A DNA stretch of 64,000 bases from Allobosea sp. (GTDB lineage: Bacteria; Pseudomonadota; Alphaproteobacteria; Rhizobiales; Beijerinckiaceae). The notes below the pieces were generated by a model. The model saw nothing but the letters and a program-made list of their open reading frames with translations, was not told the DNA's origin and ran no database searches. Shown here in pieces: positions 1-64,000 of this stretch. The DNA lies in assembly GCF_017308075.1 (NCBI RefSeq), contig NZ_JAFKFX010000023.1:434001-498000 (forward strand), read 5' to 3'. The position numbers and the translations under genes are program-made. How positions within the stretch are numbered: position 1 is the stretch's first letter; the number at the start of each line of letters is the position of its first letter.

Positions 1-1266
1 CTCGGTCGGCCCATAGCCATGCACGATCGTCGAGAAACGTGACTGGCGCAGCTCTCCCGCCGCGATCTCGATCGCGCGCCGCAGGCCGGCATCGTCGGCC
101 GGATGCGCCTCCTCGGGTTCGGGATAGCGCAGCGCCGCGCGCGTCGGCGCATTGCCGTTGAGGCCGAGCCAGCGATGCACCAGCGCGAAGACCTTGTCGG
201 GATCGGCGCCCGTGGCCTGCGCCAGCCGCTCGACATAGCCCCGCTCGATCATTGGCCAGTGCATCGTGTAGTGCTTGACCGAGACCTCGTCGACGGCGCC
301 GTCGATTCCGGCGAAATCGAAGCCGGAAAGCCGGTTCAACGGCGGCGGGAAGGCCTGCATCACGACGCCGATGCGCCCGTCCGATACCTCCCGGACGATG
401 GCCGCGAGGTCCCTGACATAGTCGCCGACGAGCGCGGCGCGATAGGCCAGCAGCGCTGCGCCCCAGCTGCCGGCAGCCGCCAGCCGCTCCGGATCGATCG
501 TCTCCGCTGCCGTCGCGAGGCGCGGGCCGAGCTCGCGCAGTCCCTCCAGCGCCCGTGCCCGGACCGCCTCGACATCATGGCCGAGCTCCTGGCCGCGCTT
601 CACCGCGGGGGGGCTGAAGTCGAACAGCAGGCTCTCGAGTGCATAGGGCGGGTATTCCGGCCAGTCGAAGCGCAGCGCATCGATCTCCGGATAATTCCCC
701 AGCAGGTCGGCGACGAGCGCGCGCATATAGCGGCGCAGCCCCTGGCTCGCGAGGCTGAGATTGGCGTCGACGCGGCCGGGAACCGGTCGGCCATGAATGG
801 TCAGCGGCTGCTCGTCGGCGGCGTTGTCACGGCACTGGACGCGCAGGCCGGGGGGCGCGGCGGCCATGACCTGGAGCTGCACCTGCATGCCGGCGCGCTT
901 CGCCCCGGCGAGCAGTGCGGCTACGGTGCCGCCTTCGCGGTCGGTCAGATCATCCGGCAGCGGCGGCGGGTAGGGGCTGTCGCGATAGAGCGCCGGGTCC
1001 GGCCGGAAACTGGTCGCGGTCTGCATCCACAGCGCCCTGTCGCCCCAGAGCGGGCGGTCGAGCGTGCGTCCGAGGCCGGCGCCGGCGTCGGAAGGCGGCT
1101 CGCGCACGCCCGTGCCTTCCGGGCAGCGCTGCGCCACCGAGGGCGTGGTGCAGAGCACGGCGCAGCCGAGGCGCTGGGTAATGTTCTCCAGAACGGCGTC
1201 GACACCCTCGGACTGGGCGTACTCGGGCATGATGGTGATGCCCAGGGATGGGTGTTCGTTTGTCAT
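1..1266 (-). CDS. Putative barrel-type hydrolase-like protein, C-terminus outside window
   Basis: Minus-strand frame open from an ATG at 1264-1266 to the window edge, giving 422 visible codons without a stop. I do not recognise a named family. The visible protein has no signal peptide. It contains alternating hydrophobic strands and a RFDWPEYPPY stretch near residues 199-208 that resembles substrate-binding loops of (beta/alpha)8 glycosidase-like proteins, so a sugar-active or other barrel hydrolase is a guess. Its start overlaps the stop of the GntR regulator gene by four bases (ATGA), so the two are co-transcribed and probably translationally coupled. The product is therefore likely part of the catabolic function that the regulator controls. 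Confidence 0.7.
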   Translation of the reverse strand, partial: MTNEHPSLGITIMPEYAQSEGVDAVLENITQRLGCAVLCTTPSVAQRCPEGTGVREPPSDAGAGLGRTLDRPLWGDRALWMQTATSFRPDPALYRDSPYPPPLPDDLTDREGGTVAALLAGAKRAGMQVQLQVMAAAPPGLRVQCRDNAADEQPLTIHGRPVPGRVDANLSLASQGLRRYMRALVADLLGNYPEIDALRFDWPEYPPYALESLLFDFSPPAVKRGQELGHDVEAVRARALEGLRELGPRLATAAETIDPERLAAAGSWGAALLAYRAALVGDYVRDLAAIVREVSDGRIGVVMQAFPPPLNRLSGFDFAGIDGAVDEVSVKHYTMHWPMIERGYVERLAQATGADPDKVFALVHRWLGLNGNAPTRAALRYPEPEEAHPADDAGLRRAIEIAAGELRQSRFSTIVHGYGPTE

Positions 1267-1982
1267 GTGGCGCGGATGTAGGGGTGCTTGAGGCCGGCTG
1301 CGCGGCTGAGAAAGCGGCCATGGGCCTCGATATGGGCGGCCATGGCTGCCCTGGCCGCCTCCGGCGAGCCCGACTCGATGGCGGCGAGGACGAGGCGGTG
1401 CTGCTCCAGCGCGTCGCCGAGCGCCCCGCGTTCCGAGATCCGGAGATGGTGGACGCGCTGCAGATGCGTCCGCGCCCGGCTGACGCTCTGCCACATCTGG
1501 CTGAGCTTCTGCGTGGCGAAGAGGGCGTGGTGGAAAGCTTCGTCACAGGCATAGGCGCCGGCCGCATCGCCGCGGGAGACGGCCTGCTCATGCCGAGCGA
1601 CAGTCTCCGACATCTCGCGCAGCAGCGCCGGTTCGGCATTGGCCGCGGCGCTCGCCGCAGCCTCGCCCTCGAGCAGGCGGCGGATGGTGACCGCCTCCGC
1701 GACCGCCTGCGGATCGATCAGCGAAACGAAGGTGCCGAGATTGGGGAAGACATCGAGCAATTGCTCTTCGCTGAGCCGGGCGAAGGCCTCGCGCACCGGT
1801 GTGCGGCTGATCGAGCAGGCTTCCGCCACATCGCCCTCGGAGAGGGCGGTGCCGGGTGCGATGGCGAGCGTGACGATGGCCTCGCGCAAGCCGCGATAGA
1901 CCTGCTCCGGCGCCCGCAGCGTGCGGTCGATCGTGAGCACCGGAAGCTGAGGCGGGCGGGCCGCGCGCGACGGTCGGGGCAT
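1263..1982 (-). CDS. GntR-family (FCD-type) transcriptional regulator
   Basis: A 239-residue DNA-binding regulator. Residues about 20-85 form the GntR winged helix (QVYRGLREAIVTLAIAPG followed by SRTPVREAFARL, the recognition-helix signature). The rest is an all-helical FCD ligand-binding domain with conserved metal/acid-binding positions (acidic residue and His in DEAFHHALF; H in AHIEAHGRF). Members usually repress sugar-acid or organic-acid catabolic genes and are released by the substrate. It precedes and overlaps by 4 nt the truncated hydrolase-like gene. A perfect palindrome sits just upstream of its start, which suggests autoregulation of the two-gene unit. Confidence 0.92.
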   Translation of the reverse strand: MPRPSRAARPPQLPVLTIDRTLRAPEQVYRGLREAIVTLAIAPGTALSEGDVAEACSISRTPVREAFARLSEEQLLDVFPNLGTFVSLIDPQAVAEAVTIRRLLEGEAAASAAANAEPALLREMSETVARHEQAVSRGDAAGAYACDEAFHHALFATQKLSQMWQSVSRARTHLQRVHHLRISERGALGDALEQHRLVLAAIESGSPEAARAAMAAHIEAHGRFLSRAAGLKHPYIRAT

Positions 1983-2005
1983 TTCGCGTTCCTGAAAACT
2001 GGAGT

Positions 2006-2019
2006 ACCGGTATACCGGT
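2006..2019. promoter_or_regulatory. Perfect palindromic operator of the GntR regulator
   Basis: ACCGGTATACCGGT is a perfect 14-bp palindrome, 24 bp upstream of the GntR start codon. The GGTATACC core fits the two-fold symmetric sites of FCD-type GntR proteins. Autoregulation is inferred from position and symmetry. Confidence 0.6.
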
Positions 2020-2215
2020 TATTGATCGATGGCAAGACGGTTGGCTTGCGGGGCCACTGACGGCTTTGGAGCGTGCCTTCTCCTCGCTTCCCGGGGGGCG
2101 CTTGACGAGCCGCACCTGCCGGATTTTCGAGCCGTGGGGCCGAGCCGGTTAGGTCGCTACGAAATCCGCGAGGTTCGGCTCAAGGGCTTTGTTATGCTTG
2201 AGCGTGTTCTTGCTT

Positions 2216-2238
2216 ATAGATACAATCTATGGTTGTAT
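2216..2238. promoter_or_regulatory. Overlapping inverted repeats upstream of the lysozyme-like gene
   Basis: In an AT-rich patch, ATACAA (2220-2225) and TTGTAT (2233-2238) face each other across 7 bp. A second pair, ATAGAT and ATCTAT, overlaps it. This could be an operator or promoter for the gene that starts at 2271. No regulator can be assigned. Confidence 0.3.
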
Positions 2239-2270
2239 ATCCTGGGGAAGCAAGATATCCGGGGCATGCC

Positions 2271-3413
2271 ATGTCTGCCACAGAACTGCTGGTCACGATT
2301 TTTCTCTCGGGAATGATGGCGTTGGTCGGCCAGGGGGCAAGGACCGTCATCGGGCTCAAGAAGCTTAATGATGCCAATGCAGGAAAGGATCCGGGTCAGG
2401 CTGACCTGTTCCTGGCGAGTCGCCTCCTGATCAGCCTCATGATCGGTTTCATTGCCGGTGTTCTTGCAGCTTTTGCGCTCAGTTTGGAGAAGCTGATCGG
2501 AGCGGGCAAGATAACTCCAGAAATTCTGCTCGGCATCGCTGCCGCCGGTTATGTCGGGTCCGATTTCATCGAAGGCTTTATTGCCAAGACGCCCGCTGTC
2601 ACCGCAGGAGCGGGGCCGGGCGTATCGGCCTCCGGCAGTGGCGCAGGAACGGCGAGCGGCTCAGCCAGTGATGGTCTCGCTGCAGGTTCGGGGACGCAAT
2701 CCATCCTGGCGAGTCAGATCAATGCCGAGGCTGCCGGGCTGCGCGCCGAAGTTGCGTCGATCAGGTCGCTCTTGGCGGGCAATATGACCGAGGCCGGCTG
2801 GTCGCTGCTGTCAGGCGCGAGCGGGGCGACGCCGCTGACGCCCGAACTCGTGGCCCGACTCTTCGTGCCCGAGACGCCGCTCGGCAACATCAGGAGGCAT
2901 CTGCCGAATGTGCGGGCGGGTCTGCGCGCCTATGGCCTGATCGACCGCGACATGCTGCTCATGGCGCTCGCGACGATCCGTGCGGAAACCGAAGGCTTCG
3001 TGCCGATCGACGAGTTCCAGAGCCAGTACAACACCGAGAAGGTGCCGTTTGATCTCTATGAGCCGGACACGCCGATAGGCAAGAAGCTCGGCAATACGGA
3101 AGCGGGGGACGGTGCTCGCTTCAAGGGGCGCGGCTTCGTGCAATTGACCGGCCGTTGGAATTACGCGGAGCTCGGAAAACAGATCAACGTCGATCTCGTC
3201 GCTCAACCGGAACTCGCAAACGATCCGAAAATCGCCGGCCAGTTGCTCGCTTGTTTCCTGGCGAACAAGGAAGACGCGATCCGAACCGCCCTCGCTGCCG
3301 GGGATCTCAAGACTGCCCGGAAATTGGTGAACGGGGGCAGTCACGGCTTCGACCGCTTCAAGGATGCCTATGACAAGGGCATCAAGTTCATTCCGGATGG
3401 TGTCGAGGTCTGA
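2271..3413 (+). CDS. Membrane-anchored GH19 chitinase/lysozyme-like protein
   Basis: A 380-residue protein. The N-terminal part has hydrophobic membrane segments (about residues 5-20, 48-70 and 80-100). A Gly/Ser/Ala-rich linker follows at about 110-150. The C-terminal half, about 200-375, looks like a glycoside hydrolase family 19 domain of the phage-endolysin type: an AETEGFVPI-like segment carrying the likely catalytic Glu, then FKGRGFVQLTGRWNY and later ELANDPKIAGQLLACF. Such domains cleave chitin or peptidoglycan glycan chains. I place the start at 2271 rather than at the in-frame ATG at 2229, because only the later start puts a hydrophobic helix at the N-terminus. No phage structural, holin or spanin genes are near. 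The base composition of the first half is more AT-rich than its neighbours, consistent with acquisition. Confidence 0.85.
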   Translation: MSATELLVTIFLSGMMALVGQGARTVIGLKKLNDANAGKDPGQADLFLASRLLISLMIGFIAGVLAAFALSLEKLIGAGKITPEILLGIAAAGYVGSDFIEGFIAKTPAVTAGAGPGVSASGSGAGTASGSASDGLAAGSGTQSILASQINAEAAGLRAEVASIRSLLAGNMTEAGWSLLSGASGATPLTPELVARLFVPETPLGNIRRHLPNVRAGLRAYGLIDRDMLLMALATIRAETEGFVPIDEFQSQYNTEKVPFDLYEPDTPIGKKLGNTEAGDGARFKGRGFVQLTGRWNYAELGKQINVDLVAQPELANDPKIAGQLLACFLANKEDAIRTALAAGDLKTARKLVNGGSHGFDRFKDAYDKGIKFIPDGVEV

Positions 3414-3430
3414 GGGGGCGTCCTCGTCCT

Positions 3431-4330
3431 TCACGCACCTTCGAGCAGCGCTTTGCGCCGCGCGAGTTCGCCGCCACAAAAATCCATGAAGGCGCGCACG
3501 CGTGGTGCATGGCGGATATCGGGATGGGTCAGAATCCACAGCCCGGTCGAGAACTCGGGCCGCGGCGGCAGCAGCCGCACCAGCCCCGGCCGCTGGTCGG
3601 CGATGAAGCAGGGCAGAGGCCCGATGCCGATGCCCTGTTCGACCGCTTCCGTCAGGCCGAGCACGGCGGAGGAGCGTAGCGCGATCCGCTCGGGGTCGAC
3701 ATGGTCGCGGACATAGCGGGCGGCCTTCACATAGCCGAGATGGTCGCCGAGCGTGACCCAGGTCCGCTTGTACAGCGCGCTGGGGTCGGCTCTTTCCTCG
3801 GCGGTCGCCGGCGCATCGGCGCGCGCATAGACGGCCCAGTTGAGATCGGCGAGCCGGCGCCCGATCAGGGTCTCGCCCGGTGAGTCGCTGGCGCGGATCG
3901 CGACGTCGGCATCGCGGCGCGACAGGTTGAGGGTCTGGCTGGCGATGACGACGTCGAGCCGGATCAGCGGATGCGCGAGCCGAAAGGCCGCGAAGATCGG
4001 CAAAAGCATGTGCAGATAGAGCGTGTCGGTCGTCGTCACCCGGACTTCGCCGGAGGGGGTGAGGTCGCGCCCGGCCAGCCGCCGGCCGAAAGCGGTGACG
4101 TCCTCGTCGATCCGCGAGGCCAGCGCCGCCATCTCCTCACCGGCCGAGGTCGGTACATAGCCGGTCTTGCGGCGCTCGAAGAGCGCGTGGCCGAGCTGGT
4201 CCTCGATCTGGCCCAGCCGTCGGAACACCGTCGAATGGTTGACTTCGAGGGAGGCTGCGGCCCCGGTCAGGCCGCCGGCATCGGCGATCGCCTTGATCAG
4301 GCGGAAATCGTCCCAGGCTAGCTTCGGCAT
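3431..4330 (-). CDS. LysR-family transcriptional regulator
   Basis: A 299-residue LysR-type regulator. The N-terminal helix-turn-helix (DDFRLIKAIADAGGLTGAA, then NHSTVFRRLGQIEDQLG) occupies about residues 5-65. A periplasmic-binding-protein-like effector domain follows. The ATG at 4328-4330 is chosen over an upstream TTG because it puts the helix-turn-helix at the usual distance from the N-terminus. It is convergent with the lysozyme-like gene and lies upstream of sua5 on the same strand; the target is unknown. Confidence 0.93.
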   Translation of the reverse strand: MPKLAWDDFRLIKAIADAGGLTGAAASLEVNHSTVFRRLGQIEDQLGHALFERRKTGYVPTSAGEEMAALASRIDEDVTAFGRRLAGRDLTPSGEVRVTTTDTLYLHMLLPIFAAFRLAHPLIRLDVVIASQTLNLSRRDADVAIRASDSPGETLIGRRLADLNWAVYARADAPATAEERADPSALYKRTWVTLGDHLGYVKAARYVRDHVDPERIALRSSAVLGLTEAVEQGIGIGPLPCFIADQRPGLVRLLPPRPEFSTGLWILTHPDIRHAPRVRAFMDFCGGELARRKALLEGA

Positions 4331-4432
4331 CGCAATCGGCTGGGCTCCGGGAAGGCTCAAGGCAGCATCGCGAAATCTTGCGCGATTGCAAGCTGCTCCC
4401 CGCGAGGGCGACAGATCGCCCGGTGCCCGGTG

Positions 4433-5413
4433 TCAGCGCGGCGCGGCGGCCCGGCCGAGACGGTTGTTGATCGCCTCGCCCAGCCCCTGCATCGGCACGG
4501 GAGCGACGGCGATGGTGGTCGCGCCGGCTTCGTCGAGCTGGCGCAGGGCGGCGAAGAGATTGGCCGCGGCTTCGGCGAGGTCGCCCTTCGTGCTGAGATT
4601 GAGCGAGAGCGGTGGCAGGGCGTGCCCCTCCGGCTCCGGCCCGAAGCCGAGCCAGGCCTCGCCGGGCAGCGGCGCCGCCGCCTCGAGCCTGACGGCCGCC
4701 TCCGGCGCGTAATGCGAGGCGAGCAGCCCCGGCGAGATCGGCGCGGCCCCCTGCGCCGCATCGGCGATGACGAGTTCGCGCCCGATCGCCGCCTCCAGCG
4801 CCGCGCGCGGCACGCCGCCGGGGCGCAGCAGTTTCGGCGCCCCGCCGAGACAGGCAACGATGCTCGATTCGAGCCCGATCTCGGTCGGGCCGGCTTCGAG
4901 CACGGCGTCGATGCGCCCGTCGAGATCGACCAGGACATGTTCTGGCAGGGTCGGGCTGACCCGTCCCGAGCGATTGGCCGAAGGGGCGGCGATCGGCCGG
5001 CCGGCGGCGGCGAGCACGGCATGTGCGACCGGGTGCGAGGGCACCCTGAGCGCCACGCTGGCGAGCCCGGCCCGGGCGAGGTCGCTGACCGTGCAGCCCG
5101 GCGAGACCGGTACGATCAGCGTCAGCGGTCCCGGCCAGAACGCTTTTGCCAGCGCGAGCGCCGCAGCGTCGAACAGGCCCTCGCGCCGCGCGGCCGCGGT
5201 GTCGGGCAGATGCGAGATCAGTGGGTTGAAGCTCGGCCGTTCCTTGGCTGCATAGATCGAGGCGACGGCGCGGCCGTCGGTCGCATCGGCGGCGAGGCCG
5301 TAGACCGTCTCGGTCGGCAGGGCGACCAGTTTTCCGGCGCGAAGCAGCCTTGCCGCTTCGGCGATGCCGGCCTCGTCGGCCCGAAGGCGCTGCGTCTGGC
5401 GGGGTTCGGTCAC
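4433..5413 (-). CDS. L-threonylcarbamoyladenylate synthase (Sua5/YrdC/YwlC)
   Basis: A 326-residue cytoplasmic enzyme that makes threonylcarbamoyl-AMP from threonine, bicarbonate and ATP for the t6A37 modification of ANN-decoding tRNAs. Residues about 15-205 are the YrdC domain (LVALPTETVYGLAADAT; KERPSFNPLISHL; SANRSGRVSPT). The C-terminal part is the Sua5 extension (SPGLLASHYAPEAAVRL), which makes it the long Sua5 form rather than short TsaC. The start is GTG, with an AAGAG-like ribosome site upstream. It is transcribed divergently from the acyl-CoA dehydrogenase gene. Confidence 0.95.
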   Translation of the reverse strand: MTEPRQTQRLRADEAGIAEAARLLRAGKLVALPTETVYGLAADATDGRAVASIYAAKERPSFNPLISHLPDTAAARREGLFDAAALALAKAFWPGPLTLIVPVSPGCTVSDLARAGLASVALRVPSHPVAHAVLAAAGRPIAAPSANRSGRVSPTLPEHVLVDLDGRIDAVLEAGPTEIGLESSIVACLGGAPKLLRPGGVPRAALEAAIGRELVIADAAQGAAPISPGLLASHYAPEAAVRLEAAAPLPGEAWLGFGPEPEGHALPPLSLNLSTKGDLAEAAANLFAALRQLDEAGATTIAVAPVPMQGLGEAINNRLGRAAAPR

Positions 5414-5581
5414 GATCGCTCTTGAATGTTTATATGTGAACTATAACAATGCCGGGCGGTCTGCGCAGGCGCGCACCGGCTTGCGCGTTGGCGGAGGGCA
5501 TAGTTCGCCGCTAATATCGCCGTCAAACGCAACGCTGCAAAATGACCCGCCGCGGATTCGGCGGCGTCCAGGGAGAGGCTC

Positions 5582-7357
5582 ATGTCGTATCGTGCTCCGG
5601 TCGAGGATATCCTGGCCACCATGCGCCATGTCGCCGGGCTCGATGCCCTGCAGGCGGACGGCCTCGTGCCCGAGCTGGAGGACGGCCTCACCGAGGCGGT
5701 GCTCGAGGAAGCCGCGAAATTCGCCGGCGATGTCCTGGCCCCGCTGAACACCGTCGGTGACCGGCACGGCTCGACCCTGAAGGACGGTGTCGTCACCACC
5801 CCGCCGGGCTGGAAGGAAGCCTATCATGCCTGGGCTGAAGGAGGCTGGAACGCTTTGCCTGGGCCGGAGGCCTATGGCGGCCAGGGCCTGCCGACCCTGG
5901 TGCAATCGGCCTGTACCGAAATGTGGAATTCGGCCGCCTTCGCCTTCGCGCTCGGCCCGTTGCTGACGGTCGGTGCGATCGAGGCAGTGCATGCCCATGG
6001 CTCCGAGCATCTCAAGGAAACCTATCTCGCCAAGCTCGTCTCCGGCGAGTGGATGGGCACGATGAACCTGACCGAGCCGCAGGCCGGCTCCGATCTCAAC
6101 GCCCTGCGCTGCAAGGCCGAGCGCGTCGGCGACGGCACCTATCGCATCACCGGCCAGAAGATCTTCATCACCTATGGCGAGCACGAGATGACGGACAATA
6201 TCGTCCATCTCGTGCTCGCCCGCCTGCCCGACGCGCCGGCCGGGACGCGCGGCATCTCGCTCTTCCTCGTGCCGAAATATCTGGTCAATGCCGATGGCTC
6301 GCTCGGCGCGCGCAACGATGTCCGCTGCACCGGCGTCGAGCACAAGCTCGGCATCCACGCCTCGCCGACCTGCGCGATGAGCTATGGCGACAATGGCGGC
6401 GCGATCGGCTGGCTGATCGGCGAGGAGAACCGCGGCCTCGCCTGCATGTTCACGATGATGAACAATGCCCGCCTCAACGTTGCCGTGCAGGGCGTCGCCA
6501 TCGCCGAGCGGGCCTATCAGCAGGCGCTCGCCTTTGCCCATGAGCGCAAGCAGGGCACAGCGCTCGACGCCCCCAAGGGCGCGCCGATGAGCCCGATCAT
6601 CGTCCACCCCGACATCCGCCGCATGCTGATGGAAATGCGCGCCAAGACGCAGGCGGCGCGTACGCTCTCGCTGCTGCTGGCCGCGACGCTCGATCGCTCG
6701 CACCGCGAGCCCGACGAGGCCAAGCGCAAGGCCGCGGCCGAGCGTGCCGCGATCATCACGCCCGTCGCCAAGGCCTATGCCACCGATATCGGCGTCGAGG
6801 TCGCCTCAACCGGCGTGCAGATCCATGGCGGCATGGGCTATGTCGAAGAGACCGGCGCCGCCCAGCATCTGCGCGATGCCCGCATCGCCACGATCTACGA
6901 GGGCACCAACGGCATCCAGGCGATCGACCTCGTGCTGCGCAAGCTGCCGCTCTCCAATGGCGAGGCGGTCAAGGCGATGATCGGGGAGATGCGCGGCGTC
7001 GTCGAGCAGGTGCGCGAGGCCAATACGCCGGGCTTCGGCCACACGGCGGCGCGGCTCGGCGCTGCCGTCGACTCGCTCGAGCGCGCGACGCAGTGGATGC
7101 TCCAGACGATGGGCAACGACCAGGCGAGCGCGCTCGCCGGCGCGACGCCCTATCTAAAGCTCTTCGCGCTGGCGCAGGGCGGCACCGGCCTGGCCAGGAA
7201 GGCGCTGGGGCTGCGCGGTGAGGATGCCGGGGCGGCTGCGCTGGCGACGGCCCGCTTCTTCGCCGAGCACAACGCCGCCGAGGCGCCGGGGCTGGAGCTC
7301 GCGGTGACCGAGGGCGCCGGGGCCGTGGCGGATTCGGCGGCGGTCTTCGCGGCGTGA
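5582..7357 (+). CDS. Acyl-CoA dehydrogenase with C-terminal extension (DmdC-like)
   Basis: A 591-residue FAD flavoprotein that desaturates an acyl-CoA. The N-terminal, middle (MNLTEPQAGSDL, FAD/substrate site) and C-terminal acyl-CoA dehydrogenase domains are in order. YEGTNGIQA near residue 440 carries the Glu in the position of the family's catalytic base. About 120 further residues form the extra C-terminal domain found in the 3-methylmercaptopropionyl-CoA dehydrogenase/long AidB-like subfamily. The substrate cannot be read from sequence. GGGAGAGG lies at a good distance before the ATG. The gene stands alone on its strand, facing sua5 divergently and the methyltransferase gene convergently. 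Confidence 0.95.
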   Translation: MSYRAPVEDILATMRHVAGLDALQADGLVPELEDGLTEAVLEEAAKFAGDVLAPLNTVGDRHGSTLKDGVVTTPPGWKEAYHAWAEGGWNALPGPEAYGGQGLPTLVQSACTEMWNSAAFAFALGPLLTVGAIEAVHAHGSEHLKETYLAKLVSGEWMGTMNLTEPQAGSDLNALRCKAERVGDGTYRITGQKIFITYGEHEMTDNIVHLVLARLPDAPAGTRGISLFLVPKYLVNADGSLGARNDVRCTGVEHKLGIHASPTCAMSYGDNGGAIGWLIGEENRGLACMFTMMNNARLNVAVQGVAIAERAYQQALAFAHERKQGTALDAPKGAPMSPIIVHPDIRRMLMEMRAKTQAARTLSLLLAATLDRSHREPDEAKRKAAAERAAIITPVAKAYATDIGVEVASTGVQIHGGMGYVEETGAAQHLRDARIATIYEGTNGIQAIDLVLRKLPLSNGEAVKAMIGEMRGVVEQVREANTPGFGHTAARLGAAVDSLERATQWMLQTMGNDQASALAGATPYLKLFALAQGGTGLARKALGLRGEDAGAAALATARFFAEHNAAEAPGLELAVTEGAGAVADSAAVFAA

Positions 7358-7374
7358 CGCAGGCGCGCGCCCCG

Positions 7375-8172
7375 CTAGATGGCCGGGGCCGCCTTGCGGA
7401 CGCGCATGTGCAGGAACAGTGGTGCGACGAGCGTGTCGTCGAGATAGGGCAGGGCACGGGCCGTCTCGGGATCGATCGAGGGCTCGTGCATCATCTCGAT
7501 GGCAAAGCCCGTCGCGACGATCAGGTTCACCCAGTCGCTCAGCGTGCGGTGAAAGCGCGGCACCCTGAACGGCGCGACACTGGCCTTCTCGTGCTCCGGC
7601 GCGGCGCCGAAGCGCCAGCTCTCGATCTCGCCATCGGTGCTGCGGAAATAATCGCGGACCTCGATGGCGAGGACCTTGCGGTTCTCGTCGCGCACCACTT
7701 TGCGGTGCGGGGTCGCGAAGCAGGGATGCAGGATCGAGAATTGCAGGAAGCCGCCGGGCTTCAGCACGCGCAGCACCTCGGCCAGCACCCTGTCCTGATG
7801 CGGCATGTCCATCAGCGACATGAAGGCGGTGGCGAAGTCGAAGCTGCCATCGGCGAAGGGCAGGGCCATGCCGTCCGCGATGCGATAGGCGATGCCGAGC
7901 GGGGCCTCGGCCTCCGCTTCCGTTGCGTGCCGGATGAAGGTCGGGGCGATGTCGATCCCGGTCATCCGTGCGCCGGCCTCGGCCAGCTTGCGCGTGTTCG
8001 AGCCTTCGCCGCAGCCGATGTCGAGCCCGTCGAGGCCGGCGATAGCGGGCAGGTTGGCGAGGAAGGCCGGGGTGTTCTGGGCGTCCCGGTAGAGGTCGTA
8101 GCCGGCCCGCGCATGGCGGGTCCAGGTTTCGGCATTGGCTTCCCAGCAGGCGGCGACTTCGCTCGCATCCAT
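7375..8172 (-). CDS. Class I SAM-dependent methyltransferase
   Basis: A 265-residue methyltransferase. The SAM-binding glycine motif LDIGCGEGSNT lies near residues 50-60, the acidic strand-end residue in GIDIAPTFI follows, and the motif-IV/V region is DGSFDFATAFMSL then VLRVLKPGGFLQFSI. These features are typical of the Methyltransf_11/UbiE-like group; the substrate is unknown. The start at 8170-8172 has GAGGAGG immediately upstream, so a much longer open frame reaching 8502 is not used. It ends 17 bp from the convergent acyl-CoA dehydrogenase gene. Confidence 0.9.
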   Translation of the reverse strand: MDASEVAACWEANAETWTRHARAGYDLYRDAQNTPAFLANLPAIAGLDGLDIGCGEGSNTRKLAEAGARMTGIDIAPTFIRHATEAEAEAPLGIAYRIADGMALPFADGSFDFATAFMSLMDMPHQDRVLAEVLRVLKPGGFLQFSILHPCFATPHRKVVRDENRKVLAIEVRDYFRSTDGEIESWRFGAAPEHEKASVAPFRVPRFHRTLSDWVNLIVATGFAIEMMHEPSIDPETARALPYLDDTLVAPLFLHMRVRKAAPAI

Positions 8173-8265
8173 GGCTCGCCTCCTCGTTCGCGGGAGGAGG
8201 CTTCTAGGGTATTTCCGTTCGGCGCGAAACAACGCCGTCATTTCGGCGCGCTGCGCAGCGGCGCC

Positions 8266-8358
8266 CGTCATGCTCGCCCTTGTGGCGAGCATCCACGTCT
8301 TGAATACCGCATGCGACAAGCGAAGGCGTGGATGGTCGGGACAAGCCCGACCATGACG
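8266..8358. repeat. Two-armed palindromic repeat, family 2, copy 1
   Basis: A 93-bp element that begins CGTCAT and ends ATGACG. The left arm folds as TGCTCGC/GCGAGCA and the right arm as ATGGTCGGG/CCCGACCAT. Inner CCACGTCTT faces an inverted CGTGG. Other copies are at 48641-48730 (same orientation) and 52025-52117 (opposite orientation). It lies between the divergent methyltransferase and SDR genes. Confidence 0.85.
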
Positions 8359-8426
8359 GGTTGGGCGGTGCTCATGGCTTCCGGGCCCGCGCCTGCTGCC
8401 TGCCCCGGAATGATGGAGCGGGCTCG

Positions 8427-9272
8427 ATGACCGCGGCTCCCCTCGCAAGCAAGATCTGCCTCGTCGCCGGCGCCTCGCGCGGGCTCGGGCGCGGCATTGC
8501 AAAAGCGCTCGGCCAGGCTGGCGCGACGGTGATCTGCACCGGGCGCTCGAGCGAGGCCGGGCCGCGGACCGATCAGCGGCTAGAGACCTTCGAGGACACG
8601 GCCCGCGAGGTCGAGGCCGCCGGCGGCAAGGGGCAGCCCTATCGCTGCGACCACACCAATGAGCGCGAGGTCGACCAGCTCGTCGCCTGGTGCCTACGCC
8701 GCTTCGGCCGGCTCGACTGCGTCGTCGATGCGGTCTGGGGCGGCAATGAAGGCTATGACGGCGAGCGCTATCCCGACGGCTCGGCCTTCGGCGCTCCGTT
8801 CTGGCGTCGCCCCGTCGCGAGGCTGGGCGAAAGCTTCGAGAGCGGCGTCTATGCGCAATTGCTGCTGGCCCGCGCCGTCGCGCCGGCGATGGTGCAGATG
8901 CACCAGGGGCTGATCGTCACGGTGAGCTTCGACACCGCCGACGGCTATCTCGGCGACGTCTTCTACGACCTTGCCAAGACAGCGATGAACCGGCTGAGCT
9001 TCGCCATGGCGCAGGAGCTCAAGCCCTTCGGCGTCACCGCGCTCGCCCTGTCGCCAGGCCATGTCCTGACCGAGCGGGTGCGCGACGCCGGCATGGCGGA
9101 GGAGACGACCGAGACGCCGCTCTATGCCGGCCGGGCGGTCGCGGCGCTGGCCGCCGATCCCGAGGTCGCGCGCCATGCCGGCAAGGTGCTGCATGTCGCC
9201 GATCTCGCACGGACCTACGGCTTCACCGACGCGGACGGCAGCCAGCCGGAACGCTTCACTCTGCAATTATAA
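8427..9272 (+). CDS. Short-chain dehydrogenase/reductase (DHRS1-like)
   Basis: A 281-residue Rossmann-fold oxidoreductase. The cofactor motif GASRGLGRG is near residue 15, and the Arg in TGRSS after the second strand favours NADP. The catalytic pair is YDLAKTAMNR (Tyr/Lys), preceded by VSFDTADG. The usual NNAG is replaced by DAVWGGN, as in DHRS1-type proteins. The start at 8427 follows a GGAGCGGG sequence; upstream in-frame codons lie in or near the palindromic repeat and are not credible. It is separated by 17 bp from the next SDR gene, so the two form an operon. Confidence 0.9.
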   Translation: MTAAPLASKICLVAGASRGLGRGIAKALGQAGATVICTGRSSEAGPRTDQRLETFEDTAREVEAAGGKGQPYRCDHTNEREVDQLVAWCLRRFGRLDCVVDAVWGGNEGYDGERYPDGSAFGAPFWRRPVARLGESFESGVYAQLLLARAVAPAMVQMHQGLIVTVSFDTADGYLGDVFYDLAKTAMNRLSFAMAQELKPFGVTALALSPGHVLTERVRDAGMAEETTETPLYAGRAVAALAADPEVARHAGKVLHVADLARTYGFTDADGSQPERFTLQL

Positions 9273-9289
9273 GGCTGGAGGAAACCACC

Positions 9290-10150
9290 ATGTCGCTCAA
9301 GGGCAAGACGCTTTTCATCACCGGCGGATCACGCGGCATCGGCCTCGCCATCGCCTTGCGGGCGGCGCGCGACGGCGCCAACGTCACCATCGCCGCCAAG
9401 ACGGCCGAGCCGCATCCCAAGCTCGAAGGCACGATCTATACGGCGGCGGCCGAGATCGAGGCGGCCGGTGGGAAATGCCTGCCGCTGATGGTCGATATCC
9501 GCGAGGAGGAGGCGGTGGTCGCGGCGATCGCCAAGACGGCCGAGACCTTCGGTGGCATCGATATCCTCGTGAACAATGCCAGCGCGATCTCGCTGACCAA
9601 TACGCAGATGACCGAGATGAAGCGCTTCGATCTGATGCACCAGATCAATACGCGCGGCACCTTCATTGTCTCGAAATACGCGATTCCCTTTCTGGAGAAG
9701 GCGGAGAACCCGCATATCCTGATGCTGTCGCCGCCGCTCGACATGAGCATGCGCTGGTTCGCCCCGCATCTCGCCTACAGCATGGCGAAATACGGGATGA
9801 GCCTGTGCGTGCTCGGGCTCGCCGGCGAACTCGCGCCCAAGGGCATCGCCGTCAACGCGCTCTGGCCGCGCAGCACGGTCGCGACCGCGGCGGTCAAAAA
9901 CCTGCTCGGCGGCGACAAGATGGTGCAGGCGAGCCGCACCCCCGACATGCTCGGCGAGGCCGCCTGGATGGTCTTCAACAAGCCCTCGCGCGAATTTTCC
10001 GGCAATTTCCTGATAGACGACAGCTTCATGGCCGGCGAGGGCGTTACCGATTTCACGCCCTATCGCGTCGACCCGTCCGTGCCGCTGATGCCCGACTTTT
10101 TCGTGCCGGCCGACAGCAAGCCGCCGCAGGGCGTCAAAGGCGGCATGTGA
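9290..10150 (+). CDS. Short-chain dehydrogenase, HSDL2-like
   Basis: A 286-residue SDR. The N-terminal cofactor motif is TGGSRGIGLA, with VNNAS near residue 95 and the catalytic YSMAKYGMS near 163. The sequence KTAEPHPKLEGTIYTAA after the second strand and WPRSTVATAA near the end are typical of the hydroxysteroid-dehydrogenase-like-2 group found beside fatty-acyl metabolism genes. The substrate is unproven. GGAGGAAA is placed well before the ATG. It is the second gene of the two-SDR operon. Confidence 0.92.
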   Translation: MSLKGKTLFITGGSRGIGLAIALRAARDGANVTIAAKTAEPHPKLEGTIYTAAAEIEAAGGKCLPLMVDIREEEAVVAAIAKTAETFGGIDILVNNASAISLTNTQMTEMKRFDLMHQINTRGTFIVSKYAIPFLEKAENPHILMLSPPLDMSMRWFAPHLAYSMAKYGMSLCVLGLAGELAPKGIAVNALWPRSTVATAAVKNLLGGDKMVQASRTPDMLGEAAWMVFNKPSREFSGNFLIDDSFMAGEGVTDFTPYRVDPSVPLMPDFFVPADSKPPQGVKGGM

Positions 10151-10242
10151 CACGCCCGTCATCGGTTTGACACCGTCGGAGGTTTGGAGTTGGTGCCGCC
10201 CAGATCGGCGCTCCGGCGCCCATGCTTCCGGAAAGACCGCCG

Positions 10243-11232
10243 ATGCTCCTGATCCATGGAATCTGCCCGGTGCGGGGCGATCGTCTCGTTCATCAGGAAC
10301 TCGGACCGGAGGAGCCGATCCCCGCCGGGACGATCTGGATCGACCTGCTCAACCCGTCGACGCCGGAGGACGGCAAGGTCGAGCAGCATCTCGGCATCTC
10401 GATCCCGACACGGGAGGAGATGCATGATCTCGAGCCTTCCGAGATCATCTACGCCGAGAACGGCGCGCATTACATGACCATGCGGGTGATCTGCCAGTCG
10501 GACACCAATGTCCCACGGCTCGCCGATGTCACCTTCATCCTGACCGAGCAGGCGCTCGTCACGGTGCGCTACGACCAGCCGGGCGCCTTCAATATCTTCC
10601 TCAACCGCGTCGGCAAGCCGGGCGGCTGCAGTCTCGAGCCCGCCGGGGTCATCGAGGGGCTGATCGACGCGATCACCGATCGCGCCGCGGAGGTGCTGCG
10701 CGGCGTCGGCGACCGGATCGACATGCGCTCGCGCCAGATCTTCGACGGCAACAGCGCCAATGTCGAGCAGGGCCGCGCCTATCAGGCCGTGGTGCGCCGC
10801 ATCGGCCAGTACGAGCACATCATCTCGAATGTCCGCGAAAGCATGGTCTCGGTCGAGCGCGTGCTGCTCTACCTCTCGGCCAATTTCAAGCGCGCCAAGA
10901 AGGCGACCAGCGGCTTCGCGCCGGAATGGCGCTCCTCGATCCGCGATGTCCAGGCCATCGAAGAGCACGCGACCTTCCTTTCCAGCAAGCTGCAATTCAT
11001 GCTGGGGGCGACGCTCGGTCTCGTCAGCATCGAGCAGAACAAGATCATCAAGCTGTTCTCGGTCGTCTCGGTGGTGCTGATGCCGCCGACCCTCGTCGCC
11101 TCGATCTACGGCATGAACTTCAAGCTCATGCCGGAACTCGACTGGCAGCTCGGCTATCCGATGGCGCTGGTGATGATGGTGGTCTTCGCCGTGCTGCCCT
11201 ATCTGTTCTTCCGCTGGAAGAAATGGCTCTGA
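10243..11232 (+). CDS. corA: CorA-family magnesium/divalent cation transporter
   Basis: A 329-residue inner-membrane channel. A long cytoplasmic N-terminal alpha/beta and helical funnel is followed by two transmembrane helices at the C-terminus (about 268-290 and 300-322). The hallmark YGMNF (GMN selectivity loop) lies between them and the protein ends in basic residues (RWKKWL). I take the ATG at 10243, which has GGAAAG 7 bp upstream. An in-frame ATG at 10222 would add seven residues. It is followed after 72 bp by the SLC13 permease gene. Confidence 0.94.
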   Translation: MLLIHGICPVRGDRLVHQELGPEEPIPAGTIWIDLLNPSTPEDGKVEQHLGISIPTREEMHDLEPSEIIYAENGAHYMTMRVICQSDTNVPRLADVTFILTEQALVTVRYDQPGAFNIFLNRVGKPGGCSLEPAGVIEGLIDAITDRAAEVLRGVGDRIDMRSRQIFDGNSANVEQGRAYQAVVRRIGQYEHIISNVRESMVSVERVLLYLSANFKRAKKATSGFAPEWRSSIRDVQAIEEHATFLSSKLQFMLGATLGLVSIEQNKIIKLFSVVSVVLMPPTLVASIYGMNFKLMPELDWQLGYPMALVMMVVFAVLPYLFFRWKKWL

Positions 11233-11304
11233 CCCGCTGACGGCGGCGCGCGCTTCGCTTTTTCGGCTTCGCATCGGCCGCCCGCGCCCGGTAAGAAGGC
11301 GCGG

Positions 11305-13083
11305 ATGACCCTGCCGCAGATTCTCTCCTGCTCGCTCGTCGCCGCGATGATGGCCGCCTTCGTCTGGGGGCGGCTGCGCTATGACGTGGTCGCGCTGCTG
11401 GCGCTGCTCGCAGGTGTCGCGCTCGGCGTCGTCCAGCCCAAGGACGCCTTCAAGGGCTTCTCCGACGACATCGTCATCATCGTCGCCAGCGCCCTGATCG
11501 TCAGCGCCGCTGTGGCGCGCTCGGGGCTGGTCGAGAGTGCGCTGTCGCGTATCGCGCCTGCCTTGCGCACCACCCAGACCCAGGTCATGGCGCTGGTCTG
11601 CACGGTCGCCGTGATGTCCGCGATCATCAAGAACATCGGCGCGCTCGCGATGATGCTGCCGATCGCCTATCAACTCGCACGCAAGGACGGCAAATCCCCT
11701 TCCGTCTTCCTGATGCCGATGGCCTTTGCCTCGCTGCTCGGCGGCATCGTCACCCTGGTCGGTACCTCGCCCAACGTCATCGTCTCGCGGGTCCGCGAGG
11801 AGCTCGGCGGCGAGCCCTTCGCCATGTTCGACTTCACGCCGGTCGGTCTCGGCGTCGCCTTCTTCGGCTGTCTCTTCCTCGGCTTCGGCTACCGATTGCT
11901 GCCGAAGAACCGGCAGGGCTCGGCCTCGCTCGACCAGGCGCTCGACATCAAGGACTACGTCACCGAAGCCAGGATCCCGGCCAATGCGCCGCTGAGCGGC
12001 CGGACGATCGCCGATCTGCGCAAGCCCGCCAATGGCGAGGTCGAGGTCGTCGCCATCCTGCGCGCCGGCAAGCGCCGGCAGGCGCCACTGCCTGATGCCA
12101 GCCTGAAGGCCGGCGACATCGTGCTGTTGCGTGGCGAAGCCAAGGCGCTGGAGCGCGTCGTCGCCGAAGGCAAGCTCGAGCTCGTCGGCCAGAACCGTCC
12201 GACCGAGACCGAAGGCTCGCTCGATCCCGCCCGCACCGGCGAAGCCGTGGTGACGCAAGGCTCTCTGCTGGCGGGTGCGACCGCAGCCGAACTCGACCTC
12301 CACGCCCGCTTCCAGGTCAACCTGCTCGGCATCAGCCGCGCCGGCGAGCGCTTCACCGAGCGGCTGCGCGATATCCGGCTCGCCGATGGCGACGTGGTGC
12401 TGCTGCAGGGCGATGAAAAACTCCTGCCGGAGCGGCTGCGCGAACTCGGCCTGCTGCCGCTGGCGGCGCGCAGCCTGTCGCTGGGCAGCGCCCGCAGGCG
12501 CCTGATCACCGGCGCGATCGTCGCCGGCACGGTCGCTGTGGTGGCGCTTGGCCTGGTGCCCGTCGCGATCGCCTTCTTCTCGGCCGCGGTCCTGCTGCTG
12601 GCGCTGCGGGCGCTCTCGCTGCGCGATGCCTATGCCTCGGTCGAGGCGCCGATCCTCGTCATGCTCGCGGCGCTGATCCCGGTCAGCGACAGCCTGCGCA
12701 CCACCGGTACCACGGATCTCTTCGCCGGCTGGCTGGCGCAGGCAGGCGCAGGGTTGCCGGGCTGGGGCGCGGTCGGGCTGATCCTGGTCGCGGCCATGGC
12801 GGTGACGCCGTTCCTCAACAATGCCGCGACGGTTCTGGTCATGGCGCCGATCGGCGCCGGCTTCGCCAAGACGCTCGGCTACAATCCCGATGCCTTCCTG
12901 ATGGCGGTGGCGATCGGCGCGGCCTGCGATTTCCTCACCCCGATCGGCCATCAGTGCAACACGCTGGTGATGGGGCCGGGCGGCTATCGTTTCAGCGACT
13001 ATGCCAGGCTCGGCGCACCGCTCTCGCTGCTGGTCATCCTTTTGACCGTGCCGCTGATCCTCTGGGTCTGGCCGCTGCGCTGA
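11305..13083 (+). CDS. SLC13/DASS-family anion permease with two TrkA-C (RCK_C) domains
   Basis: A 592-residue inner-membrane transporter of the divalent anion:sodium symporter family. Two blocks of transmembrane helices flank a central cytoplasmic pair of TrkA-C-type domains (about residues 215-385, with repeated LKAGDIVLLRGE and LADGDVVLLQGDE). Conserved transport motifs are LVGTSPNVIVS in the first half and FLNNAATVLVMAPI in the second, matching the two SNT/SNAT-like loops. Substrates in the family include sulfate, dicarboxylates and arsenite; none can be chosen here. Confidence 0.92.
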   Translation: MTLPQILSCSLVAAMMAAFVWGRLRYDVVALLALLAGVALGVVQPKDAFKGFSDDIVIIVASALIVSAAVARSGLVESALSRIAPALRTTQTQVMALVCTVAVMSAIIKNIGALAMMLPIAYQLARKDGKSPSVFLMPMAFASLLGGIVTLVGTSPNVIVSRVREELGGEPFAMFDFTPVGLGVAFFGCLFLGFGYRLLPKNRQGSASLDQALDIKDYVTEARIPANAPLSGRTIADLRKPANGEVEVVAILRAGKRRQAPLPDASLKAGDIVLLRGEAKALERVVAEGKLELVGQNRPTETEGSLDPARTGEAVVTQGSLLAGATAAELDLHARFQVNLLGISRAGERFTERLRDIRLADGDVVLLQGDEKLLPERLRELGLLPLAARSLSLGSARRRLITGAIVAGTVAVVALGLVPVAIAFFSAAVLLLALRALSLRDAYASVEAPILVMLAALIPVSDSLRTTGTTDLFAGWLAQAGAGLPGWGAVGLILVAAMAVTPFLNNAATVLVMAPIGAGFAKTLGYNPDAFLMAVAIGAACDFLTPIGHQCNTLVMGPGGYRFSDYARLGAPLSLLVILLTVPLILWVWPLR

Positions 13084-13272
13084 ATTCGGTTCGCCTTCCG
13101 GCAGCGATCCTGATGCAAGAGAAGATTTTCACCCAGAAGTAGCCTGTGCGGAGAATGTTCCATCTGCCGGGACGGCGAAAAATGGAAGCCTGCGCCTTCG
13201 CTTAATTTGCTCAAATCGCTATATATGCAGGCATAAATTCAGCCGCATGACGGCGATCGACGAGTTTCTGAC

Positions 13273-14640
13273 ATGACAACCATGAAGTCCCAAGCCGGCG
13301 TGAAGAGCGCCGGCACAAAGCCGTTCTATTCCAGCTTCGGATTCCAGGTCCTGCTCGCCATGCTGGTCGGGCTCCTGCTCGGCTGGATCGCGCGCAATAT
13401 CGGCCCGGATGCGGCCGGGCAGCCGAACGGGCTGACCGTCGCGCTCCAGACCACCGGCTCGATCTTCGTGCAATTGCTGCAGGCGTTGGTGCCGCCGCTG
13501 ATCTTCACGGCGATCGTCGCTTCGATCAGCAATCTCCGGCAGCTCTCCAACGCGGCTGCCCTGGTCTGGCAGACGCTGCTCTGGTTCGCCGTCACCGCCT
13601 TCATCGCGGTGCTGATCGGCATCGCGCTCGGTTTGATCATCCAGCCCGGCCTCAATTCCGGCGTCGCTGCGGCCAGCGCCAAGGCTCCCGCGACGGTCGG
13701 CTCCTGGCTCGATTTCCTGAAGGGCCTCGTGCCCGCCAACATGCTAGGCCTGCAGGCGACGACCCGTGTCGACGGCGGCGCGGCGACCACCCGCCTCGGC
13801 TTCAACGTGCTGCAATTGCTGGTGATCTCGATCGTCGTCGGCGTCGCCGCACTGAAGGTCGGCGAGCGCGCCAACAGCTTCCTGTCTTTCAACGAGTCGC
13901 TGCTCGCCATCGTCCGCAAAATCCTGTGGTGGGTGATCCGGTTGACCCCGATCGGCACCATCGGCCTCCTTGGCAATGCCGTGGCGCAATATGGCTGGCA
14001 GACCCTGCAGCAGCTCTCCTGGTACGCGTTCGCGATCTATCTCGGCCTCGCCATCGTGCTGCTGATCGTCTACCCGGCGCTGCTTCTGCTGCACGGCCTC
14101 TCGCCAATGCGCTTCTTCGCGGGCGCCTGGCCGGCGATCCAGCTCGCCTTCGTCTCGCGCTCCTCGGTCGGCACCTTGCCGGTGACCGAGACCGTGACCG
14201 AGAAGAGCCTCGGCGTGCCCCGTGAATACGCAGCCTTCGCCGTGCCGCTCGGCGCGACCACCAAGATGGATGGCTGCGCCGCGATCTATCCGGCGATCTC
14301 GGCGATCTTCGTCGCGCAGTTCTACGGCCTGCCGCTCGGCCTGCAGGAATATGTGCTGATCGTCTTCGTCTCGGTGATCGGCTCGGCGGCGACCGCAGGG
14401 CTCACCGGCGCGACGGTGATGCTGACGCTGACGCTCTCGACGCTCGGCCTACCGCTTGCCGGTGTCGGTCTGCTGCTCGCGATCGACCCGATCCTCGACA
14501 TGGGCCGCACGGCCGTGAACGTCGCCGGCCAGGCTCTGGTGCCGACCATCGTCGCCAAGCGCCAGGGCATGCTCGATCAGGCGCAATACGACCGCGCCGG
14601 CGACATCGACGCGCTCGAGGCCGAGGCGCAGACGGCCTGA
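13273..14640 (+). CDS. Dicarboxylate/amino acid:cation symporter (DAACS family)
   Basis: A 455-residue GltP/DctA-like transporter. About eight membrane segments and two re-entrant loops are expected. The first loop carries SRSSVGTLPVTETV, and the next helix GATTKMDGCAAIYPAI corresponds to the conserved NMDG region with Asn replaced by Lys. The C-terminal loop ends DMGRTAVNVAGQA, including the Asp/Arg substrate site. It takes up C4-dicarboxylates, glutamate or aspartate with H+ or Na+. An AT-rich stretch (13205-13240) upstream is the likely promoter area. Confidence 0.93.
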   Translation: MTTMKSQAGVKSAGTKPFYSSFGFQVLLAMLVGLLLGWIARNIGPDAAGQPNGLTVALQTTGSIFVQLLQALVPPLIFTAIVASISNLRQLSNAAALVWQTLLWFAVTAFIAVLIGIALGLIIQPGLNSGVAAASAKAPATVGSWLDFLKGLVPANMLGLQATTRVDGGAATTRLGFNVLQLLVISIVVGVAALKVGERANSFLSFNESLLAIVRKILWWVIRLTPIGTIGLLGNAVAQYGWQTLQQLSWYAFAIYLGLAIVLLIVYPALLLLHGLSPMRFFAGAWPAIQLAFVSRSSVGTLPVTETVTEKSLGVPREYAAFAVPLGATTKMDGCAAIYPAISAIFVAQFYGLPLGLQEYVLIVFVSVIGSAATAGLTGATVMLTLTLSTLGLPLAGVGLLLAIDPILDMGRTAVNVAGQALVPTIVAKRQGMLDQAQYDRAGDIDALEAEAQTA

Positions 14641-14667
14641 GGAGCCACTGCACCGGCTGTCCTTTTC

Positions 14668-15240
14668 TCAGCGCGGCGGGAGCTTCGAAAGCAGCGCCTC
14701 GCCGCGCGGCGACAGTCGGTAGCCCACCTCAAGGCTCTCGGTCAGGCCGAACGCCTTGAGCTTGCGCACATCCTGTTTGAAAGCGAGCGTCTCGCGGCCG
14801 AGCAGGGCGGCGAGTTCCGGCGCCCTGCGGCCGGGATGGGCGACGATCAGGGCGAGCGTCGCCGCGGTCCAGGGGCGGCGGGTATCGAGCCGAGAAAGGC
14901 GCTCGGCGAGCGCCTCGACCTCGTCCGCATCGAGCTCGGCCGCCTCGCGCAGCGCAAGTCGCGGATCGGGGCCGGCAAGGTGGAGGCGGATGCGATAGAG
15001 ATCGCCTTCCCGGCCGGAGAGGCTCGCCAGCGCTGCCGCGCGCGAGGCGAAGCCGGCCGCTTTCGCCTCTGCGTCGTCGATCTCGGCTTCGCCGATCGGC
15101 TCGACCGCCTCGATCGCCAGGACGCCCGCGGCCGTCATCAGGCTGCCGCCGCTGCGGACGCTCGGTCGGCGCCAGCGCCGCAGCACTCGGGTGATGCTGC
15201 CCTCGGCGATGCCTGCGAGCGTCCGCCGGTCAAGCAGCAT
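14668..15240 (-). CDS. ASCH-like domain plus winged-helix protein, function unknown
   Basis: A 190-residue protein. The first about 95 residues have the flavour of an ASCH (PUA-like) domain: a basic LRRWRRPSVRSGGSL strand, then AIEAVEPIGEAEIDDAEAKAAGF. The second half (about 105-188) looks like a winged helix (RRAPELAALLGRETLAFKQDVRKLKAFGL, then a strand pair and SPRGEALL). ASCH domains bind RNA or modified nucleotides, so a nucleic-acid role is plausible but unproven. Its start is 4 bp downstream of the cysK stop on the same strand, so the two are probably co-transcribed. Confidence 0.75.
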   Translation of the reverse strand: MLLDRRTLAGIAEGSITRVLRRWRRPSVRSGGSLMTAAGVLAIEAVEPIGEAEIDDAEAKAAGFASRAAALASLSGREGDLYRIRLHLAGPDPRLALREAAELDADEVEALAERLSRLDTRRPWTAATLALIVAHPGRRAPELAALLGRETLAFKQDVRKLKAFGLTESLEVGYRLSPRGEALLSKLPPR

Positions 15241-15244
15241 GGGC

Positions 15245-16288
15245 TCAGGCCATCACCCGGGCCATCACGTCCTTCAGCCCGCCATTGCGTTCGAGCCAGC
15301 CGGGCACCGGCAGGTTCTTCGAGCGCAGGAATTCCGGATTGAACAGCTTCGACTGATAGCGCGTGCCGTAGTCGCAGAGGATGGTCACGATGGTGTGGCC
15401 GGGGCCGAGCTCTTTCGCCAGCCGGATCGCGCCGGCGACGTTGATGCCCGAGGAGCCACCGAGGCACAGACCTTCTTCCTCCAGCAGTTGGAAGCAGAGC
15501 GGGATCGCCTCCTCGTCGGGAATCTGGAAGGCGGTGTCGATCGGAGCGCCCTCGATGTTCTTGGTGATCCGGCCCTGGCCGATGCCTTCGGTGATCGAGG
15601 ACCCGTCGGCCTTCAACTCACCGGTCTTGAACCAGGAATAAAGCGCCGCGCCCATCGGGTCGGCGAGGCCGATCCTGACCTTCGGGTTGAAGCCCTTCAG
15701 CGCGATCGCGGTGCCGGCGAGTGTGCCGCCGGTTCCGACGGCGCAGATGAAGCCGTCGACCTTGCCGTCGGTCTGTTGCCAGATCTCCGGGCCGGTCGTC
15801 TCGATATGGCCCTGGCGGTTCGCGACATTGTCGAACTGGTTGGCCCAGATCGCGCCATTGGGTTCGGTCTTGGCCAGTTCTTCGGCGAGGCGGCCGGAGA
15901 CCTTCACATAGTTGTTCGGATTGACGTAGCCGACGGCCGGGACCTCGAGCAGCGTGGCGCCGGCGAGCCGCAGCATGTCCTTCTTTTCCTGGCTCTGCGT
16001 CTCCGGAATGACGATCACCGAGCGGTAGCCGAGCGGATTGCCGACCAGAGCGAGCCCGATGCCGGTATTGCCGGCCGTGCCCTCGACGATGACGCCGCCG
16101 GGGCGGAGCGCGCCGCGCTTTTCTGCGTCACGGATGATGGCGAGCGCCGCGCGATCCTTGACCGACTGGCCGGGATTCATGAACTCGGCCTTGCCGAGGA
16201 TTTCGCAGCCGGTTTCCCGCGAGGCGCGCTTCAGCCGGATCAGGGGCGTGTTGCCGATCGCCTCGACGACGCCGTTGCGGATAGTCAT
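15245..16288 (-). CDS. cysK: Cysteine synthase A (O-acetylserine sulfhydrylase)
   Basis: A 347-residue PLP enzyme making cysteine from O-acetylserine and sulfide. The PLP lysine is in NPGQSVKDRAAL near residue 45. The phosphate/substrate loop is EGTAGNTGIGLA near 80, and the PLP-phosphate site GTGGTLAGT near 185. It is about 35 residues longer than E. coli CysK, with an extra C-terminal piece (RSKNLPVPGWLERNGG) usual for the rhizobial form. The ATG at 16286-16288 has GAGGA 8 bp upstream, so I prefer it to the GTG six bases earlier. Confidence 0.95.
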   Translation of the reverse strand: MTIRNGVVEAIGNTPLIRLKRASRETGCEILGKAEFMNPGQSVKDRAALAIIRDAEKRGALRPGGVIVEGTAGNTGIGLALVGNPLGYRSVIVIPETQSQEKKDMLRLAGATLLEVPAVGYVNPNNYVKVSGRLAEELAKTEPNGAIWANQFDNVANRQGHIETTGPEIWQQTDGKVDGFICAVGTGGTLAGTAIALKGFNPKVRIGLADPMGAALYSWFKTGELKADGSSITEGIGQGRITKNIEGAPIDTAFQIPDEEAIPLCFQLLEEEGLCLGGSSGINVAGAIRLAKELGPGHTIVTILCDYGTRYQSKLFNPEFLRSKNLPVPGWLERNGGLKDVMARVMA

Positions 16289-16473
16289 GACCACTTCCTC
16301 TCTGGCTGGCGCCGGCCCGATAACGGCCGGGCGCAGCAGGTCGCCACCATAATCGGTTCGCCCGTTACTTCACGGGATAGTTCTTCCAAATCTCCGCGAA
16401 AAAAGATGATGATTTCCCTCGCGACGCGGGAACTGATAGGCCACGCCTCTTCCTCAACCCTGCCCGGATCCGC

Positions 16474-17730
16474 ATGTCTGCCCTTGCCATGAACGAAACC
16501 CTGATGATCGCGCGGCTCGGCCAGCGCGGCGACGGCGTGGCCGAGACGGCGGACGGCCCGGTCTTCGTACCCTTCGCATTGCCTGGCGAAAGCGTCCGCG
16601 CCGTGCGGGATGGCGAACGGGCGCAGGTTGTCGAAATCTTGGCACCATCCGCCTCGCGCATCGCCGCGATCTGTCCGCTCTTCACCCGCTGTGGCGGCTG
16701 CGTCGCCCAGCATATGGGGGAGGGGCTCTATGCCGAATGGAAGCGCCAGCAGGTCGTGACGGCGCTCGGGCGCGTCGCCGCCGGGGTCGCGGTCGAGCCG
16801 CCGCTCGACGCCCATGGTACAGGGCGCCGGCGCGTCACCTTCCATGCCCGGCGCGAGGAGGACGGCATGCGCATCGGCTTCATGGCGGCGCGCAGCCATG
16901 ATCTCGTGGCGGTTGACGCCTGCCCGGTGCTGGCGCCCGGCCTGGCACGGGCGCCAGCCGTTGCGCAACTCCTAGCCAATCGGCTCGGCGGCTCGAACAA
17001 GCCACTCGATCTGCAGATCACCGCCTCCGAGGCCGGGCTCGACGTCGATATCCGCGGCCATGGCCCGGCCGGCAACGCGCTGCGCCGCACGCTGACCGAG
17101 GCGGCCGAGCGGCTCGATCTGGCGCGGCTTGCCATGCATGGCGACGTCATCGTCGAAAGGCGCACTCCCTTCCATCTCATGGGCAAGGCCACGGTCACGC
17201 CGGGGCCGGGCGGCTTCCTTCAGGCGACGGCGCGTGGCGAGGAGGTCTTGGCCGAACTCGTGCTCGCGGCCCTGCCCAAGGCGAAGCGCGTCGCCGATCT
17301 CTTCGCCGGGTGTGGGCCGTTCAGCTTCCGCCTGGCCGAGCGCTGCCACGTCACCGGCTTCGAGAGCGACAAGACGGCGGTGCAGGCGCTGCAGCGCGGC
17401 GCCAGCAAGGCGCAGGGGCTGAAGCCGATCGTGGCCGAGGCCCGCGATCTCTTCCGCCGGCCGCTGCTCGAACACGAGCTCGCGGCTTTCGACGCCGTCG
17501 TGCTCGATCCGCCGCGCGCCGGAGCGGAGGCGCAGGTCAGACGGCTTGCAGAGTCCAAGGTCGCCAGCATCGCCTATGTCTCCTGCGATGTCGGCAGCTT
17601 CGCGCGCGACGCGGCGCTTTTGGTCGCAGGCGGCTATGCGCTGGAACGCGTGACGCCGGTCGATCAGTTCCGTTATTCCGCTCACATCGAACTCGTCGGC
17701 GTCTTCCGCAAGGCTGCCGGCCGCAAGTGA
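16474..17730 (+). CDS. 23S rRNA (uracil-5-)-methyltransferase, RlmD/RumA-like
   Basis: A 418-residue RNA m5U methyltransferase of the TrmA/RlmCD group. An N-terminal TRAM-like beta barrel (about 8-60) precedes the iron-sulfur cysteines (CPLFTRCGGCVAQH, with a further Cys in DACPV). The SAM site is ADLFAGCGPFSFRLAE near 275, the VLDPPRAGA motif near 345, and the catalytic Cys in AYVSCDVGSFARD near 370. RlmD methylates U1939 of 23S rRNA; which uridine this one targets cannot be read. It is followed after 19 bp by the FAD oxidoreductase gene. Confidence 0.9.
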   Translation: MSALAMNETLMIARLGQRGDGVAETADGPVFVPFALPGESVRAVRDGERAQVVEILAPSASRIAAICPLFTRCGGCVAQHMGEGLYAEWKRQQVVTALGRVAAGVAVEPPLDAHGTGRRRVTFHARREEDGMRIGFMAARSHDLVAVDACPVLAPGLARAPAVAQLLANRLGGSNKPLDLQITASEAGLDVDIRGHGPAGNALRRTLTEAAERLDLARLAMHGDVIVERRTPFHLMGKATVTPGPGGFLQATARGEEVLAELVLAALPKAKRVADLFAGCGPFSFRLAERCHVTGFESDKTAVQALQRGASKAQGLKPIVAEARDLFRRPLLEHELAAFDAVVLDPPRAGAEAQVRRLAESKVASIAYVSCDVGSFARDAALLVAGGYALERVTPVDQFRYSAHIELVGVFRKAAGRK

Positions 17731-17749
17731 TCATGTCTCCGGAGGCAGG

Positions 17750-19156
17750 ATGAGCGCGTCCGTTACCGAAGCTCTGGCCGGCATCGTCGGCGCGAAACAC
17801 GTCATCACCGACGCCGATGCGATGGTGCCCTATCTCAAGGAGCCGCGCGGCCTGTTCAAGGGCAAGGCGCAGGCGGTGGTGCGGCCGGGCTCGGTCGCTG
17901 AGGTCTCGGCCCTGATGAAATGGGCAAGCGAGACGGGTGCGACGATCGTCCCGCAAGGCGGCAACACCGGCATGGTCGGTGGCCAAGTCCCGGTCGCCGA
18001 AGGCCGGGAGATCGTCCTGTCGCTGCAGCGGCTCGACAAGGTCCGCGCGGTCGATGCTGCCGGCGACACCATGACCGTCGAGGCCGGCGTCATCCTGCAG
18101 AAGGCGCAGGAGGCGGCCGAGGCTGCCGGGCGGCTCTTCCCGCTCTCGCTCGCTTCGGAAGGGTCCTGCACGGTCGGCGGCAATCTCTCGGCCAATGCCG
18201 GCGGCACGGCGGTGATCGCCTATGGCAATGCCCGCGAGCTCTGTCTCGGTCTCGAGGTCGTGCTGCCTGATGGCCGCGTCTGGAACGGCCTGCGCCAGCT
18301 CCGCAAGGACAATACCGGCTACGACCTGAAGAACCTCTTCATCGGCTCGGAAGGCACGCTCGGCATCATCACCGCCGCGGTGCTGAAGCTCTTCCCGCTG
18401 CCGGCGGCACGCGCTACCGCCTTCCTCGCCGTGCCCGATCCGGACGCTGCACTGGCGCTGCTGAACAAGGCCAAGGCCAGCGCCGGCGGCACGCTCACCA
18501 CTTTCGAGCTGATGCCGCGCATCGGGCTCGATTTCGTCGTGCGCCATGCCGATGGCGCCCGCGATCCGCTCTCGGAGCCCTCGCCCTGGTATGTGCTGAT
18601 GGAGGTCTGCGCCCAGGCCGAGACCGGCCTCTCCGAGGCAGTCGAGAATTTTCTCGGCGAGGCGATGGAGGCAGGGCTCGTCACCGATGCGGTGCTCGCC
18701 GGCTCGCTCGGCCAGCGCGCCGATCTCTGGAAGTTGCGCGAGATGCTCTCGGAGGTGCAGACCCATGAGGGCGGCTCGATCAAGCACGACGTCTCGGTGC
18801 CGCTGCACGCGGCCCCGGAATTCCTGAGGCGCGCCATCGCCAAGGTCGAGGAGCTGGTGCCGGGCTGCCGGCCGGTGCCTTTCGGTCATCTCGGCGACGG
18901 CAACATCCATTTCAACGTCAGCCAGCCGGTCGGTGCCGACAAGGCCGCCTATCTCGCCGGCTGGGACGCGATGAACGCGGCTGTCCATGCCATCGTTACC
19001 GAACTCAAGGGCTCGATCTCGGCCGAGCACGGCATCGGCCGCCTGAAGCGCGCGCTGCTGCCCGGCGTCAAGGACCCGGTCGAGCTCGATCTGATGCGCA
19101 CGGTCAAGGCGGCGATTGATCCCAAGGGTGTGCTCAACCCTGGCGCGGTGCTGTAG
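17750..19156 (+). CDS. FAD-linked D-2-hydroxyacid dehydrogenase (GlcD/D2HGDH-like)
   Basis: A 468-residue flavoprotein. A PCMH-type FAD domain (about 35-215) contains PQGGNTGMVGGQVP and the strongly conserved GNLSANAGGTAVIAYGNAREL. The C-terminal FAD-oxidase domain carries PFGHLGDGNIHFNV and ends SISAEHGIGRLKR, the metal/substrate His-Glu-His region. The pattern matches D-2-hydroxyglutarate or D-lactate dehydrogenases acting alone rather than glycolate oxidase GlcD, of which a separate copy lies at 45594. GGAGG precedes the ATG directly. It is probably co-transcribed with the upstream methyltransferase gene. Confidence 0.92.
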   Translation: MSASVTEALAGIVGAKHVITDADAMVPYLKEPRGLFKGKAQAVVRPGSVAEVSALMKWASETGATIVPQGGNTGMVGGQVPVAEGREIVLSLQRLDKVRAVDAAGDTMTVEAGVILQKAQEAAEAAGRLFPLSLASEGSCTVGGNLSANAGGTAVIAYGNARELCLGLEVVLPDGRVWNGLRQLRKDNTGYDLKNLFIGSEGTLGIITAAVLKLFPLPAARATAFLAVPDPDAALALLNKAKASAGGTLTTFELMPRIGLDFVVRHADGARDPLSEPSPWYVLMEVCAQAETGLSEAVENFLGEAMEAGLVTDAVLAGSLGQRADLWKLREMLSEVQTHEGGSIKHDVSVPLHAAPEFLRRAIAKVEELVPGCRPVPFGHLGDGNIHFNVSQPVGADKAAYLAGWDAMNAAVHAIVTELKGSISAEHGIGRLKRALLPGVKDPVELDLMRTVKAAIDPKGVLNPGAVL

Positions 19157-19188
19157 GGAGCCAGGCGAGGGCTTTCAGTTCCAGCGCC

Positions 19189-19292
19189 GTCATCCCGGCT
19201 GGAGCGAAGCGGAATGCCGGGATCCATCGTAAGGCGCAGCGTCCTTCGATGGGTTCCGGGTCTGCGCCGCTTCGCGGCTTGCCCGGAATGAC
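19189..19292. repeat. Hairpin element with GTCAT-CCGG ends, family 1 relative
   Basis: A 104-bp imperfect inverted repeat between two convergent genes. It begins GTCATCCCGG and ends CCGGAATGAC, with GGGATCCATCG facing CGATGGGTTCC inside. It has the same outer ends and layout as the elements at 47036 and 50140 but a diverged interior. It may also act as a bidirectional terminator. Confidence 0.75.
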
Positions 19293-19310
19293 GGTTTCGG
19301 CCTCCGACAG

Positions 19311-20456
19311 TTACGCAGCCGCGCCGCCCTCGCGCACTCGGCAGATCTCGGCCAGCGCCAGCACCAGATGATAGAGCACCCGGACCGGGACCCGGTCGGT
19401 GATCGGCTTCCCGTTTTTGTCGAGCTGGTTGACCCAGAGCCCGCTCTCGCGGTCGACGAAGTGCTGGAACATCAGCGCGACATGGCGGTCGAGGCGGGCT
19501 GCGGCATCCGAATCGCCTTCGAACTCGACCCGCGCAACGAGGGCTTTCAGATATTCGGTCTGCGGCCAGAGCAGAGCGGCGCCGTTGAGCACATCGCCCG
19601 CGGGATCGACCTCGTTCACCACAAGCCACGAGGTGTTGGCCGGCGCATCGACCTGACGCTGTCCGAAGACGTGGAGGCTGCGTGCCGTCGCGCGGGCCTC
19701 GGCCGAACCGGTCAGGCGTTCATGGTGATAGAGCAGCCAGGTCCATTCGAAATGATGGCCCGGCTCCCGGATCAGCCCACGTGGACCGGGAAAGGCCGCC
19801 CAGTCCTGCGTAAAGAACTCGCCGAGCGTGCCGTTGCCGTCGAGCATGCGCTCGCGCATCAGCAAAACCAGCCTGTCTGCGGTCGCCAGCCAGCGCGGAT
19901 CGGGCGAAACCGCCGCGAGCGCGTGGCAGGCTTCGAGCAGGTGCATATGCGGGTTCTGGCGCCGAGGCTGCGTGCCGAGCGTATCCTCTTGAAAGCCGCC
20001 GGCCGGGTGCGCCAGCTCCCGCTCCAGAAAATCCATGGCCTCCCCGGCCAGCGCCAGTGCGCTCTGGTCGCCGCTCGCCTTTGCGTACCAGCCGAGGGCG
20101 AACAGCGCGAAGGCGAGATCGTAGAAATCGGACCTGCCGTCGACGGGCTCGCCCTGCGTGGTGCAGGAATGGCTGTAGCGCCCGTCAGGACGGCGGCAGG
20201 CGCCGGTCAGGAAGACGATGCCGTGCCGCGCCGCAGCCAGCGCGCCGGGAACGCCGAGTAGGTGGGCATGGCTGAAGACATAGGTCAGGCGCGCCGTGAC
20301 CAACGTCGTGCGGATCTCGCCGAGCTCGGGCTTTCCGTCCGGTGTGAGATATTCGACGAAACCCGGCCGTGTCGGATCGTAGGCGCGCGCGATCCAGCCC
20401 GGCAGCAGGCTGTCCGTTAGCCAGGAGCGAAGATCGTTCCGCGCAGGCGCCGACAT
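19311..20456 (-). CDS. AGE-family epimerase/isomerase
   Basis: A 381-residue (alpha/alpha)6-barrel protein of the N-acylglucosamine 2-epimerase / mannose isomerase family. Recognisable stretches are the HLLGVPGALAAARHG helix pair, QNPHMHLLEACHALA (conserved HMHLLEA), EPGHHFEWTWLLYHHERLT (conserved GHHFEW) and LWPQTEYLKAL near residue 300. These His/Glu residues are the acid-base catalysts of the family. The most probable activity is aldose-ketose isomerisation of mannose or a similar sugar. The ATG at 20454-20456 follows GAGGAG, so the in-frame codon ten residues upstream is not needed. Confidence 0.92.
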   Translation of the reverse strand: MSAPARNDLRSWLTDSLLPGWIARAYDPTRPGFVEYLTPDGKPELGEIRTTLVTARLTYVFSHAHLLGVPGALAAARHGIVFLTGACRRPDGRYSHSCTTQGEPVDGRSDFYDLAFALFALGWYAKASGDQSALALAGEAMDFLERELAHPAGGFQEDTLGTQPRRQNPHMHLLEACHALAAVSPDPRWLATADRLVLLMRERMLDGNGTLGEFFTQDWAAFPGPRGLIREPGHHFEWTWLLYHHERLTGSAEARATARSLHVFGQRQVDAPANTSWLVVNEVDPAGDVLNGAALLWPQTEYLKALVARVEFEGDSDAAARLDRHVALMFQHFVDRESGLWVNQLDKNGKPITDRVPVRVLYHLVLALAEICRVREGGAAA

Positions 20457-20597
20457 GCTTTCACTCCTCGAAGACACCGCCGTCATGGCATGCGGTCATG
20501 GCCGCTGCTCTGCCACCTCGGCGTCGGCGAAGCCAGAGGGCAGACGCATGGAGCGCCGCCATTCAGTCGAGCACGGATTTTTCCTACTCGCGCCCGC

Positions 20598-22205
20598 TCA
20601 GGGCGTCGCGACATAGCCGTCGCGGCGCGGATCGCAGGCGCCTGTCAGTCTGCCAGTCGCAGGATCGCGCGCGACCGCCTGCATGCCGCCGACCCGCATC
20701 GTCCATCCGGTATCGAAGGGCGTGATCTCGTGGCCGCGCTGCCGCAGGGCGGCGATGGTCTGCGCCGCGATGCGATCCTCGACCTCGATGGCACGGCCAT
20801 CCCAGAGCCGGGCGCGCGGCGCCTCGATCGCCTCCTGCAGCGGCAGGCCGAAATCGACATGCTGGACCATGGCCTGGGCCTGCGTCTGCAGGATGCCGTA
20901 GCTGCCGGGTGTACCCAGCGCCAGCATCGGCTCGCCATTGCGGGTCGACAGGCTCGGCGACATGCACATCGGCAGTTCCGAGCCGGGTTGCGAGCGGTTC
21001 GGGCTGCCGGGCTGGACATCGGCCCAGTACAGGAAATTGTTGAGGCAGAGCCCGGTGCCCGGCACGACCACACCGCTGCCGAACGGGCTGCCGATGCTCT
21101 GCGTCACGCAGATCAGGTTGCCTTCGCGGTCGGCGATCGAGAAGGAGGTGGTGTGCGCCGGGTCCTCGCCGGCAGGTGCTTCCGCCATCCATTGCTCGGT
21201 CGGGCCGGTGATCGGCTCACCGTCGCGCAGGCGGGCACGCAGTTTTTCGACTGCGGCGTCGGACAGCAGCTCTGCGAGCTTTTCCGGCTTCGGATTGTTG
21301 TGGGCGATGCGCTGGCCGGCGGCGAGGCGGATGGCGCGGTAGACGATGTCGAGATGCTCGACGCCGTTGCGCTCCAGCCCGGCGAGCTCGAAACCGTCGA
21401 GAATGCGCAGCGTCAGGAGGAACTGGAAGCCTTCGCAGGCCGGCGGCGGCACATGCACGAGCCGGTCGCGATAGGCGGCGGCGATCGGCTCGCGCCAGCG
21501 CGGTGCGACCTTGGCGAGATCGGCCATGGTCAGCGTGCCGCCCTTGGCCTTGAGATGCGCGATCACGGTTTCGCCGAGCGCACCGCGGTAGAGGTGCTCC
21601 GGGCCCTTGGCCGCGATCTCGGAGAGCGTCCGGGCGAGATCGGGCTGGCGCAGGATCTGGCCGAGTTCGACCGTATCGCCGCCATCCGGCAGGTAGTTCC
21701 TCGCCCAGTCGGCATGCAGTTCCGGGCGCTCGCGCAGCAGCGGAGCCTGTTCGTTGAACTCGGCGACGCCGAACTCGGCGAGCGGAAACCCGTCGGCGGC
21801 GAGCGCGATCGCCGGGGCGAAGATCTGCGGCAGCGGCAGGCGGCCATAGGTGCGGTTGAGTTCGCACCAGCCGGCGAGATTGCCGGGCGGGGCGACGGCG
21901 AGCGCGCCGCGTTCCAGATCCGAGCGCTGGCTGAAGCGCTCCAGGGGAAAACTCTCGGGCACGGGCGGCACGAAGTCGAGCACGCGTACCCGCTTCTCGG
22001 CAGCGACCCACATCGTCGCCGAGCCCATGCCGGCGAGGCTCGACATGAACGGCTCGACCACGTTGAGCGCCGCGGCGACAGCGCCGACCGCATCGAAGGC
22101 ATTCCCGCCCTGGCTGAGGATGCGGGCACCGGCCTGGGCCGCCAGCGGGTGGGCGGCGGCGACCATGCCGTGCAGGGAGCTCATCGTCGGGCGGCGGCCA
22201 TGCAT
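20598..22205 (-). CDS. Gamma-glutamyltransferase family protein
   Basis: A 535-residue Ntn-hydrolase precursor. The N-terminal subunit starts HGMVAAAHPLAAQAGARIL, with GGNAFDAVGAVAAALNVVEP. Autoprocessing is expected at the Thr in DPAHTTSFSIAD near residue 350, which becomes the nucleophile of the small subunit. Later motifs are SIGSPFGSGVVVPGTGLCLNN and LALGTPGSYGI. No signal peptide is obvious, unlike periplasmic GGT, so this belongs to the cytoplasmic or non-classical branch seen beside amidase/acylase functions. The substrate may not be glutathione. Confidence 0.92.
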   Translation of the reverse strand: MHGRRPTMSSLHGMVAAAHPLAAQAGARILSQGGNAFDAVGAVAAALNVVEPFMSSLAGMGSATMWVAAEKRVRVLDFVPPVPESFPLERFSQRSDLERGALAVAPPGNLAGWCELNRTYGRLPLPQIFAPAIALAADGFPLAEFGVAEFNEQAPLLRERPELHADWARNYLPDGGDTVELGQILRQPDLARTLSEIAAKGPEHLYRGALGETVIAHLKAKGGTLTMADLAKVAPRWREPIAAAYRDRLVHVPPPACEGFQFLLTLRILDGFELAGLERNGVEHLDIVYRAIRLAAGQRIAHNNPKPEKLAELLSDAAVEKLRARLRDGEPITGPTEQWMAEAPAGEDPAHTTSFSIADREGNLICVTQSIGSPFGSGVVVPGTGLCLNNFLYWADVQPGSPNRSQPGSELPMCMSPSLSTRNGEPMLALGTPGSYGILQTQAQAMVQHVDFGLPLQEAIEAPRARLWDGRAIEVEDRIAAQTIAALRQRGHEITPFDTGWTMRVGGMQAVARDPATGRLTGACDPRRDGYVATP

Positions 22206-22268
22206 GTCGGGCGTTCCTCAAATCGCTTTTGTCGTTGCCCGAGAGTAAGCGCGCGCTCGCCTCCCGCG

Positions 22269-23030
22269 CTAGAACAGGCTGCCCTGCGCATCGTCCTTGC
22301 CGCCCCGCCGCGAACGCATGGCGGGCTTCGGCTCGGACGGCTTCGGCGCCGATGCGGGATCGAAGGGCAGCTGCAGTTCCGGCCCGTCATTGGCGACCTT
22401 GTTCACGGCGTCGCCGAGCCGGATCATCTCCAGGAGATCGTCGGGGGGAGGGCGCAGCAGCCCCCGCAGCGTCGCCGGCTCGGCCGCCGGATCGAGCCAG
22501 GCGTCGAAAGCCTCGGGCGGCACGATGACGGGCGAGCGATGATGGATCGCCGCCATCTGCCCGTTGGCGGGGCCGGTCACCATCGCAACCGTGTCGATCT
22601 CCGAGCCGTCCGGGCTATGCCAGGTCTCCCACAGCGCCGCGAAGGCGAAGAGGCCGCGATCTGGCCGGCGGAAGAGATAGGGCCGATTTTCCTGCCGGCG
22701 CCCCTCGCCGAGGCGGTGCCATTCATAGAAGCCGTCGGCCGGCATCAGGCAGCGCCTTCGGGCGAGGGCGGCGCGGAAGGACGGCTTCTCGGCGGCGCTC
22801 TCGCTGCGGATGTTGATGACCAGCGGAAAGTCCTTGGGGTCCTTGACCCAGCCGGGGATGAAGCCCCAGCGCATCAGCATGAACTGGCGCGTGCCCTGTT
22901 CGAGCCTGACCACCGGCACTGGCTGCGTCGGCGCGATGTTGTAGCGCGGCGGAAAGTTCGGCTGCTCGCGATAGGCGAAGGCCTGGCGCATCGCTTCCGG
23001 CGGCAAGGTTACGGCGTAGCGGCCACACAT
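22269..23030 (-). CDS. yedK: SOS response-associated peptidase, SRAP/YedK (HMCES-like)
   Basis: A 253-residue protein that forms a covalent thiazolidine link with abasic sites in single-stranded DNA. The catalytic Cys2 is exposed after Met removal (MCGRY). Asn31 (YNIAPTQ), the Glu of DGFYEWHR and the His of AAIHHRSPVIV complete the known active site. The start must be the ATG at 23028-23030, because Cys must be residue 2. A perfect alphaproteobacterial LexA box lies five bases upstream of this codon, so SOS induction is expected. Confidence 0.95.
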   Translation of the reverse strand: MCGRYAVTLPPEAMRQAFAYREQPNFPPRYNIAPTQPVPVVRLEQGTRQFMLMRWGFIPGWVKDPKDFPLVINIRSESAAEKPSFRAALARRRCLMPADGFYEWHRLGEGRRQENRPYLFRRPDRGLFAFAALWETWHSPDGSEIDTVAMVTGPANGQMAAIHHRSPVIVPPEAFDAWLDPAAEPATLRGLLRPPPDDLLEMIRLGDAVNKVANDGPELQLPFDPASAPKPSEPKPAMRSRRGGKDDAQGSLF

Positions 23031-23035
23031 GTCCT

Positions 23036-23050
23036 GTTCAGTCGACGTTC
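23036..23050. promoter_or_regulatory. LexA box (GTTC-N7-GTTC) of SRAP
   Basis: GTTC AGTCGAC GTTC matches exactly the direct-repeat LexA site of alphaproteobacteria. It lies 5 bp upstream of the yedK start. Read on the gene strand, it is GAAC-N7-GAAC followed by AGGAC as the ribosome site. Function is inferred from the known consensus and position. Confidence 0.85.
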
Positions 23051-23119
23051 CGTTATGTCCGATCAATACTTTATTTGGGTTTGGGCACGCATATTCCCAG
23101 CGATTTCGAGGCCGCCCGG

Positions 23120-23620
23120 ATGCCTGCTCCCGCAAGATCAGATGCGCCGAACGCGGCGGCCGGCTCTGGAGCTGCGCCCTCGCCGATGCGCCTGTCGACG
23201 GACTATCTGAACCGCCACAGCGAGGCGCTGATGCTGCTCGAGATGGTGCCGATGGACCGCACCGTCCTGGTCGAGCTGCAGGCCTGGCGGGCGGTCAGCT
23301 ATTCCGAGCATTTTTTGGCCTCGTCGCTGCGCTGCGCCGCGGAAGCGCACGAGGCTTACCGGCGGCTCGGGTCACGCGAGGTCGCAGGCTTCGACGCGCT
23401 CTGCGCCGCCATGGACCGTCTCGTCCTCACCGCGACGGCGCTGCTCGACGAGATGCCTGACAGCGAAGACCCGGCCTTGATCGTCGATGTCGCCTGCCTG
23501 TCCCTGCGCCGCCTGATCGCGCGGGCCGCAGCCTTCATCAATGCCAATGGCCAGGGTGATGCCGCTCATATCGATCCCGGTGCGATACAGGCTGAGGTCG
23601 ATGGGTTGATCTCCGGTTGA
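23120..23620 (+). CDS. Hypothetical small helical protein
   Basis: A 166-residue protein of unknown function. After about 25 Ala/Pro-rich, probably disordered residues (an internal ATG at 23186 could be the true start) it is almost entirely helical: LSTDYLNRHSEALMLLEMVPM, then AWRAVSYSEHFLASSLRCAAEAHEAYRRLG and two more amphipathic helices. No enzyme motif is visible. It is transcribed divergently from yedK across about 90 bp that contain the LexA box, so SOS control of both genes is possible. It ends 3 bp before the convergent tlyA gene. Confidence 0.75.
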   Translation: MPAPARSDAPNAAAGSGAAPSPMRLSTDYLNRHSEALMLLEMVPMDRTVLVELQAWRAVSYSEHFLASSLRCAAEAHEAYRRLGSREVAGFDALCAAMDRLVLTATALLDEMPDSEDPALIVDVACLSLRRLIARAAAFINANGQGDAAHIDPGAIQAEVDGLISG

Positions 23621-23623
23621 GGT

Positions 23624-24364
23624 TCAGCGCGCCCCGCCGATCAGGAATTCGCGGTTGCCGTCGCCGCCCTCGATCGGGGAGGGGATCGGACCCGAGACCC
23701 GGAAGCCGAGTGCGGCGGTGAGCTCGGCGATCTCGGCGCAGATCTCTGCCTGCAGGGCCTCGTCGCGCAGCACGCCCTTCTTCAGCGCCGAGCGCTTCGT
23801 CTCGAATTGCGGCTTCACCAGTGCGACGAGCTGCGCCCGGGGGGGCAGCAGCCTCGTCACGGCCGGCAGCACCAGCTTCAGCGAGATGAAGCTGACATCG
23901 ATGACGGCAAGCCCCGGCGGCTCCCCCAGCAGGGCGGGATCGAGCGTGCGGATATCCTGGCTCTCCAGGCTGGTCAGCCTGGCATGGCCGTGCAGGCTCT
24001 CATGCAATTGCGACCGGCCGACATCGACGGCATGGACATGGGCCGCGCCGCGCCGGAGCAGGACGTCGCTGAAGCCGCCGGTCGAAGCGCCGACATCGAG
24101 GCAGGCGAGCCCGGCCGGATCGAAGCCGAAGGCGTCGAGCGCCGCCGCGAGCTTCACCCCGCCGCGCGAGACATAAGGATGGGGCGCCTGCGCCTCGATC
24201 GTCGCCGTGACCGCGACCGTCTCCGACGCCTTGCGCAGGACGATGCCATCGGCGCTGACCAGCCCGGCGGCGATCGCCGCCTGGGCGCGGGCTCGGCTCT
24301 CGAACAGACCGCGCTCGACCAGCCAGAGATCAGCGCGAACGCGGCGCGGCAGGCCGGCGGTCAT
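23624..24364 (-). CDS. tlyA: TlyA-family rRNA methyltransferase/putative hemolysin
   Basis: A 246-residue RNA methyltransferase. The N-terminal S4 RNA-binding domain (RADLWLVERGLFESRARAQAAI) covers about residues 8-65. The FtsJ-like SAM domain has YVSRGGVKL, the SAM motif DVGASTGGFSD near 90, and IDVSFISL and KPQFE (catalytic Lys) later. TlyA 2'-O-methylates rRNA cytidines in 16S and/or 23S rRNA. It begins 4 bp after the dxs stop on the same strand, a conserved dxs-tlyA arrangement in alphaproteobacteria, so it is translated from the dxs transcript. Confidence 0.94.
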   Translation of the reverse strand: MTAGLPRRVRADLWLVERGLFESRARAQAAIAAGLVSADGIVLRKASETVAVTATIEAQAPHPYVSRGGVKLAAALDAFGFDPAGLACLDVGASTGGFSDVLLRRGAAHVHAVDVGRSQLHESLHGHARLTSLESQDIRTLDPALLGEPPGLAVIDVSFISLKLVLPAVTRLLPPRAQLVALVKPQFETKRSALKKGVLRDEALQAEICAEIAELTAALGFRVSGPIPSPIEGGDGNREFLIGGAR

Positions 24365-24368
24365 GGGT

Positions 24369-26279
24369 TCAGGCGCGCTTGATGGCGCTGGCCGGGCCGA
24401 GCGCCGCCTCGACCGCACGCACGATGCCGGCGGCGTCGAGCCCGGCATCGGCATACATCTTCTCGGGCTTGTCATGGTCCTGGAAGCTGTCGGGCAAGGT
24501 CAGGCTGCGGATCTTCAACCCGCTGTCGAGCAGGCCCTTCTGCGCCAGCAATTGCAGGACATGGCTGCCGAAGCCGCCGACCGAGCCTTCCTCTACCGTG
24601 ATCAGCACCTCGTGCTCGCGGGCGAGGCGCGCGATCAGCGCCTCGTCGAGCGGCTTGGCGAAACGGGCATCGGCGACCGTCGTCGAGAGACCGCGCTGGC
24701 CGAGCAGTTCGGCGGCCGAAAGGCATTCGGCGAGGCGTGTGCCGAGCGAGAGCAGGGCGATCTGCGTGCCTTCCCTGACGATCCGGCCCTTGCCGATCTC
24801 GAGCGGCACGCCGTGCTGCGGCAGCTCGACGCCGACGCCTTCGCCACGCGGATAGCGGAAGGCGATGGGGCCGGCATCATGGGCGGCCGCCGTCGCGACC
24901 ATATGGGTCAGCTCGGCCTCGTCGGCCGCCGCCATCACCACCATGCCGGGCAGACAGGCGAGATAGGCGATGTCGAAGGAGCCGGCATGGGTCGCGCCAT
25001 CGGCGCCGACCAGCCCGGCCCGGTCGAGCGCGAAGCGCACCGGCAGGTTCTGGAGCGCGACGTCGTGGACGATCTGGTCGTAGGCGCGCTGCATGAAGGT
25101 CGAATAGATCGCGCAGAACGGCTTAAAGCCCTCGCTGGCGAGACCGGCGGCGAAGGTCACCGCATGCTGCTCGGCAATGCCGACATCGAAGGTCCGGCCC
25201 GGGAATTCCTTGCCGAAGGCGTCGAGCCCGGTGCCGGACGGCATGGCGGCAGTCACGGCGACGATCTTCTCGTCCTCGCGCGCCGCCTTGATCAGGGCAT
25301 TGGCGAAGACATTGGTGTAGCTCGGCGCATTGGCCGGCGCCTTGGCCTGCTGGCCGGTGACGGGGTCGAATTTGACGACGCCGTGATATTTGTCGGCGCT
25401 GGCCTCGGCCGGGGCGTAGCCCTTGCCTTTCTGCGTGACGACATGGACCAGGATCGGCCCGCTCTCGGCGTCGCGGACATTGCGCAGCACCGGCAGCAGA
25501 TGGTCGAGATTATGCCCGTCGATGGGCCCGACATAGTAGAAGCCGAGTTCCTCGAAGAGAGTGCCGCCGGTCCAGAAGCCGCGGGCATATTCCTCGGTGC
25601 GCTTCGCCTTCTCGTGGAAGAAGCGCGGCAGCTTCTCGGCGAGGTATTTCGCGATCTCGCGCAGCGAGCGATAGGTCCGGCCGGAGACCAGCCGCGCCAG
25701 ATAGGCCGACATCGCGCCGACCGGCGGCGCGATCGACATGTCGTTGTCGTTGAGGATGACGATCAGCCGCGAGCCGAGCGCGCCGGCATTGTTCATCGCC
25801 TCATAGGCCATGCCGGCCGACATCGCGCCGTCGCCGATGACCGCGATGACATTGTTGGCGCCGCCGGCAAGATCGCGGCCGACCGCCATGCCGAGCCCGG
25901 CCGAGATCGAGGTCGAGGAATGTGCCGCGCCGAACGGGTCGTATTCGCTCTCCGAGCGCTTGGTGAAGCCGGAAAGGCCGCCGGGCTGGCGCAGGGTGCG
26001 GATGCCGGCGCGGCGGCCAGTCAGGATCTTGTGCGGATAGGCTTGGTGGCCGACATCCCAGATCACCCGGTCGCGCGGCGTGTCGAAGACATGGTGCAGC
26101 GCGACTGTGAGCTCGACCACGCCGAGCCCGGCGCCGAGATGGCCACCGGTCACCGAGACCGCGTCGATCGTCTCGGCCCGGAGCTCGTCGGCGAGCTGGC
26201 GCAGCTGCGCATCGTCGAGCCGGCGCAAGGCCTGCGGATCGGGAACCTGGTCGAGAAGGGGTGTCTTGGGACGGGTCAA
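24369..26279 (-). CDS. dxs: 1-deoxy-D-xylulose-5-phosphate synthase
   Basis: A 636-residue thiamine-diphosphate enzyme joining pyruvate and glyceraldehyde 3-phosphate, the first step of the MEP isoprenoid pathway. The N-terminal domain has the conserved [18 protein letters not shown] His. The ThDP/Mg motif [18 protein letters not shown] is near residue 150. The pyrimidine domain contains [17 protein letters not shown] with the catalytic Glu, followed by the transketolase C-terminal domain. I place the start at TTG 26277-26279 ([11 protein letters not shown]), which gives the normal length. ATG codons further upstream would add about 36 residues of atypical sequence. Confidence 0.95.
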
Positions 26280-26436
26280 GGGCTGGCCGCTGCTGGCTTG
26301 ATCGTCATTCCCGAATAGTCGCTCGGGGCGGCGCTGGCAAACCTCTGATGGTCGCAGCCCGGGCAGGAAACGGGTGGGAGCGGGCATCGGTGCGTGGGAC
26401 ATCCGCGTGCCCCGTCCGCGAAATCGGAAACTTGCC

Positions 26437-27663
26437 ATGCGCTCGGCCTTGAGCTCGCCGCTCTTTCTCGTCCTGCTCCTGACCGGCGTCGCGGCGCAGT
26501 TCGCCGACAAGCTGGCGCTCGACACGATCACGCTGGCGGCGACCGAAGCGGGAGCGAGCGCGCGCTTCGTCGGCCTGCTTGTCGCCGCCCAGTCCGCCGC
26601 CTGGCTGCTGATCTCCTTGCCGGCGGGCGTACTGGCCGACCGGGTCGCCCCGCGCAGCCTGATCCTGCTCGGCGGCCTGCTGATGGCTGTCGGCTCGGGC
26701 TTCGGTGCGGCCCTGCTTGCGGCGGAAATGATCGGCCCGGCGCTGGCGCTCTCGACCTTCGTCGCGGCGGCCGGGCCGGTCGTGATCGCGCTCTCGGTCT
26801 TCGTGCTGATGCCGCGCGCGGTCACGCTCGCCTTGCTGCCGCGAGCCAACAGCCGCCTCGAACTCGGCCGGGCGAGCTTCAACCTGATCGCGCCGCTGAT
26901 CGCCGGCTGGACGGTGGCGCGCGGCAGCGGCTGGCTCGGACTGGCGCTCTGCGCTGTGGCGGGCCTCGTCGTCATCGCCACGGCCATGCGCCTGCCGGCT
27001 GAGGCCGCGCCGGCCCAGCCGCGGCAGAAGCTGCATCGCGCCATCGCCGAGGGCGGCGCCTTCGTCGCCCGTCACCCTTATCTGCGGCCGATCGCGCTCT
27101 GCGCCATCGGCTGGAATCTCGCCTTCTTCGCCTTCATGGCGCTGGTCGCGCCCTATGCGCTGCGGGTGCTGGCGCTCGATCCGAAGGCTGTCGGCCTGGC
27201 TTCCTCCGTCTACGGCGCCGGGGCGGTCGCAGCGGCCCTCTCCGGCGCCTGGCTGATCGCGCGCCTGCCGACCGGGATGCTGCTGGTCTTCGGACCGGCG
27301 GTCTCTTTGCTCGGGGCAGCCTTGCTCGCATCGGCCCCACCCGCCTTGGGCTGGCCGGCGCTGGCGCTCGCCTTCTTCCTGTTCGGCTTCGGCCCGATCC
27401 TCTGGTTCATCACCCAGACGACCTTGCGCCAGGCCGTGACGCCGCAGCCCCTGCTCGGGCGTGTCAGCGCCACCATCACCACTGCGATGTACGGCATGCG
27501 CCCGCTCGGCGCGCTCGCCGGCGGGCTGGCCGGGGAGCGCTTCGGGCTGGAGGCCGCGATCTGGCTGCCGGTCGTCCTGTTCGGCTTGTCGACGCTGGCG
27601 ATCCTCGCCTCGCAGATGCCGCGGCTCAAGGTGATGCCGGCGGGGGAGCTTACCACAGCATGA
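26437..27663 (+). CDS. MFS transporter
   Basis: A 408-residue inner-membrane protein with about twelve transmembrane helices. The loop between helices 2 and 3 is [17 protein letters not shown], the classical MFS GxxxDRxxRR-type signature. The central cytoplasmic stretch around residues 190-205 ([15 protein letters not shown]) separates the two halves. It looks like an efflux-type permease of the enterobactin-exporter/MFS_3 group; the substrate is unknown. The ATG at 26437 begins a normal N-terminus ([15 protein letters not shown]). Its last 14 bases overlap the convergent DUF2269 gene. Confidence 0.88.
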
Positions 27664-28129
27664 GCGAGGGACGAGCCAGCATCAGCCAGATGATCGCCAG
27701 GACGGAGAGGAAGGCGGGGAAGCCGCACGCAAACCAGACGCGGTAGAGCTGGAAATACCGCTTCGGCAGCGGGGCGGCGCTTGCCGCAGCCTCGGATGCG
27801 AGCCGACGAAGCCGATGCTGGATCCACACGACCGGCAGCCAGAAGCAGCCGGTCAGGATGTAGAGCGCCAGCGAAAGCATGATCCAGCCTTCGGACAGCG
27901 ACCAGCCGATCTCTCGTGCCAGCAGGTAGCCGGTGACCGGCTGCAGCAGCACGGCGGAGGCCGTGAATAGCCAATCAGCGACCACAACAGTGCCGGCGAC
28001 ATGGGCGATCAAGGCCGGATCGCGTGTCCGATGCGCCATGACCATGAAGAATGCGATGCCGGCGCCGGTGCCGAGCAATACCGTCGCGCCGAGGACGTGG
28101 AGCCAGCGCAGAAGTAGCAACCACTCCAT
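27650..28129 (-). CDS. DUF2269-family integral membrane protein
   Basis: A 159-residue protein with four hydrophobic helices and a start of the form WLLLLRWLHVLGATVLLGTGAGIAFFM, which matches DUF2269. FDs of the family are small membrane proteins of unknown function, often placed next to NAD(P)-binding/DoxX-like proteins, as here. Its ATG shares one base with the TGA stop of the upstream SDR-DoxX fusion gene, so the two are translated from one message. Confidence 0.85.
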   Translation of the reverse strand: MEWLLLLRWLHVLGATVLLGTGAGIAFFMVMAHRTRDPALIAHVAGTVVVADWLFTASAVLLQPVTGYLLAREIGWSLSEGWIMLSLALYILTGCFWLPVVWIQHRLRRLASEAAASAAPLPKRYFQLYRVWFACGFPAFLSVLAIIWLMLARPSLMLW

Positions 28130-29424
28130 CAGCGCTCTTCTGCTATCGCCATCACCGCGACCGCGAGGGCCGTGGCCGGAAGAATCTTGACGAGCGGCCC
28201 AAGCGGGTCTCCCCAAAGCGAGGGCGCGAGCACGGTGCCGGCTGCGAGATAGACCAGCGATACCGCAATCGCGGCGAGTGCCGCGCGGATCAGCCAGCGC
28301 CGGAACAGAAAACCGATTCCGATGGCGATGTCCGCCAGCGAACCCAGGATCACGAAGCTTGCTGCAAGCCCATGCGATATCGACGGCGGCAAGATCGCAA
28401 CCGCTTCGCGCCATTGCCACAGGCCGATCAGGCCCGACAGCAGCCAGAACGAGGCCAGGGTCAGCACGAGACCAGGTAGGACAAGTTGGCTCCTGGCGAA
28501 AATCCGCTCCTGGCGGGTCGAGGGCAGTCGAGACAAAAGGACGTCGAGCTCCACCAGATCGCGCCCCGTCGCCTCGCGCCAAGGTGTCGGATCGCCGACG
28601 ATCCCCCTGGACAGGATGTCGAGCGCGGAACTGCGGAGCGGCGAGCGCCAGCCGAACCAACCGGCGAGGTCGGCCAGTCGCGCGAGGCCGCTTGCCATGG
28701 GGGCAGGCAGATCGAACGTTGCCGTCGGGGTCGGCAATCCGAGCCAGCGCCGCAGTTTCAGGATGAGGTCGCGGAGCGTGTGAGGTTCGGCCGCGAGGAG
28801 GTCGAATGTCGCACGCTTCGGAACCTCGCCGGCAAGGCAGGCGTCTACCGCGTCCGCTAGATCATCCACTGCAACGGTCTGCACCCTGCTTTTGCCGAAG
28901 GCGAGCACTTGCACCAGCGGGAAGGCCGCGATCATCCGAAGCAGGGCCGTGCCGCCATAGGCGTTAGCGCCGATCACCAGCCCGGGCTTCAGGATGATCC
29001 AGTCAAGCGCGCTGCGTTGCAATGCGCTATCGGCTTCGCCCTTGGTGCGCAGGAAGGCGATCTTCGCGGCGGGATCGGCCCCCGGTACTGAAATCTGGAT
29101 GAAGGTCCGAATTCCTCGTGCCTCGCAGGCCGCGATCAATGCCGAGATAGCGCGCTGCTGGCTCGCGGCGAGTTGGTCGCGCGCACCGTCCTGCAGGGCG
29201 CCGGCAGCGTTCACGACCGCATCTATGCCGTCGAGATAGGGCTGCCAGCTGGCTTCGGAAGAAAGCCTGCTCAAATCCGTTCCCGTCCAGGTGAGGTCGG
29301 GAGCAAGGCGTTGGCCTAGATCGAGGTCGCGGCCGAAGCCGACAATGTCATGCCCCGCCTGTTGAAGGCGGCGCGCGACCGCAAGGCCGATGAAGCCATA
29401 GGCGCCGAGAAGCAGGATACGCAT
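28129..29424 (-). CDS. NAD(P)-binding epimerase-like protein fused to a DoxX-like membrane domain
   Basis: A 431-residue two-part protein. Residues 1-about 290 are an atypical SDR/NmrA-type Rossmann domain (LLLGAYGFIGLAVARRLQQAGHD at the N-terminus; INxAG-like AVVNAAGAL). Residues about 300-430 contain four transmembrane helices of DoxX-like type (SFVILGSLADIAIGIGFLFRRW). This architecture is annotated in several proteobacteria as SDR family oxidoreductase with a DoxX-like tail. It could act on a membrane quinone or lipid substrate, but nothing proves this. It is followed without a gap by the DUF2269 gene. Confidence 0.88.
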   Translation of the reverse strand: MRILLLGAYGFIGLAVARRLQQAGHDIVGFGRDLDLGQRLAPDLTWTGTDLSRLSSEASWQPYLDGIDAVVNAAGALQDGARDQLAASQQRAISALIAACEARGIRTFIQISVPGADPAAKIAFLRTKGEADSALQRSALDWIILKPGLVIGANAYGGTALLRMIAAFPLVQVLAFGKSRVQTVAVDDLADAVDACLAGEVPKRATFDLLAAEPHTLRDLILKLRRWLGLPTPTATFDLPAPMASGLARLADLAGWFGWRSPLRSSALDILSRGIVGDPTPWREATGRDLVELDVLLSRLPSTRQERIFARSQLVLPGLVLTLASFWLLSGLIGLWQWREAVAILPPSISHGLAASFVILGSLADIAIGIGFLFRRWLIRAALAAIAVSLVYLAAGTVLAPSLWGDPLGPLVKILPATALAVAVMAIAEER

Positions 29425-29437
29425 GAGGCGGTTTCTA

Positions 29438-30358
29438 TCACCCTTGTTGCGGTATTCGCGATTGCTCCGGCCTCGCGGCGAGCAGGACGCCGCCGACGAT
29501 CAGCGCGATCGAGACCCCCTCCGCCATGTCGGGGATCTCGCCGAGGAAGACGATGGCGAGCAGCGAGGCGGCGACCGGCACGAGCGCGATCATCGCCGCG
29601 CCGGCCGAGGCACCGAGCAGCGTCACGCCGCGATTGAAGCTGATCAGCGCGACGGTGCTCATCAGCACGCCCTGATAGAAGCTCTGGATCGCGATCTCGG
29701 CCGCCGGCGCCTGTCGGAGATGGCTGAGGCCGAGCCCGATATAAGCAGGCACGAAGATCACCGCCGACCAGAAGCAGATCAGTGCGGCCGACTGGATCGG
29801 CGTCAGGCCGCTGCGCCTCAGGATCAGCGTGTAGCTCGCCCACATGACGGCAGCGAGGACGAGCAGGCCCAGGCCGAGCAGGCTCGGCGCTCCCTGCGCA
29901 CCGCCGGCGGTCAGCACGAGGCCGCAAAGCCCGGCGGCGATGGCGCCATAGCCGGCGAGCCTGATCCGGCCCGGCCGCTCGCGCAGCAGGAGCCAGCCGA
30001 GCAGGCCGGCGAAGACCGGCATCAGCGTCGGCGTTACCGAGGCGGCGCGGCCGGCCGAGGTCATCTGCACGCCGAAGGCGACGAGGATGGCGAAGGGCGC
30101 GCCCCAGAGCGCCGCGAAGACGAAGCCGTTGCGCCAGGCCCTGGGCGGCAGCCGGCGCAGCAGCACCGGCGCGAGCAGGATCGCGCCGATGCCGTAGCGC
30201 AGCGCGGTCAGGTCCCAGACATTGAGGGTGCGGGTGACGCTGAAGCGCGTGACCACGAACCAGCCGGCGAAGATCGAGACGGCGAGCCCGGCCCAGAGAA
30301 ATCCGCGTAGCCGCGTCGAGCCCGATTCGGGCGCAGGCAATTCCCGTTGCGATGGCAT
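29438..30358 (-). CDS. EamA/DMT-superfamily transporter
   Basis: A 306-residue protein with ten predicted transmembrane helices arranged as two EamA repeats (about 20-150 and 165-295). A short N-terminal cytoplasmic leader (PSQRELPAPESGSTRLRG) precedes helix 1. The family exports or imports metabolites such as amino acids. It lies 13 bp upstream of the SDR-DoxX fusion gene on the same strand, so it can be part of the same transcript. Confidence 0.9.
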   Translation of the reverse strand: MPSQRELPAPESGSTRLRGFLWAGLAVSIFAGWFVVTRFSVTRTLNVWDLTALRYGIGAILLAPVLLRRLPPRAWRNGFVFAALWGAPFAILVAFGVQMTSAGRAASVTPTLMPVFAGLLGWLLLRERPGRIRLAGYGAIAAGLCGLVLTAGGAQGAPSLLGLGLLVLAAVMWASYTLILRRSGLTPIQSAALICFWSAVIFVPAYIGLGLSHLRQAPAAEIAIQSFYQGVLMSTVALISFNRGVTLLGASAGAAMIALVPVAASLLAIVFLGEIPDMAEGVSIALIVGGVLLAARPEQSRIPQQG

Positions 30359-30404
30359 GGCGGCTTTCGAGAGGCGTTTCGTGCTGGCGGCAACCCGGGC
30401 CGCT

Positions 30405-31325
30405 CTATCCTTCCGGCAGCGGGATGAATTCCTCGGAATCGCCGGGCACGGTGTCGAAGCGGCCAGTCTTCCATTCCGCCTTGGCCTGGTCGATGCGCTC
30501 CTTCGAGGAGGAAACGAAATTCCACCAGATATGGCGCGGCCCGTCCATCGGCTCGCCGCCGATCAGCATCAACCGGCTCTGGTCGACGGCGAGGATCGAG
30601 ATCCGGTCGCCCGGCTTGAAGATCAGGAGCTGGCCGGCGCCGAATTCGTCGCCTGCGATTTCGATCTTGCCGGAGACGATGTAGACGGCGCGCTCGTCAT
30701 AATCGGGGTCGAGCGGCAGGATCGCGCCCGGCGCCATCACCGCCTCGGCATAGAGCGTGTCCCAGGGGAATTTCACCGGCGACGTCCGGCCATAGGCCGA
30801 GCCCATGATCAGGCTGATGCGCTTGCCTTCGCCGACGATGCGCGGCAGCTCGGGCGCGGCGTGGTGGATGAAGCCCGGCGCGATCTCCTCATGCGTCTTC
30901 GGCAGAGCGAGCCATGTCTGGATGCCGTAGAGCTTCGGTGCCTTCAGTCGTTCCTCCGGGGCGGTGCGCTCGGAATGGACGATGCCGCGCCCGGCCGTCA
31001 TCAGGTTCACCGCGCCTGGGCGGATCGGCAGCGCCGTCCCCAGCGAATCGCGATGCATGATCTCGCCGTCGAACAGATAGGTCACGGTCGAGAGCCCGAT
31101 ATGCGGGTGCGGGCGGACATCGATGCCCTCGCCGAGCAGGAACTCGGCCGGGCCCATCTGGTCGAAGAAAATGAAGGGGCCGACCATCTTGCGGCCAATC
31201 GAGGGCAGGGCCCGCCGGACCGAGAAGCCGCCGAGATCATGCGCGCGCGGCACGATCACCTGCTCGAGCGCTTCGCAGGAGCGTGTATCGCCGGGGACCG
31301 GGTCGTTGTCTGGAAGCTGGGACAT
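30405..31325 (-). CDS. Pirin-family protein
   Basis: A 306-residue bicupin. The N-terminal cupin carries the metal-binding cluster (VRPHPHIGLSTVTYL, two His, then HRDSLG and MTAGRGIVHSER with the third His and Glu). The C-terminal cupin is degenerate (PLDPDYDERAVYIVSG, then EFGAGQLLIF). Some family members have quercetin 2,3-dioxygenase activity, others redox sensing; the role is open. The ATG at 31323-31325 has GGGAGAAG at proper spacing. It is divergent from bioR with about 125 bp between the starts. Confidence 0.93.
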   Translation of the reverse strand: MSQLPDNDPVPGDTRSCEALEQVIVPRAHDLGGFSVRRALPSIGRKMVGPFIFFDQMGPAEFLLGEGIDVRPHPHIGLSTVTYLFDGEIMHRDSLGTALPIRPGAVNLMTAGRGIVHSERTAPEERLKAPKLYGIQTWLALPKTHEEIAPGFIHHAAPELPRIVGEGKRISLIMGSAYGRTSPVKFPWDTLYAEAVMAPGAILPLDPDYDERAVYIVSGKIEIAGDEFGAGQLLIFKPGDRISILAVDQSRLMLIGGEPMDGPRHIWWNFVSSSKERIDQAKAEWKTGRFDTVPGDSEEFIPLPEG

Positions 31326-31438
31326 GGCGGCTTCTCCCATGAGCGCTGAACCGGCGTCGAGTCTGCGCGTGCGAGCTCGCTTGGGCAAGGTGCCGGGTGA
31401 GAAGGTTGCAATTCGGCTCGACGCCGACCTCCGGAAAA

Positions 31439-31450
31439 ATTATCGATAAT
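31439..31450. promoter_or_regulatory. BioR box upstream of bioR
   Basis: ATTATCGATAAT is a perfect palindrome containing TTATCGATAA, which fits the BioR consensus TTAT-MK-ATAA except for the CG centre. It ends two bases before the bioR ATG, so bound BioR would cover the translation start region. Autorepression is inferred. Confidence 0.75.
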
Positions 31451-31452
31451 CC

Positions 31453-32121
31453 ATGCCTAAGGAAAAGACAGAGACGCTTTCGGTCCGGATCAGCCGCACT
31501 TTGGCCGAGCGGATCATTTCCGGCCAGCTCGAACCCGGCAGCCGCCTGCGGCAGGACCATGTCGCGGCCGAATTCGGCGCCAGCCATGTGCCGGTGCGCG
31601 AGGCTTTCCAGCGCCTCGAGGCGCAGGGATTGGCGGTCAGCGAGCCACGCCGCGGCGTACGCGTCGCCGCCTTCGACCTGCGTGAAGTGCGTGAGGTCGC
31701 ACAGATACGCGCCGCGCTCGAGGTGCTGGCGCTGCGCCATGCCGCGCCGCATCTGACGCGCGCCATCCTCGACGAGGCCGAGGAGGCCACCAGAGCCGGC
31801 GACCGCTCCCGCGACGTCCGCTCCTGGGAGGCGGCGAATCGCCGGTTCCATCGGCTGATCCTGACGCCCTGCGCCATGCCGCGGCTGCTGGCCGCCATCG
31901 ACGACCTGCATGCCGCCAGCGCGCGTTTCCTGTTTTCCGCCTGGCGCTCGGAATGGGATGGTCGTACCGACCATGATCACGGCGTGATCCTGGCGGCGCT
32001 GCGGGCCGGGCGACTGGACGAGGCCGAGGCGGTGCTTGCTCGGCATGTCCAGTGGGTCGGCAGCAAGCCCGTGCGCATGGCCTCGGGGGCGACACGCGAT
32101 GCCTTCGCCATTGTCGGCTGA
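31453..32121 (+). CDS. bioR: GntR-family biotin regulator BioR
   Basis: A 222-residue GntR/FCD regulator. The winged helix covers residues about 8-70 (RISRTLAERIISGQLEPGSRL and SHVPVREAFQRLEAQGL) and the FCD helical domain follows, with HRLI and HDHGVIL-type metal/effector positions. I assign BioR because it stands next to bioY and because BioR-type boxes precede both genes. In alphaproteobacteria BioR represses biotin synthesis and uptake genes. No ribosome site is visible between its operator and the ATG, so the mRNA could be leaderless. Confidence 0.85.
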   Translation: MPKEKTETLSVRISRTLAERIISGQLEPGSRLRQDHVAAEFGASHVPVREAFQRLEAQGLAVSEPRRGVRVAAFDLREVREVAQIRAALEVLALRHAAPHLTRAILDEAEEATRAGDRSRDVRSWEAANRRFHRLILTPCAMPRLLAAIDDLHAASARFLFSAWRSEWDGRTDHDHGVILAALRAGRLDEAEAVLARHVQWVGSKPVRMASGATRDAFAIVG

Positions 32122-32180
32122 CGGGCGAGGCTTGCAAATCGGCGCCGGCTGTGGCGTCAGTAATAGATCGCGAATGTAAA

Positions 32181-32190
32181 TTATCTATAA
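32181..32190. promoter_or_regulatory. BioR box upstream of bioY
   Basis: TTATCTATAA is an exact match to the known BioR operator consensus. It lies about 25 bp before the bioY start, in the expected promoter position, with AT-rich sequence on both sides. Confidence 0.85.
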
Positions 32191-32214
32191 TTCTACACCA
32201 GCAAGGAGATGCCG

Positions 32215-32802
32215 ATGAATCCTCTGTCCCAGGCCGCGCCCCGGCCCGGTCTCGCCCCGCTCGCCCTCGGCGCGCGGCCCCTGACCGTCCAGATCGCAGC
32301 CGTCCTGCTCGGGACCCTCATCCTCGCGATCTCCTCGCAGATCAGCGTGCCGATGATTCCGGTGCCGGTGACCATGCAGACCCTGGCGGTGACGCTGATC
32401 GGCGCGCTCTATGGCTGGCGCCTCGGCGCGATCACCATCACCGCCTGGCTGTTCGAGGCGGCGCTCGGCTTGCCGGTCCTCGCCAACGGCAATGGCAGCC
32501 TGCTGTCCTTCGTCGGTCCGACGGCCGGCTATCTCTTCGCCTTCCCGATCGTCGGCGCGCTGGTCGGCTGGCTGGTCGAGCGCGGCTGGAACGGCAGCCG
32601 CCCGAGCCTCGCTCTTGTCGCCATGATCATCGGCAACGCACTCTGCCTGGTGTTCGGCGCGCTCTGGCTCTCGACTCTGATCGGCGTCGAGAAGGCGATC
32701 ATCGCCGGCGTCCTGCCCTTCCTGATCGGTGGCGTGCTGAAATCGGCGCTCGGCGCGGCGATCCTCGTCGCCTTCGAGCGGGGCCGGAAGCGCGCGGCCT
32801 GA
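32215..32802 (+). CDS. bioY: Biotin transporter BioY
   Basis: A 195-residue membrane protein with six helices. It is the biotin-binding S-component of the ECF class. Characteristic segments are QISVPMIPVPVTMQTLAVTL near residue 45 and FVGPTAGYLFAFPIVGALVG near 100, both standard BioY signatures. Two ATGs are possible (32209 and 32215). AAGGAG at 32203-32208 leaves correct spacing only for the second. No ECF ATPase or EcfT genes (bioMN) are nearby; solo BioY is known to work alone or with unlinked partners. A BioR box and the bioR gene precede it. Confidence 0.94.
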   Translation: MNPLSQAAPRPGLAPLALGARPLTVQIAAVLLGTLILAISSQISVPMIPVPVTMQTLAVTLIGALYGWRLGAITITAWLFEAALGLPVLANGNGSLLSFVGPTAGYLFAFPIVGALVGWLVERGWNGSRPSLALVAMIIGNALCLVFGALWLSTLIGVEKAIIAGVLPFLIGGVLKSALGAAILVAFERGRKRAA

Positions 32803-32809
32803 CGCGCAG

Positions 32810-32853
32810 GGGTAAAGCCCGTTGCCTCAGGCGGCGGCTTTACCCACCTTTTT
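32810..32853 (+). terminator. Rho-independent terminator after bioY
   Basis: GGGTAAAGCC pairs with GGCTTTACCC across a short loop and is followed shortly by a run of five T. It lies directly downstream of the bioY stop. Confidence 0.75.
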
Positions 32854-32903
32854 GCGGTTCGCCAGCCGGGCGAGCCGCATCGCATCATCCGAGGCCTAGA
32901 TCA

Positions 32904-33000
32904 CCGCGCGTCCGTTCAGACGCGGTCACGGTGATCTATCTCATTGTTGTCACATCAGAGTTTTCCGAAAAGTGGAGTCCACTTTTCGGTCCGATGCCAT
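32904..33000. repeat. 97-bp dispersed repeat, family 3, copy 1
   Basis: Aligns without gaps to 55148-55244, both 97 bp. The shared core includes CGGTCACGGTGATCTATCTC, then GAGTTTTCCGAAAA and CCACTTTTCGGTCCGATGC. TTTTCCGAAAA and CCACTTTTCGG can pair partly. It sits between bioY and xseB. Confidence 0.85.
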
Positions 33001-33082
33001 GGCGCCTGAAGCGCTTTCGGCGAGTACGGTGGTCACGAATTCGGCGTAGAGCGCGCCTGGAGCGCCCTGCTTGAGTGCCCGC

Positions 33083-33340
33083 CTATTTCTCGACATCGAG
33101 CGGGGCGGTTCCCGTCGGCTTGCCGTCGGCGCCGAGGGTGATCTTCTCGATGCGCGCCTCGGCCTGCTTCAGCAGCGCGTCGCAGCGCGCCTTCAGCGCC
33201 TCGCCGCGGGTGTAGATGTCGATCGATTCCTCCAGCGCGACGTCGCCGCGCTCCAGCCGGGCGACGATCGCCTCGAGCTGCTTCAGCGCCTCCTCGAAGG
33301 GCAGGGTGGCGATATCGGCGTTGGGCTTGGCTTCGGTCAC
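33083..33340 (-). CDS. xseB: Exodeoxyribonuclease VII small subunit
   Basis: An 85-residue protein with the XseB helical hairpin ([37 protein letters not shown] in consecutive helices). It is the small subunit of exonuclease VII, which degrades single-stranded DNA from both ends together with XseA. The start is GTG at 33338-33340 ([13 protein letters not shown]); an upstream extension would add unrelated residues. In many alphaproteobacteria xseB lies directly beside dxs. Here it is about 7 kb from dxs. Confidence 0.93.
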
Positions 33341-33405
33341 TGAGGCGAATCCTGTTGGGCGCCCGTTATCGGCCTTGAGGCCGGACCCCGCAACCCCGCC
33401 CAGGC

Positions 33406-33870
33406 TCAGACCGGCAGCGCCGAGCTCTTCTTGATGGTGCGCAGCGTCAGCGTCGACTGCACCCGCGTCACGCCGGGAAGCTGGGTGATGATGTCGGTGT
33501 GGATGCGCTCGAAATCGGCGGAATCGCGATAGATCACCCGCATCAGATAGTCGTGCGCACCGGCGAGCAGGTGGCATTCGAGGATTTCGGGCAGCCCCTG
33601 CACGGCTTGCTCGAAGCCTTCGAGCGAGGCGCGGCCCTGCTGATCGAGCGTGACGAAGACGAAGGCGGTGCCGGGGAAACCGGCGATCTTCTCGTCGAGC
33701 AGCATGGCGTAGCTGCGGATCAGCCCGCTCTCCTCGAGCTGCCGGACCCGGCGCAGGCAGGCCGAGGGCGAGAGATGCACCTTCTCGGCGAGGTCAGAAT
33801 TGGTGATGCGCCCGTCATTCTGCAGGATGCGCAGGATCGTCCTGTCACGGGAATCGAGTTCGATCGACAT
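33406..33870 (-). CDS. Lrp/AsnC-family transcriptional regulator
   Basis: A 154-residue regulator. The AsnC helix-turn-helix is at residues about 5-60 ([45 protein letters not shown]). The RAM/ACT-like effector domain follows ([23 protein letters not shown], the ligand-binding loop). Members sense leucine or other amino acids and form octamers. The target genes are not evident; it is a single gene between xseB and the phosphatase gene. Confidence 0.94.
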
Positions 33871-34043
33871 TATTGCGCAGCATCCTCGGGCGGCGGCGCT
33901 TATCTGTGCGCCTGCTTTCGAGGCGGGATGTTTCTGCGAAAAAATGGCCACTGGCAAGCAGGTCCTTGCGTGCACTGCGCCATTTTCTGCGCAGTGCGGC
34001 GAACCGACCCGGCCCGCCGCATGATTCTGCGCGAAGGCCGAAG

Positions 34044-34556
34044 TCAGTCGAGGTCGAAACGGAAGGGCTTGCCCTCGAAGGCATCGGCGCCGCGGCCGAT
34101 CCGTTCGATCGCCGCGCGCATCCGCCCGCCGCGGCCGAGGATCTCGTCGGCGAGCGCGACCAGCCGGGCATTGGGCGTCGCCGAGGGGGAGAGGGCGCGC
34201 AGGCGCTCGGCGATCTCGCTCTCGTCCCGCTCCGGCCGAAGCGCGCAGACCGCGATATAGGCGCCGGCCGTCGAACGGCTGATCCCGGCCCAGCAATGCA
34301 CGACGATCGGGTTCTGCCGGTCCCAGTCGTGCACGAAGCCGAGCAGGCGCTCGACATGCTCGCTGGCTGGAATGACGTGCCCGGCCATTTCGGCGGTGAT
34401 GTCCGACATGGCGAGCATCAGATGCCGTTCCGCGGCGATCCCGGGCGGGGTCTCGACCACCGTCGCGGCGTTGATCAGGGTGACGACATGGCTGGCGCCG
34501 ACGGCGGCGACGGTCTCGTTCAGCTTCGACAGGGAGGAGACGTGGAGTGTCGGCAT
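34044..34556 (-). CDS. Tyrosine/dual-specificity protein phosphatase-like protein
   Basis: A 170-residue cytoplasmic protein with the Cys-X5-Arg phosphatase loop HCWAGISRSTAG near residue 87. The general-acid Asp would be in the DITAEM loop near 52. The size and sequence match the small DSP/tyrosine-phosphatase-superfamily proteins common in rhizobia. The substrate is unknown. It is divergent from the thioesterase gene; the two ATGs are 121 bp apart. Confidence 0.9.
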   Translation of the reverse strand: MPTLHVSSLSKLNETVAAVGASHVVTLINAATVVETPPGIAAERHLMLAMSDITAEMAGHVIPASEHVERLLGFVHDWDRQNPIVVHCWAGISRSTAGAYIAVCALRPERDESEIAERLRALSPSATPNARLVALADEILGRGGRMRAAIERIGRGADAFEGKPFRFDLD

Positions 34557-34677
34557 GAGCGGGCTTTCGGGAGCTGACGGCGGCGAATCTCTGAAGCCTG
34601 TCGATGACGAGCTTATGGCGTGGCGCCGGTTTCCGGCTACAAGCGCGGCAACGCCATCCACGCCGAAGGTTGCCGGC

Positions 34678-35262
34678 ATGAATCTCTGGTTGCGCCTGCT
34701 CTGGCTGCTGCTCTCCCGGCCCTTCCAGCCGCGGCTGAGGCCGCCCTTCGAGGCGTCGATCCTGCCCTTCCGGGTCTGGTTCCACGATCTCGACACCAGC
34801 CTGCATATGAACAATGCGCGCTACTGGGGGCTGATGGATCTCGGCCGGACCGACCTGATGCTGCGCAGCGGCCTCTGGCGCGCCATTTTGCGCCATGGCT
34901 GGGTGCCGGTGGTGAATTGCGGCACGATCCGCTTTCGCCGCGAACTCAGGCTGTTCCGCGCTATCCGCCTCGAAACCCGCATGCTGTGCTGGGCCGAGGG
35001 CTGGGTGGTGATGCAGCATCGCATTCTCGCCGACGCTCGCGACGGCAGCGAGATCGTCGCGGCGGTGGCGCTGGTGCGTGCCGCGCTCTACGATCGGAAG
35101 GGCAAGGCCTTCGTTCCGGTCGCCCGTTTGCTCGCCGAGCTCGGCGTCGAAGCAGAGAGCCCGCCGCCGAGCCCCGAGGTCGAGGCCTTCCTGCGCGCCG
35201 AGGAGGCGATGCGCCAGGCCGGCGCGACGGGGCGGGGGCTGACGGAGGCTTTGCCGGAATAG
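34678..35262 (+). CDS. Thioesterase-family protein (4HBT-like hotdog fold)
   Basis: A 194-residue hotdog-fold acyl-CoA thioesterase-like protein. After a hydrophobic N-terminus (LWLRLLWLLLSRPF) comes the family signature VWFHDLDTSLHMNNARYWGLMDL near residue 35, where the Asp and the HMNN segment are characteristic. Eukaryotic THEM6 and bacterial relatives share this pattern. The N-terminal helix may anchor it at the membrane. The substrate is unknown. Confidence 0.9.
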   Translation: MNLWLRLLWLLLSRPFQPRLRPPFEASILPFRVWFHDLDTSLHMNNARYWGLMDLGRTDLMLRSGLWRAILRHGWVPVVNCGTIRFRRELRLFRAIRLETRMLCWAEGWVVMQHRILADARDGSEIVAAVALVRAALYDRKGKAFVPVARLLAELGVEAESPPPSPEVEAFLRAEEAMRQAGATGRGLTEALPE

Positions 35263-35298
35263 ACGGCCTGGACGAGGTCCCTCACGGCGCGTTGAATC

Positions 35299-35336
35299 GT
35301 CATCTCGGCGTTCCGCTGCGCTCCAGCCGGAATCAC
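35299..35336. repeat. Degenerate single arm of a GTCAT-type palindromic repeat
   Basis: Begins GTCATCTCGG and ends CCGGAATCAC, with GCGTTCCGCTGCGCTCCAGC between. It resembles one hairpin arm of the family-1 element but carries substitutions. Confidence 0.4.
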
Positions 35337-35362
35337 GGGGGTAGGGCGGGAGCGCTGTCCGC

Positions 35363-38300
35363 TCACTCCGCCGCGAGGCGCGTCGCCCGCCATTGCGCGA
35401 GCAGCGCGCGCAGGGCGCCGGGTTTCAGCGGCTTGTTGAGGACGTGCACGTCGAGCGCGGCGGCGGCTTCGCGCATCTCCGGCGAGCGATCGGCCGTCAG
35501 CAGGATTGCCGGCAGGCCGGCACCAGCGCGCTTGCGCAGGCTGGCGATCGAGGCGAGGCCGTCGCCCTCGTCGAGATGGTAATCGGCGATGACCACGTCA
35601 GGACTCAGGCCGGCATCCATCAGCGACAGGGCCTCGTCGAGGCCGCTCGCGGTGGCGACGGTGCAGCCCCAGCCGCCGAGCAGCAGCCGCATGCCGTCGA
35701 GGATCGAGGGCTCGTTGTCGATCGCCAGGATCTTCAGTCCCGAGAGCTGTCCCCCGGAAGGCAGGCGCCGGGGAGCGGAGGCCGTGGCCGCGGGCATCTG
35801 CGCCGCCGTCGGCACCAGCAGCGAGAAGCGGGTGCCGCGGCCCGGCGTCGAGGACAGGGTCAGCGTGTGGCCGAGCGTGCGCGCGATGCGCTCGACGATC
35901 GAGAGCCCGAGGCCGAGGCCGCGCGCCACCTTGGCGCCGGGGTCGAGGCGCAGGAACTCGCGGAAGACGATCTTCTGCTTGCTGGCATGGATGCCGAGGC
36001 CCGTGTCGAGCACCTGGATGGCGACCTGTTCGCCGCGGCGACGGCAGCCGACCAGAACCTTGCCGTTCGGCGTGTATTTGATCGCGTTCGAGACCAGGTT
36101 CTGCAGCAGGCGCCGCAGCAGCCGCCGGTCGGAGCGGATCGTCGCCGAAGTCGGCGAGAATACCAGCGTCAGGCTTTTCTCCTGCGCGCTCGGCTCGAAT
36201 TCGCGCTGCAGCTGCCGCATCAGCTCGTCGAGCCGGAAGGTCGAGATCTCCGGCTTGAGCGCCCCGCCATCGAGCCGCGAGATTTCGAGCAGCGCGGTCA
36301 GGATCTCCTCGACGGCGTCGAGCGAGGCGTCGATGTTCTCGGCGAGCTCGGGTCGGTTCGCCGCCCGGTCGCGCTCGACCAGAGCCGAGGCATAGAGCCG
36401 GGCGGCGTTCAAGGGCTGCAAAATATCGTGGCTGGCGGCTGCGAGGAAGCGGGTCTTCGAGGCGTTGGCGTCTTCCGCCTCGGCCTTGGCCCGCTGCAGC
36501 TCGGTGTTGACGCGCTGCAGTTCTTCGGTGCGCTCGGCGACGCGCCCCTCCAGCGTCTCGTTGGTGCGCTCCAGCTCCTCCTCCGCGACCACGGAATCGG
36601 TGATGTCGGTATAGGTCGTGACGAGGCCGCCATCCGGCAGCGGGTTGGAGCGGATCTCGATCACCTTCTTCGAGGGGTAGAGCTTCAGCCGGACCGGCTC
36701 GCGGTCGTTCACCAGGCTTTCCAGCCTGGCTGCCATCAGCTCGTCCTGCGCTCCCTCGCCATAGGCGCCGCGCGCCGCATTGTAGCGCACGACCTCGTCG
36801 ATCCCGGTGCCGAAGCGCACCAGCGAGGGCGGCAAGCCATAGAGCTGGATGAAGGCCTTGTTCCAGGCGAGCAGGCGCAGGTCGCGGTCGAGCACAGTGA
36901 TGCCTTGCCCGGCATGGTCGAGGCCGTTCTGAAGAATATCGCGATTGTATTGCAGCGCCGCCGAGGCGTCGTCGAGCAGCTTGAATGCGGCTTCGGTCGA
37001 GAGGTTGCGCCGGCGCAGCAGCAGCGAGAGCACGAGCCGCGAGGAGGCGGCGCCGATCGCCGAGGAGAGCAGATGCTCGCCGAAGCGCAGCATGTGGATG
37101 TCGGCCTCGCGCGCGCCGTTGAGTTCCTCGCCGCGCGATTGCGCGAAGCCCTCGAAGGCACGCTGCGTGCGCTCCAGCCCGAGATAGCGGCCGATGGTCG
37201 ATTGCAACTCGGCCGCGGTGACGCTGGAGCGCCAGAGCGAGAAGGACTGGGCCATGGTGGCGCGGTCGGAATCGATGAAGGCATTGGCCTGGAGCCGCTC
37301 CATCGCGCTCGCCGGACGCATGAGCGAGAAGCCGACATAGCAGGCGAAATTGACCGAAAGGCTCCACAGCACGCCATGCGGCAGGCTGGGCAGGGTGACG
37401 CCGAACAGCGCTTCCGGCCGTAGCAGGCCGATGCCGAGCGGGCCGTTCTGGACGATATCGCTCCAGAAGCCGCCGGGCTGGGCAATGCTCGGCATCAGCA
37501 GCGTGTAGAGCCAGGTCAGCAGTCCGGCACCCAGCCCGACCACGGCGCCCAGAGCGGTGCCGCGCCGCCAGATCAGGCCGCCGAAGAAGGCCGGCGCGAT
37601 CTGCGCCGTGGCGGCGAAGGAGAGCAGGCCGATCGAGACCAGAGCCGCTTCGCCGGATGCCCGATAATAGGCGTAGCCGAGCAGGATCACGGCGATGATC
37701 GCGCCGCGCCGGATATGGACGACCTGCGAGCCGAGATCGCCGCCGGTCGAGCCGTTCGCGCTCCTTCCGCGCGCCCAGGCCGCGGTGGCGCGATCTGGGT
37801 CCGGCGCGACGCCGCGCCCGCGCAGCAGCAGCGGCATGACGATGTGGTTCGAGATCATGATCGCGAGCGCGACCGAGACGACGATCACCATGGCGGTCGC
37901 GGCCGAAAGCCCGCCGATGAAGACGAGCAGGGCGACGAGGCTCGCCCGCTCCTGCAACGGCAGCAGGAGCACCGTCATGTCGCGATCGATGTTCGATCCG
38001 GTCAGCATCACCTCGCCCGCCGCTGCGAGCGGCAGGACGAAGAGATTGATCAGGATCAGATAGAGCGGGAACATCCAGGCCGCGCGGCGCACGTCCTGCA
38101 CGTCGCGGTTCTCGACGATCGCCATGTGGAACTGCCGCGCCAGCAAGAGCGCTGCGAAGGACGACAGCACAGTCAGCGTCAGGAAGGTCGGCCAGTTCGA
38201 GGTCCGCTGCCAGATCGGCGGCGCATCCACGGCCGCGCGGGTCGCTTGTGCCAAGAGGTCGGCGCCGCCGTCGAACAGCCCGTAGACCACGAACAGGCCG

Positions 38301-38935
38301 AGCGCGAGGAAGGCGATCAGCTTGATCAGGGATTCGACCGCGATCGCCAGGACGAGCCCGTCCTGGTGTTCGGTGGCGTCGATATGGCGAGTGCCGAAGG
38401 CGCAGGCGAAGCCGGCGAGGACGAGCGCGACGAGGAAGGCGAGGTCGCCCAGAACCGGGAGATCGGCGAGCGGCGCCGGGCCGCCGGTCGCGGCGAGGAA
38501 GACCGAGAGCGAGTTCGCCACCGCCTTCAGCTGCAGCGAGATATAGGGCAGCGCGCCGATCACCGCGACGAGGCAGACCATGGCGGCGACGCGCTCGCTC
38601 TTGCCGTAGCGCGCGCCGACGAAGTCGGCGATCGAGGTGATGTTCTGCGATTTCGCGATCGTCACGATGCGCGCGACGAAGCGGTGGCCGAGGCCGATGA
38701 CGAGGATCGGCCCGACATAGATGCCGAGGAAGTCGAAGCCGTTGCGATGCGCGAATCCGACCGAGCCGTAGAAGGTCCAGGAGGTGCAGTAGACCCCGAG
38801 CGCCAGCGCATAGATCGTCGTGCGCGCCCGCCCGCTCATCAGGCGCCGGCCCGAGGTGTCGGCGAGATGGGCGATCGCGAACAGCGCGCAGAGATAGGCG
38901 AGCGCCGTCAGCACGACAGACCAGGCCGGAATCAT
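35363..38935 (-). CDS. Hybrid sensor kinase with Na+/solute symporter (SSS) input domain and receiver
   Basis: A 1190-residue membrane sensor kinase. Residues 1-about 500 are a sodium:solute symporter-like domain of some thirteen helices. A helical region leads to a PAS domain (about 665-785, GQGITVLDRDLRLLAWN) and a coiled coil (about 795-830). The HisKA phospho-acceptor is in AAASHDILQPLNAARL, and the HATPase has NLVSNAIKYTPNGK, DTGLGI and GLGLGLSIV. A C-terminal receiver (about 1075-1190) has paired acidic residues in AIDNEPSI, the Asp in VIADYHLDEG and the Lys in LNKPLKPG. The layout resembles CbrA/NahK-like sensors, in which the transporter domain reports a nutrient. No cognate LuxR-type regulator is in the window. 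Confidence 0.94.
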   Translation of the reverse strand: MIPAWSVVLTALAYLCALFAIAHLADTSGRRLMSGRARTTIYALALGVYCTSWTFYGSVGFAHRNGFDFLGIYVGPILVIGLGHRFVARIVTIAKSQNITSIADFVGARYGKSERVAAMVCLVAVIGALPYISLQLKAVANSLSVFLAATGGPAPLADLPVLGDLAFLVALVLAGFACAFGTRHIDATEHQDGLVLAIAVESLIKLIAFLALGLFVVYGLFDGGADLLAQATRAAVDAPPIWQRTSNWPTFLTLTVLSSFAALLLARQFHMAIVENRDVQDVRRAAWMFPLYLILINLFVLPLAAAGEVMLTGSNIDRDMTVLLLPLQERASLVALLVFIGGLSAATAMVIVVSVALAIMISNHIVMPLLLRGRGVAPDPDRATAAWARGRSANGSTGGDLGSQVVHIRRGAIIAVILLGYAYYRASGEAALVSIGLLSFAATAQIAPAFFGGLIWRRGTALGAVVGLGAGLLTWLYTLLMPSIAQPGGFWSDIVQNGPLGIGLLRPEALFGVTLPSLPHGVLWSLSVNFACYVGFSLMRPASAMERLQANAFIDSDRATMAQSFSLWRSSVTAAELQSTIGRYLGLERTQRAFEGFAQSRGEELNGAREADIHMLRFGEHLLSSAIGAASSRLVLSLLLRRRNLSTEAAFKLLDDASAALQYNRDILQNGLDHAGQGITVLDRDLRLLAWNKAFIQLYGLPPSLVRFGTGIDEVVRYNAARGAYGEGAQDELMAARLESLVNDREPVRLKLYPSKKVIEIRSNPLPDGGLVTTYTDITDSVVAEEELERTNETLEGRVAERTEELQRVNTELQRAKAEAEDANASKTRFLAAASHDILQPLNAARLYASALVERDRAANRPELAENIDASLDAVEEILTALLEISRLDGGALKPEISTFRLDELMRQLQREFEPSAQEKSLTLVFSPTSATIRSDRRLLRRLLQNLVSNAIKYTPNGKVLVGCRRRGEQVAIQVLDTGLGIHASKQKIVFREFLRLDPGAKVARGLGLGLSIVERIARTLGHTLTLSSTPGRGTRFSLLVPTAAQMPAATASAPRRLPSGGQLSGLKILAIDNEPSILDGMRLLLGGWGCTVATASGLDEALSLMDAGLSPDVVIADYHLDEGDGLASIASLRKRAGAGLPAILLTADRSPEMREAAAALDVHVLNKPLKPGALRALLAQWRATRLAAE

Positions 38936-39259
38936 CGGGCTCCCTCGCAGCCACTGTTCTTGAAGTCAGCCTACCGCCGCGGGACGCCGACCGCCATCAG
39001 CCATTAGACCGGCGTGGGCGGTTCGTCAGCGTTTGCCAGGCCGCTTATGGTCCGCATGGGCCTTTCGCAGTGTTCTTCGTCGCCTGATCTTCGCAAACTG
39101 GCCAATCGAGGCCTGGAAGCTGCTTTTCTCATGAGGAAGGCCGAGGAAAACGGCCGGAAGACTGTTTCCTCGGCCGGCGCGGCTGGTTTAGCGTGCTGGC
39201 GGGGGCGGCATTGCGCAGCGCGGTGCCGAAAACTGGCCAAGCATTCGGAAAGGCGCTCC
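38936..39259. other. Intergenic region before mscL with a hairpin and a short direct repeat
   Basis: No gene is recognised. GGCCGAGGAAA (39139-39149) is inverted as TTTCCTCGGCC (39165-39175). The 11-mer AAACTGGCCAA occurs twice in direct orientation (39095-39105 and 39230-39240), flanking the hairpin. The mscL promoter must lie here. Confidence 0.5.
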
Positions 39260-39679
39260 ATGTTAAATGAATTCAAGGAATTCGCGCTGAAGGGCAATGT
39301 CGTCGATCTCGCCATCGGCGTGATCATCGGCGCGGCCTTCGGCAGGATCGTCGAATCGCTCGTCGGCGACATCATCATGCCGTTGATCGGCGCGATCGGC
39401 AGCGTCGACTTCTCCAACTACTTCTTCGGGCTGAACAGCGGCGTCACGTCGCCGGTCCTCGCCGATGCCAAGAAGCAGGGCGCCGTCCTCGCTTATGGCA
39501 ATTTCCTCACCGTCGCGGTCAACTTCGTGATCATCGCCTTCGTGCTGTTTCTCGTCGTCAAGGGCATCAACACGCTCCGGCGCAAGCAGGCGGCCAAGCC
39601 GGCCGAGCCGGTGGCTCCGCCGCAGGACATCGCCCTGCTCAGCGAGATCCGCGATCTGCTGAAGCAGAAGCAGGCCTGA
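39260..39679 (+). CDS. mscL: Large-conductance mechanosensitive channel MscL
   Basis: A 139-residue inner-membrane channel that opens at high membrane tension during hypo-osmotic shock. The amphipathic N-terminal helix and TM1 ([33 protein letters not shown]) are textbook MscL. A short periplasmic loop, TM2 (about residues 75-100) and the C-terminal helical bundle ([14 protein letters not shown]) complete the protein. The ATG at 39260 is the only credible start. Confidence 0.96.
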
Positions 39680-39684
39680 CTGCC

Positions 39685-39723
39685 TTCGCGGGGCGAGCCG
39701 GGTCTTCGGACGCGCCCCGCGAA
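39685..39723. terminator. Hairpin after mscL, possible terminator
   Basis: TTCGCGGGGCG pairs with CGCCCCGCGAA, a strong 11-bp stem starting 5 bp after the mscL stop. There is no T-run, so intrinsic termination is uncertain. Confidence 0.4.
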
Positions 39724-39820
39724 CCATCACTGCGAGCGATCGGGTCGATCTCGCGATTTCATGCCGCCGCGCCCGGCGATGGGCTAGATTGGCCGGCATG
39801 TCTCCCGCGAAGGATCGACC

Positions 39821-41011
39821 ATGAACATGCATGCCCCGGCCGGCACCAGCCTGATCGCCGACCTGCGACCCGAGGCCCGCAGCGCGCCCGAAAGCGGGAT
39901 CGTCGAGGTCGTTAACCACGGCCGGCTGAAGCCCGGCCTGATCCCGCTCTGGGTCGGCGAGGGCGATCTGCCGACGCCGGAATTCATCATCCGCGCCGCC
40001 AACAAATCGCTGGCCGATGGCGAGACCTTCTACACCTGGCAGCGCGGTATCCCCGAACTGCGCGAGGCTCTGGCCCGCTACCATGCCGCGCTCTATGGCC
40101 GGCCCTTCTCGGCCGATAGTTTCTTCGTCACCGGCTCGGGCATGCAGTCGGTCCAGATCGCGGTGCGGATGATCGCCGGGGCCGGCGACGAGATCGTCAT
40201 CCCGACCCCGGCCTGGCCCAATGTCGCCGCCGCCCTCGGCGTCGCGGGAGCCGCGACCGTCTCCGTGGCGATGGATTTCCACCAGGGACGCTTCACCCTC
40301 GATCTCGCCAAGCTCGAAGCGGCGATCACGCCGCGCACGCGTGCCCTCGTCATCAATTCTCCGGCGAACCCGACCGGCTGGACCGCGACCCGCGACGAGC
40401 TCGCCGCGATCCTGGCGCTTGCCCGCAGGCACGGCATCTGGATCATCGCCGACGAGATCTATGCGCGCTTCGTCTATGACGGCTCGGCCCGCGCCGCCTC
40501 CTTCCATGACGTGATGGAGCAGGAGGACCGGATTCTCTTCGTCCAGACCTTCTCGAAGAACTGGGCGATGACCGGCTGGCGCATCGGCTGGATCGAGGCC
40601 CCGCCGGCCCTGGGCCAGATCATCGAGAACCTGATCCAGTACTCGACCTCGGGCTCGCCGGTCTTCGTCCAGCGCGCGGCCGTCGCGGCGCTCGACGAGG
40701 GCGAACCCTTTGTCGCCGAGCAGATCGCCCGGGCACGGGAAGGCCGCCGTATCATCGCCGAGGGCTTGAAGGCGACCAATCGCGTTTCGCTGCAGGCGCC
40801 CGACGGCGCCTTCTACCAGTTCTTCGCCGTCGACGGCCGCACAGATTCGCGGGCGCTGGCGATCGAACTGGTCGACAAGGCCAATGTCGGGCTGGCGCCC
40901 GGCGCCGCCTTCGGAGCGGGCGGTGAGACCGGCTTGCGCCTATGCTTCGCCCGCAAGGCCTCTGACCTGACCGAGGCCGTGGCGCGGCTGCAGCAGGCGC
41001 TCGCCGGGTGA
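39821..41011 (+). CDS. PLP-dependent class I/II aminotransferase
   Basis: A 396-residue fold-type I aminotransferase. Visible landmarks are SPANPTGW near residue 182 (Asn/Pro/Gly loop), IADEIYARFVYDG (Asp binding the PLP pyridine N, and Tyr), SKNWAMTGWRIGW near 244 with the PLP Lys, and the C-terminal GLRLCFARK Arg for the substrate carboxylate. These match aspartate-type aminotransferases. The substrate cannot be set. The gene stands alone between mscL and the AbrB-type gene. Confidence 0.93.
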   Translation: MNMHAPAGTSLIADLRPEARSAPESGIVEVVNHGRLKPGLIPLWVGEGDLPTPEFIIRAANKSLADGETFYTWQRGIPELREALARYHAALYGRPFSADSFFVTGSGMQSVQIAVRMIAGAGDEIVIPTPAWPNVAAALGVAGAATVSVAMDFHQGRFTLDLAKLEAAITPRTRALVINSPANPTGWTATRDELAAILALARRHGIWIIADEIYARFVYDGSARAASFHDVMEQEDRILFVQTFSKNWAMTGWRIGWIEAPPALGQIIENLIQYSTSGSPVFVQRAAVAALDEGEPFVAEQIARAREGRRIIAEGLKATNRVSLQAPDGAFYQFFAVDGRTDSRALAIELVDKANVGLAPGAAFGAGGETGLRLCFARKASDLTEAVARLQQALAG

Positions 41012-41110
41012 TGCGCCGCGCATGGCCGCTGCGCCCCCAGGGTGTTTGACCGGGGCGGCCCGGCGCTTCATTGATGCCGCCATGCGCGCTTTCGGCGCAT
41101 GGCCTGAGCG

Positions 41111-42190
41111 ATGTTCCCACCGACTCTGATTCCCTACCGCTTCCGAGTTCTTTCGCGCGAAGCCGCGCTGGTCGCCTGGGCCGCGATCGGCGGCGCCCTG
41201 TTCGCCCTGCTCGAGATTCCGGCCGCCTGGCTGTCTGGCTCGATGCTTCTGGTCTCGGTGATCGGGGTCGCACGCCCCCTGCCGGACCTGCGCAAACCCT
41301 GGTTCGACTCGACCATGGTGATGTCGGGTGCGCTGATCGGTTCTGCCGCCACGCCCGAAGCGCTGGCGGCGACGGCACGCTATCCCGGCTCGCTCTTCAT
41401 CCTCGTCGTCGGGCTCGTGGCGATCATGCTGACGACCGGCGCCTATCTGCGCTTCGTCGCGCGCTGGTCCTGGATCGATTCGCTGCTGGCTGCGGCGCCG
41501 GGCGCGCTCTCGACGGTGATCGCGGTGGCCGAGTCGAAAGGCGCCAATCTCGGCCGCATCGCGGCGATCCAGCTCTTCCGCATCCTGGTCCTGATCGCCG
41601 TGCTGCCCAGCATCATGAAGCTGACCGGAGCCGGGGATGCCGGGGCGGGGGGCGCGCCGCCGGTGGCGCAGATCATCGGCCTCGGCGACATGGTGCTGCT
41701 CCTGGGCTGCGCGCTGGCGACCGGCATCGTCTTCGAGCGCTTGCGCGTCACGGCGCCCTATATCCTCGGCGCAACGCTGGCGAGCACCGTGCTGTATGGA
41801 TCGGGCACGGTGCATGGCACCTTTCCGCCGGAGATCGCTATGGCGGTGATGGTCATGCTCGGCGCGGCGATGGGAGGACGCGTCTCCAAGCTGCAGCGCA
41901 ACGAGATCGCCGCGCTGTTCCCGCTCGCCATCGGCGGCTTTCTGGTCTCGATGCTCGTCGCCTTCGCCTTCGCCTGGCCGGCCGCCTGGCTCGCCGGCGT
42001 GCCCTATGCCAGCGCCATGGCCGCCTTCGCGCCCGGCGGACTCGAGGCGATGGCGATGCTCGCCTTCGCCATGGGGCTCGATCCGCTCTATGTCGGGGCG
42101 CACCATCTGGTGCGTTTCATGCTGGTCGGTCTCTCCATGCCTTTCGTGATCGGCTGGCTGAAGCCGGAGAAGCCGCCGCCGGAGAGCTGA
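41111..42190 (+). CDS. AbrB-family membrane protein (putative ammonia monooxygenase-type)
   Basis: A 359-residue polytopic protein made of two homologous halves (AbrB_dup: first half IGGALFALLEIPAAWLSGSMLLV, second half IGGFLVSMLVAFAFAWPAAWLAG with the repeated PAAWL-G motif). Roughly ten transmembrane helices are predicted. Databases often name such proteins ammonia monooxygenase or AbrB family transcriptional regulator. Both names are misleading: no copper ligands or DNA-binding domain are visible. The function is unknown, perhaps a transporter. Confidence 0.88.
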   Translation: MFPPTLIPYRFRVLSREAALVAWAAIGGALFALLEIPAAWLSGSMLLVSVIGVARPLPDLRKPWFDSTMVMSGALIGSAATPEALAATARYPGSLFILVVGLVAIMLTTGAYLRFVARWSWIDSLLAAAPGALSTVIAVAESKGANLGRIAAIQLFRILVLIAVLPSIMKLTGAGDAGAGGAPPVAQIIGLGDMVLLLGCALATGIVFERLRVTAPYILGATLASTVLYGSGTVHGTFPPEIAMAVMVMLGAAMGGRVSKLQRNEIAALFPLAIGGFLVSMLVAFAFAWPAAWLAGVPYASAMAAFAPGGLEAMAMLAFAMGLDPLYVGAHHLVRFMLVGLSMPFVIGWLKPEKPPPES

Positions 42191-42229
42191 GCGTCAGCCG
42201 CGCCCCGTTGGTGGCAGAGTTTCCACAGC

Positions 42230-42330
42230 CCTCATCCAGAGGAGCCGCAAGGCGGCGTCTCGAAGGATGCTCCAGAAGCCTCCGGAAGCCGCTGAATCAT
42301 GCTTCGAGACGCCGGCTCCTCAGGATGAGG
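42230..42330. repeat. Rhizobiales-type inverted repeat (CCTCATCC...GGATGAGG)
   Basis: A 101-bp palindromic element. The left arm is CCTCATCCAGAGGAGCC plus GGCGTCTCGAAG; the right arm is CTTCGAGACGCC plus GGCTCCTCAGGATGAGG. It is the only copy in this window. It lies between convergent genes and may act as a terminator. Confidence 0.8.
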
Positions 42331-42349
42331 CCGCGGGAGGCTGCCGGTT

Positions 42350-43276
42350 TTACGCGGCGCCGTTGGTGTGGGTCATCAGCGCGTAGAGCGAGGTCGTACC
42401 GCAGATGAACAGCCGGTTCCGCTTCGGTCCGCCGAAGCAGAGGTTGGCGACGATTTCCGGCACCAGAACCTTGCCGATCAGCGTGCCGTCGGGGTGGTAG
42501 ACGTGGACCCCGTCGGCGGCGCTGGTCCAGAGCCGTCCGCTTGCGTCGAAGCGGAAGCCGTCGAACAGCCCGGCCGTGCTTTCGGCGAAGACGGAGGAGG
42601 CGCCGAGGGTCGTGCCGTCGCCGGTGACCGCGAATTTGCGGATATGGCGCGGGCCGTTCTGCGGGTCGTGGCTGGCGCCGGTATCGGAAATGTAGAGCTC
42701 GCTTTCGTCGGGCGAGAAGGCGAGCCCGTTCGGCTTGACGAAATCGTCGGCGACGACGGTCAGCGCGCCCGAATGCGGGTCGATGCGGTAGACATGGCAA
42801 CGGCCGATCTCGCTCTCGGCCTTGTCGCCCTCATAATCGCTGAGGATGCCGTAATCGGGATCTGTGAACCAGATCGAGCCGTCCGACTTGACCACGACGT
42901 CGTTCGGCGAGTTCAGCCGCTTGCCCTGATGATGGCTGGCGAGCACGGTGATCGAGCCGTCATGCTCGGTGCGCGTCACCTGGCGTCCGCCATGCTCGCA
43001 GGTGACGAGCCGTCCCTGGCGGTCGACCGTGTTGCCGTTCGAATTGCGCGCCGGCTGTCGGAAGATACCGACATGACCCGAGAGCGCGTCGTAGCGCATC
43101 ATCCTGTCGTTCGGGATGTCGGACCAGACCACCGTGTTATGCGCCGGGAACCAGGCCGGCCCCTCCGTCCAGCGCGCGCCGGTCCAGAGTCGCTCCATCC
43201 GGGCCGAGGCGGGCACGATCCGGTTGAAGCGCAGATCGTAGACCTCGAGGCTGAAGCCTTCGATGAAGCCGAACAT
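42350..43276 (-). CDS. SMP-30/gluconolactonase/LRE-family protein
   Basis: A 308-residue six-bladed beta-propeller lactonase-like protein. The calcium-site residues are in ARWTEGPAWFPA (Glu), NSPNDVVVKSDG (Asn/Asp) and FSPDESELYISDTG (Asp), all standard for the SMP-30 fold. It hydrolyses a sugar lactone or similar ester; the substrate is unknown. The ATG at 43274-43276 (MFGFIEGFSLEVYD) matches the start of many family members; a longer frame upstream is not used. No signal peptide is visible. Confidence 0.92.
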   Translation of the reverse strand: MFGFIEGFSLEVYDLRFNRIVPASARMERLWTGARWTEGPAWFPAHNTVVWSDIPNDRMMRYDALSGHVGIFRQPARNSNGNTVDRQGRLVTCEHGGRQVTRTEHDGSITVLASHHQGKRLNSPNDVVVKSDGSIWFTDPDYGILSDYEGDKAESEIGRCHVYRIDPHSGALTVVADDFVKPNGLAFSPDESELYISDTGASHDPQNGPRHIRKFAVTGDGTTLGASSVFAESTAGLFDGFRFDASGRLWTSAADGVHVYHPDGTLIGKVLVPEIVANLCFGGPKRNRLFICGTTSLYALMTHTNGAA

Positions 43277-43341
43277 GTCTTGTCTCCGGTGGTCCTGATG
43301 GATCGACTTGATCAACCCGCCTTGCGGGATGTGTTTTCTCG

Positions 43342-44424
43342 TCAGCGACGCCTGCTACAGGCTGCGAGAAATTTCGGGATTGCAATGTTGGCGCCGCGGA
43401 TGTCGACGGGCTGGCTGCCGCCGGGCGTCCTGATGACGAAACGGCTTTGGCGCGCGATCTCCGACAATACGTCCCGCAGCGGCTCCAGTTCGATGGTCGC
43501 CTCGATTTGCATCGCTGCGTCCATTTCGGAGTAGATCGCCTTGCCGGTGATCGCGACCATGTCCTCGCCGGCGGTGATCCTGAAGGTCTGCCGCGAGCCG
43601 CGTCGATACTTGCCTTGCGGGTCATCGGCCAGCACTGTCGTGCGGCCGGAGCCCTGTACGCAGTCGAGCATCAGCGTCGCGAAATGATTGCCGTCGGCGA
43701 TGCCGAGCTTGGCCTTGCGGCCATAGGTCGAGAAATCCCACAGGGCTTCGTCCTCGCCAGCCTGCTTCGTTTGGGCTTGCTGTTGCGGAGCCGGCTGCGG
43801 TGTCGGTACCGGTCGTTGTGGGGTTGGTCGTGGCGGGGTGGCGGAGGCCGATTCCTCGACGCGGGGCCCATCCGGCGCCCGCAGCACGCTGTCGTCGCCG
43901 TCATCGCTCTTCACGCCGCCGTCGCCGCCCGCTGCCTCCGCGGACCGAGGTTCCGGCGAGGGCGCCGGCGCGGCGGCAGGCGCTGCGCTGCGCGGCGGCA
44001 TGTCGTCAAGCAGCGTCGCCGACGTCAGCTTGACGATCCTGCCCGCCGCCCCGCATGCTACCGAGGTGATCTTGAGCCGTGCGCCCTTGCGGAAAAGATC
44101 GTCGAATGCGGCCTGAAGGCGGCGATAGGCGGCGCGGTCCTTGATGTCGTAGGCCGCCGGCAGATTGATGTAGCCGTCGTCATAGGGCGGTTCGTTGAAG
44201 GTGAAGCCCTGCAACTCGCCTTTCTCCACGACGCGATCGACGACCCGGCCGATGGAGGTTCCCCGAACGCAGCCGGATGAGCCCGGCAGGCCGACGATCG
44301 CGACGGTTCGCCCGGTCTGGTCCCTGTCGATCCTGATCTGGGCGGCCGCCGGTGTTGTCGTTGCTGCGAGCAGTAGAGATCCCAGTGCGGCGGCAGCGAG
44401 GCGCTGGCAAGCAAGATCAGTCAT
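43342..44424 (-). CDS. Secreted proline-rich hypothetical protein
   Basis: A 360-residue protein with a signal peptide (LAAAALGSLLLAATTTPAAAQ, cleavage after AAA/Q near residue 28). The first folded part (about 30-150) has two Cys (SGCVRG and SVACGA) that may form a disulfide. A Pro/Ala/Gln-rich disordered linker runs from about 165 to 235. The C-terminal domain (about 240-355) has DEALWDFSTYGRKAKLGIADGNHFATLML and two further Cys. No enzyme motif is seen. It is probably periplasmic or extracellular. It is a single gene between the SMP-30 gene and the LysR gene. Confidence 0.85.
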   Translation of the reverse strand: MTDLACQRLAAAALGSLLLAATTTPAAAQIRIDRDQTGRTVAIVGLPGSSGCVRGTSIGRVVDRVVEKGELQGFTFNEPPYDDGYINLPAAYDIKDRAAYRRLQAAFDDLFRKGARLKITSVACGAAGRIVKLTSATLLDDMPPRSAAPAAAPAPSPEPRSAEAAGGDGGVKSDDGDDSVLRAPDGPRVEESASATPPRPTPQRPVPTPQPAPQQQAQTKQAGEDEALWDFSTYGRKAKLGIADGNHFATLMLDCVQGSGRTTVLADDPQGKYRRGSRQTFRITAGEDMVAITGKAIYSEMDAAMQIEATIELEPLRDVLSEIARQSRFVIRTPGGSQPVDIRGANIAIPKFLAACSRRR

Positions 44425-44523
44425 CGACAGAAGTCCGACGCAGTAGGAGGAGTGTAGCGGCGGGTCTGCCGCCGATCTTCGCGGCGATCATGCAGGGCGG
44501 TCGCGGTTCGGCGCAAGCGGCTT

Positions 44524-45429
44524 CTACAGTTCGAGGCCCTCGTCCCAATACGGCGTCGCGCCGTAGAGTTCAGCCAGGAAATCGACGAAGGCCCTGACCT
44601 TCTGCTCCATGTGGCGGCGGCTCGGATAGACCGCGTAGACGGCGACGCGCTTGCCGACCGAATAGGCCGGCAGAACCCTGGTCAACGAGCCTGATTTCAG
44701 CTCCGGCCCGACATCCCAGGTCGAGCGCAGGGCGATGCCGACGCCGGCGAGCAGCGCCTCGCGCACGACCTCGCTGGAATTGGTGCGCAACTGCCCGGTG
44801 ACGCGCACCGTGACCGGCCCTTCCGGCCCGTCGAGCCGCCATTGATCGGCATTATGGGCGATCAGCGTATGGCTCTGGAGGTCCTCGATCGTCGCCGGAC
44901 GGCCATGGGCGGAGAGATAGGCCGGCGTCGCGCAGAGGATGCGGTGGTTCGGCGCCAGCCGCTTCGCGACCAGGCTGGAATCGCCGAGATCGGCGATCCG
45001 CACCGCGAGGTCGAAGCCCTCGCCGATGATGTCGACGAAGGCATCGGTCAGGATCAGGTCGACATTGACCATCGGATTGGCGTCGAGGAAGGGCTTGAGA
45101 TGCGGCGCGACATGCAGCCGCCCGAACGAGGTCGGCGCCGAGACGCGCAATGTGCCGCGCGCCTGGCCGACACCGCTCGCCACCCAGGCTTCCGCCTCCT
45201 CGATCGAGCCGAGGATCGCGACGACCCGCTCATAGAAGCCCTGGCCGGCCTCGGTCAGCGAGAGTTGCCGCGTGGTCCGCTGCAGCAGGCGCACGCCGAG
45301 CCGCTCCTCGAGCCGGCGGATCCGCTTCGAGATCACCGCCGGCGACAGGCTGAGCTCGCGCCCGGCCGCCGACATGCTCTTGGCGGTGACGACGTGGGCG
45401 AAAACGTCGAGGTCGCCGAACCGATCCAC
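44524..45429 (-). CDS. LysR-family transcriptional regulator
   Basis: A 301-residue regulator. The helix-turn-helix is at residues about 1-60 (DLDVFAHVVTAKSMSAAGRELSLSPAVISKRIRRLEERLG) and the effector-binding domain follows (RVSAPTSFGRLHVAPHLKPFL). I take GTG 45427-45429 (MDRFGDLDVFA) because GGAGG lies directly upstream and this is the usual N-terminus. An ATG 13 codons further up is possible. It is divergent from glcD across about 160 bp, so it may regulate the glc genes, although E. coli uses the GntR-type GlcC for this. Confidence 0.93.
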   Translation of the reverse strand: MDRFGDLDVFAHVVTAKSMSAAGRELSLSPAVISKRIRRLEERLGVRLLQRTTRQLSLTEAGQGFYERVVAILGSIEEAEAWVASGVGQARGTLRVSAPTSFGRLHVAPHLKPFLDANPMVNVDLILTDAFVDIIGEGFDLAVRIADLGDSSLVAKRLAPNHRILCATPAYLSAHGRPATIEDLQSHTLIAHNADQWRLDGPEGPVTVRVTGQLRTNSSEVVREALLAGVGIALRSTWDVGPELKSGSLTRVLPAYSVGKRVAVYAVYPSRRHMEQKVRAFVDFLAELYGATPYWDEGLEL

Positions 45430-45443
45430 ACAGCCTCCATTTT

Positions 45444-45456
45444 TTCCATTTCGGAA
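45444..45456. promoter_or_regulatory. Putative LysR box between lysR and glcD
   Basis: TTCC-N5-GGAA, part of the longer palindrome TTTCCATTTCGGAAA, is a T-N11-A type site just upstream of the LysR start codon and about 140 bp from glcD. The assignment rests on symmetry and position only. Confidence 0.4.
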
Positions 45457-45593
45457 ATAATCATGCACGTTACTCTCGCTGCAACAACCCGAGAATTGTT
45501 CTAGAGTCGCAAGGTCGGCTCAGCCCGCACCCTTCGAGGCGCCGATCTGCGGCGCCTCGAGATGGGGTTGGAGAGGACGAAGAAGGATCGACC

Positions 45594-47030
45594 ATGAGTG
45601 CCATCGCTTTTCCGGCGCCGGATGCCGATATCCTCGCTCGCCGCGAGCAGATTCTCGCCGGTCTCGCCCGGCTCGTCGCGCCCGAGGCCCTGATCACCAC
45701 CGAGGATGAGCGCCGGCCCTATGAAACCGACGCGCTGACCGCCTATCGCCGCATGCCGCTCGCCGTTGTGCTGCCCTCGACCACTCAGGAGGTTGCCGCC
45801 GTGCTGCGCTATTGCGGCGAGCAGGGCGTGCCGGTCGTGCCGCGCGGCGCCGGAACCTCGCTCGCCGGCGGCGCCATCCCGCAGGAGGACGCGGTGGTGA
45901 TCGGCGTCTCCAAGATGAACCGCATTCTCGAGATCGACTACGCCAACCGCGTCGCCAAGGTGCAGGCCGGCGTCACTAATCTCGCCGTCACCGGCGCGGT
46001 CTCGGCCGATGGCTTCTTCTACGCGCCCGACCCGTCCTCGCAGCTCGCCTGCTCGATCGGTGGCAATATCGGCATGAATTCCGGCGGGGCGCATTGCCTG
46101 AAATACGGCGTCACCACCAACAATGTGCTCGGCGTCACGTTAGTGATGCTGGACGGCAGTATCGTCGAAATCGGCGGCGCCCATCTCGATGCGCCGGGGC
46201 TCGACCTGCTCGGCCTGATCATCGGCTCCGAGGGGCAGCTCGGCATCGTCACCGAGGCGACGGTGCGCATCCTGCGCTCGGCCGAGGGCGCCCGCCCGGT
46301 GCTCTTCGGCTTCCCGAGCAGCGAGGAGGCGGGCGCGGCGGTTGCCGCCATCATCGGCGCCGGCATCATCCCGGTCGCGATGGAATTCATGGACAAGCCG
46401 GCGATCGAGATCTGCGAGGCCTTCGCCAAGGCCGGCTATCCGATGGATGTCGAGGCGCTGCTGATCATCGAGGTCGAGGGCTCGGAGGCCGAGATGGACG
46501 CCCAGCTCGCCCGTATCGTCGCCATCGCCAGGGAGCACGGCGTCAAGACGGTCAAGGAGAGCAAGTCGGCGATGGAGACGGCGGCGATCTGGAAGGGCCG
46601 CAAATCGGCCTTCGGCGCCACCGGGCGGATCGCCGACTATATCTGCATGGACGGCACCATCCCGACTGGGCAATTGCCCTTCGTGTTGCGCCGCATGGAC
46701 GAGATCATCAAGGGTTACGGCCTGCGCGTCGCCAACGTCTTCCATGCCGGCGACGGCAATCTCCACCCGCTGATCCTCTACAACTGCAACGACCCGGTCG
46801 AGGCGCAGAAGGCCGAGGATGCCGGCAACGACATCCTCAAGCTCTGCGTCGAGGTCGGCGGCTGCCTGACCGGCGAGCATGGCGTCGGCATCGAGAAGCG
46901 CGACCTGATGACCGTCCAGTTCAACGAGGTGGACCTGCATCAGCAGCAGCGGGTAAGGGCGGTGTTCGACCCGCGCTGGCTGCTCAACCCGGCCAAGGTT
47001 TTTCCGCTCGAAGGTCGGATCGCCGCGTGA
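45594..47030 (+). CDS. glcD: Glycolate oxidase, FAD-linked subunit GlcD
   Basis: A 478-residue flavoprotein that oxidises glycolate to glyoxylate in complex with GlcE and GlcF at the inner membrane. The FAD-binding domain has VPRGAGTSLAGGAIPQ near residue 83 and SIGGNIGMNSGGAHCLKYGVTTNNVLGV near 155. The C-terminal domain has NVFHAGDGNLHPLILYN and GCLTGEHGVGIEKRDL, the conserved His/Glu pocket. It is the first gene of glcDEF. The next glc gene is displaced by the inserted GIY-YIG element. Confidence 0.95.
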   Translation: MSAIAFPAPDADILARREQILAGLARLVAPEALITTEDERRPYETDALTAYRRMPLAVVLPSTTQEVAAVLRYCGEQGVPVVPRGAGTSLAGGAIPQEDAVVIGVSKMNRILEIDYANRVAKVQAGVTNLAVTGAVSADGFFYAPDPSSQLACSIGGNIGMNSGGAHCLKYGVTTNNVLGVTLVMLDGSIVEIGGAHLDAPGLDLLGLIIGSEGQLGIVTEATVRILRSAEGARPVLFGFPSSEEAGAAVAAIIGAGIIPVAMEFMDKPAIEICEAFAKAGYPMDVEALLIIEVEGSEAEMDAQLARIVAIAREHGVKTVKESKSAMETAAIWKGRKSAFGATGRIADYICMDGTIPTGQLPFVLRRMDEIIKGYGLRVANVFHAGDGNLHPLILYNCNDPVEAQKAEDAGNDILKLCVEVGGCLTGEHGVGIEKRDLMTVQFNEVDLHQQQRVRAVFDPRWLLNPAKVFPLEGRIAA

Positions 47031-47035
47031 GCTTT

Positions 47036-47088
47036 GTCATTCCGGGGCTCGCATAGCGAGAACCCGGAACCCACGACCGGGTGAGCGG
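47036..47088. repeat. Left arm of the GIY-YIG element
   Basis: A 53-bp hairpin arm: GTCATTCCGGGG, a small stem CTCGC/GCGAG, then ACCCGGAACCCACGACCGGG. GGGTGAG near the inner end can serve as the ribosome site of the nuclease gene, whose ATG follows immediately at 47089. Confidence 0.8.
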
Positions 47089-47373
47089 ATGGCGTATTTC
47101 GTCTACCTCATGGCTAGCAAACGAAGCGGTACGCTCTACCTGGGCATCACCAACGATCTGGCGAGACGTGCCTATGAGCACAAATCGAAACGGAACATCG
47201 GATTCACGAGCCGCTACGGGGTCGATGGGCTGGTCTGGTACGAGCAGTTCGAGGATGTCAGGGATGCGATCGACCGGGAGAAGGTCCTGAAGAAATGGCG
47301 CAGAGCCTGGAAGGTCAAGCTCATCGAAGACATGAATCCGGAATGGAAGGATTTCTATGAAGGGCTGTCCTGA
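47089..47373 (+). CDS. Small GIY-YIG nuclease (UPF0213/YhbQ-like)
   Basis: A 94-residue single-domain GIY-YIG nuclease. The two motif halves are FVYLMAS (Tyr6) and TLYLGITN (Tyr17, Gly19). The family's catalytic Arg corresponds to Arg26/27 in LARRAYEHK and the metal-binding Glu to Glu64 in DREKVLKKW. The tail KKWRRAWKVKLIE is basic. It has no extra DNA-binding domain, unlike UvrC or homing enzymes. It lies in-strand with glcD and glcE but its ATG begins exactly at the inner edge of a terminal repeat, so it belongs to the repeat element, not to glycolate metabolism. The active site appears intact. Confidence 0.93.
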   Translation: MAYFVYLMASKRSGTLYLGITNDLARRAYEHKSKRNIGFTSRYGVDGLVWYEQFEDVRDAIDREKVLKKWRRAWKVKLIEDMNPEWKDFYEGLS

Positions 47374-47381
47374 CCGACGAT

Positions 47382-47430
47382 ACCCAGTCGTGGGTTCCGG
47401 GTGCTTCGCGAAGCGAAGCCCCGGAATGAC
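47382..47430. repeat. Right arm of the GIY-YIG element
   Basis: A 49-bp inverted counterpart of the left arm: ACCCAGTCGTGGGTTCCGGG, a stem CTTCGC/GCGAAG, then GCCCCGGAATGAC. It begins 8 bp after the nuclease stop codon. Confidence 0.8.
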
Positions 47431-47445
47431 AGCGGTGGGCGCGTG

Positions 47446-48630
47446 ATGCTCCACACTCCCACCACCGAGGCACAGGCCTGCGCCGTCGTCGCCTCGATCG
47501 TCGAGGCGCGCATCCCACTCGCCATCCGCGGTGGCGGCACGCGCTCCGGCCTGGGGCGGCCGGACAACGCCGTCAGCACGCTTTCCAGCGCCGGGCTCTC
47601 CGGCATCACCCTCTATGAACCCGCCGAAATGGTGATCGGGGCCAAATCCGGCACGCCGCTGAAGCTGATCGAGCAGACTCTGGCAGAGCGCGGCCAGATG
47701 CTGCCTTTCGAGCCGATGGACCATCGCGCCTTGCTGGGCAGCGAGGGAGAGCCGACGATCGGCGCGATCGCGGCCGGCAACATCTCCGGCTCGCGCCGGA
47801 TCAATGCCGGCGCCGCTCGTGACTCGCTGATCGGCATCAGGCTGATCAATGGCCGCGGCGAGCTGGTGAAGTCCGGTGGGCGGGTGATGAAGAACGTCAC
47901 CGGTCTCGATCTGGTGAAGCTCGTCGCCGGCAGCTTCGGCACGCTCGGTTTCCTGACCGAGGTGACTTTCCGCGTCCTGCCGCGGCCGGAGCGCGTCGTC
48001 ACGCTGATCTGGGAGGGCCTTTCCGACGAGGCGGCGGTTGCGCTGCTCTCCGCGGCGCTCGGCTCGCCCTTCGAGCCGATGGCCGCGGCGCATCTGCCGG
48101 CCGGGATCGGCGCCGAGGATGCGCGCACCCTGATCAGGCTGGAGAATTTCTCCGCCTCGATCGGCTATCGCGCCGCCGAGCTCGCGCGCCTGCTCAAGTC
48201 CCATGGCCGGCCCGAGCTGATCGAAGGGCGCGGCTCGGACGCGCTCTGGCGCGAGGTCCGCGACGCCGCTTTCTTCGCTGGCAGCGACGAGGCCGTCTGG
48301 CGGCTGTCACTGGCTCCGAGCAATGGCCCAAGGGCGACCGCCGCCATCGCCCGCGCCATTCCACAGGCGCGCTGGTTCTACGATTGGGGCGGCGGGTTGG
48401 TCTGGCTTGCGGTTCCGGCGGCGGGCGATGCCGGCGCCGCCGCGATCCGCGCCGCGACGAAGCCGCTCGGCGGCCATGCCACGCTGGTGCGGGCGCCCGA
48501 TGCGGTGCGCGCCGTCGTGCCGGTCTTCGAACCGCTCGCCGAACCGCTGATGCGGGTGACGGCGGGCATCAAGAAGAGCTTCGATCCGGAGGGCGTGTTC
48601 GAGCCCGGCCGGATGTATGCGGGGATTTGA
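47446..48630 (+). CDS. glcE: Glycolate oxidase, FAD-binding subunit GlcE
   Basis: A 394-residue partner of GlcD with a second PCMH-type FAD domain. IRGGGTRSGLGRP near residue 25 and GAIAAGNISGSRRINAGAARDSLIG near 105 are GlcE hallmarks. The C-terminal domain is shorter than in GlcD and ends KKSFDPEGVFEPGRMYAGI. The start is either the ATG at 47446 or an overlapping GTG three bases earlier. It begins only 15 bp after the end of the GIY-YIG element, so its original leader sequence was replaced or disturbed. Confidence 0.94.
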   Translation: MLHTPTTEAQACAVVASIVEARIPLAIRGGGTRSGLGRPDNAVSTLSSAGLSGITLYEPAEMVIGAKSGTPLKLIEQTLAERGQMLPFEPMDHRALLGSEGEPTIGAIAAGNISGSRRINAGAARDSLIGIRLINGRGELVKSGGRVMKNVTGLDLVKLVAGSFGTLGFLTEVTFRVLPRPERVVTLIWEGLSDEAAVALLSAALGSPFEPMAAAHLPAGIGAEDARTLIRLENFSASIGYRAAELARLLKSHGRPELIEGRGSDALWREVRDAAFFAGSDEAVWRLSLAPSNGPRATAAIARAIPQARWFYDWGGGLVWLAVPAAGDAGAAAIRAATKPLGGHATLVRAPDAVRAVVPVFEPLAEPLMRVTAGIKKSFDPEGVFEPGRMYAGI

Positions 48631-48640
48631 CCGTCGTTTC

Positions 48641-48730
48641 CGTCATGCTCGGCCTTGTGCCGAGCATCCACGTCTTGCGGCGCGGATCGAAGGAAAGACG
48701 TGGATGGTCGGGACAGGCTCGACCATGACG
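48641..48730. repeat. Two-armed palindromic repeat, family 2, copy 2
   Basis: A 90-bp element between glcE and glcF, ends CGTCATGCTCG and CGACCATGACG. The GCTCG arm comes first, as in copy 1. It would form hairpins in the glc transcript. Confidence 0.85.
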
Positions 48731-48753
48731 TACAGGGCGACACGGACGAGATC

Positions 48754-50124
48754 ATGCAGACCAAATTTACCCCCGAGCATCTCGCCTCCGATCCGCGCCT
48801 GCAGGCCTCGGAGAAGATCCTGCGCAGCTGCGTGCATTGCGGTTTCTGCACCGCGACCTGCCCGACCTACCTCTTGCTCGGCGACGAGCTCGATTCGCCG
48901 CGCGGGCGCATCTACCAGATCAAGGACATGCTCGAGAACGAGCGGCCGGCGACGGCGGAGGTGGTCAAGCATATCGACCGCTGCCTTTCCTGCCTGTCCT
49001 GCATGACGACCTGCCCCTCGGGCGTGCACTACATGCACCTCGTCGACCATGCCCGTGCCCATATCGAGGAAACCTATCAGCGCCCCTGGCATGACCGGGC
49101 GCTCAGGCGCCTGCTGGCGGCGATCCTGCCCTATCCCGGCCGCTTCCGCCTCGCCATGCTCGCCGCCCGGCTCGGCAAGCCCTTTGCCGGGGCGCTCGGC
49201 GCGCTGCCGCATCTCGGCGCCTCGCTGAAGGCGATGCTGGCGCTGGCGCCCTGGAGCCTGCCGAGCCGCTCGGCGATGGAAGGCCCGCAAAGCTTCCCGG
49301 CCAATGGCGAGCGCAAGCGGCGCGTCGCCATCCTCTCCGGCTGTGCCCAGCCGGTGCTCGACCCCGGCATCAACGAGGCGACGATCCGCCTGCTGACCCG
49401 CCATGGCGTCGAGGTCGTGCTGCCGAAGGGAGAGGGCTGCTGCGGAGCGCTTGTCCACCATATGGGCCGCGAGCATGACGCGCTCGCCTTCGCCCGCGCC
49501 AATATCGACGCCTGGACGGCCGAGATCGACGGCGAGGGGCTCGACGCCATCCTGATCACCGCCTCGGGCTGCGGCACGACGATCAAGGACTACGGCTTCA
49601 TGTTCCGGAACGAACCAGCCTATGCCGAGAAGGCGGCCAAGGTTTCGGCCCTGGCCAAGGACGTCACCGAATTCGTCGAGACGCTGGAGATCGCGCCGGT
49701 GCGCGGCTTCGACCTCACGGTCGCCTATCACTCCGCCTGCTCGATGCAGCACGGCCAGCAGCTCAAGGACGGGCCGAAGCGCCTGCTTTCGCGCGCCGGC
49801 TTCAGGGTCAAGGAAGTGCCGGAGGGCCATATCTGCTGCGGCTCGGCCGGCGTCTACAACATCCTCCAGCCGGAGATCGCCGGACAATTGCGCGAGCGCA
49901 AGATCGGCAATATCGGCCGCACCCGGCCCGATCTCGTCGCCACCGGCAATATCGGCTGCATGACCCAGCTGGCCAAGGGCTTCGCCGACAAGGGCGCGAC
50001 GACGCCGGTCGTGCACACCGCCGAGCTGCTCGACTGGGCGACCGGCGGACCGGTGCCAGCTAAGCTGGCGCAGGCCGGGATCGGAGAGGCGCCGGCGGCG
50101 GAGGCCCTGGTCGCGGCGGAGTGA
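48754..50124 (+). CDS. glcF: Glycolate oxidase, iron-sulfur subunit GlcF
   Basis: A 456-residue electron-transfer subunit. Two 4Fe-4S ferredoxin motifs are at the N-terminus: CVHCGFCTATCP near residue 27 and CLSCLSCMTTCP near 77. Two CCG-type cysteine-rich domains follow (GEGCCGALVHHMG near 230 and GHICCGSAGVYN near 365). It passes electrons from the GlcD/GlcE flavins to the quinone pool. The ATG at 48754 is chosen because residues further up lie in the palindromic repeat. Confidence 0.95.
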   Translation: MQTKFTPEHLASDPRLQASEKILRSCVHCGFCTATCPTYLLLGDELDSPRGRIYQIKDMLENERPATAEVVKHIDRCLSCLSCMTTCPSGVHYMHLVDHARAHIEETYQRPWHDRALRRLLAAILPYPGRFRLAMLAARLGKPFAGALGALPHLGASLKAMLALAPWSLPSRSAMEGPQSFPANGERKRRVAILSGCAQPVLDPGINEATIRLLTRHGVEVVLPKGEGCCGALVHHMGREHDALAFARANIDAWTAEIDGEGLDAILITASGCGTTIKDYGFMFRNEPAYAEKAAKVSALAKDVTEFVETLEIAPVRGFDLTVAYHSACSMQHGQQLKDGPKRLLSRAGFRVKEVPEGHICCGSAGVYNILQPEIAGQLRERKIGNIGRTRPDLVATGNIGCMTQLAKGFADKGATTPVVHTAELLDWATGGPVPAKLAQAGIGEAPAAEALVAAE

Positions 50125-50139
50125 GTTCGCCGTCTCCCC

Positions 50140-50270
50140 GTCATTCCGGAGCCTGCCGCAGGCAGGAATCCGGAACCCACGACCGGGTGAGACGTTTCGA
50201 GCCCGGCTTGACGAAAGGTGTGCCCAATCGTGGGTTCCGGGTTCGCTGCTTTGCTGCGCCCCGGAATGAC
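50140..50270. mobile_element. Nuclease-free copy of the GIY-YIG element (REPIN-like)
   Basis: A 131-bp inverted pair with ends GTCATTCCGG and CCGGAATGAC. The inner parts ACCCACGACCGGGTGAG and CAATCGTGGGTTCCGGGT match the arms at 47036-47088 and 47382-47430. A spacer of about 30 bp replaces the nuclease gene. It lies between glcF and hisS. Confidence 0.75.
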
Positions 50271-50371
50271 AACCTTCGCGTGGTGGCCGCGAAGGCTTGC
50301 CCCCGGCGCCCTCACGGTCTAACCCGCCAGTCAACCATCAGTTGATTGCGCCATTTTCGAGTTCCGCAGCC

Positions 50372-52006
50372 ATGTCCGCTGACAAGACCGCCTCCAGCAA
50401 GCTGAAAGCCCGCCAGCCGCGTGGTTTCGTCGACCGTGGCCCGGCCGATGTCGCCGCCACCGAGCGCATGCTGTCCGTCATCCGCGAGAGCTTCTCGCTC
50501 TATGGCTTCGATCCTGTCGAAACGCCCTTCGTCGAATATACCGATGCGCTCGGCAAGTTCCTGCCGGATCAGGACCGGCCGAACGAGGGCGTCTTCTCCT
50601 TCCAGGACGATGACGAGCAGTGGCTCTCGCTGCGCTATGATCTGACGGCGCCGCTCGCCCGCTATGTCGCCGAGAATTTCGACGCGCTGCCAAAACCTTA
50701 TCGCAGCTATCGCGCCGGCTATGTCTTCCGCAACGAGAAGCCGGGGCCGGGACGCTTCCGCCAGTTCATGCAGTTCGACGCCGACATCGTCGGCTCCGGC
50801 ACGGTCGCGGCCGATGCCGAGATCTGCATGCTCGCCGCCGACACGATGGAGCGGCTCGGCATTAAGCGCGGCGACTATGTCGTCAAGGTCAACAACCGCA
50901 AGGTGTTGGACGGGGTGATGGAGGCGATCGGCCTTGGCGGCGAGGAGAATGCCGGCCGCCGGCTTACCGTGCTGCGCGCCATCGACAAGCTCGACAAGTT
51001 TGGGCCGGAAGGCGTGCGCCTGCTACTCGGCGAGGGCCGCAAGGACGAGAGCGGTGATTTTACCAAGGGCGCAGGGCTGAACGATGAACAGGCCAGCCGT
51101 ATCCTTCTTTTGAGTGGGCAGATCGGCTTTCGCGAGAGCACACCGGATTTGGTTGAGGCGTCCAAGCGTAGAGGGGAACCGGCACCGGCGGGCGATTTCC
51201 CAGGCGAGGAGACCTGGCCGTCGGATGAGATGACTCTTTCGTTCGCGCGCGACGCTGTCGCCGGTTCAGCGAGAGGGTTGGAAGGTGTCGAAGAACTGGA
51301 GCAGATCGCGAAGCTACTTCGCGCTTCGGATTATGGCCCTGGTCGTGTCCGCATCGACCCCTCGGTCGTGCGCGGCCTCGAATACTATACCGGCCCGGTC
51401 TACGAGGTGGAGCTGACCTTCCCGGTGACCAATGAGGACGGTCAGGTCGTGCGCTTCGGCTCGGTCGCGGGTGGTGGGCGCTATGACGGTCTCGTCGGTC
51501 GCTTCCGGCCCGAGCCTGTGCCGGCGACCGGCTTCTCGATCGGCGTCTCCCGGCTCTATTCGGCGCTGAAGGCGGTGAAGTCGCCGATCGTCGACCAGAA
51601 GAACGAGCTGCCGCTGGTCGTCGTCACCGCCATGGACAACAAGTCGCCGGAGTTCATGCCGGCCTATCAGGCTTTTGTCTCGCAGCTCCGGCAGGCGAAG
51701 GATGCGGACGGCAAGCCGCTGCTGCGGGCCGATCTCTATCTCGGTGCTTCCGGCTTCAACGCCCAGATGAAATATGCCGACCGGCGCGGCGCCGTCTGCG
51801 CGGTGATCCAGGGTTCTTCGGAGCGCGAGGCCGGCACGGTCGTCATCAAGGACCTGATCCTCGGTGCCGAGCTCGCCGCCGCCGGCCGTGAGGTCAAGGA
51901 TTCCGCCGAGCACAAGGCCAGGCAGGCGGAAGCGCAGTTTTCCGTGCCGGCGGCCGAGCTGGTCGAAGGGGTGAGGAAGGTGCTCCTCCGTCATGCACGG
52001 GCTTGA
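50372..52006 (+). CDS. hisS: Histidyl-tRNA synthetase
   Basis: A 544-residue class II synthetase charging tRNA-His. Motif 1 region ([16 protein letters not shown]), motif 2 ([27 protein letters not shown]) and the His-binding loops ([15 protein letters not shown], then GGGRYDGL) are visible. An anticodon-binding domain forms the C-terminus. About 100 residues (226-324) form the insertion domain. This stretch has codon choices (CTT, TTG, AGT, AGA, CGT) unlike the rest of the gene. The ATG at 50372 follows GAGTTCCGCAGCC. Confidence 0.95.
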
Positions 52007-52024
52007 CCTGAGAGCGCGCCATTT

Positions 52025-52117
52025 CGTCATGGTCGGGCTTGTCCCGACCATCCACGTCTTCCTTGATCGAGGACGGTATTCAGGACGTGGATGCTCGCCA
52101 CAAGGGCGAGCATGACG
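52025..52117. repeat. Two-armed palindromic repeat, family 2, copy 3 (opposite orientation)
   Basis: A 93-bp element between hisS and hisZ. Here the GGTCGGG arm is first and the GCTCGCC arm last, so it is copy 1 in reverse complement with changes mostly confined to the centre. Confidence 0.85.
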
Positions 52118-52221
52118 GAGACGGATAGCAGGCGAAGCGATTCCCGCTAACCCAATTCCCTAAAAACCGTCGAAAATCCGGTTCGTCCCTGCTAGGACGG
52201 CGCCGCAACAGGACCAATGCC

Positions 52222-53334
52222 GTGACCGCGACCCGTGCCAGCATCGACACCGTGATCGCGCTGTTCGAGCGCGAGGGCTATGCCCGCGCCGAACCCGCGA
52301 TCCTGCAGCCTGCCGAGCCCTTCCTCGACCTGTCCGGCGAGGATATCCGCCGCCGCATCTTCCTGACGCAGGATCTCGACGGTCGCGAATGGTGCCTGCG
52401 GCCGGAATATACGATCCCCGTCGCGCTCGCCCATATCGCCGCCCGATCCACCGAGCCGGCCTCCTACGCCTATGCCGGCCCGGTCTTCCGGATGCGCTCC
52501 AACGAGCCTGGCGAGTTCGCCCAGGCCGGGATCGAATCCTTCGGCCGCGGGGACGTCGCCGCCGCCGATGCCGAGATCATGGCGCTCGCCGTTGAAGCCG
52601 TCGCGGCGCTCGGGCTCGCCCAGCCACGCCTGCTGATGGGGGATGTCGCTTTGCTCGCCGCTTTGCTCGACGGGCTTGGCGTGCCGCAGGCGGCTCGCCG
52701 CCGCCTGATGCGCGCCGTCGCCCAGGGCAAGGGCGCCGATGCCGTCTCGGCGCTCGACGCGCCGGCAGCCGCGACCGAAGCGACCCATGCCGGGCTGCTC
52801 AAGGCGCTGGAAGGGCAGGACCCCAAGGCTGCCCGGGCATTCGTCGAGGACGTGCTCTCGATCGCCGGCATCTCGACCGTCGGCGGCCGCTCGGCGGGTG
52901 ACATCGCCGAGCGTTTTCTGGCCCGTGCCGCCGAGCGCGACAACCCGGTCAGCGACGAGGCGAGGGCGCTGCTCGGCCGCGCGCTGGCGATCAGCGGGGA
53001 TCCCGACAGCGCCTCGGCCGCCTGGCGCAAGCTGGCGAGCGAGGCGGGGCTCGATCTCGCCGCGGCGCTCGACGTCTTCGACGAACGCACCGGTTTCCTG
53101 GCGGCGCGCGGCGTCGATGTCGGCAATATCGGCTTCTCGGCCGCCTTTGCCCGCAATCTCGACTATTATACCGGCTTCATCTTCGAGCTGCACGATCCGG
53201 CAAGGCCCGAGCTGAAGCCGATCGCCGGCGGCGGCCGCTATGACGGCGTGCTGCAGCGCCTCGGCGCGCCGGAGCCTGTCGCGGCGGTCGGCGCCTCGAT
53301 CTGGCTCGACCGGCTGGCGGGAGCGACGGCATGA
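52222..53334 (+). CDS. hisZ: ATP phosphoribosyltransferase regulatory subunit HisZ
   Basis: A 370-residue HisRS-like paralogue without tRNA-charging function. Class II core segments remain: [54 protein letters not shown] and GGGRYDGVL. The anticodon-binding domain is missing, as expected for HisZ. It forms a hetero-octamer with HisG and confers histidine feedback. The start is GTG with CAGGA upstream. Its stop overlaps the hisG start (ATGA), so the two subunits are translationally coupled. Confidence 0.94.
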
Positions 53335-54350
53335 GCGGAGCGGGAAACCCCGACATGAGCGCGGCGGAAAACAACATGAATGATGCCCCGCTCGTCCTGG
53401 CCGTGCCGTCCAAGGGCCGGTTGCAGGAGAACGCCACGGCCTTCTTCGGCCGGGCCGGACTGTCCTTCGTGCAGGCGCGCGGCTCGCGCGAATATCGCGG
53501 CGCCATCGCCGGGCTGGAAGGGGCCGAGGTCGCCTTCCTCTCGGCTTCCGAGATCGTATCGCAGCTCGCCTCGGGCGCCGTCCATCTCGGAATCACCGGC
53601 GAGGACCTGATCCGAGAGCAGGTCTCCGATGCCGATGCGGCGATCGAACTGCTGACCCCGCTCGGCTTCGGCAATGCCAATGTCGTCGTCGCCGTGCCGC
53701 AGGCCTGGATCGATGTCCGCACCATGGCCGATCTCGACGATGTCGCCGCGACCATGCGGGCCCGCACCGGCAATAAGCTCCGCGTCGCTACAAAATACGT
53801 CAACCTGACGCGACGCTTCTTCGCCAGCCACGGCCTCGCCGATTACCGCATCGTCGAGAGCCTCGGCGCGACAGAGGGCGCGCCGGCCGCCGGTACGGCC
53901 GAGATCGTCGTCGACATCACCACGACCGGCTCGACACTCGTCGCCAACGCGCTGAAGGTGCTCGACGACGGCGTCATGCTGGCGTCGGAGGCCAATCTCG
54001 TCGCCTCGGTCCGGGCGTCCTGGGGCGAGCGGGCTCGCAATGCCGCGGCCGCCATTCTCGGCCGGATCGCCGCCGAGGAGGAAGCGCGCTCGCTGCGCGA
54101 GGTCCGCGCCGTGCTGCATGCGGTCTCGCCGCAGCGCCTCGGCGAGATCGCCCAGCGCCTCGGCGCCCGCCTGCCTTTCGGCGCCGGCGGCGAAGACGGC
54201 GTCGTGACCCTGCATTGTCCGAAGAAGGCTGTGTTTCCGCTGGTCGAGGAACTGACCCGCGCCGGTGCCGACGACATTACCGTGCGCGCGCTCGACTACG
54301 TTTTCCGCCGCACCAATCCGCTGATCGAGCGGCTTCAGGCGCGGATCTGA
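53331..54350 (+). CDS. hisG: ATP phosphoribosyltransferase catalytic subunit HisG
   Basis: A 339-residue enzyme that starts histidine biosynthesis by joining ATP and PRPP. The N-terminal signature is [13 protein letters not shown], followed by [11 protein letters not shown]. The PRPP loop region is [22 protein letters not shown] near residue 195. It is longer than the typical short HisG: an extra C-terminal part (about 230-339, [21 protein letters not shown]) is present, although hisZ is also there. Its start overlaps the hisZ stop. Internal ATGs at 53355 and 53376 are alternatives. Confidence 0.94.
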
Positions 54351-54644
54351 CCGGAAGAAACGGCCGCTTTTCGCCGTGAGGTGGCCTCGGCATATGTCGC
54401 TGTTTTGGCTGGAGCTCCGCGCGGGTGCCGGAATCCCGTCGCATTCTCGGGCTACGCGGCTGTGGCGCCAGCGGATGTATCGATGGCGCCGAAGTTGCCG
54501 TGGCGCCGGTTTTTTGCTGCGGCTGACTTTGTTCAGGGAGCGATCGAGGCTTGCCTTCGCCCGCTTTCTCGGTGCAGTGGTGACAATTGGAATGAACCTT
54601 TGCCCGTCGCGCTATTTCCAATCCGGGGTTTGGACCAGTTGAGC

Positions 54645-55118
54645 ATGCAGTCGCGCCTCGGCCTTGCGGCCGCCATCGCCTTTTCCCTGTTGCCGGCTCT
54701 GGCCGGTGACGCCCTCGCGCAGGGCCGTCAGCGCCCCTCGCAGATTCCGGACCAAGGACAGCCGGCGCCGCCGCCCAAGCAGGAGAAGAACTTCCCGCTC
54801 GATGCGTCCTGGACGGCGGTCCAGTTCAACGGCAAGCCGCTCAACGACCGGCGGATCACGCTGAAGGTCGACGCCAATCTGCGCGGCACCGGCTTCTCCG
54901 GCTGCAACACCTATTCGGCCTCGGCCTATCCGTTGCGCCAGCAGGGCTTTGCCGTCGGGCCGGTCGCGGTGACCAAGCGCGCCTGCGACAAGGCGGTGAT
55001 GGATTTCGAGCGCAGCTTCCTGCTGGCGCTGCGCGGCGCCCGGCAATGGGACCTGGTCGAGGGGCGGCTCGTCCTGAAGACCGCCTCCGGCGAAATCCGC
55101 TTCGATCGCGGTATCTGA
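54645..55118 (+). CDS. META-domain (HslJ-like) secreted protein
   Basis: A 157-residue exported protein. The signal peptide (LGLAAAIAFSLLPALAGDALAQ) is cleaved near residue 26. A short Pro/Gln-rich linker leads to a META domain (about 50-155) with WTAVQFNGKPL, GTGFSGCNTYSASAYPL and VTKRACDKAVMDFERSFLLAL, where the two conserved Cys are present. HslJ-type proteins are linked to envelope stress or novobiocin tolerance. The ATG at 54645 is chosen by the signal peptide. Confidence 0.88.
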   Translation: MQSRLGLAAAIAFSLLPALAGDALAQGRQRPSQIPDQGQPAPPPKQEKNFPLDASWTAVQFNGKPLNDRRITLKVDANLRGTGFSGCNTYSASAYPLRQQGFAVGPVAVTKRACDKAVMDFERSFLLALRGARQWDLVEGRLVLKTASGEIRFDRGI

Positions 55119-55147
55119 GGCGCGCTGGTCTTTCGGCGGCTGGAGCG

Positions 55148-55244
55148 CCGCGCGTCGGCTCGGACGCGGTCACGGTGATCTATCTCATTGTTATCGCATC
55201 GGAGTTTTCCGAAAATCGGAGTCCACTTTTCGGTCCGATGCTAT
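55148..55244. repeat. 97-bp dispersed repeat, family 3, copy 2
   Basis: Gap-free counterpart of 32904-33000. It has the same start (CCGCGCGTC) and the same end region (CACTTTTCGGTCCGATGC), with about ten scattered differences. Confidence 0.85.
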
Positions 55245-55305
55245 AGGTCGTTCGGCCTGCTCGCGGAAAGCCGCTTCGCTTCCGCCTGAAATCGACAGTT
55301 TCCGG

Positions 55306-55340
55306 ATCGCCGCGCTTCCGATCGGAGGCGCGGCGATTTT
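55306..55340 (+). terminator. Terminator-like hairpin
   Basis: ATCGCCGCGC pairs with GCGCGGCGAT across 12 nt, followed by TTT. It is about 190 bp downstream of the META gene. It probably stops plus-strand transcription running toward the convergent ABC gene. Confidence 0.55.
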
Positions 55341-55425
55341 GTTCGGAAGTATCGGGCTGGTTGGACGGACGGATTCGACGTCCTGGCCAGGAGTACGCGG
55401 AGCAGTCTCGCGCCGATCGAAACAT

Positions 55426-55463
55426 CGTTCCGGCCGGAGCCCTCGGGTCCGGCCGGAATGACG
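55426..55463. repeat. Single palindromic arm with GGAATGAC end
   Basis: GTTCCGGCCGG faces CCGGCCGGAATGAC across a short loop. This is a single-arm relative of the family-1 repeats, directly downstream of the ABC transporter gene. Confidence 0.55.
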
Positions 55464-55482
55464 GTGAAAGCGGGAATATCGG

Positions 55483-57582
55483 TTAGGCAGCCGGCTCCAT
55501 CGCTCTGACGCGCGGGCTGTGCGTGCCGTCGGGGTTGCGCTCCATCGCGATCAGCTCCTCGTGCATCTCGCGCAAGGTCGAGCGATGGCCGATCGAGACC
55601 ACGCTGGTCTGCGGCAGTTCGCGCCGGATCATCGCGTAGATCTCGCCTTCGAGCTTCTCGTCGAGCGAGGCGGTGGCCTCGTCGAGGAAAAGCCAGTCCG
55701 GCTTGGCGAGCAGCGCGCGCGCCACCGCCAGGCGCTGCTGCTCGCCGCCCGAGAGGCGTTGGCTCCAGAGGTCGACCTCGTCGAGGCGCTCGGTGAGATG
55801 GCCGAGCTTCACCTTCTCCATCGCGGCGCGCAGTTCGGCATCGCTGAAGGCATCCGGCTCGGCCGGATAGGCGATCACGGCGCGCAGCGTGCCCTGCGGC
55901 AGATAGGGCCGCTGCGGCAGGAGCAGCATGCGGGTGTTGGCGGGAGTCTCGACCTGGCCCTTGCCGAACGGCCAGATGCCCGAGAGCGCCCGGAACAGCG
56001 TCGACTTGCCGGAGCCGGAGGGGCCGATCACCAGCGTCGAGCGGCCGGAAGGCAGCGTGAGCTCGGGGACCGTCACGATCGGCGAGCCGTTCGGCAGGTT
56101 CAGGGTCAGGTCCCTGACCCGGGCATCGGGGCCCGGCTGCTCGTCGATCTCGATATTGGCGCCGGCGGCGCCGGCCGCCTGGGCCTCGGCCTGCGCGATC
56201 GCGGTCTCGAAGGTGGTGAGGCGGTTGATCGAGGCGAGATAGGAGGCGATCGACTGATAGCTGTTGATGAAGAAGGACATCGCCGTCTCGACCCGGCCGA
56301 AGGCCGACGAGACCTGGGTCAGCACGCCGAAAGCGATCGCGCCGGCGAAGTAATACGGCGCCAGCAGCAGGAAAGGGATGACGACGTTCGCCTGGTTGTA
56401 GGACAGGGTGAAGGTCGTCAGCTTCAGCCTGCGCCAGAGCAGGTTGTAGAAATTGGTGACGATGCCGCCGAAGGTCTCGCCGAGATGGCGGCGCTCGGCG
56501 GTCTCGCCGCGCATCAGCGCGATCTGCTCGGAATACTCGCGCAGGCGGGCGAGAGAGAAGCGGAAATTCGCCTCGCGCCGCTCCTGCTCGAATTCGAGCC
56601 CGATCAGCGGCTTGCCGATCAGATGGGTGATCCAGGTCGCGACCGCCGCATAGATCAGCGTCGCCCAGAAGATGAAGCCGGGGATGACGATGTCCGTGCC
56701 CGGCACCGTTATCGCGACCGGGATCGACCACAGGATGATCGAGAACGAGACCAGCGTGGAGACCTGGGTGATCAGGGTCAGCGAGAAGGCGTAGGTCTGG
56801 TTGAGGAAGGAGCGGGTGTCTTCCGAGATGCGCTGGTCCGGGTTGTCGGCGGTACCGGCGAGCGAGATACGGTAGTGATTGCCGTTCTGCAGCCAGCGCC
56901 GGTTGTATTCGGCCGCCATCCATTCGCGCCAGCGGATCAGCAGCACCGAATTGGCCACGGTCTCGATCAGCACGCTGATCACCGAAATCGCGGCCCAGAC
57001 GCCGAAGACGTTGATGAGCTGGTCCCAGAAGACCGGCGCGTTCTTCTCCTGCAGCGCGTTGTAGAAGTCGCGATAGAAGAAGTTGATCCGCAGCGAGATG
57101 CCGACCTGCGCCTGGTTGAGCACGATCAGGAAGACGACCGCAGCCACGGCGAAATGGCCGAGCTTCATCGGATAGCGGCCGAGCGGCCCCAAATTCATGC
57201 TGCTCGGGTCCTGCGCCAGGAAATAGGGCGAGGCGAGGTTGGCGATGCGCCGCACCACCGGCACGAAGGAGATCGCGTAGATCAGGATGCCGAACACCGC
57301 GACGGTGGTGCCCAGGCTCGTCGGCGGGGCCGCGGCGGCCCAGGCCTGCGGCCACCAGCCGATCTGGGCGAGCACCGCGCCGGCGCCGAAGATCACGTAT
57401 TCGGTGCCGAAGATGCCGGAGAAGATCTTGAGGAAATAGCTGATTCCGGCCGAGCGCCAGGTCGCTGCGGTCAGCAATACGCCGACCACGCCCATTCCGA
57501 GCATGCCGGGGCTGCCGCTTTGCTGTCCGACGATCAGCGCGATCAGGGCGAGGCCGGCGACAGCGAAACTCAACAAGCGCAT
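55483..57582 (-). CDS. ABC transporter, fused permease/ATPase (SbmA/BacA-YddA type)
   Basis: A 699-residue half-transporter. The N-terminal part (about 1-430) holds roughly six to eight helices and the ABC_membrane_2/SbmA_BacA-like segment (VGISLRINFFYRDFYNALQEKNAPVFWDQL; RWREWMAAEYNRRWLQNG). The ATPase (about 490-690) has Walker A GPSGSGKSTLFR, signature LSGGEQQRL and Walker B DWLFLDEATASLDEK. Relatives import peptides or move acyl-CoA/cobalamin; the cargo is not known. The ATG at 57580-57582 is preferred; a TTG 25 codons upstream is an alternative. Confidence 0.93.
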   Translation of the reverse strand: MRLLSFAVAGLALIALIVGQQSGSPGMLGMGVVGVLLTAATWRSAGISYFLKIFSGIFGTEYVIFGAGAVLAQIGWWPQAWAAAAPPTSLGTTVAVFGILIYAISFVPVVRRIANLASPYFLAQDPSSMNLGPLGRYPMKLGHFAVAAVVFLIVLNQAQVGISLRINFFYRDFYNALQEKNAPVFWDQLINVFGVWAAISVISVLIETVANSVLLIRWREWMAAEYNRRWLQNGNHYRISLAGTADNPDQRISEDTRSFLNQTYAFSLTLITQVSTLVSFSIILWSIPVAITVPGTDIVIPGFIFWATLIYAAVATWITHLIGKPLIGLEFEQERREANFRFSLARLREYSEQIALMRGETAERRHLGETFGGIVTNFYNLLWRRLKLTTFTLSYNQANVVIPFLLLAPYYFAGAIAFGVLTQVSSAFGRVETAMSFFINSYQSIASYLASINRLTTFETAIAQAEAQAAGAAGANIEIDEQPGPDARVRDLTLNLPNGSPIVTVPELTLPSGRSTLVIGPSGSGKSTLFRALSGIWPFGKGQVETPANTRMLLLPQRPYLPQGTLRAVIAYPAEPDAFSDAELRAAMEKVKLGHLTERLDEVDLWSQRLSGGEQQRLAVARALLAKPDWLFLDEATASLDEKLEGEIYAMIRRELPQTSVVSIGHRSTLREMHEELIAMERNPDGTHSPRVRAMEPAA

Positions 57583-57803
57583 GAATGGGTCCTTGTCGGG
57601 AATCGGCGCGACGACGCGCCAGTCTGAATGGCTGTTGTAGAGCAGCCGTGCCGACAAAAAAGGCCGGACTCAAGGCCGAGCCCGGATTTTTCCGGGATCG
57701 TGATCCGGCTCCGTGCCTTCGGGCCGGCGGTGGTGATGCGGGTGCAAGCAGCGTCGCGGGCGCGAGGGCCTCGCGCGCCCGGCTCAGCCGGGCGGCCTCC
57801 GGC

Positions 57804-58186
57804 TCAGTCCCTGTCGACCGAATAGGAGCCGGCGCCGGCCGCGACGAGCAGGAGGAAGCCGCCGGCGATGCCGAGATTCTTCATGAACAGCAATTGTTGC
57901 ATCGGCGCGGCCCAGTTCATGTGGGCACCGAAGCGGCGATGGTGAAGCCGAAAAGCGCGAGCGCCACCAGCCGCGTCTTGAACCCGATGACGATCATCAA
58001 CCCGCCGATCAGCTCGACGATGATCACCAGCGGCAGCAGTAGGCCGGGGACACCCGCCGAAGCCATGTATGTTTGTGTCCCGGCGTAGCCGGAGATCTTG
58101 GACCAGCCGCCCAGGACGAACATCAGGGCGAGCAGGATGCGGCCGACGAGCTTGGCGGCGTCTGAAAGTGCTGGGTTGTTCAGCAT
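57804..58186 (-). pseudogene. doxX-family gene interrupted by a frameshift
   Basis: The gene starts at ATG 58184-58186 and encodes a normal DoxX N-terminus (VGRILLALMFVLGGWSKISGY through VIGFKTRLVALALFGFTIAA), then reaches a stop at 57917-57919 after 89 residues. The C-terminal part of the family (FGAHMNWAAPMQQLLFMKNLGIAGGFLLL through SYSVDRD) continues in another frame to 57804. The disruption lies at about 57920-57935. It is either a real loss of a small membrane protein or a sequencing error. About 130 residues would be normal for the family. Confidence 0.75.
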
Positions 58187-58314
58187 GGCTTGGCCTCGGC
58201 AGGGATCGGGGCGCGGCAGGATGCCGCACCTATGCCGACTAAGACCTACAACCAAAGTCTACGCAAGTCCGGTCGATCTTGCGCTGGTGCAAGGCGGAGG
58301 GTGCTGACCGAGCG

Positions 58315-58356
58315 CCGTCATTCCGGCCGCAGCACAGCAGAGCGCCGGAATGACGG
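58315..58356. repeat. Short hairpin with GTCATTCCGG ends
   Basis: CGTCATTCCGG and CCGGAATGACG are inverted across a 20-bp centre. It is the minimal form of the family-1 ends. Confidence 0.6.
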
Positions 58357-58368
58357 GGAGCCGAAGAC

Positions 58369-58396
58369 GAAAAAGGCCCGGCTTGCGCCGGGCCTT
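58369..58396 (-). terminator. Rho-independent terminator of groESL
   Basis: On the minus strand AAGGCCCGGC pairs with GCCGGGCCTT through a 4-nt loop and is followed by five T. It lies about 110 bp beyond the groEL stop. Confidence 0.85.
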
Positions 58397-58421
58397 CCGT
58401 CATTATTGAGCTTGAGGGCTC

Positions 58422-60163
<1,742 letters not shown>

Positions 60164-60189
60164 TTACGGAAGGGCGGTCTTCAGGCTGA

Positions 60190-60477
60190 TCAGCCGACGA
60201 TACCCATGATGTCGGATTCCTTCATGATCAGAAGGTCCTGGCCGTCGATCTTGACCTCGGTGCCGCTCCACTTGCCGAAAAGGACGCGATCGCCCTTCTT
60301 GACATCGAGGGCAACGAGCTTGCCGGCCTCGTCACGAGCGCCCGGGCCGACGGCGACGATCTCGCCCTCCTGGGGCTTTTCCTTGGCGGTGTCGGGGATG
60401 ATGATGCCGCCCTTGGTCTTCTCTTCGCTATCAAGGCGACGGACCACAACGCGGTCATGCAGCGGACGGAACTTCAT
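60190..60477 (-). CDS. groES: Co-chaperonin GroES (10 kDa)
   Basis: A 95-residue lid protein that caps Gro[21 protein letters not shown] starts the fold. The mobile loop includes [17 protein letters not shown], the roof hairpin GPGARDEAG, and the end is [14 protein letters not shown]. It is the first gene of the operon, with a CIRCE operator upstream, so HrcA control is expected. Confidence 0.98.
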
Positions 60478-60543
60478 GGTTCTGTCTTCCTCTCGATCAA
60501 AATCTGGGCGGGCGCACGCTGGGCTGGCCCGTGGGGGTGCCTG

Positions 60544-60570
60544 TTAGCAGTCTCCTAACGTGAGTGCTAA
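60544..60570. promoter_or_regulatory. CIRCE operator of groESL
   Basis: TTAGCAGTC-N9-GAGTGCTAA matches CIRCE with one changed base in the left arm (consensus TTAGCACTC). It lies about 65 bp upstream of the groES start and should bind HrcA. Confidence 0.9.
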
Positions 60571-60769
60571 CGGGCAGGGCGGAGATAGGCGCGCCCCTTT
60601 CCCGAGTCAAGGAAGCCTCCGCGCAAAAGGTGAATGCGTCGCTCATGCCTGCCGGTTCGCGCGTTCGTGCCGCATGCCGGAGCGGCAGGCCGGGCGCGGA
60701 AAACGTGATCGTTTCTATAAGTTTAGAGTTGCCGCGCCTGCCAAAATCCGGTTCCCACTTTTCCGCGCA

Positions 60770-61243
60770 ATGAACTATCCTGCCGCGATGATTACGCCCG
60801 TTCCCGACCCGCGCCTCGACGAGATCGCACGCTCCTGCGTCGTGCTGCATATCCGCATGACGGCTCGCGCGGTCACGCGTGCCTATGATGAGGCGATGCG
60901 GCCGAGCGGGTTGAAGATCACTCAGTTCGTCCTGCTCTCGGCGCTCTCGACCGGTGCCTGGCGTTCGGTGACCGAGCTTGCCGACCGCTTTGCGCTGGAG
61001 CGGACCTCGCTCACCCGCAATCTGCAATTGCTGGCGGCCGAGCAGCTGATCGAGCCTGTCGACCGCAAGGGGCGGGCGCTGGTCTATGCGGTCACCGACA
61101 AGGGGCGTGCGGCGATCGAGGCGGCGATTCCTTATTGGCGCGCGGCGCAGGACCGCATCGAGGGCGGGCTCGGGCACGAGCGCTGGGTCGAGACCCGCGA
61201 TGCGCTGAAGGCCGTCCGCCGCGCCGCCCGTCAGGCGACCTGA
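60770..61243 (+). CDS. MarR-family transcriptional regulator
   Basis: A 157-residue winged-helix regulator. Typical segments are PSGLKITQFVLLSAL near residue 47, SVTELADRFALERTSLTRNLQLLAAEQLIEPV (recognition helix) and GRALVYAVTDKGRAAIE (wing). Such proteins respond to phenolics, oxidants or drugs and usually repress an adjacent gene. The ATG at 60788 is a second possible start. It is divergent from groES and is followed by the PaaI-type thioesterase gene after about 100 bp. Confidence 0.92.
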   Translation: MNYPAAMITPVPDPRLDEIARSCVVLHIRMTARAVTRAYDEAMRPSGLKITQFVLLSALSTGAWRSVTELADRFALERTSLTRNLQLLAAEQLIEPVDRKGRALVYAVTDKGRAAIEAAIPYWRAAQDRIEGGLGHERWVETRDALKAVRRAARQAT

Positions 61244-61340
61244 GCCGGAGGGAAGGCCACGCGCGCTAGCGGCAGCGCTTGACCGGGCCGCGCCTTCCTT
61301 CATAACGTGTATCTACACGAAATCGATCGAGGCCTTGCCC

Positions 61341-61826
61341 ATGTCCCGCACTGTCGGTGTCGTCAGTCGTGATGTCCTGCTCGCGGAGGATGGCGCCTGT
61401 TTCCTGCGCGGCATGATGGAGGGCAGGCATCCGGGGGCGCCGTTCGCCGACGCCATGGATTTCGAGCTCGCCGAGGTCGATGAGGGCAGGGTGGTCTTCG
61501 TCGGAAAGCCCTCGCCCCGCTTCTTCAACCCGCTTGGGACGATCCATGGCGGCTGGACCGCGACGATCCTCGATTCCGCCATGGCCTGCGCCGCCCATTC
61601 GACGCTGAAGGTCGGCGAGGGCTACACCACGCTCGAGATGAAGCTCAACTATGTCCGCCCGGTGATGCCGGAGAGTGGCGAGGTCCGCTGTGAGGGCCGG
61701 CTGATCCATCGCGGCGGCACGATCGCGACCACCGAGGGACGGCTGCTCGACGCGCGCGGAAAACTGCTGGCCCATGGCACCGAGACCTGCCTGATTTTCG
61801 CTGCGCAGGGCGCCGCTGGCGGCTGA
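61341..61826 (+). CDS. PaaI-family acyl-CoA thioesterase
   Basis: A 161-residue hotdog-fold thioesterase. The signature FNPLGTIHGGWTATILDSAMACAAHSTL near residue 58 has the HGG motif of the PaaI/YbgC group. The second half has KLNYVRPVMPESGEVRCEGRLIHRGGTIATTEGRL. It hydrolyses acyl- or aryl-CoA esters, possibly phenylacetyl-CoA intermediates. The start at the ATG 61341 is preferred over a TTG two codons earlier. Confidence 0.92.
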   Translation: MSRTVGVVSRDVLLAEDGACFLRGMMEGRHPGAPFADAMDFELAEVDEGRVVFVGKPSPRFFNPLGTIHGGWTATILDSAMACAAHSTLKVGEGYTTLEMKLNYVRPVMPESGEVRCEGRLIHRGGTIATTEGRLLDARGKLLAHGTETCLIFAAQGAAGG

Positions 61827-61862
61827 GGCGTCGCCTGAGCGTCCGGTCGGGCGTGCGGCGAT

Positions 61863-62705
61863 CTAGCGCCTGCTGATAGCGAAGGCGCCGGCGACGATGA
61901 GCAGCGCACCGGCATAGGTCGTGAGCGGCGGCACCTCCGCGAAAACGACCCAGCCGAGCAGGCTCGCCCAGACCAGTGCCGTGTACTCGATCGGCGCCAG
62001 CCGCGATGCCGGTGCCCGGGCGAAGGCCGAAGTGAGCAGGAGATGGCCGCCGACGCCGAGCGCCCCGGCGAGGAGATAGGCCGCCAGATCCCCACCGCTC
62101 ATCGGCACGAAATGGAACGCGGCCGGGATGACGAGGCAGAGCGCCGGCCCGGCATTCTGGAACAGCACGATGATCGCCGGATGCTCCTTCAGCGCGATCC
62201 GGCGCAGCAGGATCAGGTTGAAGGCGTAGGACACGGCCGAGAACAGTGCTGCGGCGACGCCGAGCTCCGCGCCGGTGATGCCACCCTGCAGGCGCGGCCA
62301 GACCATCACCAGCATGCCGGCGAGGCCGAAGCCCAGCGCCTGCAGGATGCGCGCATCCAGCCGCTCCTTGAGGATCAGCGCGCCGAGCAGCGCGACGAAG
62401 ACCGGCGCCAGGAAGGACAGCGTCAGCGCTTCCGCCAGGGGCAGCGTCGCAATCGAGTAGAAGAAGCTCCCGGCGGTCAGGACCACGACCGGGACGCGCA
62501 GGCTGTTGCCGATCACGCTCGCCCGCGTCGGAGCGGGCGGACGCAGCGACGCGACGACGGTGAGCGCGCAGATTCCGCCCATGGCGAAACGCATGAACAG
62601 CGCCACGATGAACGGGTGCTGCTGCATCTGCGCCTTGATCACCACATCCATCAGCGTCAGCAGGGCAATGCCGAGGATGGCGCGCAGCGCAGTGCCGGGG
62701 GTCAT
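61863..62705 (-). CDS. EamA/DMT-superfamily transporter
   Basis: A 280-residue protein with ten transmembrane helices in two EamA repeats. It starts directly in helix 1 (LRAILGIALLTLMDVVIKAQMQ), with a helix-4 signature PLAEALTLSFLAPVFVALLGALILKERL. The substrate is unknown. Its start overlaps the stop of the GNAT gene by four bases (ATGA), so the two form a unit. Confidence 0.92.
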   Translation of the reverse strand: MTPGTALRAILGIALLTLMDVVIKAQMQQHPFIVALFMRFAMGGICALTVVASLRPPAPTRASVIGNSLRVPVVVLTAGSFFYSIATLPLAEALTLSFLAPVFVALLGALILKERLDARILQALGFGLAGMLVMVWPRLQGGITGAELGVAAALFSAVSYAFNLILLRRIALKEHPAIIVLFQNAGPALCLVIPAAFHFVPMSGGDLAAYLLAGALGVGGHLLLTSAFARAPASRLAPIEYTALVWASLLGWVVFAEVPPLTTYAGALLIVAGAFAISRR

Positions 62706-63199
62706 GGCTGGATGTCGGCCAGCGGCTTGCGGAAATGGTATTCCCAGGTCGCCGAGATGTCGGCGAGGTAGCGCTCGCCGGGCCAGCGCACGAAGCCGAG
62801 CTTCTCGTAGAAGCGGTGGCCGCGGGCGAAGCGGGTATCGGACCAGAGCATCATCTCGGCGCAGCCCCTGTCCCTGGCGAAGGCGAGCGCGCGGGCGAAC
62901 AGCGCCTGCGCGAGGCCGGCGCCGCGATAATCCGGATCGACATAGACCTTGGTCAGCTCGGCCGCGTTTTGCTCCGGCACGGGGGCGACGCCGATCGAGC
63001 CGACGATGCGGCCGTCACTCCCCTCGGCGACCCAGAGCCGCCCGCCCTTGCCGGCGAAATGGCGGGCGGGATGGCGCAGCTCCGGAAATTCCGGCCAGTG
63101 GAACAGGCAGCCGGGATATTCGGCGAAGCTCGCGGCGACCAGCGCGGCGAGGCGTTCGGAATCGGCGTCGATGGCGTCGCGAAGCGGCGGAAGGCTCAT
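62702..63199 (-). CDS. GNAT-family N-acetyltransferase
   Basis: A 165-residue acetyltransferase. The acetyl-CoA loop is VDPDYRGAGLAQALF near residue 90 (R/QxxGxG/A), with AEMMLWSDTRFARGHRFYEKLGFVR after it. The acceptor is unknown. The ATG at 63197-63199 gives a normal GNAT N-terminus (MSLPPLRDAI). It is coupled to the DMT exporter gene, so both may handle the same small molecule. Confidence 0.9.
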   Translation of the reverse strand: MSLPPLRDAIDADSERLAALVAASFAEYPGCLFHWPEFPELRHPARHFAGKGGRLWVAEGSDGRIVGSIGVAPVPEQNAAELTKVYVDPDYRGAGLAQALFARALAFARDRGCAEMMLWSDTRFARGHRFYEKLGFVRWPGERYLADISATWEYHFRKPLADIQP

Positions 63200-63265
63200 G
63201 CTCCAAGCGCTTAGGGCCAATCGGCTCGGCTGCAAAGATGGTGCTCTCGCTCGCCTGCCATGCTC

Positions 63266-64000
63266 CTATCGCAGCAGCGCCAGGGCGGCGTCTGCCGTCA
63301 GCTTCAGCGCCGCGGCGGCGAGCAGCAGATAGCAGGCGAAGAACAGCCTTTTCTGGTCGAGCCGATCATGCAGCCAGCGCCCGAGCCAGACGCCGAGAGG
63401 TGCCGCCGGTGCGAGGGCGAGCGCCGCCCAGAGCAGCCCGGGCTGCTTCAGCGCCAGCGAAAGGTAGGGCGGTAGCTTGAGCAGGTTGCCGAGCATGAAG
63501 AGCGCGATGGTGGTGCCGACGAAGCTGGTCTTCGAGAGGCCGCGCGCCAGCAGGTACATTGCCACCGGCGGCCCGCCGGCATGGGCGACGAAGGTGGTGA
63601 AGCCGGAGGTGGTGCTGGCGGCCAGGGCCAGCACCGGGGAGACCGGCAGGCTTCCGGGAGGCGCGAGGCGTCCGCGCAAAAACCAGTGCGCGGTGAAGCT
63701 CAGCGTGGTCAGGCCGATGACCAGGGTGACGATCCGGGCGTCGACCATCAGGAAGACGGCGTAGCCGATGCCGATTCCGAGGGCGAGCCCGGGCAGGAGC
63801 CAGGCGAGATCGGGCTTGGACCAGGTCGCGACGCCGAAGGCGCGGAACGCGAACAAATCCATCCCGGCGACCAGCAAGGCTACGATGATCGCGCCCTGCA
63901 GCGGCTCGACGACGAGGGCGAGCAGCGGCACGCCGAGAATGGCGAGCCCGCCGCCGAAGGCCCCCTTGCCGATCGCGATCAGTAGCGTCGTCACCCAGCC
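63266..64000 (-). CDS. TauE/SafE-family sulfite/anion exporter, N-terminus outside window
   Basis: At least 242 residues of a membrane protein with about eight helices. The first repeat begins IGKGAFGGGLAILGVPLLALVVEP (conserved G-x-GGG-x-P region) and the second has TTSGFTTFVAHAGGPPVAMYLL. It exports sulfite, taurine-derived anions or related compounds. The frame is still open at 64000, and family members start about 10-20 residues further upstream. The codon at 63992-63994 is therefore probably internal. Confidence 0.88.
   Translation of the reverse strand, partial: GWVTTLLIAIGKGAFGGGLAILGVPLLALVVEPLQGAIIVALLVAGMDLFAFRAFGVATWSKPDLAWLLPGLALGIGIGYAVFLMVDARIVTLVIGLTTLSFTAHWFLRGRLAPPGSLPVSPVLALAASTTSGFTTFVAHAGGPPVAMYLLARGLSKTSFVGTTIALFMLGNLLKLPPYLSLALKQPGLLWAALALAPAAPLGVWLGRWLHDRLDQKRLFFACYLLLAAAALKLTADAALALLR

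Follow-up and report, generated by a model that had tools for sequence, protein, structure and literature searches.

What does a gene for a single-domain GIY-YIG nuclease do between two inverted hairpins at the junction of glcD and glcE? Examination of this locus in a 64,000-nucleotide stretch of an Allobosea sp. genome (the window; Table 1) reveals an ORF framed by two arms that match each other in inverted orientation over 15 nucleotides (47035-47049 against 47417-47431, 100%) and again over 24 nucleotides (47059-47082 against 47382-47405, 92%). The arms open with GTCATTCCGG, and the folding of both beats that of all 200 shuffled versions (z -3.67 and -4.87). The inverted-match search and the folding bear out the first-pass annotation as to the coordinates, the inverted arm ends, the hairpin nature of each arm and the start of the right arm 8 nucleotides past the nuclease stop. 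Its statement that the ATG follows the left arm with no gap holds if that arm is drawn up to the start codon, but the inverted match itself stops 6 nucleotides before this point, at 47082. NCBIfam matches of the flanking genes to GlcD, GlcE and GlcF (GlcD under the curated cut-off and GlcE narrowly under its own) agree with its view that the unit separates glcD from glcE. The GGGTGAG supplied by the arm is a plausible ribosome site of the nuclease gene. A 6-bp direct repeat, GCGTGA, stands on both sides of the unit; it may be a target-site duplication, but the relatives inspected share only its NTGA part, which intact overlapping genes alone would require.

Table 1. The nuclease unit, its neighbours and REP doublets in the window
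Feature	Position	Strand	Evidence
Left arm: GTC-tagged hairpin 47036-47070, then CCCACGACCGGGTGAGCGG to the ATG	47036..47088	+	R1 model 19.1 bits, E 0.013
Single-domain GIY-YIG nuclease gene, 94 aa (P0001)	47089..47373	+	PF01541 E 1.9e-16
Right arm, inverted; hairpin 47394-47430	47382..47431	-	R1 model 19.1 bits
GCGTGA, left member of direct repeat, glcD end	47025..47030	+	read from sequence
GCGTGA, right member of direct repeat, glcE start	47441..47446	+	read from sequence
glcD, upstream neighbour	45594..47030	+	NCBIfam match
glcE, downstream neighbour	47446..48630	+	NCBIfam match
REPIN-A, gene-free doublet of the window nuclease's repeat type, glcF-hisS junction	50140..50270		repeat pattern
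REPIN, other family (CATCCAC tail), glcE-glcF junction	48642..48729		R1 model
REPIN, CATCCACGTC type, hisS-hisZ junction (another GIY-YIG unit there in 9 relatives)	52026..52116		R1 model
REPIN, CATCCAC type	8267..8357		R1 model
REPIN, GATCCAT / GGAACCCAT type	19189..19292		R1 model

The Pfam GIY-YIG match is the only domain of the encoded protein. An alignment of 79 homologues showed that Y6, Y17, G19, R27, H31 and N83 are invariant and that E64 is conserved in at least 90%; the Y, Y, R and E residues, whose catalytic roles we take to be those established for the GIY-YIG superfamily, are thus kept, and by domain and residues the predicted protein belongs to that superfamily. The nearest solved structures are the UPF0213 proteins 1zg2 (E 1.2e-8) and 1ywl (E 3.6e-6), the closest single-domain relatives of this kind; we know of no REP association for UPF0213 genes. 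Searches with the nuclease gave no match in NCBIfam or PHROGs, no family among the PADLOC defence models at E 0.001 and nothing in phages, and on the empty phage and PADLOC searches a phage or defence origin of the unit was dropped.

The arms recur well beyond the locus. Allowing one mismatch, the window has 10 copies of GTCATTCCGGG, a count that takes in both arms, where 1.6 are expected and none of 100 shuffles reaches this number. The pattern GTCATTCCGGG-N(14-26)-CCCGGAA has 44 matches on both strands of the window's genome (self-complementary copies being counted once per strand) and none in the reversed control. Many of these copies form head-to-head doublets, and one of the window type recurs 3 kb downstream of the gene. 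Doublets that have these arms but contain no gene (REPINs) are dispersed, as the likeness to REPINs drawn in the first-pass annotation implied; REPIN-A, the doublet of this type, measures 133 bp, is sharply bounded and recurs at many places of the genus among the matches listed. By eye, what the doublets of the window type have in common with the arms of the gene extends beyond the stem into CCCACGACYGGG, which indicates that the nuclease gene fills the spacer position of a doublet.

The window's genome encodes five intact single-domain GIY-YIG relatives and one broken copy. Inspection by eye revealed GTC-tagged palindromes on both sides of all five intact copies, with the type varying from copy to copy: the window gene has GGAACCCACGAC, two others have CGACCATCCACGTC, the fourth has GCAATCC and the fifth a CCATC type. 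The broken sixth copy (G000:C15:298823-299081) has no clear flanking repeats. Conversely, one REP subtype of this genome, with the tail CCCATGAA (loci L016, L017, L018 and L034), was seen with no nuclease partner. An Rfam search of the repeats gave no match above threshold; a sub-threshold match of a microRNA model to the REPIN at 50165-50245 was put down to chance arising from the palindrome.

As judged from their make-up, the flanking repeats are CGTC-tagged REPs or variants thereof, and no new repeat class. This assignment is based on the GTC tag, the AT start, the 8-9-bp stem, the loop of 4-5 nucleotides and the CCA tail, which fit four described families, and which are shared with the Neisseria dRS3 and Rickettsia RPE-4/RPE-6 elements; like those CGTC REPs, the repeats form head-to-head doublets and are mostly alphaproteobacterial. 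Di Nocera et al. 2013 report CGTC REPs from all alphaproteobacterial orders and count dRS3 and the RPE elements as members of these REPs (PMC3733652). In 33 flanking repeats with differing 8-nucleotide stems, the C and A of the tail are invariant and its middle C is present in at least 90%; these are the 34 repeats picked for tag, length and perfect stem less one with a TT start, so that the tail played no part in the selection, and their 100% stem pairing and low slid controls are a product of the perfect-stem selection and carry no weight as evidence. The window's own arms depart from the described form in their TGTC tag, broken first stem pair and longer loop (scores in Table 1), and the description of CGTC REPs in Di Nocera et al. 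2013, in its relevant passage, admits TGTC and other loops (PMC3733652).

Relatives of the nuclease in other genomes show the same arrangement. The best 80 of at least 569 confirmed relatives were picked on protein similarity alone, and the sample therefore leans to close relatives; 77 were usable, three lying near contig ends, and they are mostly from alphaproteobacteria, with other phyla and many metagenome bins also represented, the nearest named relatives being from Bosea. Using a rule that requires GTC[A/T]T and an 8-nucleotide stem with at most one mismatch within 200 bp of the gene, we found palindromes on both sides of 51 of the 77 relatives versus 6 of 600 other genes of the same loci, and on some side of 66 versus 61, the control genes all being of at least 150 residues and hence no control for small genes as such. 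The background of the rule is 34 of 1226 in random windows and 12 of 1540 in shuffled flanks. Furthermore, the two sides match: at 38 of 49 two-sided loci the best stem upstream is the same as the best stem downstream, and at 7 the two are one base apart, with a difference sum of 24 versus a least permuted value of 97 (0 of 5000 permutations as good), and without the five Bosea loci they are identical in 34 of 44. At 25 of 48 two-sided loci the repeats nearest to the gene face outward (REP > gene < REP), at 12 they face inward and at 11 both face the same way. A coincidence, whereby small intergenic genes come to lie at REP-rich intergenic spots, could draw on the mostly intergenic location of REPs and on the one-sided palindromes of the control genes, but is hardly credible in the face of the two-sided counts and of stems that match across the gene, and chance pairing was dropped on these grounds. 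The nuclease family thus adjoins matching GTC-tagged palindromes in several bacterial phyla, and the pairing, which holds far outside the genus, is more general than the first-pass annotation could see.

Other samples vary in the strength of this pairing. Among the best matches listed, 28 further alphaproteobacterial loci (30 less the window's own and one at a contig end) have palindromes on both sides in 13 cases and on some side in 23. In the genus the figures are 49 and 56 of 82 loci, one place being counted twice, and by eye many of the remaining 26 have other GTC-tagged palindromes outside the rule, several of them upstream only. Records from a plasmid collection give the pairing its weakest support: within 250 bp, 15 of the 34 records yielded five genes with palindromes on both sides, two with one and eight with none. 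The two-sided cases are from Azospirillum lipoferum (sufB/sufC), Neisseria gonorrhoeae (dRS3-like), Rhizobium CIAT894, Shinella HZN7 and Neorhizobium. In the N. gonorrhoeae record (L273) the relative lies amid dRS3-like repeats at a place where the annotation, with 12 features in the whole record, shows no gene. On plasmid p1 of Planktothrix agardhii (L272) a relative devoid of REPs by the rule is flanked by genes for a type IIL restriction enzyme and a DISARM helicase.

Within the genus, clades of the nuclease carry differing repeat signatures. When mapped on a protein tree of 54 genes (those of the 82 genus loci with repeats by the rule and a protein of at least 85 residues, one doubly fetched place having been removed), five signatures, whose rules were drawn up after the repeats had been seen, require only 4 changes, the minimum, against a mean of 32.8 for shuffled labels, none of 200 shuffles being as low. 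Signatures A and B come from one genomic site each and C from one site bar one locus, so that inherited flanks could account for these three; D (12 genes, two of them in the window's genome) and F (11 genes) occur at several places.

The number of repeats also correlates with the presence of the nuclease. In 385 genomes of the class, the strength of the best nuclease match is bimodal (E either about 1e-15 or above, or at most 1e-30). Three or more REPs, counted with a model (R1) that was itself built from repeats beside the same nuclease family, are present in 101 of 122 genomes with the family versus 50 of 263 without (Fisher 1.3e-33, kinship ignored); the latter comprise 18 of 59 genomes with weaker matches only and 32 of 204 with none. 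The top values of these counts per genome stand for at least about 19, and 15 of the 122 genomes with the family have no REP by R1. In 61 genus genomes, REP-A was found in 41 and REP-B in 28, with reversed controls of 0 in all. Dispersed copies of REP-A (the total minus the two own arms) have a median of 10 in the 15 genomes with nuclease A, with zero in one, and of 3 in the 46 without, with zero in 20 (one-sided p 0.013); for REP-B the medians are 24.5 in the 8 genomes with nuclease B (zero in one) and 0 in the 53 without (zero in 32; one-sided p 3e-4). On the question raised in the first-pass annotation, whether copy number tracks the nuclease, the class counts show a strong correlation and the genus medians a moderate one, but REPs persist without it, with 26 of the 46 genomes lacking nuclease A keeping REP-A, and tree-paired sign tests of copy number in the genus lean the same way and are not significant.

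Alternatively, the CGTC REPs could be moved in trans by RAYTs or another transposase, with the GIY-YIG gene as a passenger. Tyrosine transposases are encoded in some CGTC-positive species according to the relevant passage of the 2013 survey (PMC3733652), and the Y1 domain is weakly associated with REPs in the class (39 of 72 genomes versus 112 of 313, p 0.005). However, the window's genome combines 44 matches of a single REP pattern with no match to PF01797 (Y1_Tnp, the HUH/Y1 enzyme), the transposase family searched for. When genomes are sorted by enzyme, kinship being ignored, three or more REPs are found in 74 of 91 with GIY-YIG only, 27 of 31 with both, 12 of 41 with Y1/RAYT only and 38 of 222 with neither, and RAYTs are reported, in the same part of the survey, to lack CGTC REP flanks (PMC3733652). 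We accordingly consider this alternative very improbable, and RAYT in trans was dropped as the main driver on account of the Y1-free genome and the low REP rate of Y1-only genomes.

The glcD-glcE junction offers a view of how the unit itself behaves. It could be read in 60 of the 61 genus genomes: 15 contain the type-A unit, one of them (G006) with a stop inside; 8 contain a different GIY-YIG unit, type B, with arms CCCAGAACC or similar and the right arm missing in G029; 2 have other inserts; and 35 are empty. The unit is thus present or absent between close relatives, and the empty sites in sister genomes that the first-pass annotation had looked to were indeed found. Alignment shows that glcD overlaps glcE directly at 29 of the 35 empty sites. 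The sister of the window's genome (support 100/99) has an empty junction, and the most distant clade of 7 has six empty sites and one 83-nucleotide insert. On a tree of the flanks of these 60 genomes the four states need 21 changes (for shuffled labels the mean is 22.4, and 53 of 200 shuffles need no more than 21), with at least 10 changes for A and at least 7 for B on well-supported branches.

In a search of the 61 genomes, the type-A nuclease (76-100% identity) was found at glcD-glcE only. A freely hopping element, in which gene and arms would move together, is therefore not supported, and with it the suggestion in the first-pass annotation that the pair could be autonomous; a normal insertion sequence was dropped for the same reason. 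Over 78 pairs from 13 of the 15 type-A genomes, mean identity is 83.5% for the insert, 90.0% for glcD and 83.8% for glcE; the only inserts clearly more alike than both flanks are in pairs among close relatives of the window's genome, and type-B inserts (15 pairs from 6 of the 8 genomes) are more diverged than their flanks. Given that the divergence of type-A inserts is on a par with that of glcE, repeated loss combined with recombination is a better fit than a large number of recent gains, and recent horizontal spread of the type-A gene was dropped as a general account.

GIY-YIG is a classical homing-endonuclease fold, and the precise filled and empty alleles at glcD-glcE are a feature of homing endonucleases. 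A free-standing homing endonuclease might have invaded a doublet, with the REPs as its targets or as safe landing sites, and spread by cutting empty alleles; this would fit the fold, the position of the gene in the middle of a doublet, the restriction of type A to one site and the junction states, which are about as scattered on the flank tree as shuffled labels. Yet the window protein consists of a single domain, no intron was seen here, and the empty alleles have no REP doublet, most of them showing the direct overlap of glcD and glcE, so that the gene did not merely enter a doublet that still stands elsewhere. Homing also leaves the dispersed REPINs with the same arms unexplained, and we regard it as unlikely.

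A role in host repair is in our view quite unlikely as well. Here a structure-specific nuclease akin to UvrC or Slx1 would process REP cruciforms, the REPs being its sites or a means of controlling its expression, with no part for the enzyme in their spread. A REP hairpin lies right before the start codon at many loci, and the type-A genes appear to be under purifying selection, with a median dN/dS of 0.10 across 14 genes, a rough value as the median dS is as high as 1.2. An excerpt on Caulobacter crescentus describes three small COG2827 nuclease genes, of which one has an SOS box (PMC1839093), and this species is reported as CGTC-positive in the species data of Di Nocera et al. 2013 (PMC3733652). 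Nevertheless, a core repair gene does not typically show such patchy presence and repeated loss, or several paralogues in one genome whose repeats differ.

The closest parallels are with the REPtron, in which RAYT (TnpA-REP) enzymes are associated with GTAG REPs. As in that system, the nuclease gene is flanked by REPs, a genome may contain several enzymes each with its own REP family, doublets are dispersed as REPINs, and orphan REPs are left after gene loss. The consulted sections of accounts of REPtrons give one enzyme type per REP family, and orphan REPs once the gene is lost, as features of these systems (PMC6006769; PMC8266576). Flanking of the gene by its own REPs was observed in the window's genome, in the sample of 77 and in the genus, and an own REP family per enzyme type on the genus tree, under post hoc rules and with signatures A and B at one site each. 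The single-domain GIY-YIG nuclease stands where the RAYT stands in a REPtron, as the first-pass annotation had it, and does so with paired repeats well beyond the genus. However, the enzyme is GIY-YIG and not HUH/Y1, and the repeats belong to the CGTC and not the GTAG superfamily; the enzymes being unrelated, the system lies outside the REPtron family despite the close parallels. A further difference is that the covalent strand-transfer chemistry is not expected of a GIY-YIG enzyme.

In light of the above observations, we propose a REPtron-like system in which CGTC-type REPs are partnered by a GIY-YIG nuclease in place of an HUH/Y1 enzyme, with the unit as its gene-bearing member, a reading to which we assign a probability of about two in three. 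The nuclease would recognize its cognate repeat as a hairpin or cruciform, by way of the stem, the GTC tag and the CCA-like tail, and would nick at the foot of this structure, following which repair or replication could copy the doublet to new intergenic sites. The gene itself would mostly stay at one site, subject to precise deletion or recombination swap, much like RAYT genes; the GCGTGA direct repeat would permit precise deletion through slippage between the inverted arms. As its relatives adjoin such scattered repeats in many bacteria, the enzyme is a strong candidate for the agent that spreads CGTC REPs.

We also lean, with more reserve, towards the wider proposal that the entire CGTC REP superfamily has its dedicated enzymes in single-domain GIY-YIG nucleases, in Alphaproteobacteria and as far afield as Neisseria, Bacteroidota and Patescibacteria. 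These would constitute a second, independently evolved REP-mobilizing system, in which each clade co-evolves with its own hairpin and doublets spread when hairpins or cruciforms are cut, with no covalent transfer of a strand. The CGTC REPs themselves were already known. The passages of Di Nocera et al. 2013 on this point describe CGTC repeats as unlinked to transposase genes and seemingly without a dedicated transposase (PMC3733652), in contrast to the matched nuclease family found here. A search of open-access literature in PMC (with subscription papers and preprints lying outside it, and best matches only for several queries) found no link between GIY-YIG enzymes and REPs and no later candidate enzyme for the CGTC REPs. 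The excerpts of RepRanger 2025 and of a Bradyrhizobium REP paper name no such enzyme, and the string 'palindrom' is absent from the available portion of a 2006 GIY-YIG phylogenomics paper. A matched nuclease family makes the origin of these REPs, described as enzyme-less in 2013, directly testable. If the GIY-YIG system holds true, REP systems would have at least two origins, based on unrelated enzymes, and the large natural set of nuclease-hairpin pairs would be one from which rules of recognition could be read.

Other junctions in the genus are variable too, and the intergenic sequence around other REPINs diverges strongly between relatives. The REPIN-A at glcF-hisS is missing in all 5 comparable relatives, two of which carry another REP family there; 20 were fetched, 13 with incomplete junctions, and of the 7 read G006 and G036 have about 1 kb of other DNA. 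The hisS-hisZ junction (52007-52221 in the window) is a second variable site, read in 13 of 16 fetched relatives, 9 of the 16 having been chosen because a nuclease had already been seen nearby: nine of the 13 have another nuclease clade with a CGAGCAT-CTC repeat, G008 has a REPIN like that of the window, and G050, G012 and G032 have neither. At another locus (L032 ~1479-1651; G000:C15 near 154332-154460), compared across 25 genomes, REPIN-A is present in 10, other families in 14 and none in one, and this spot looks as if one REPIN family had replaced another.
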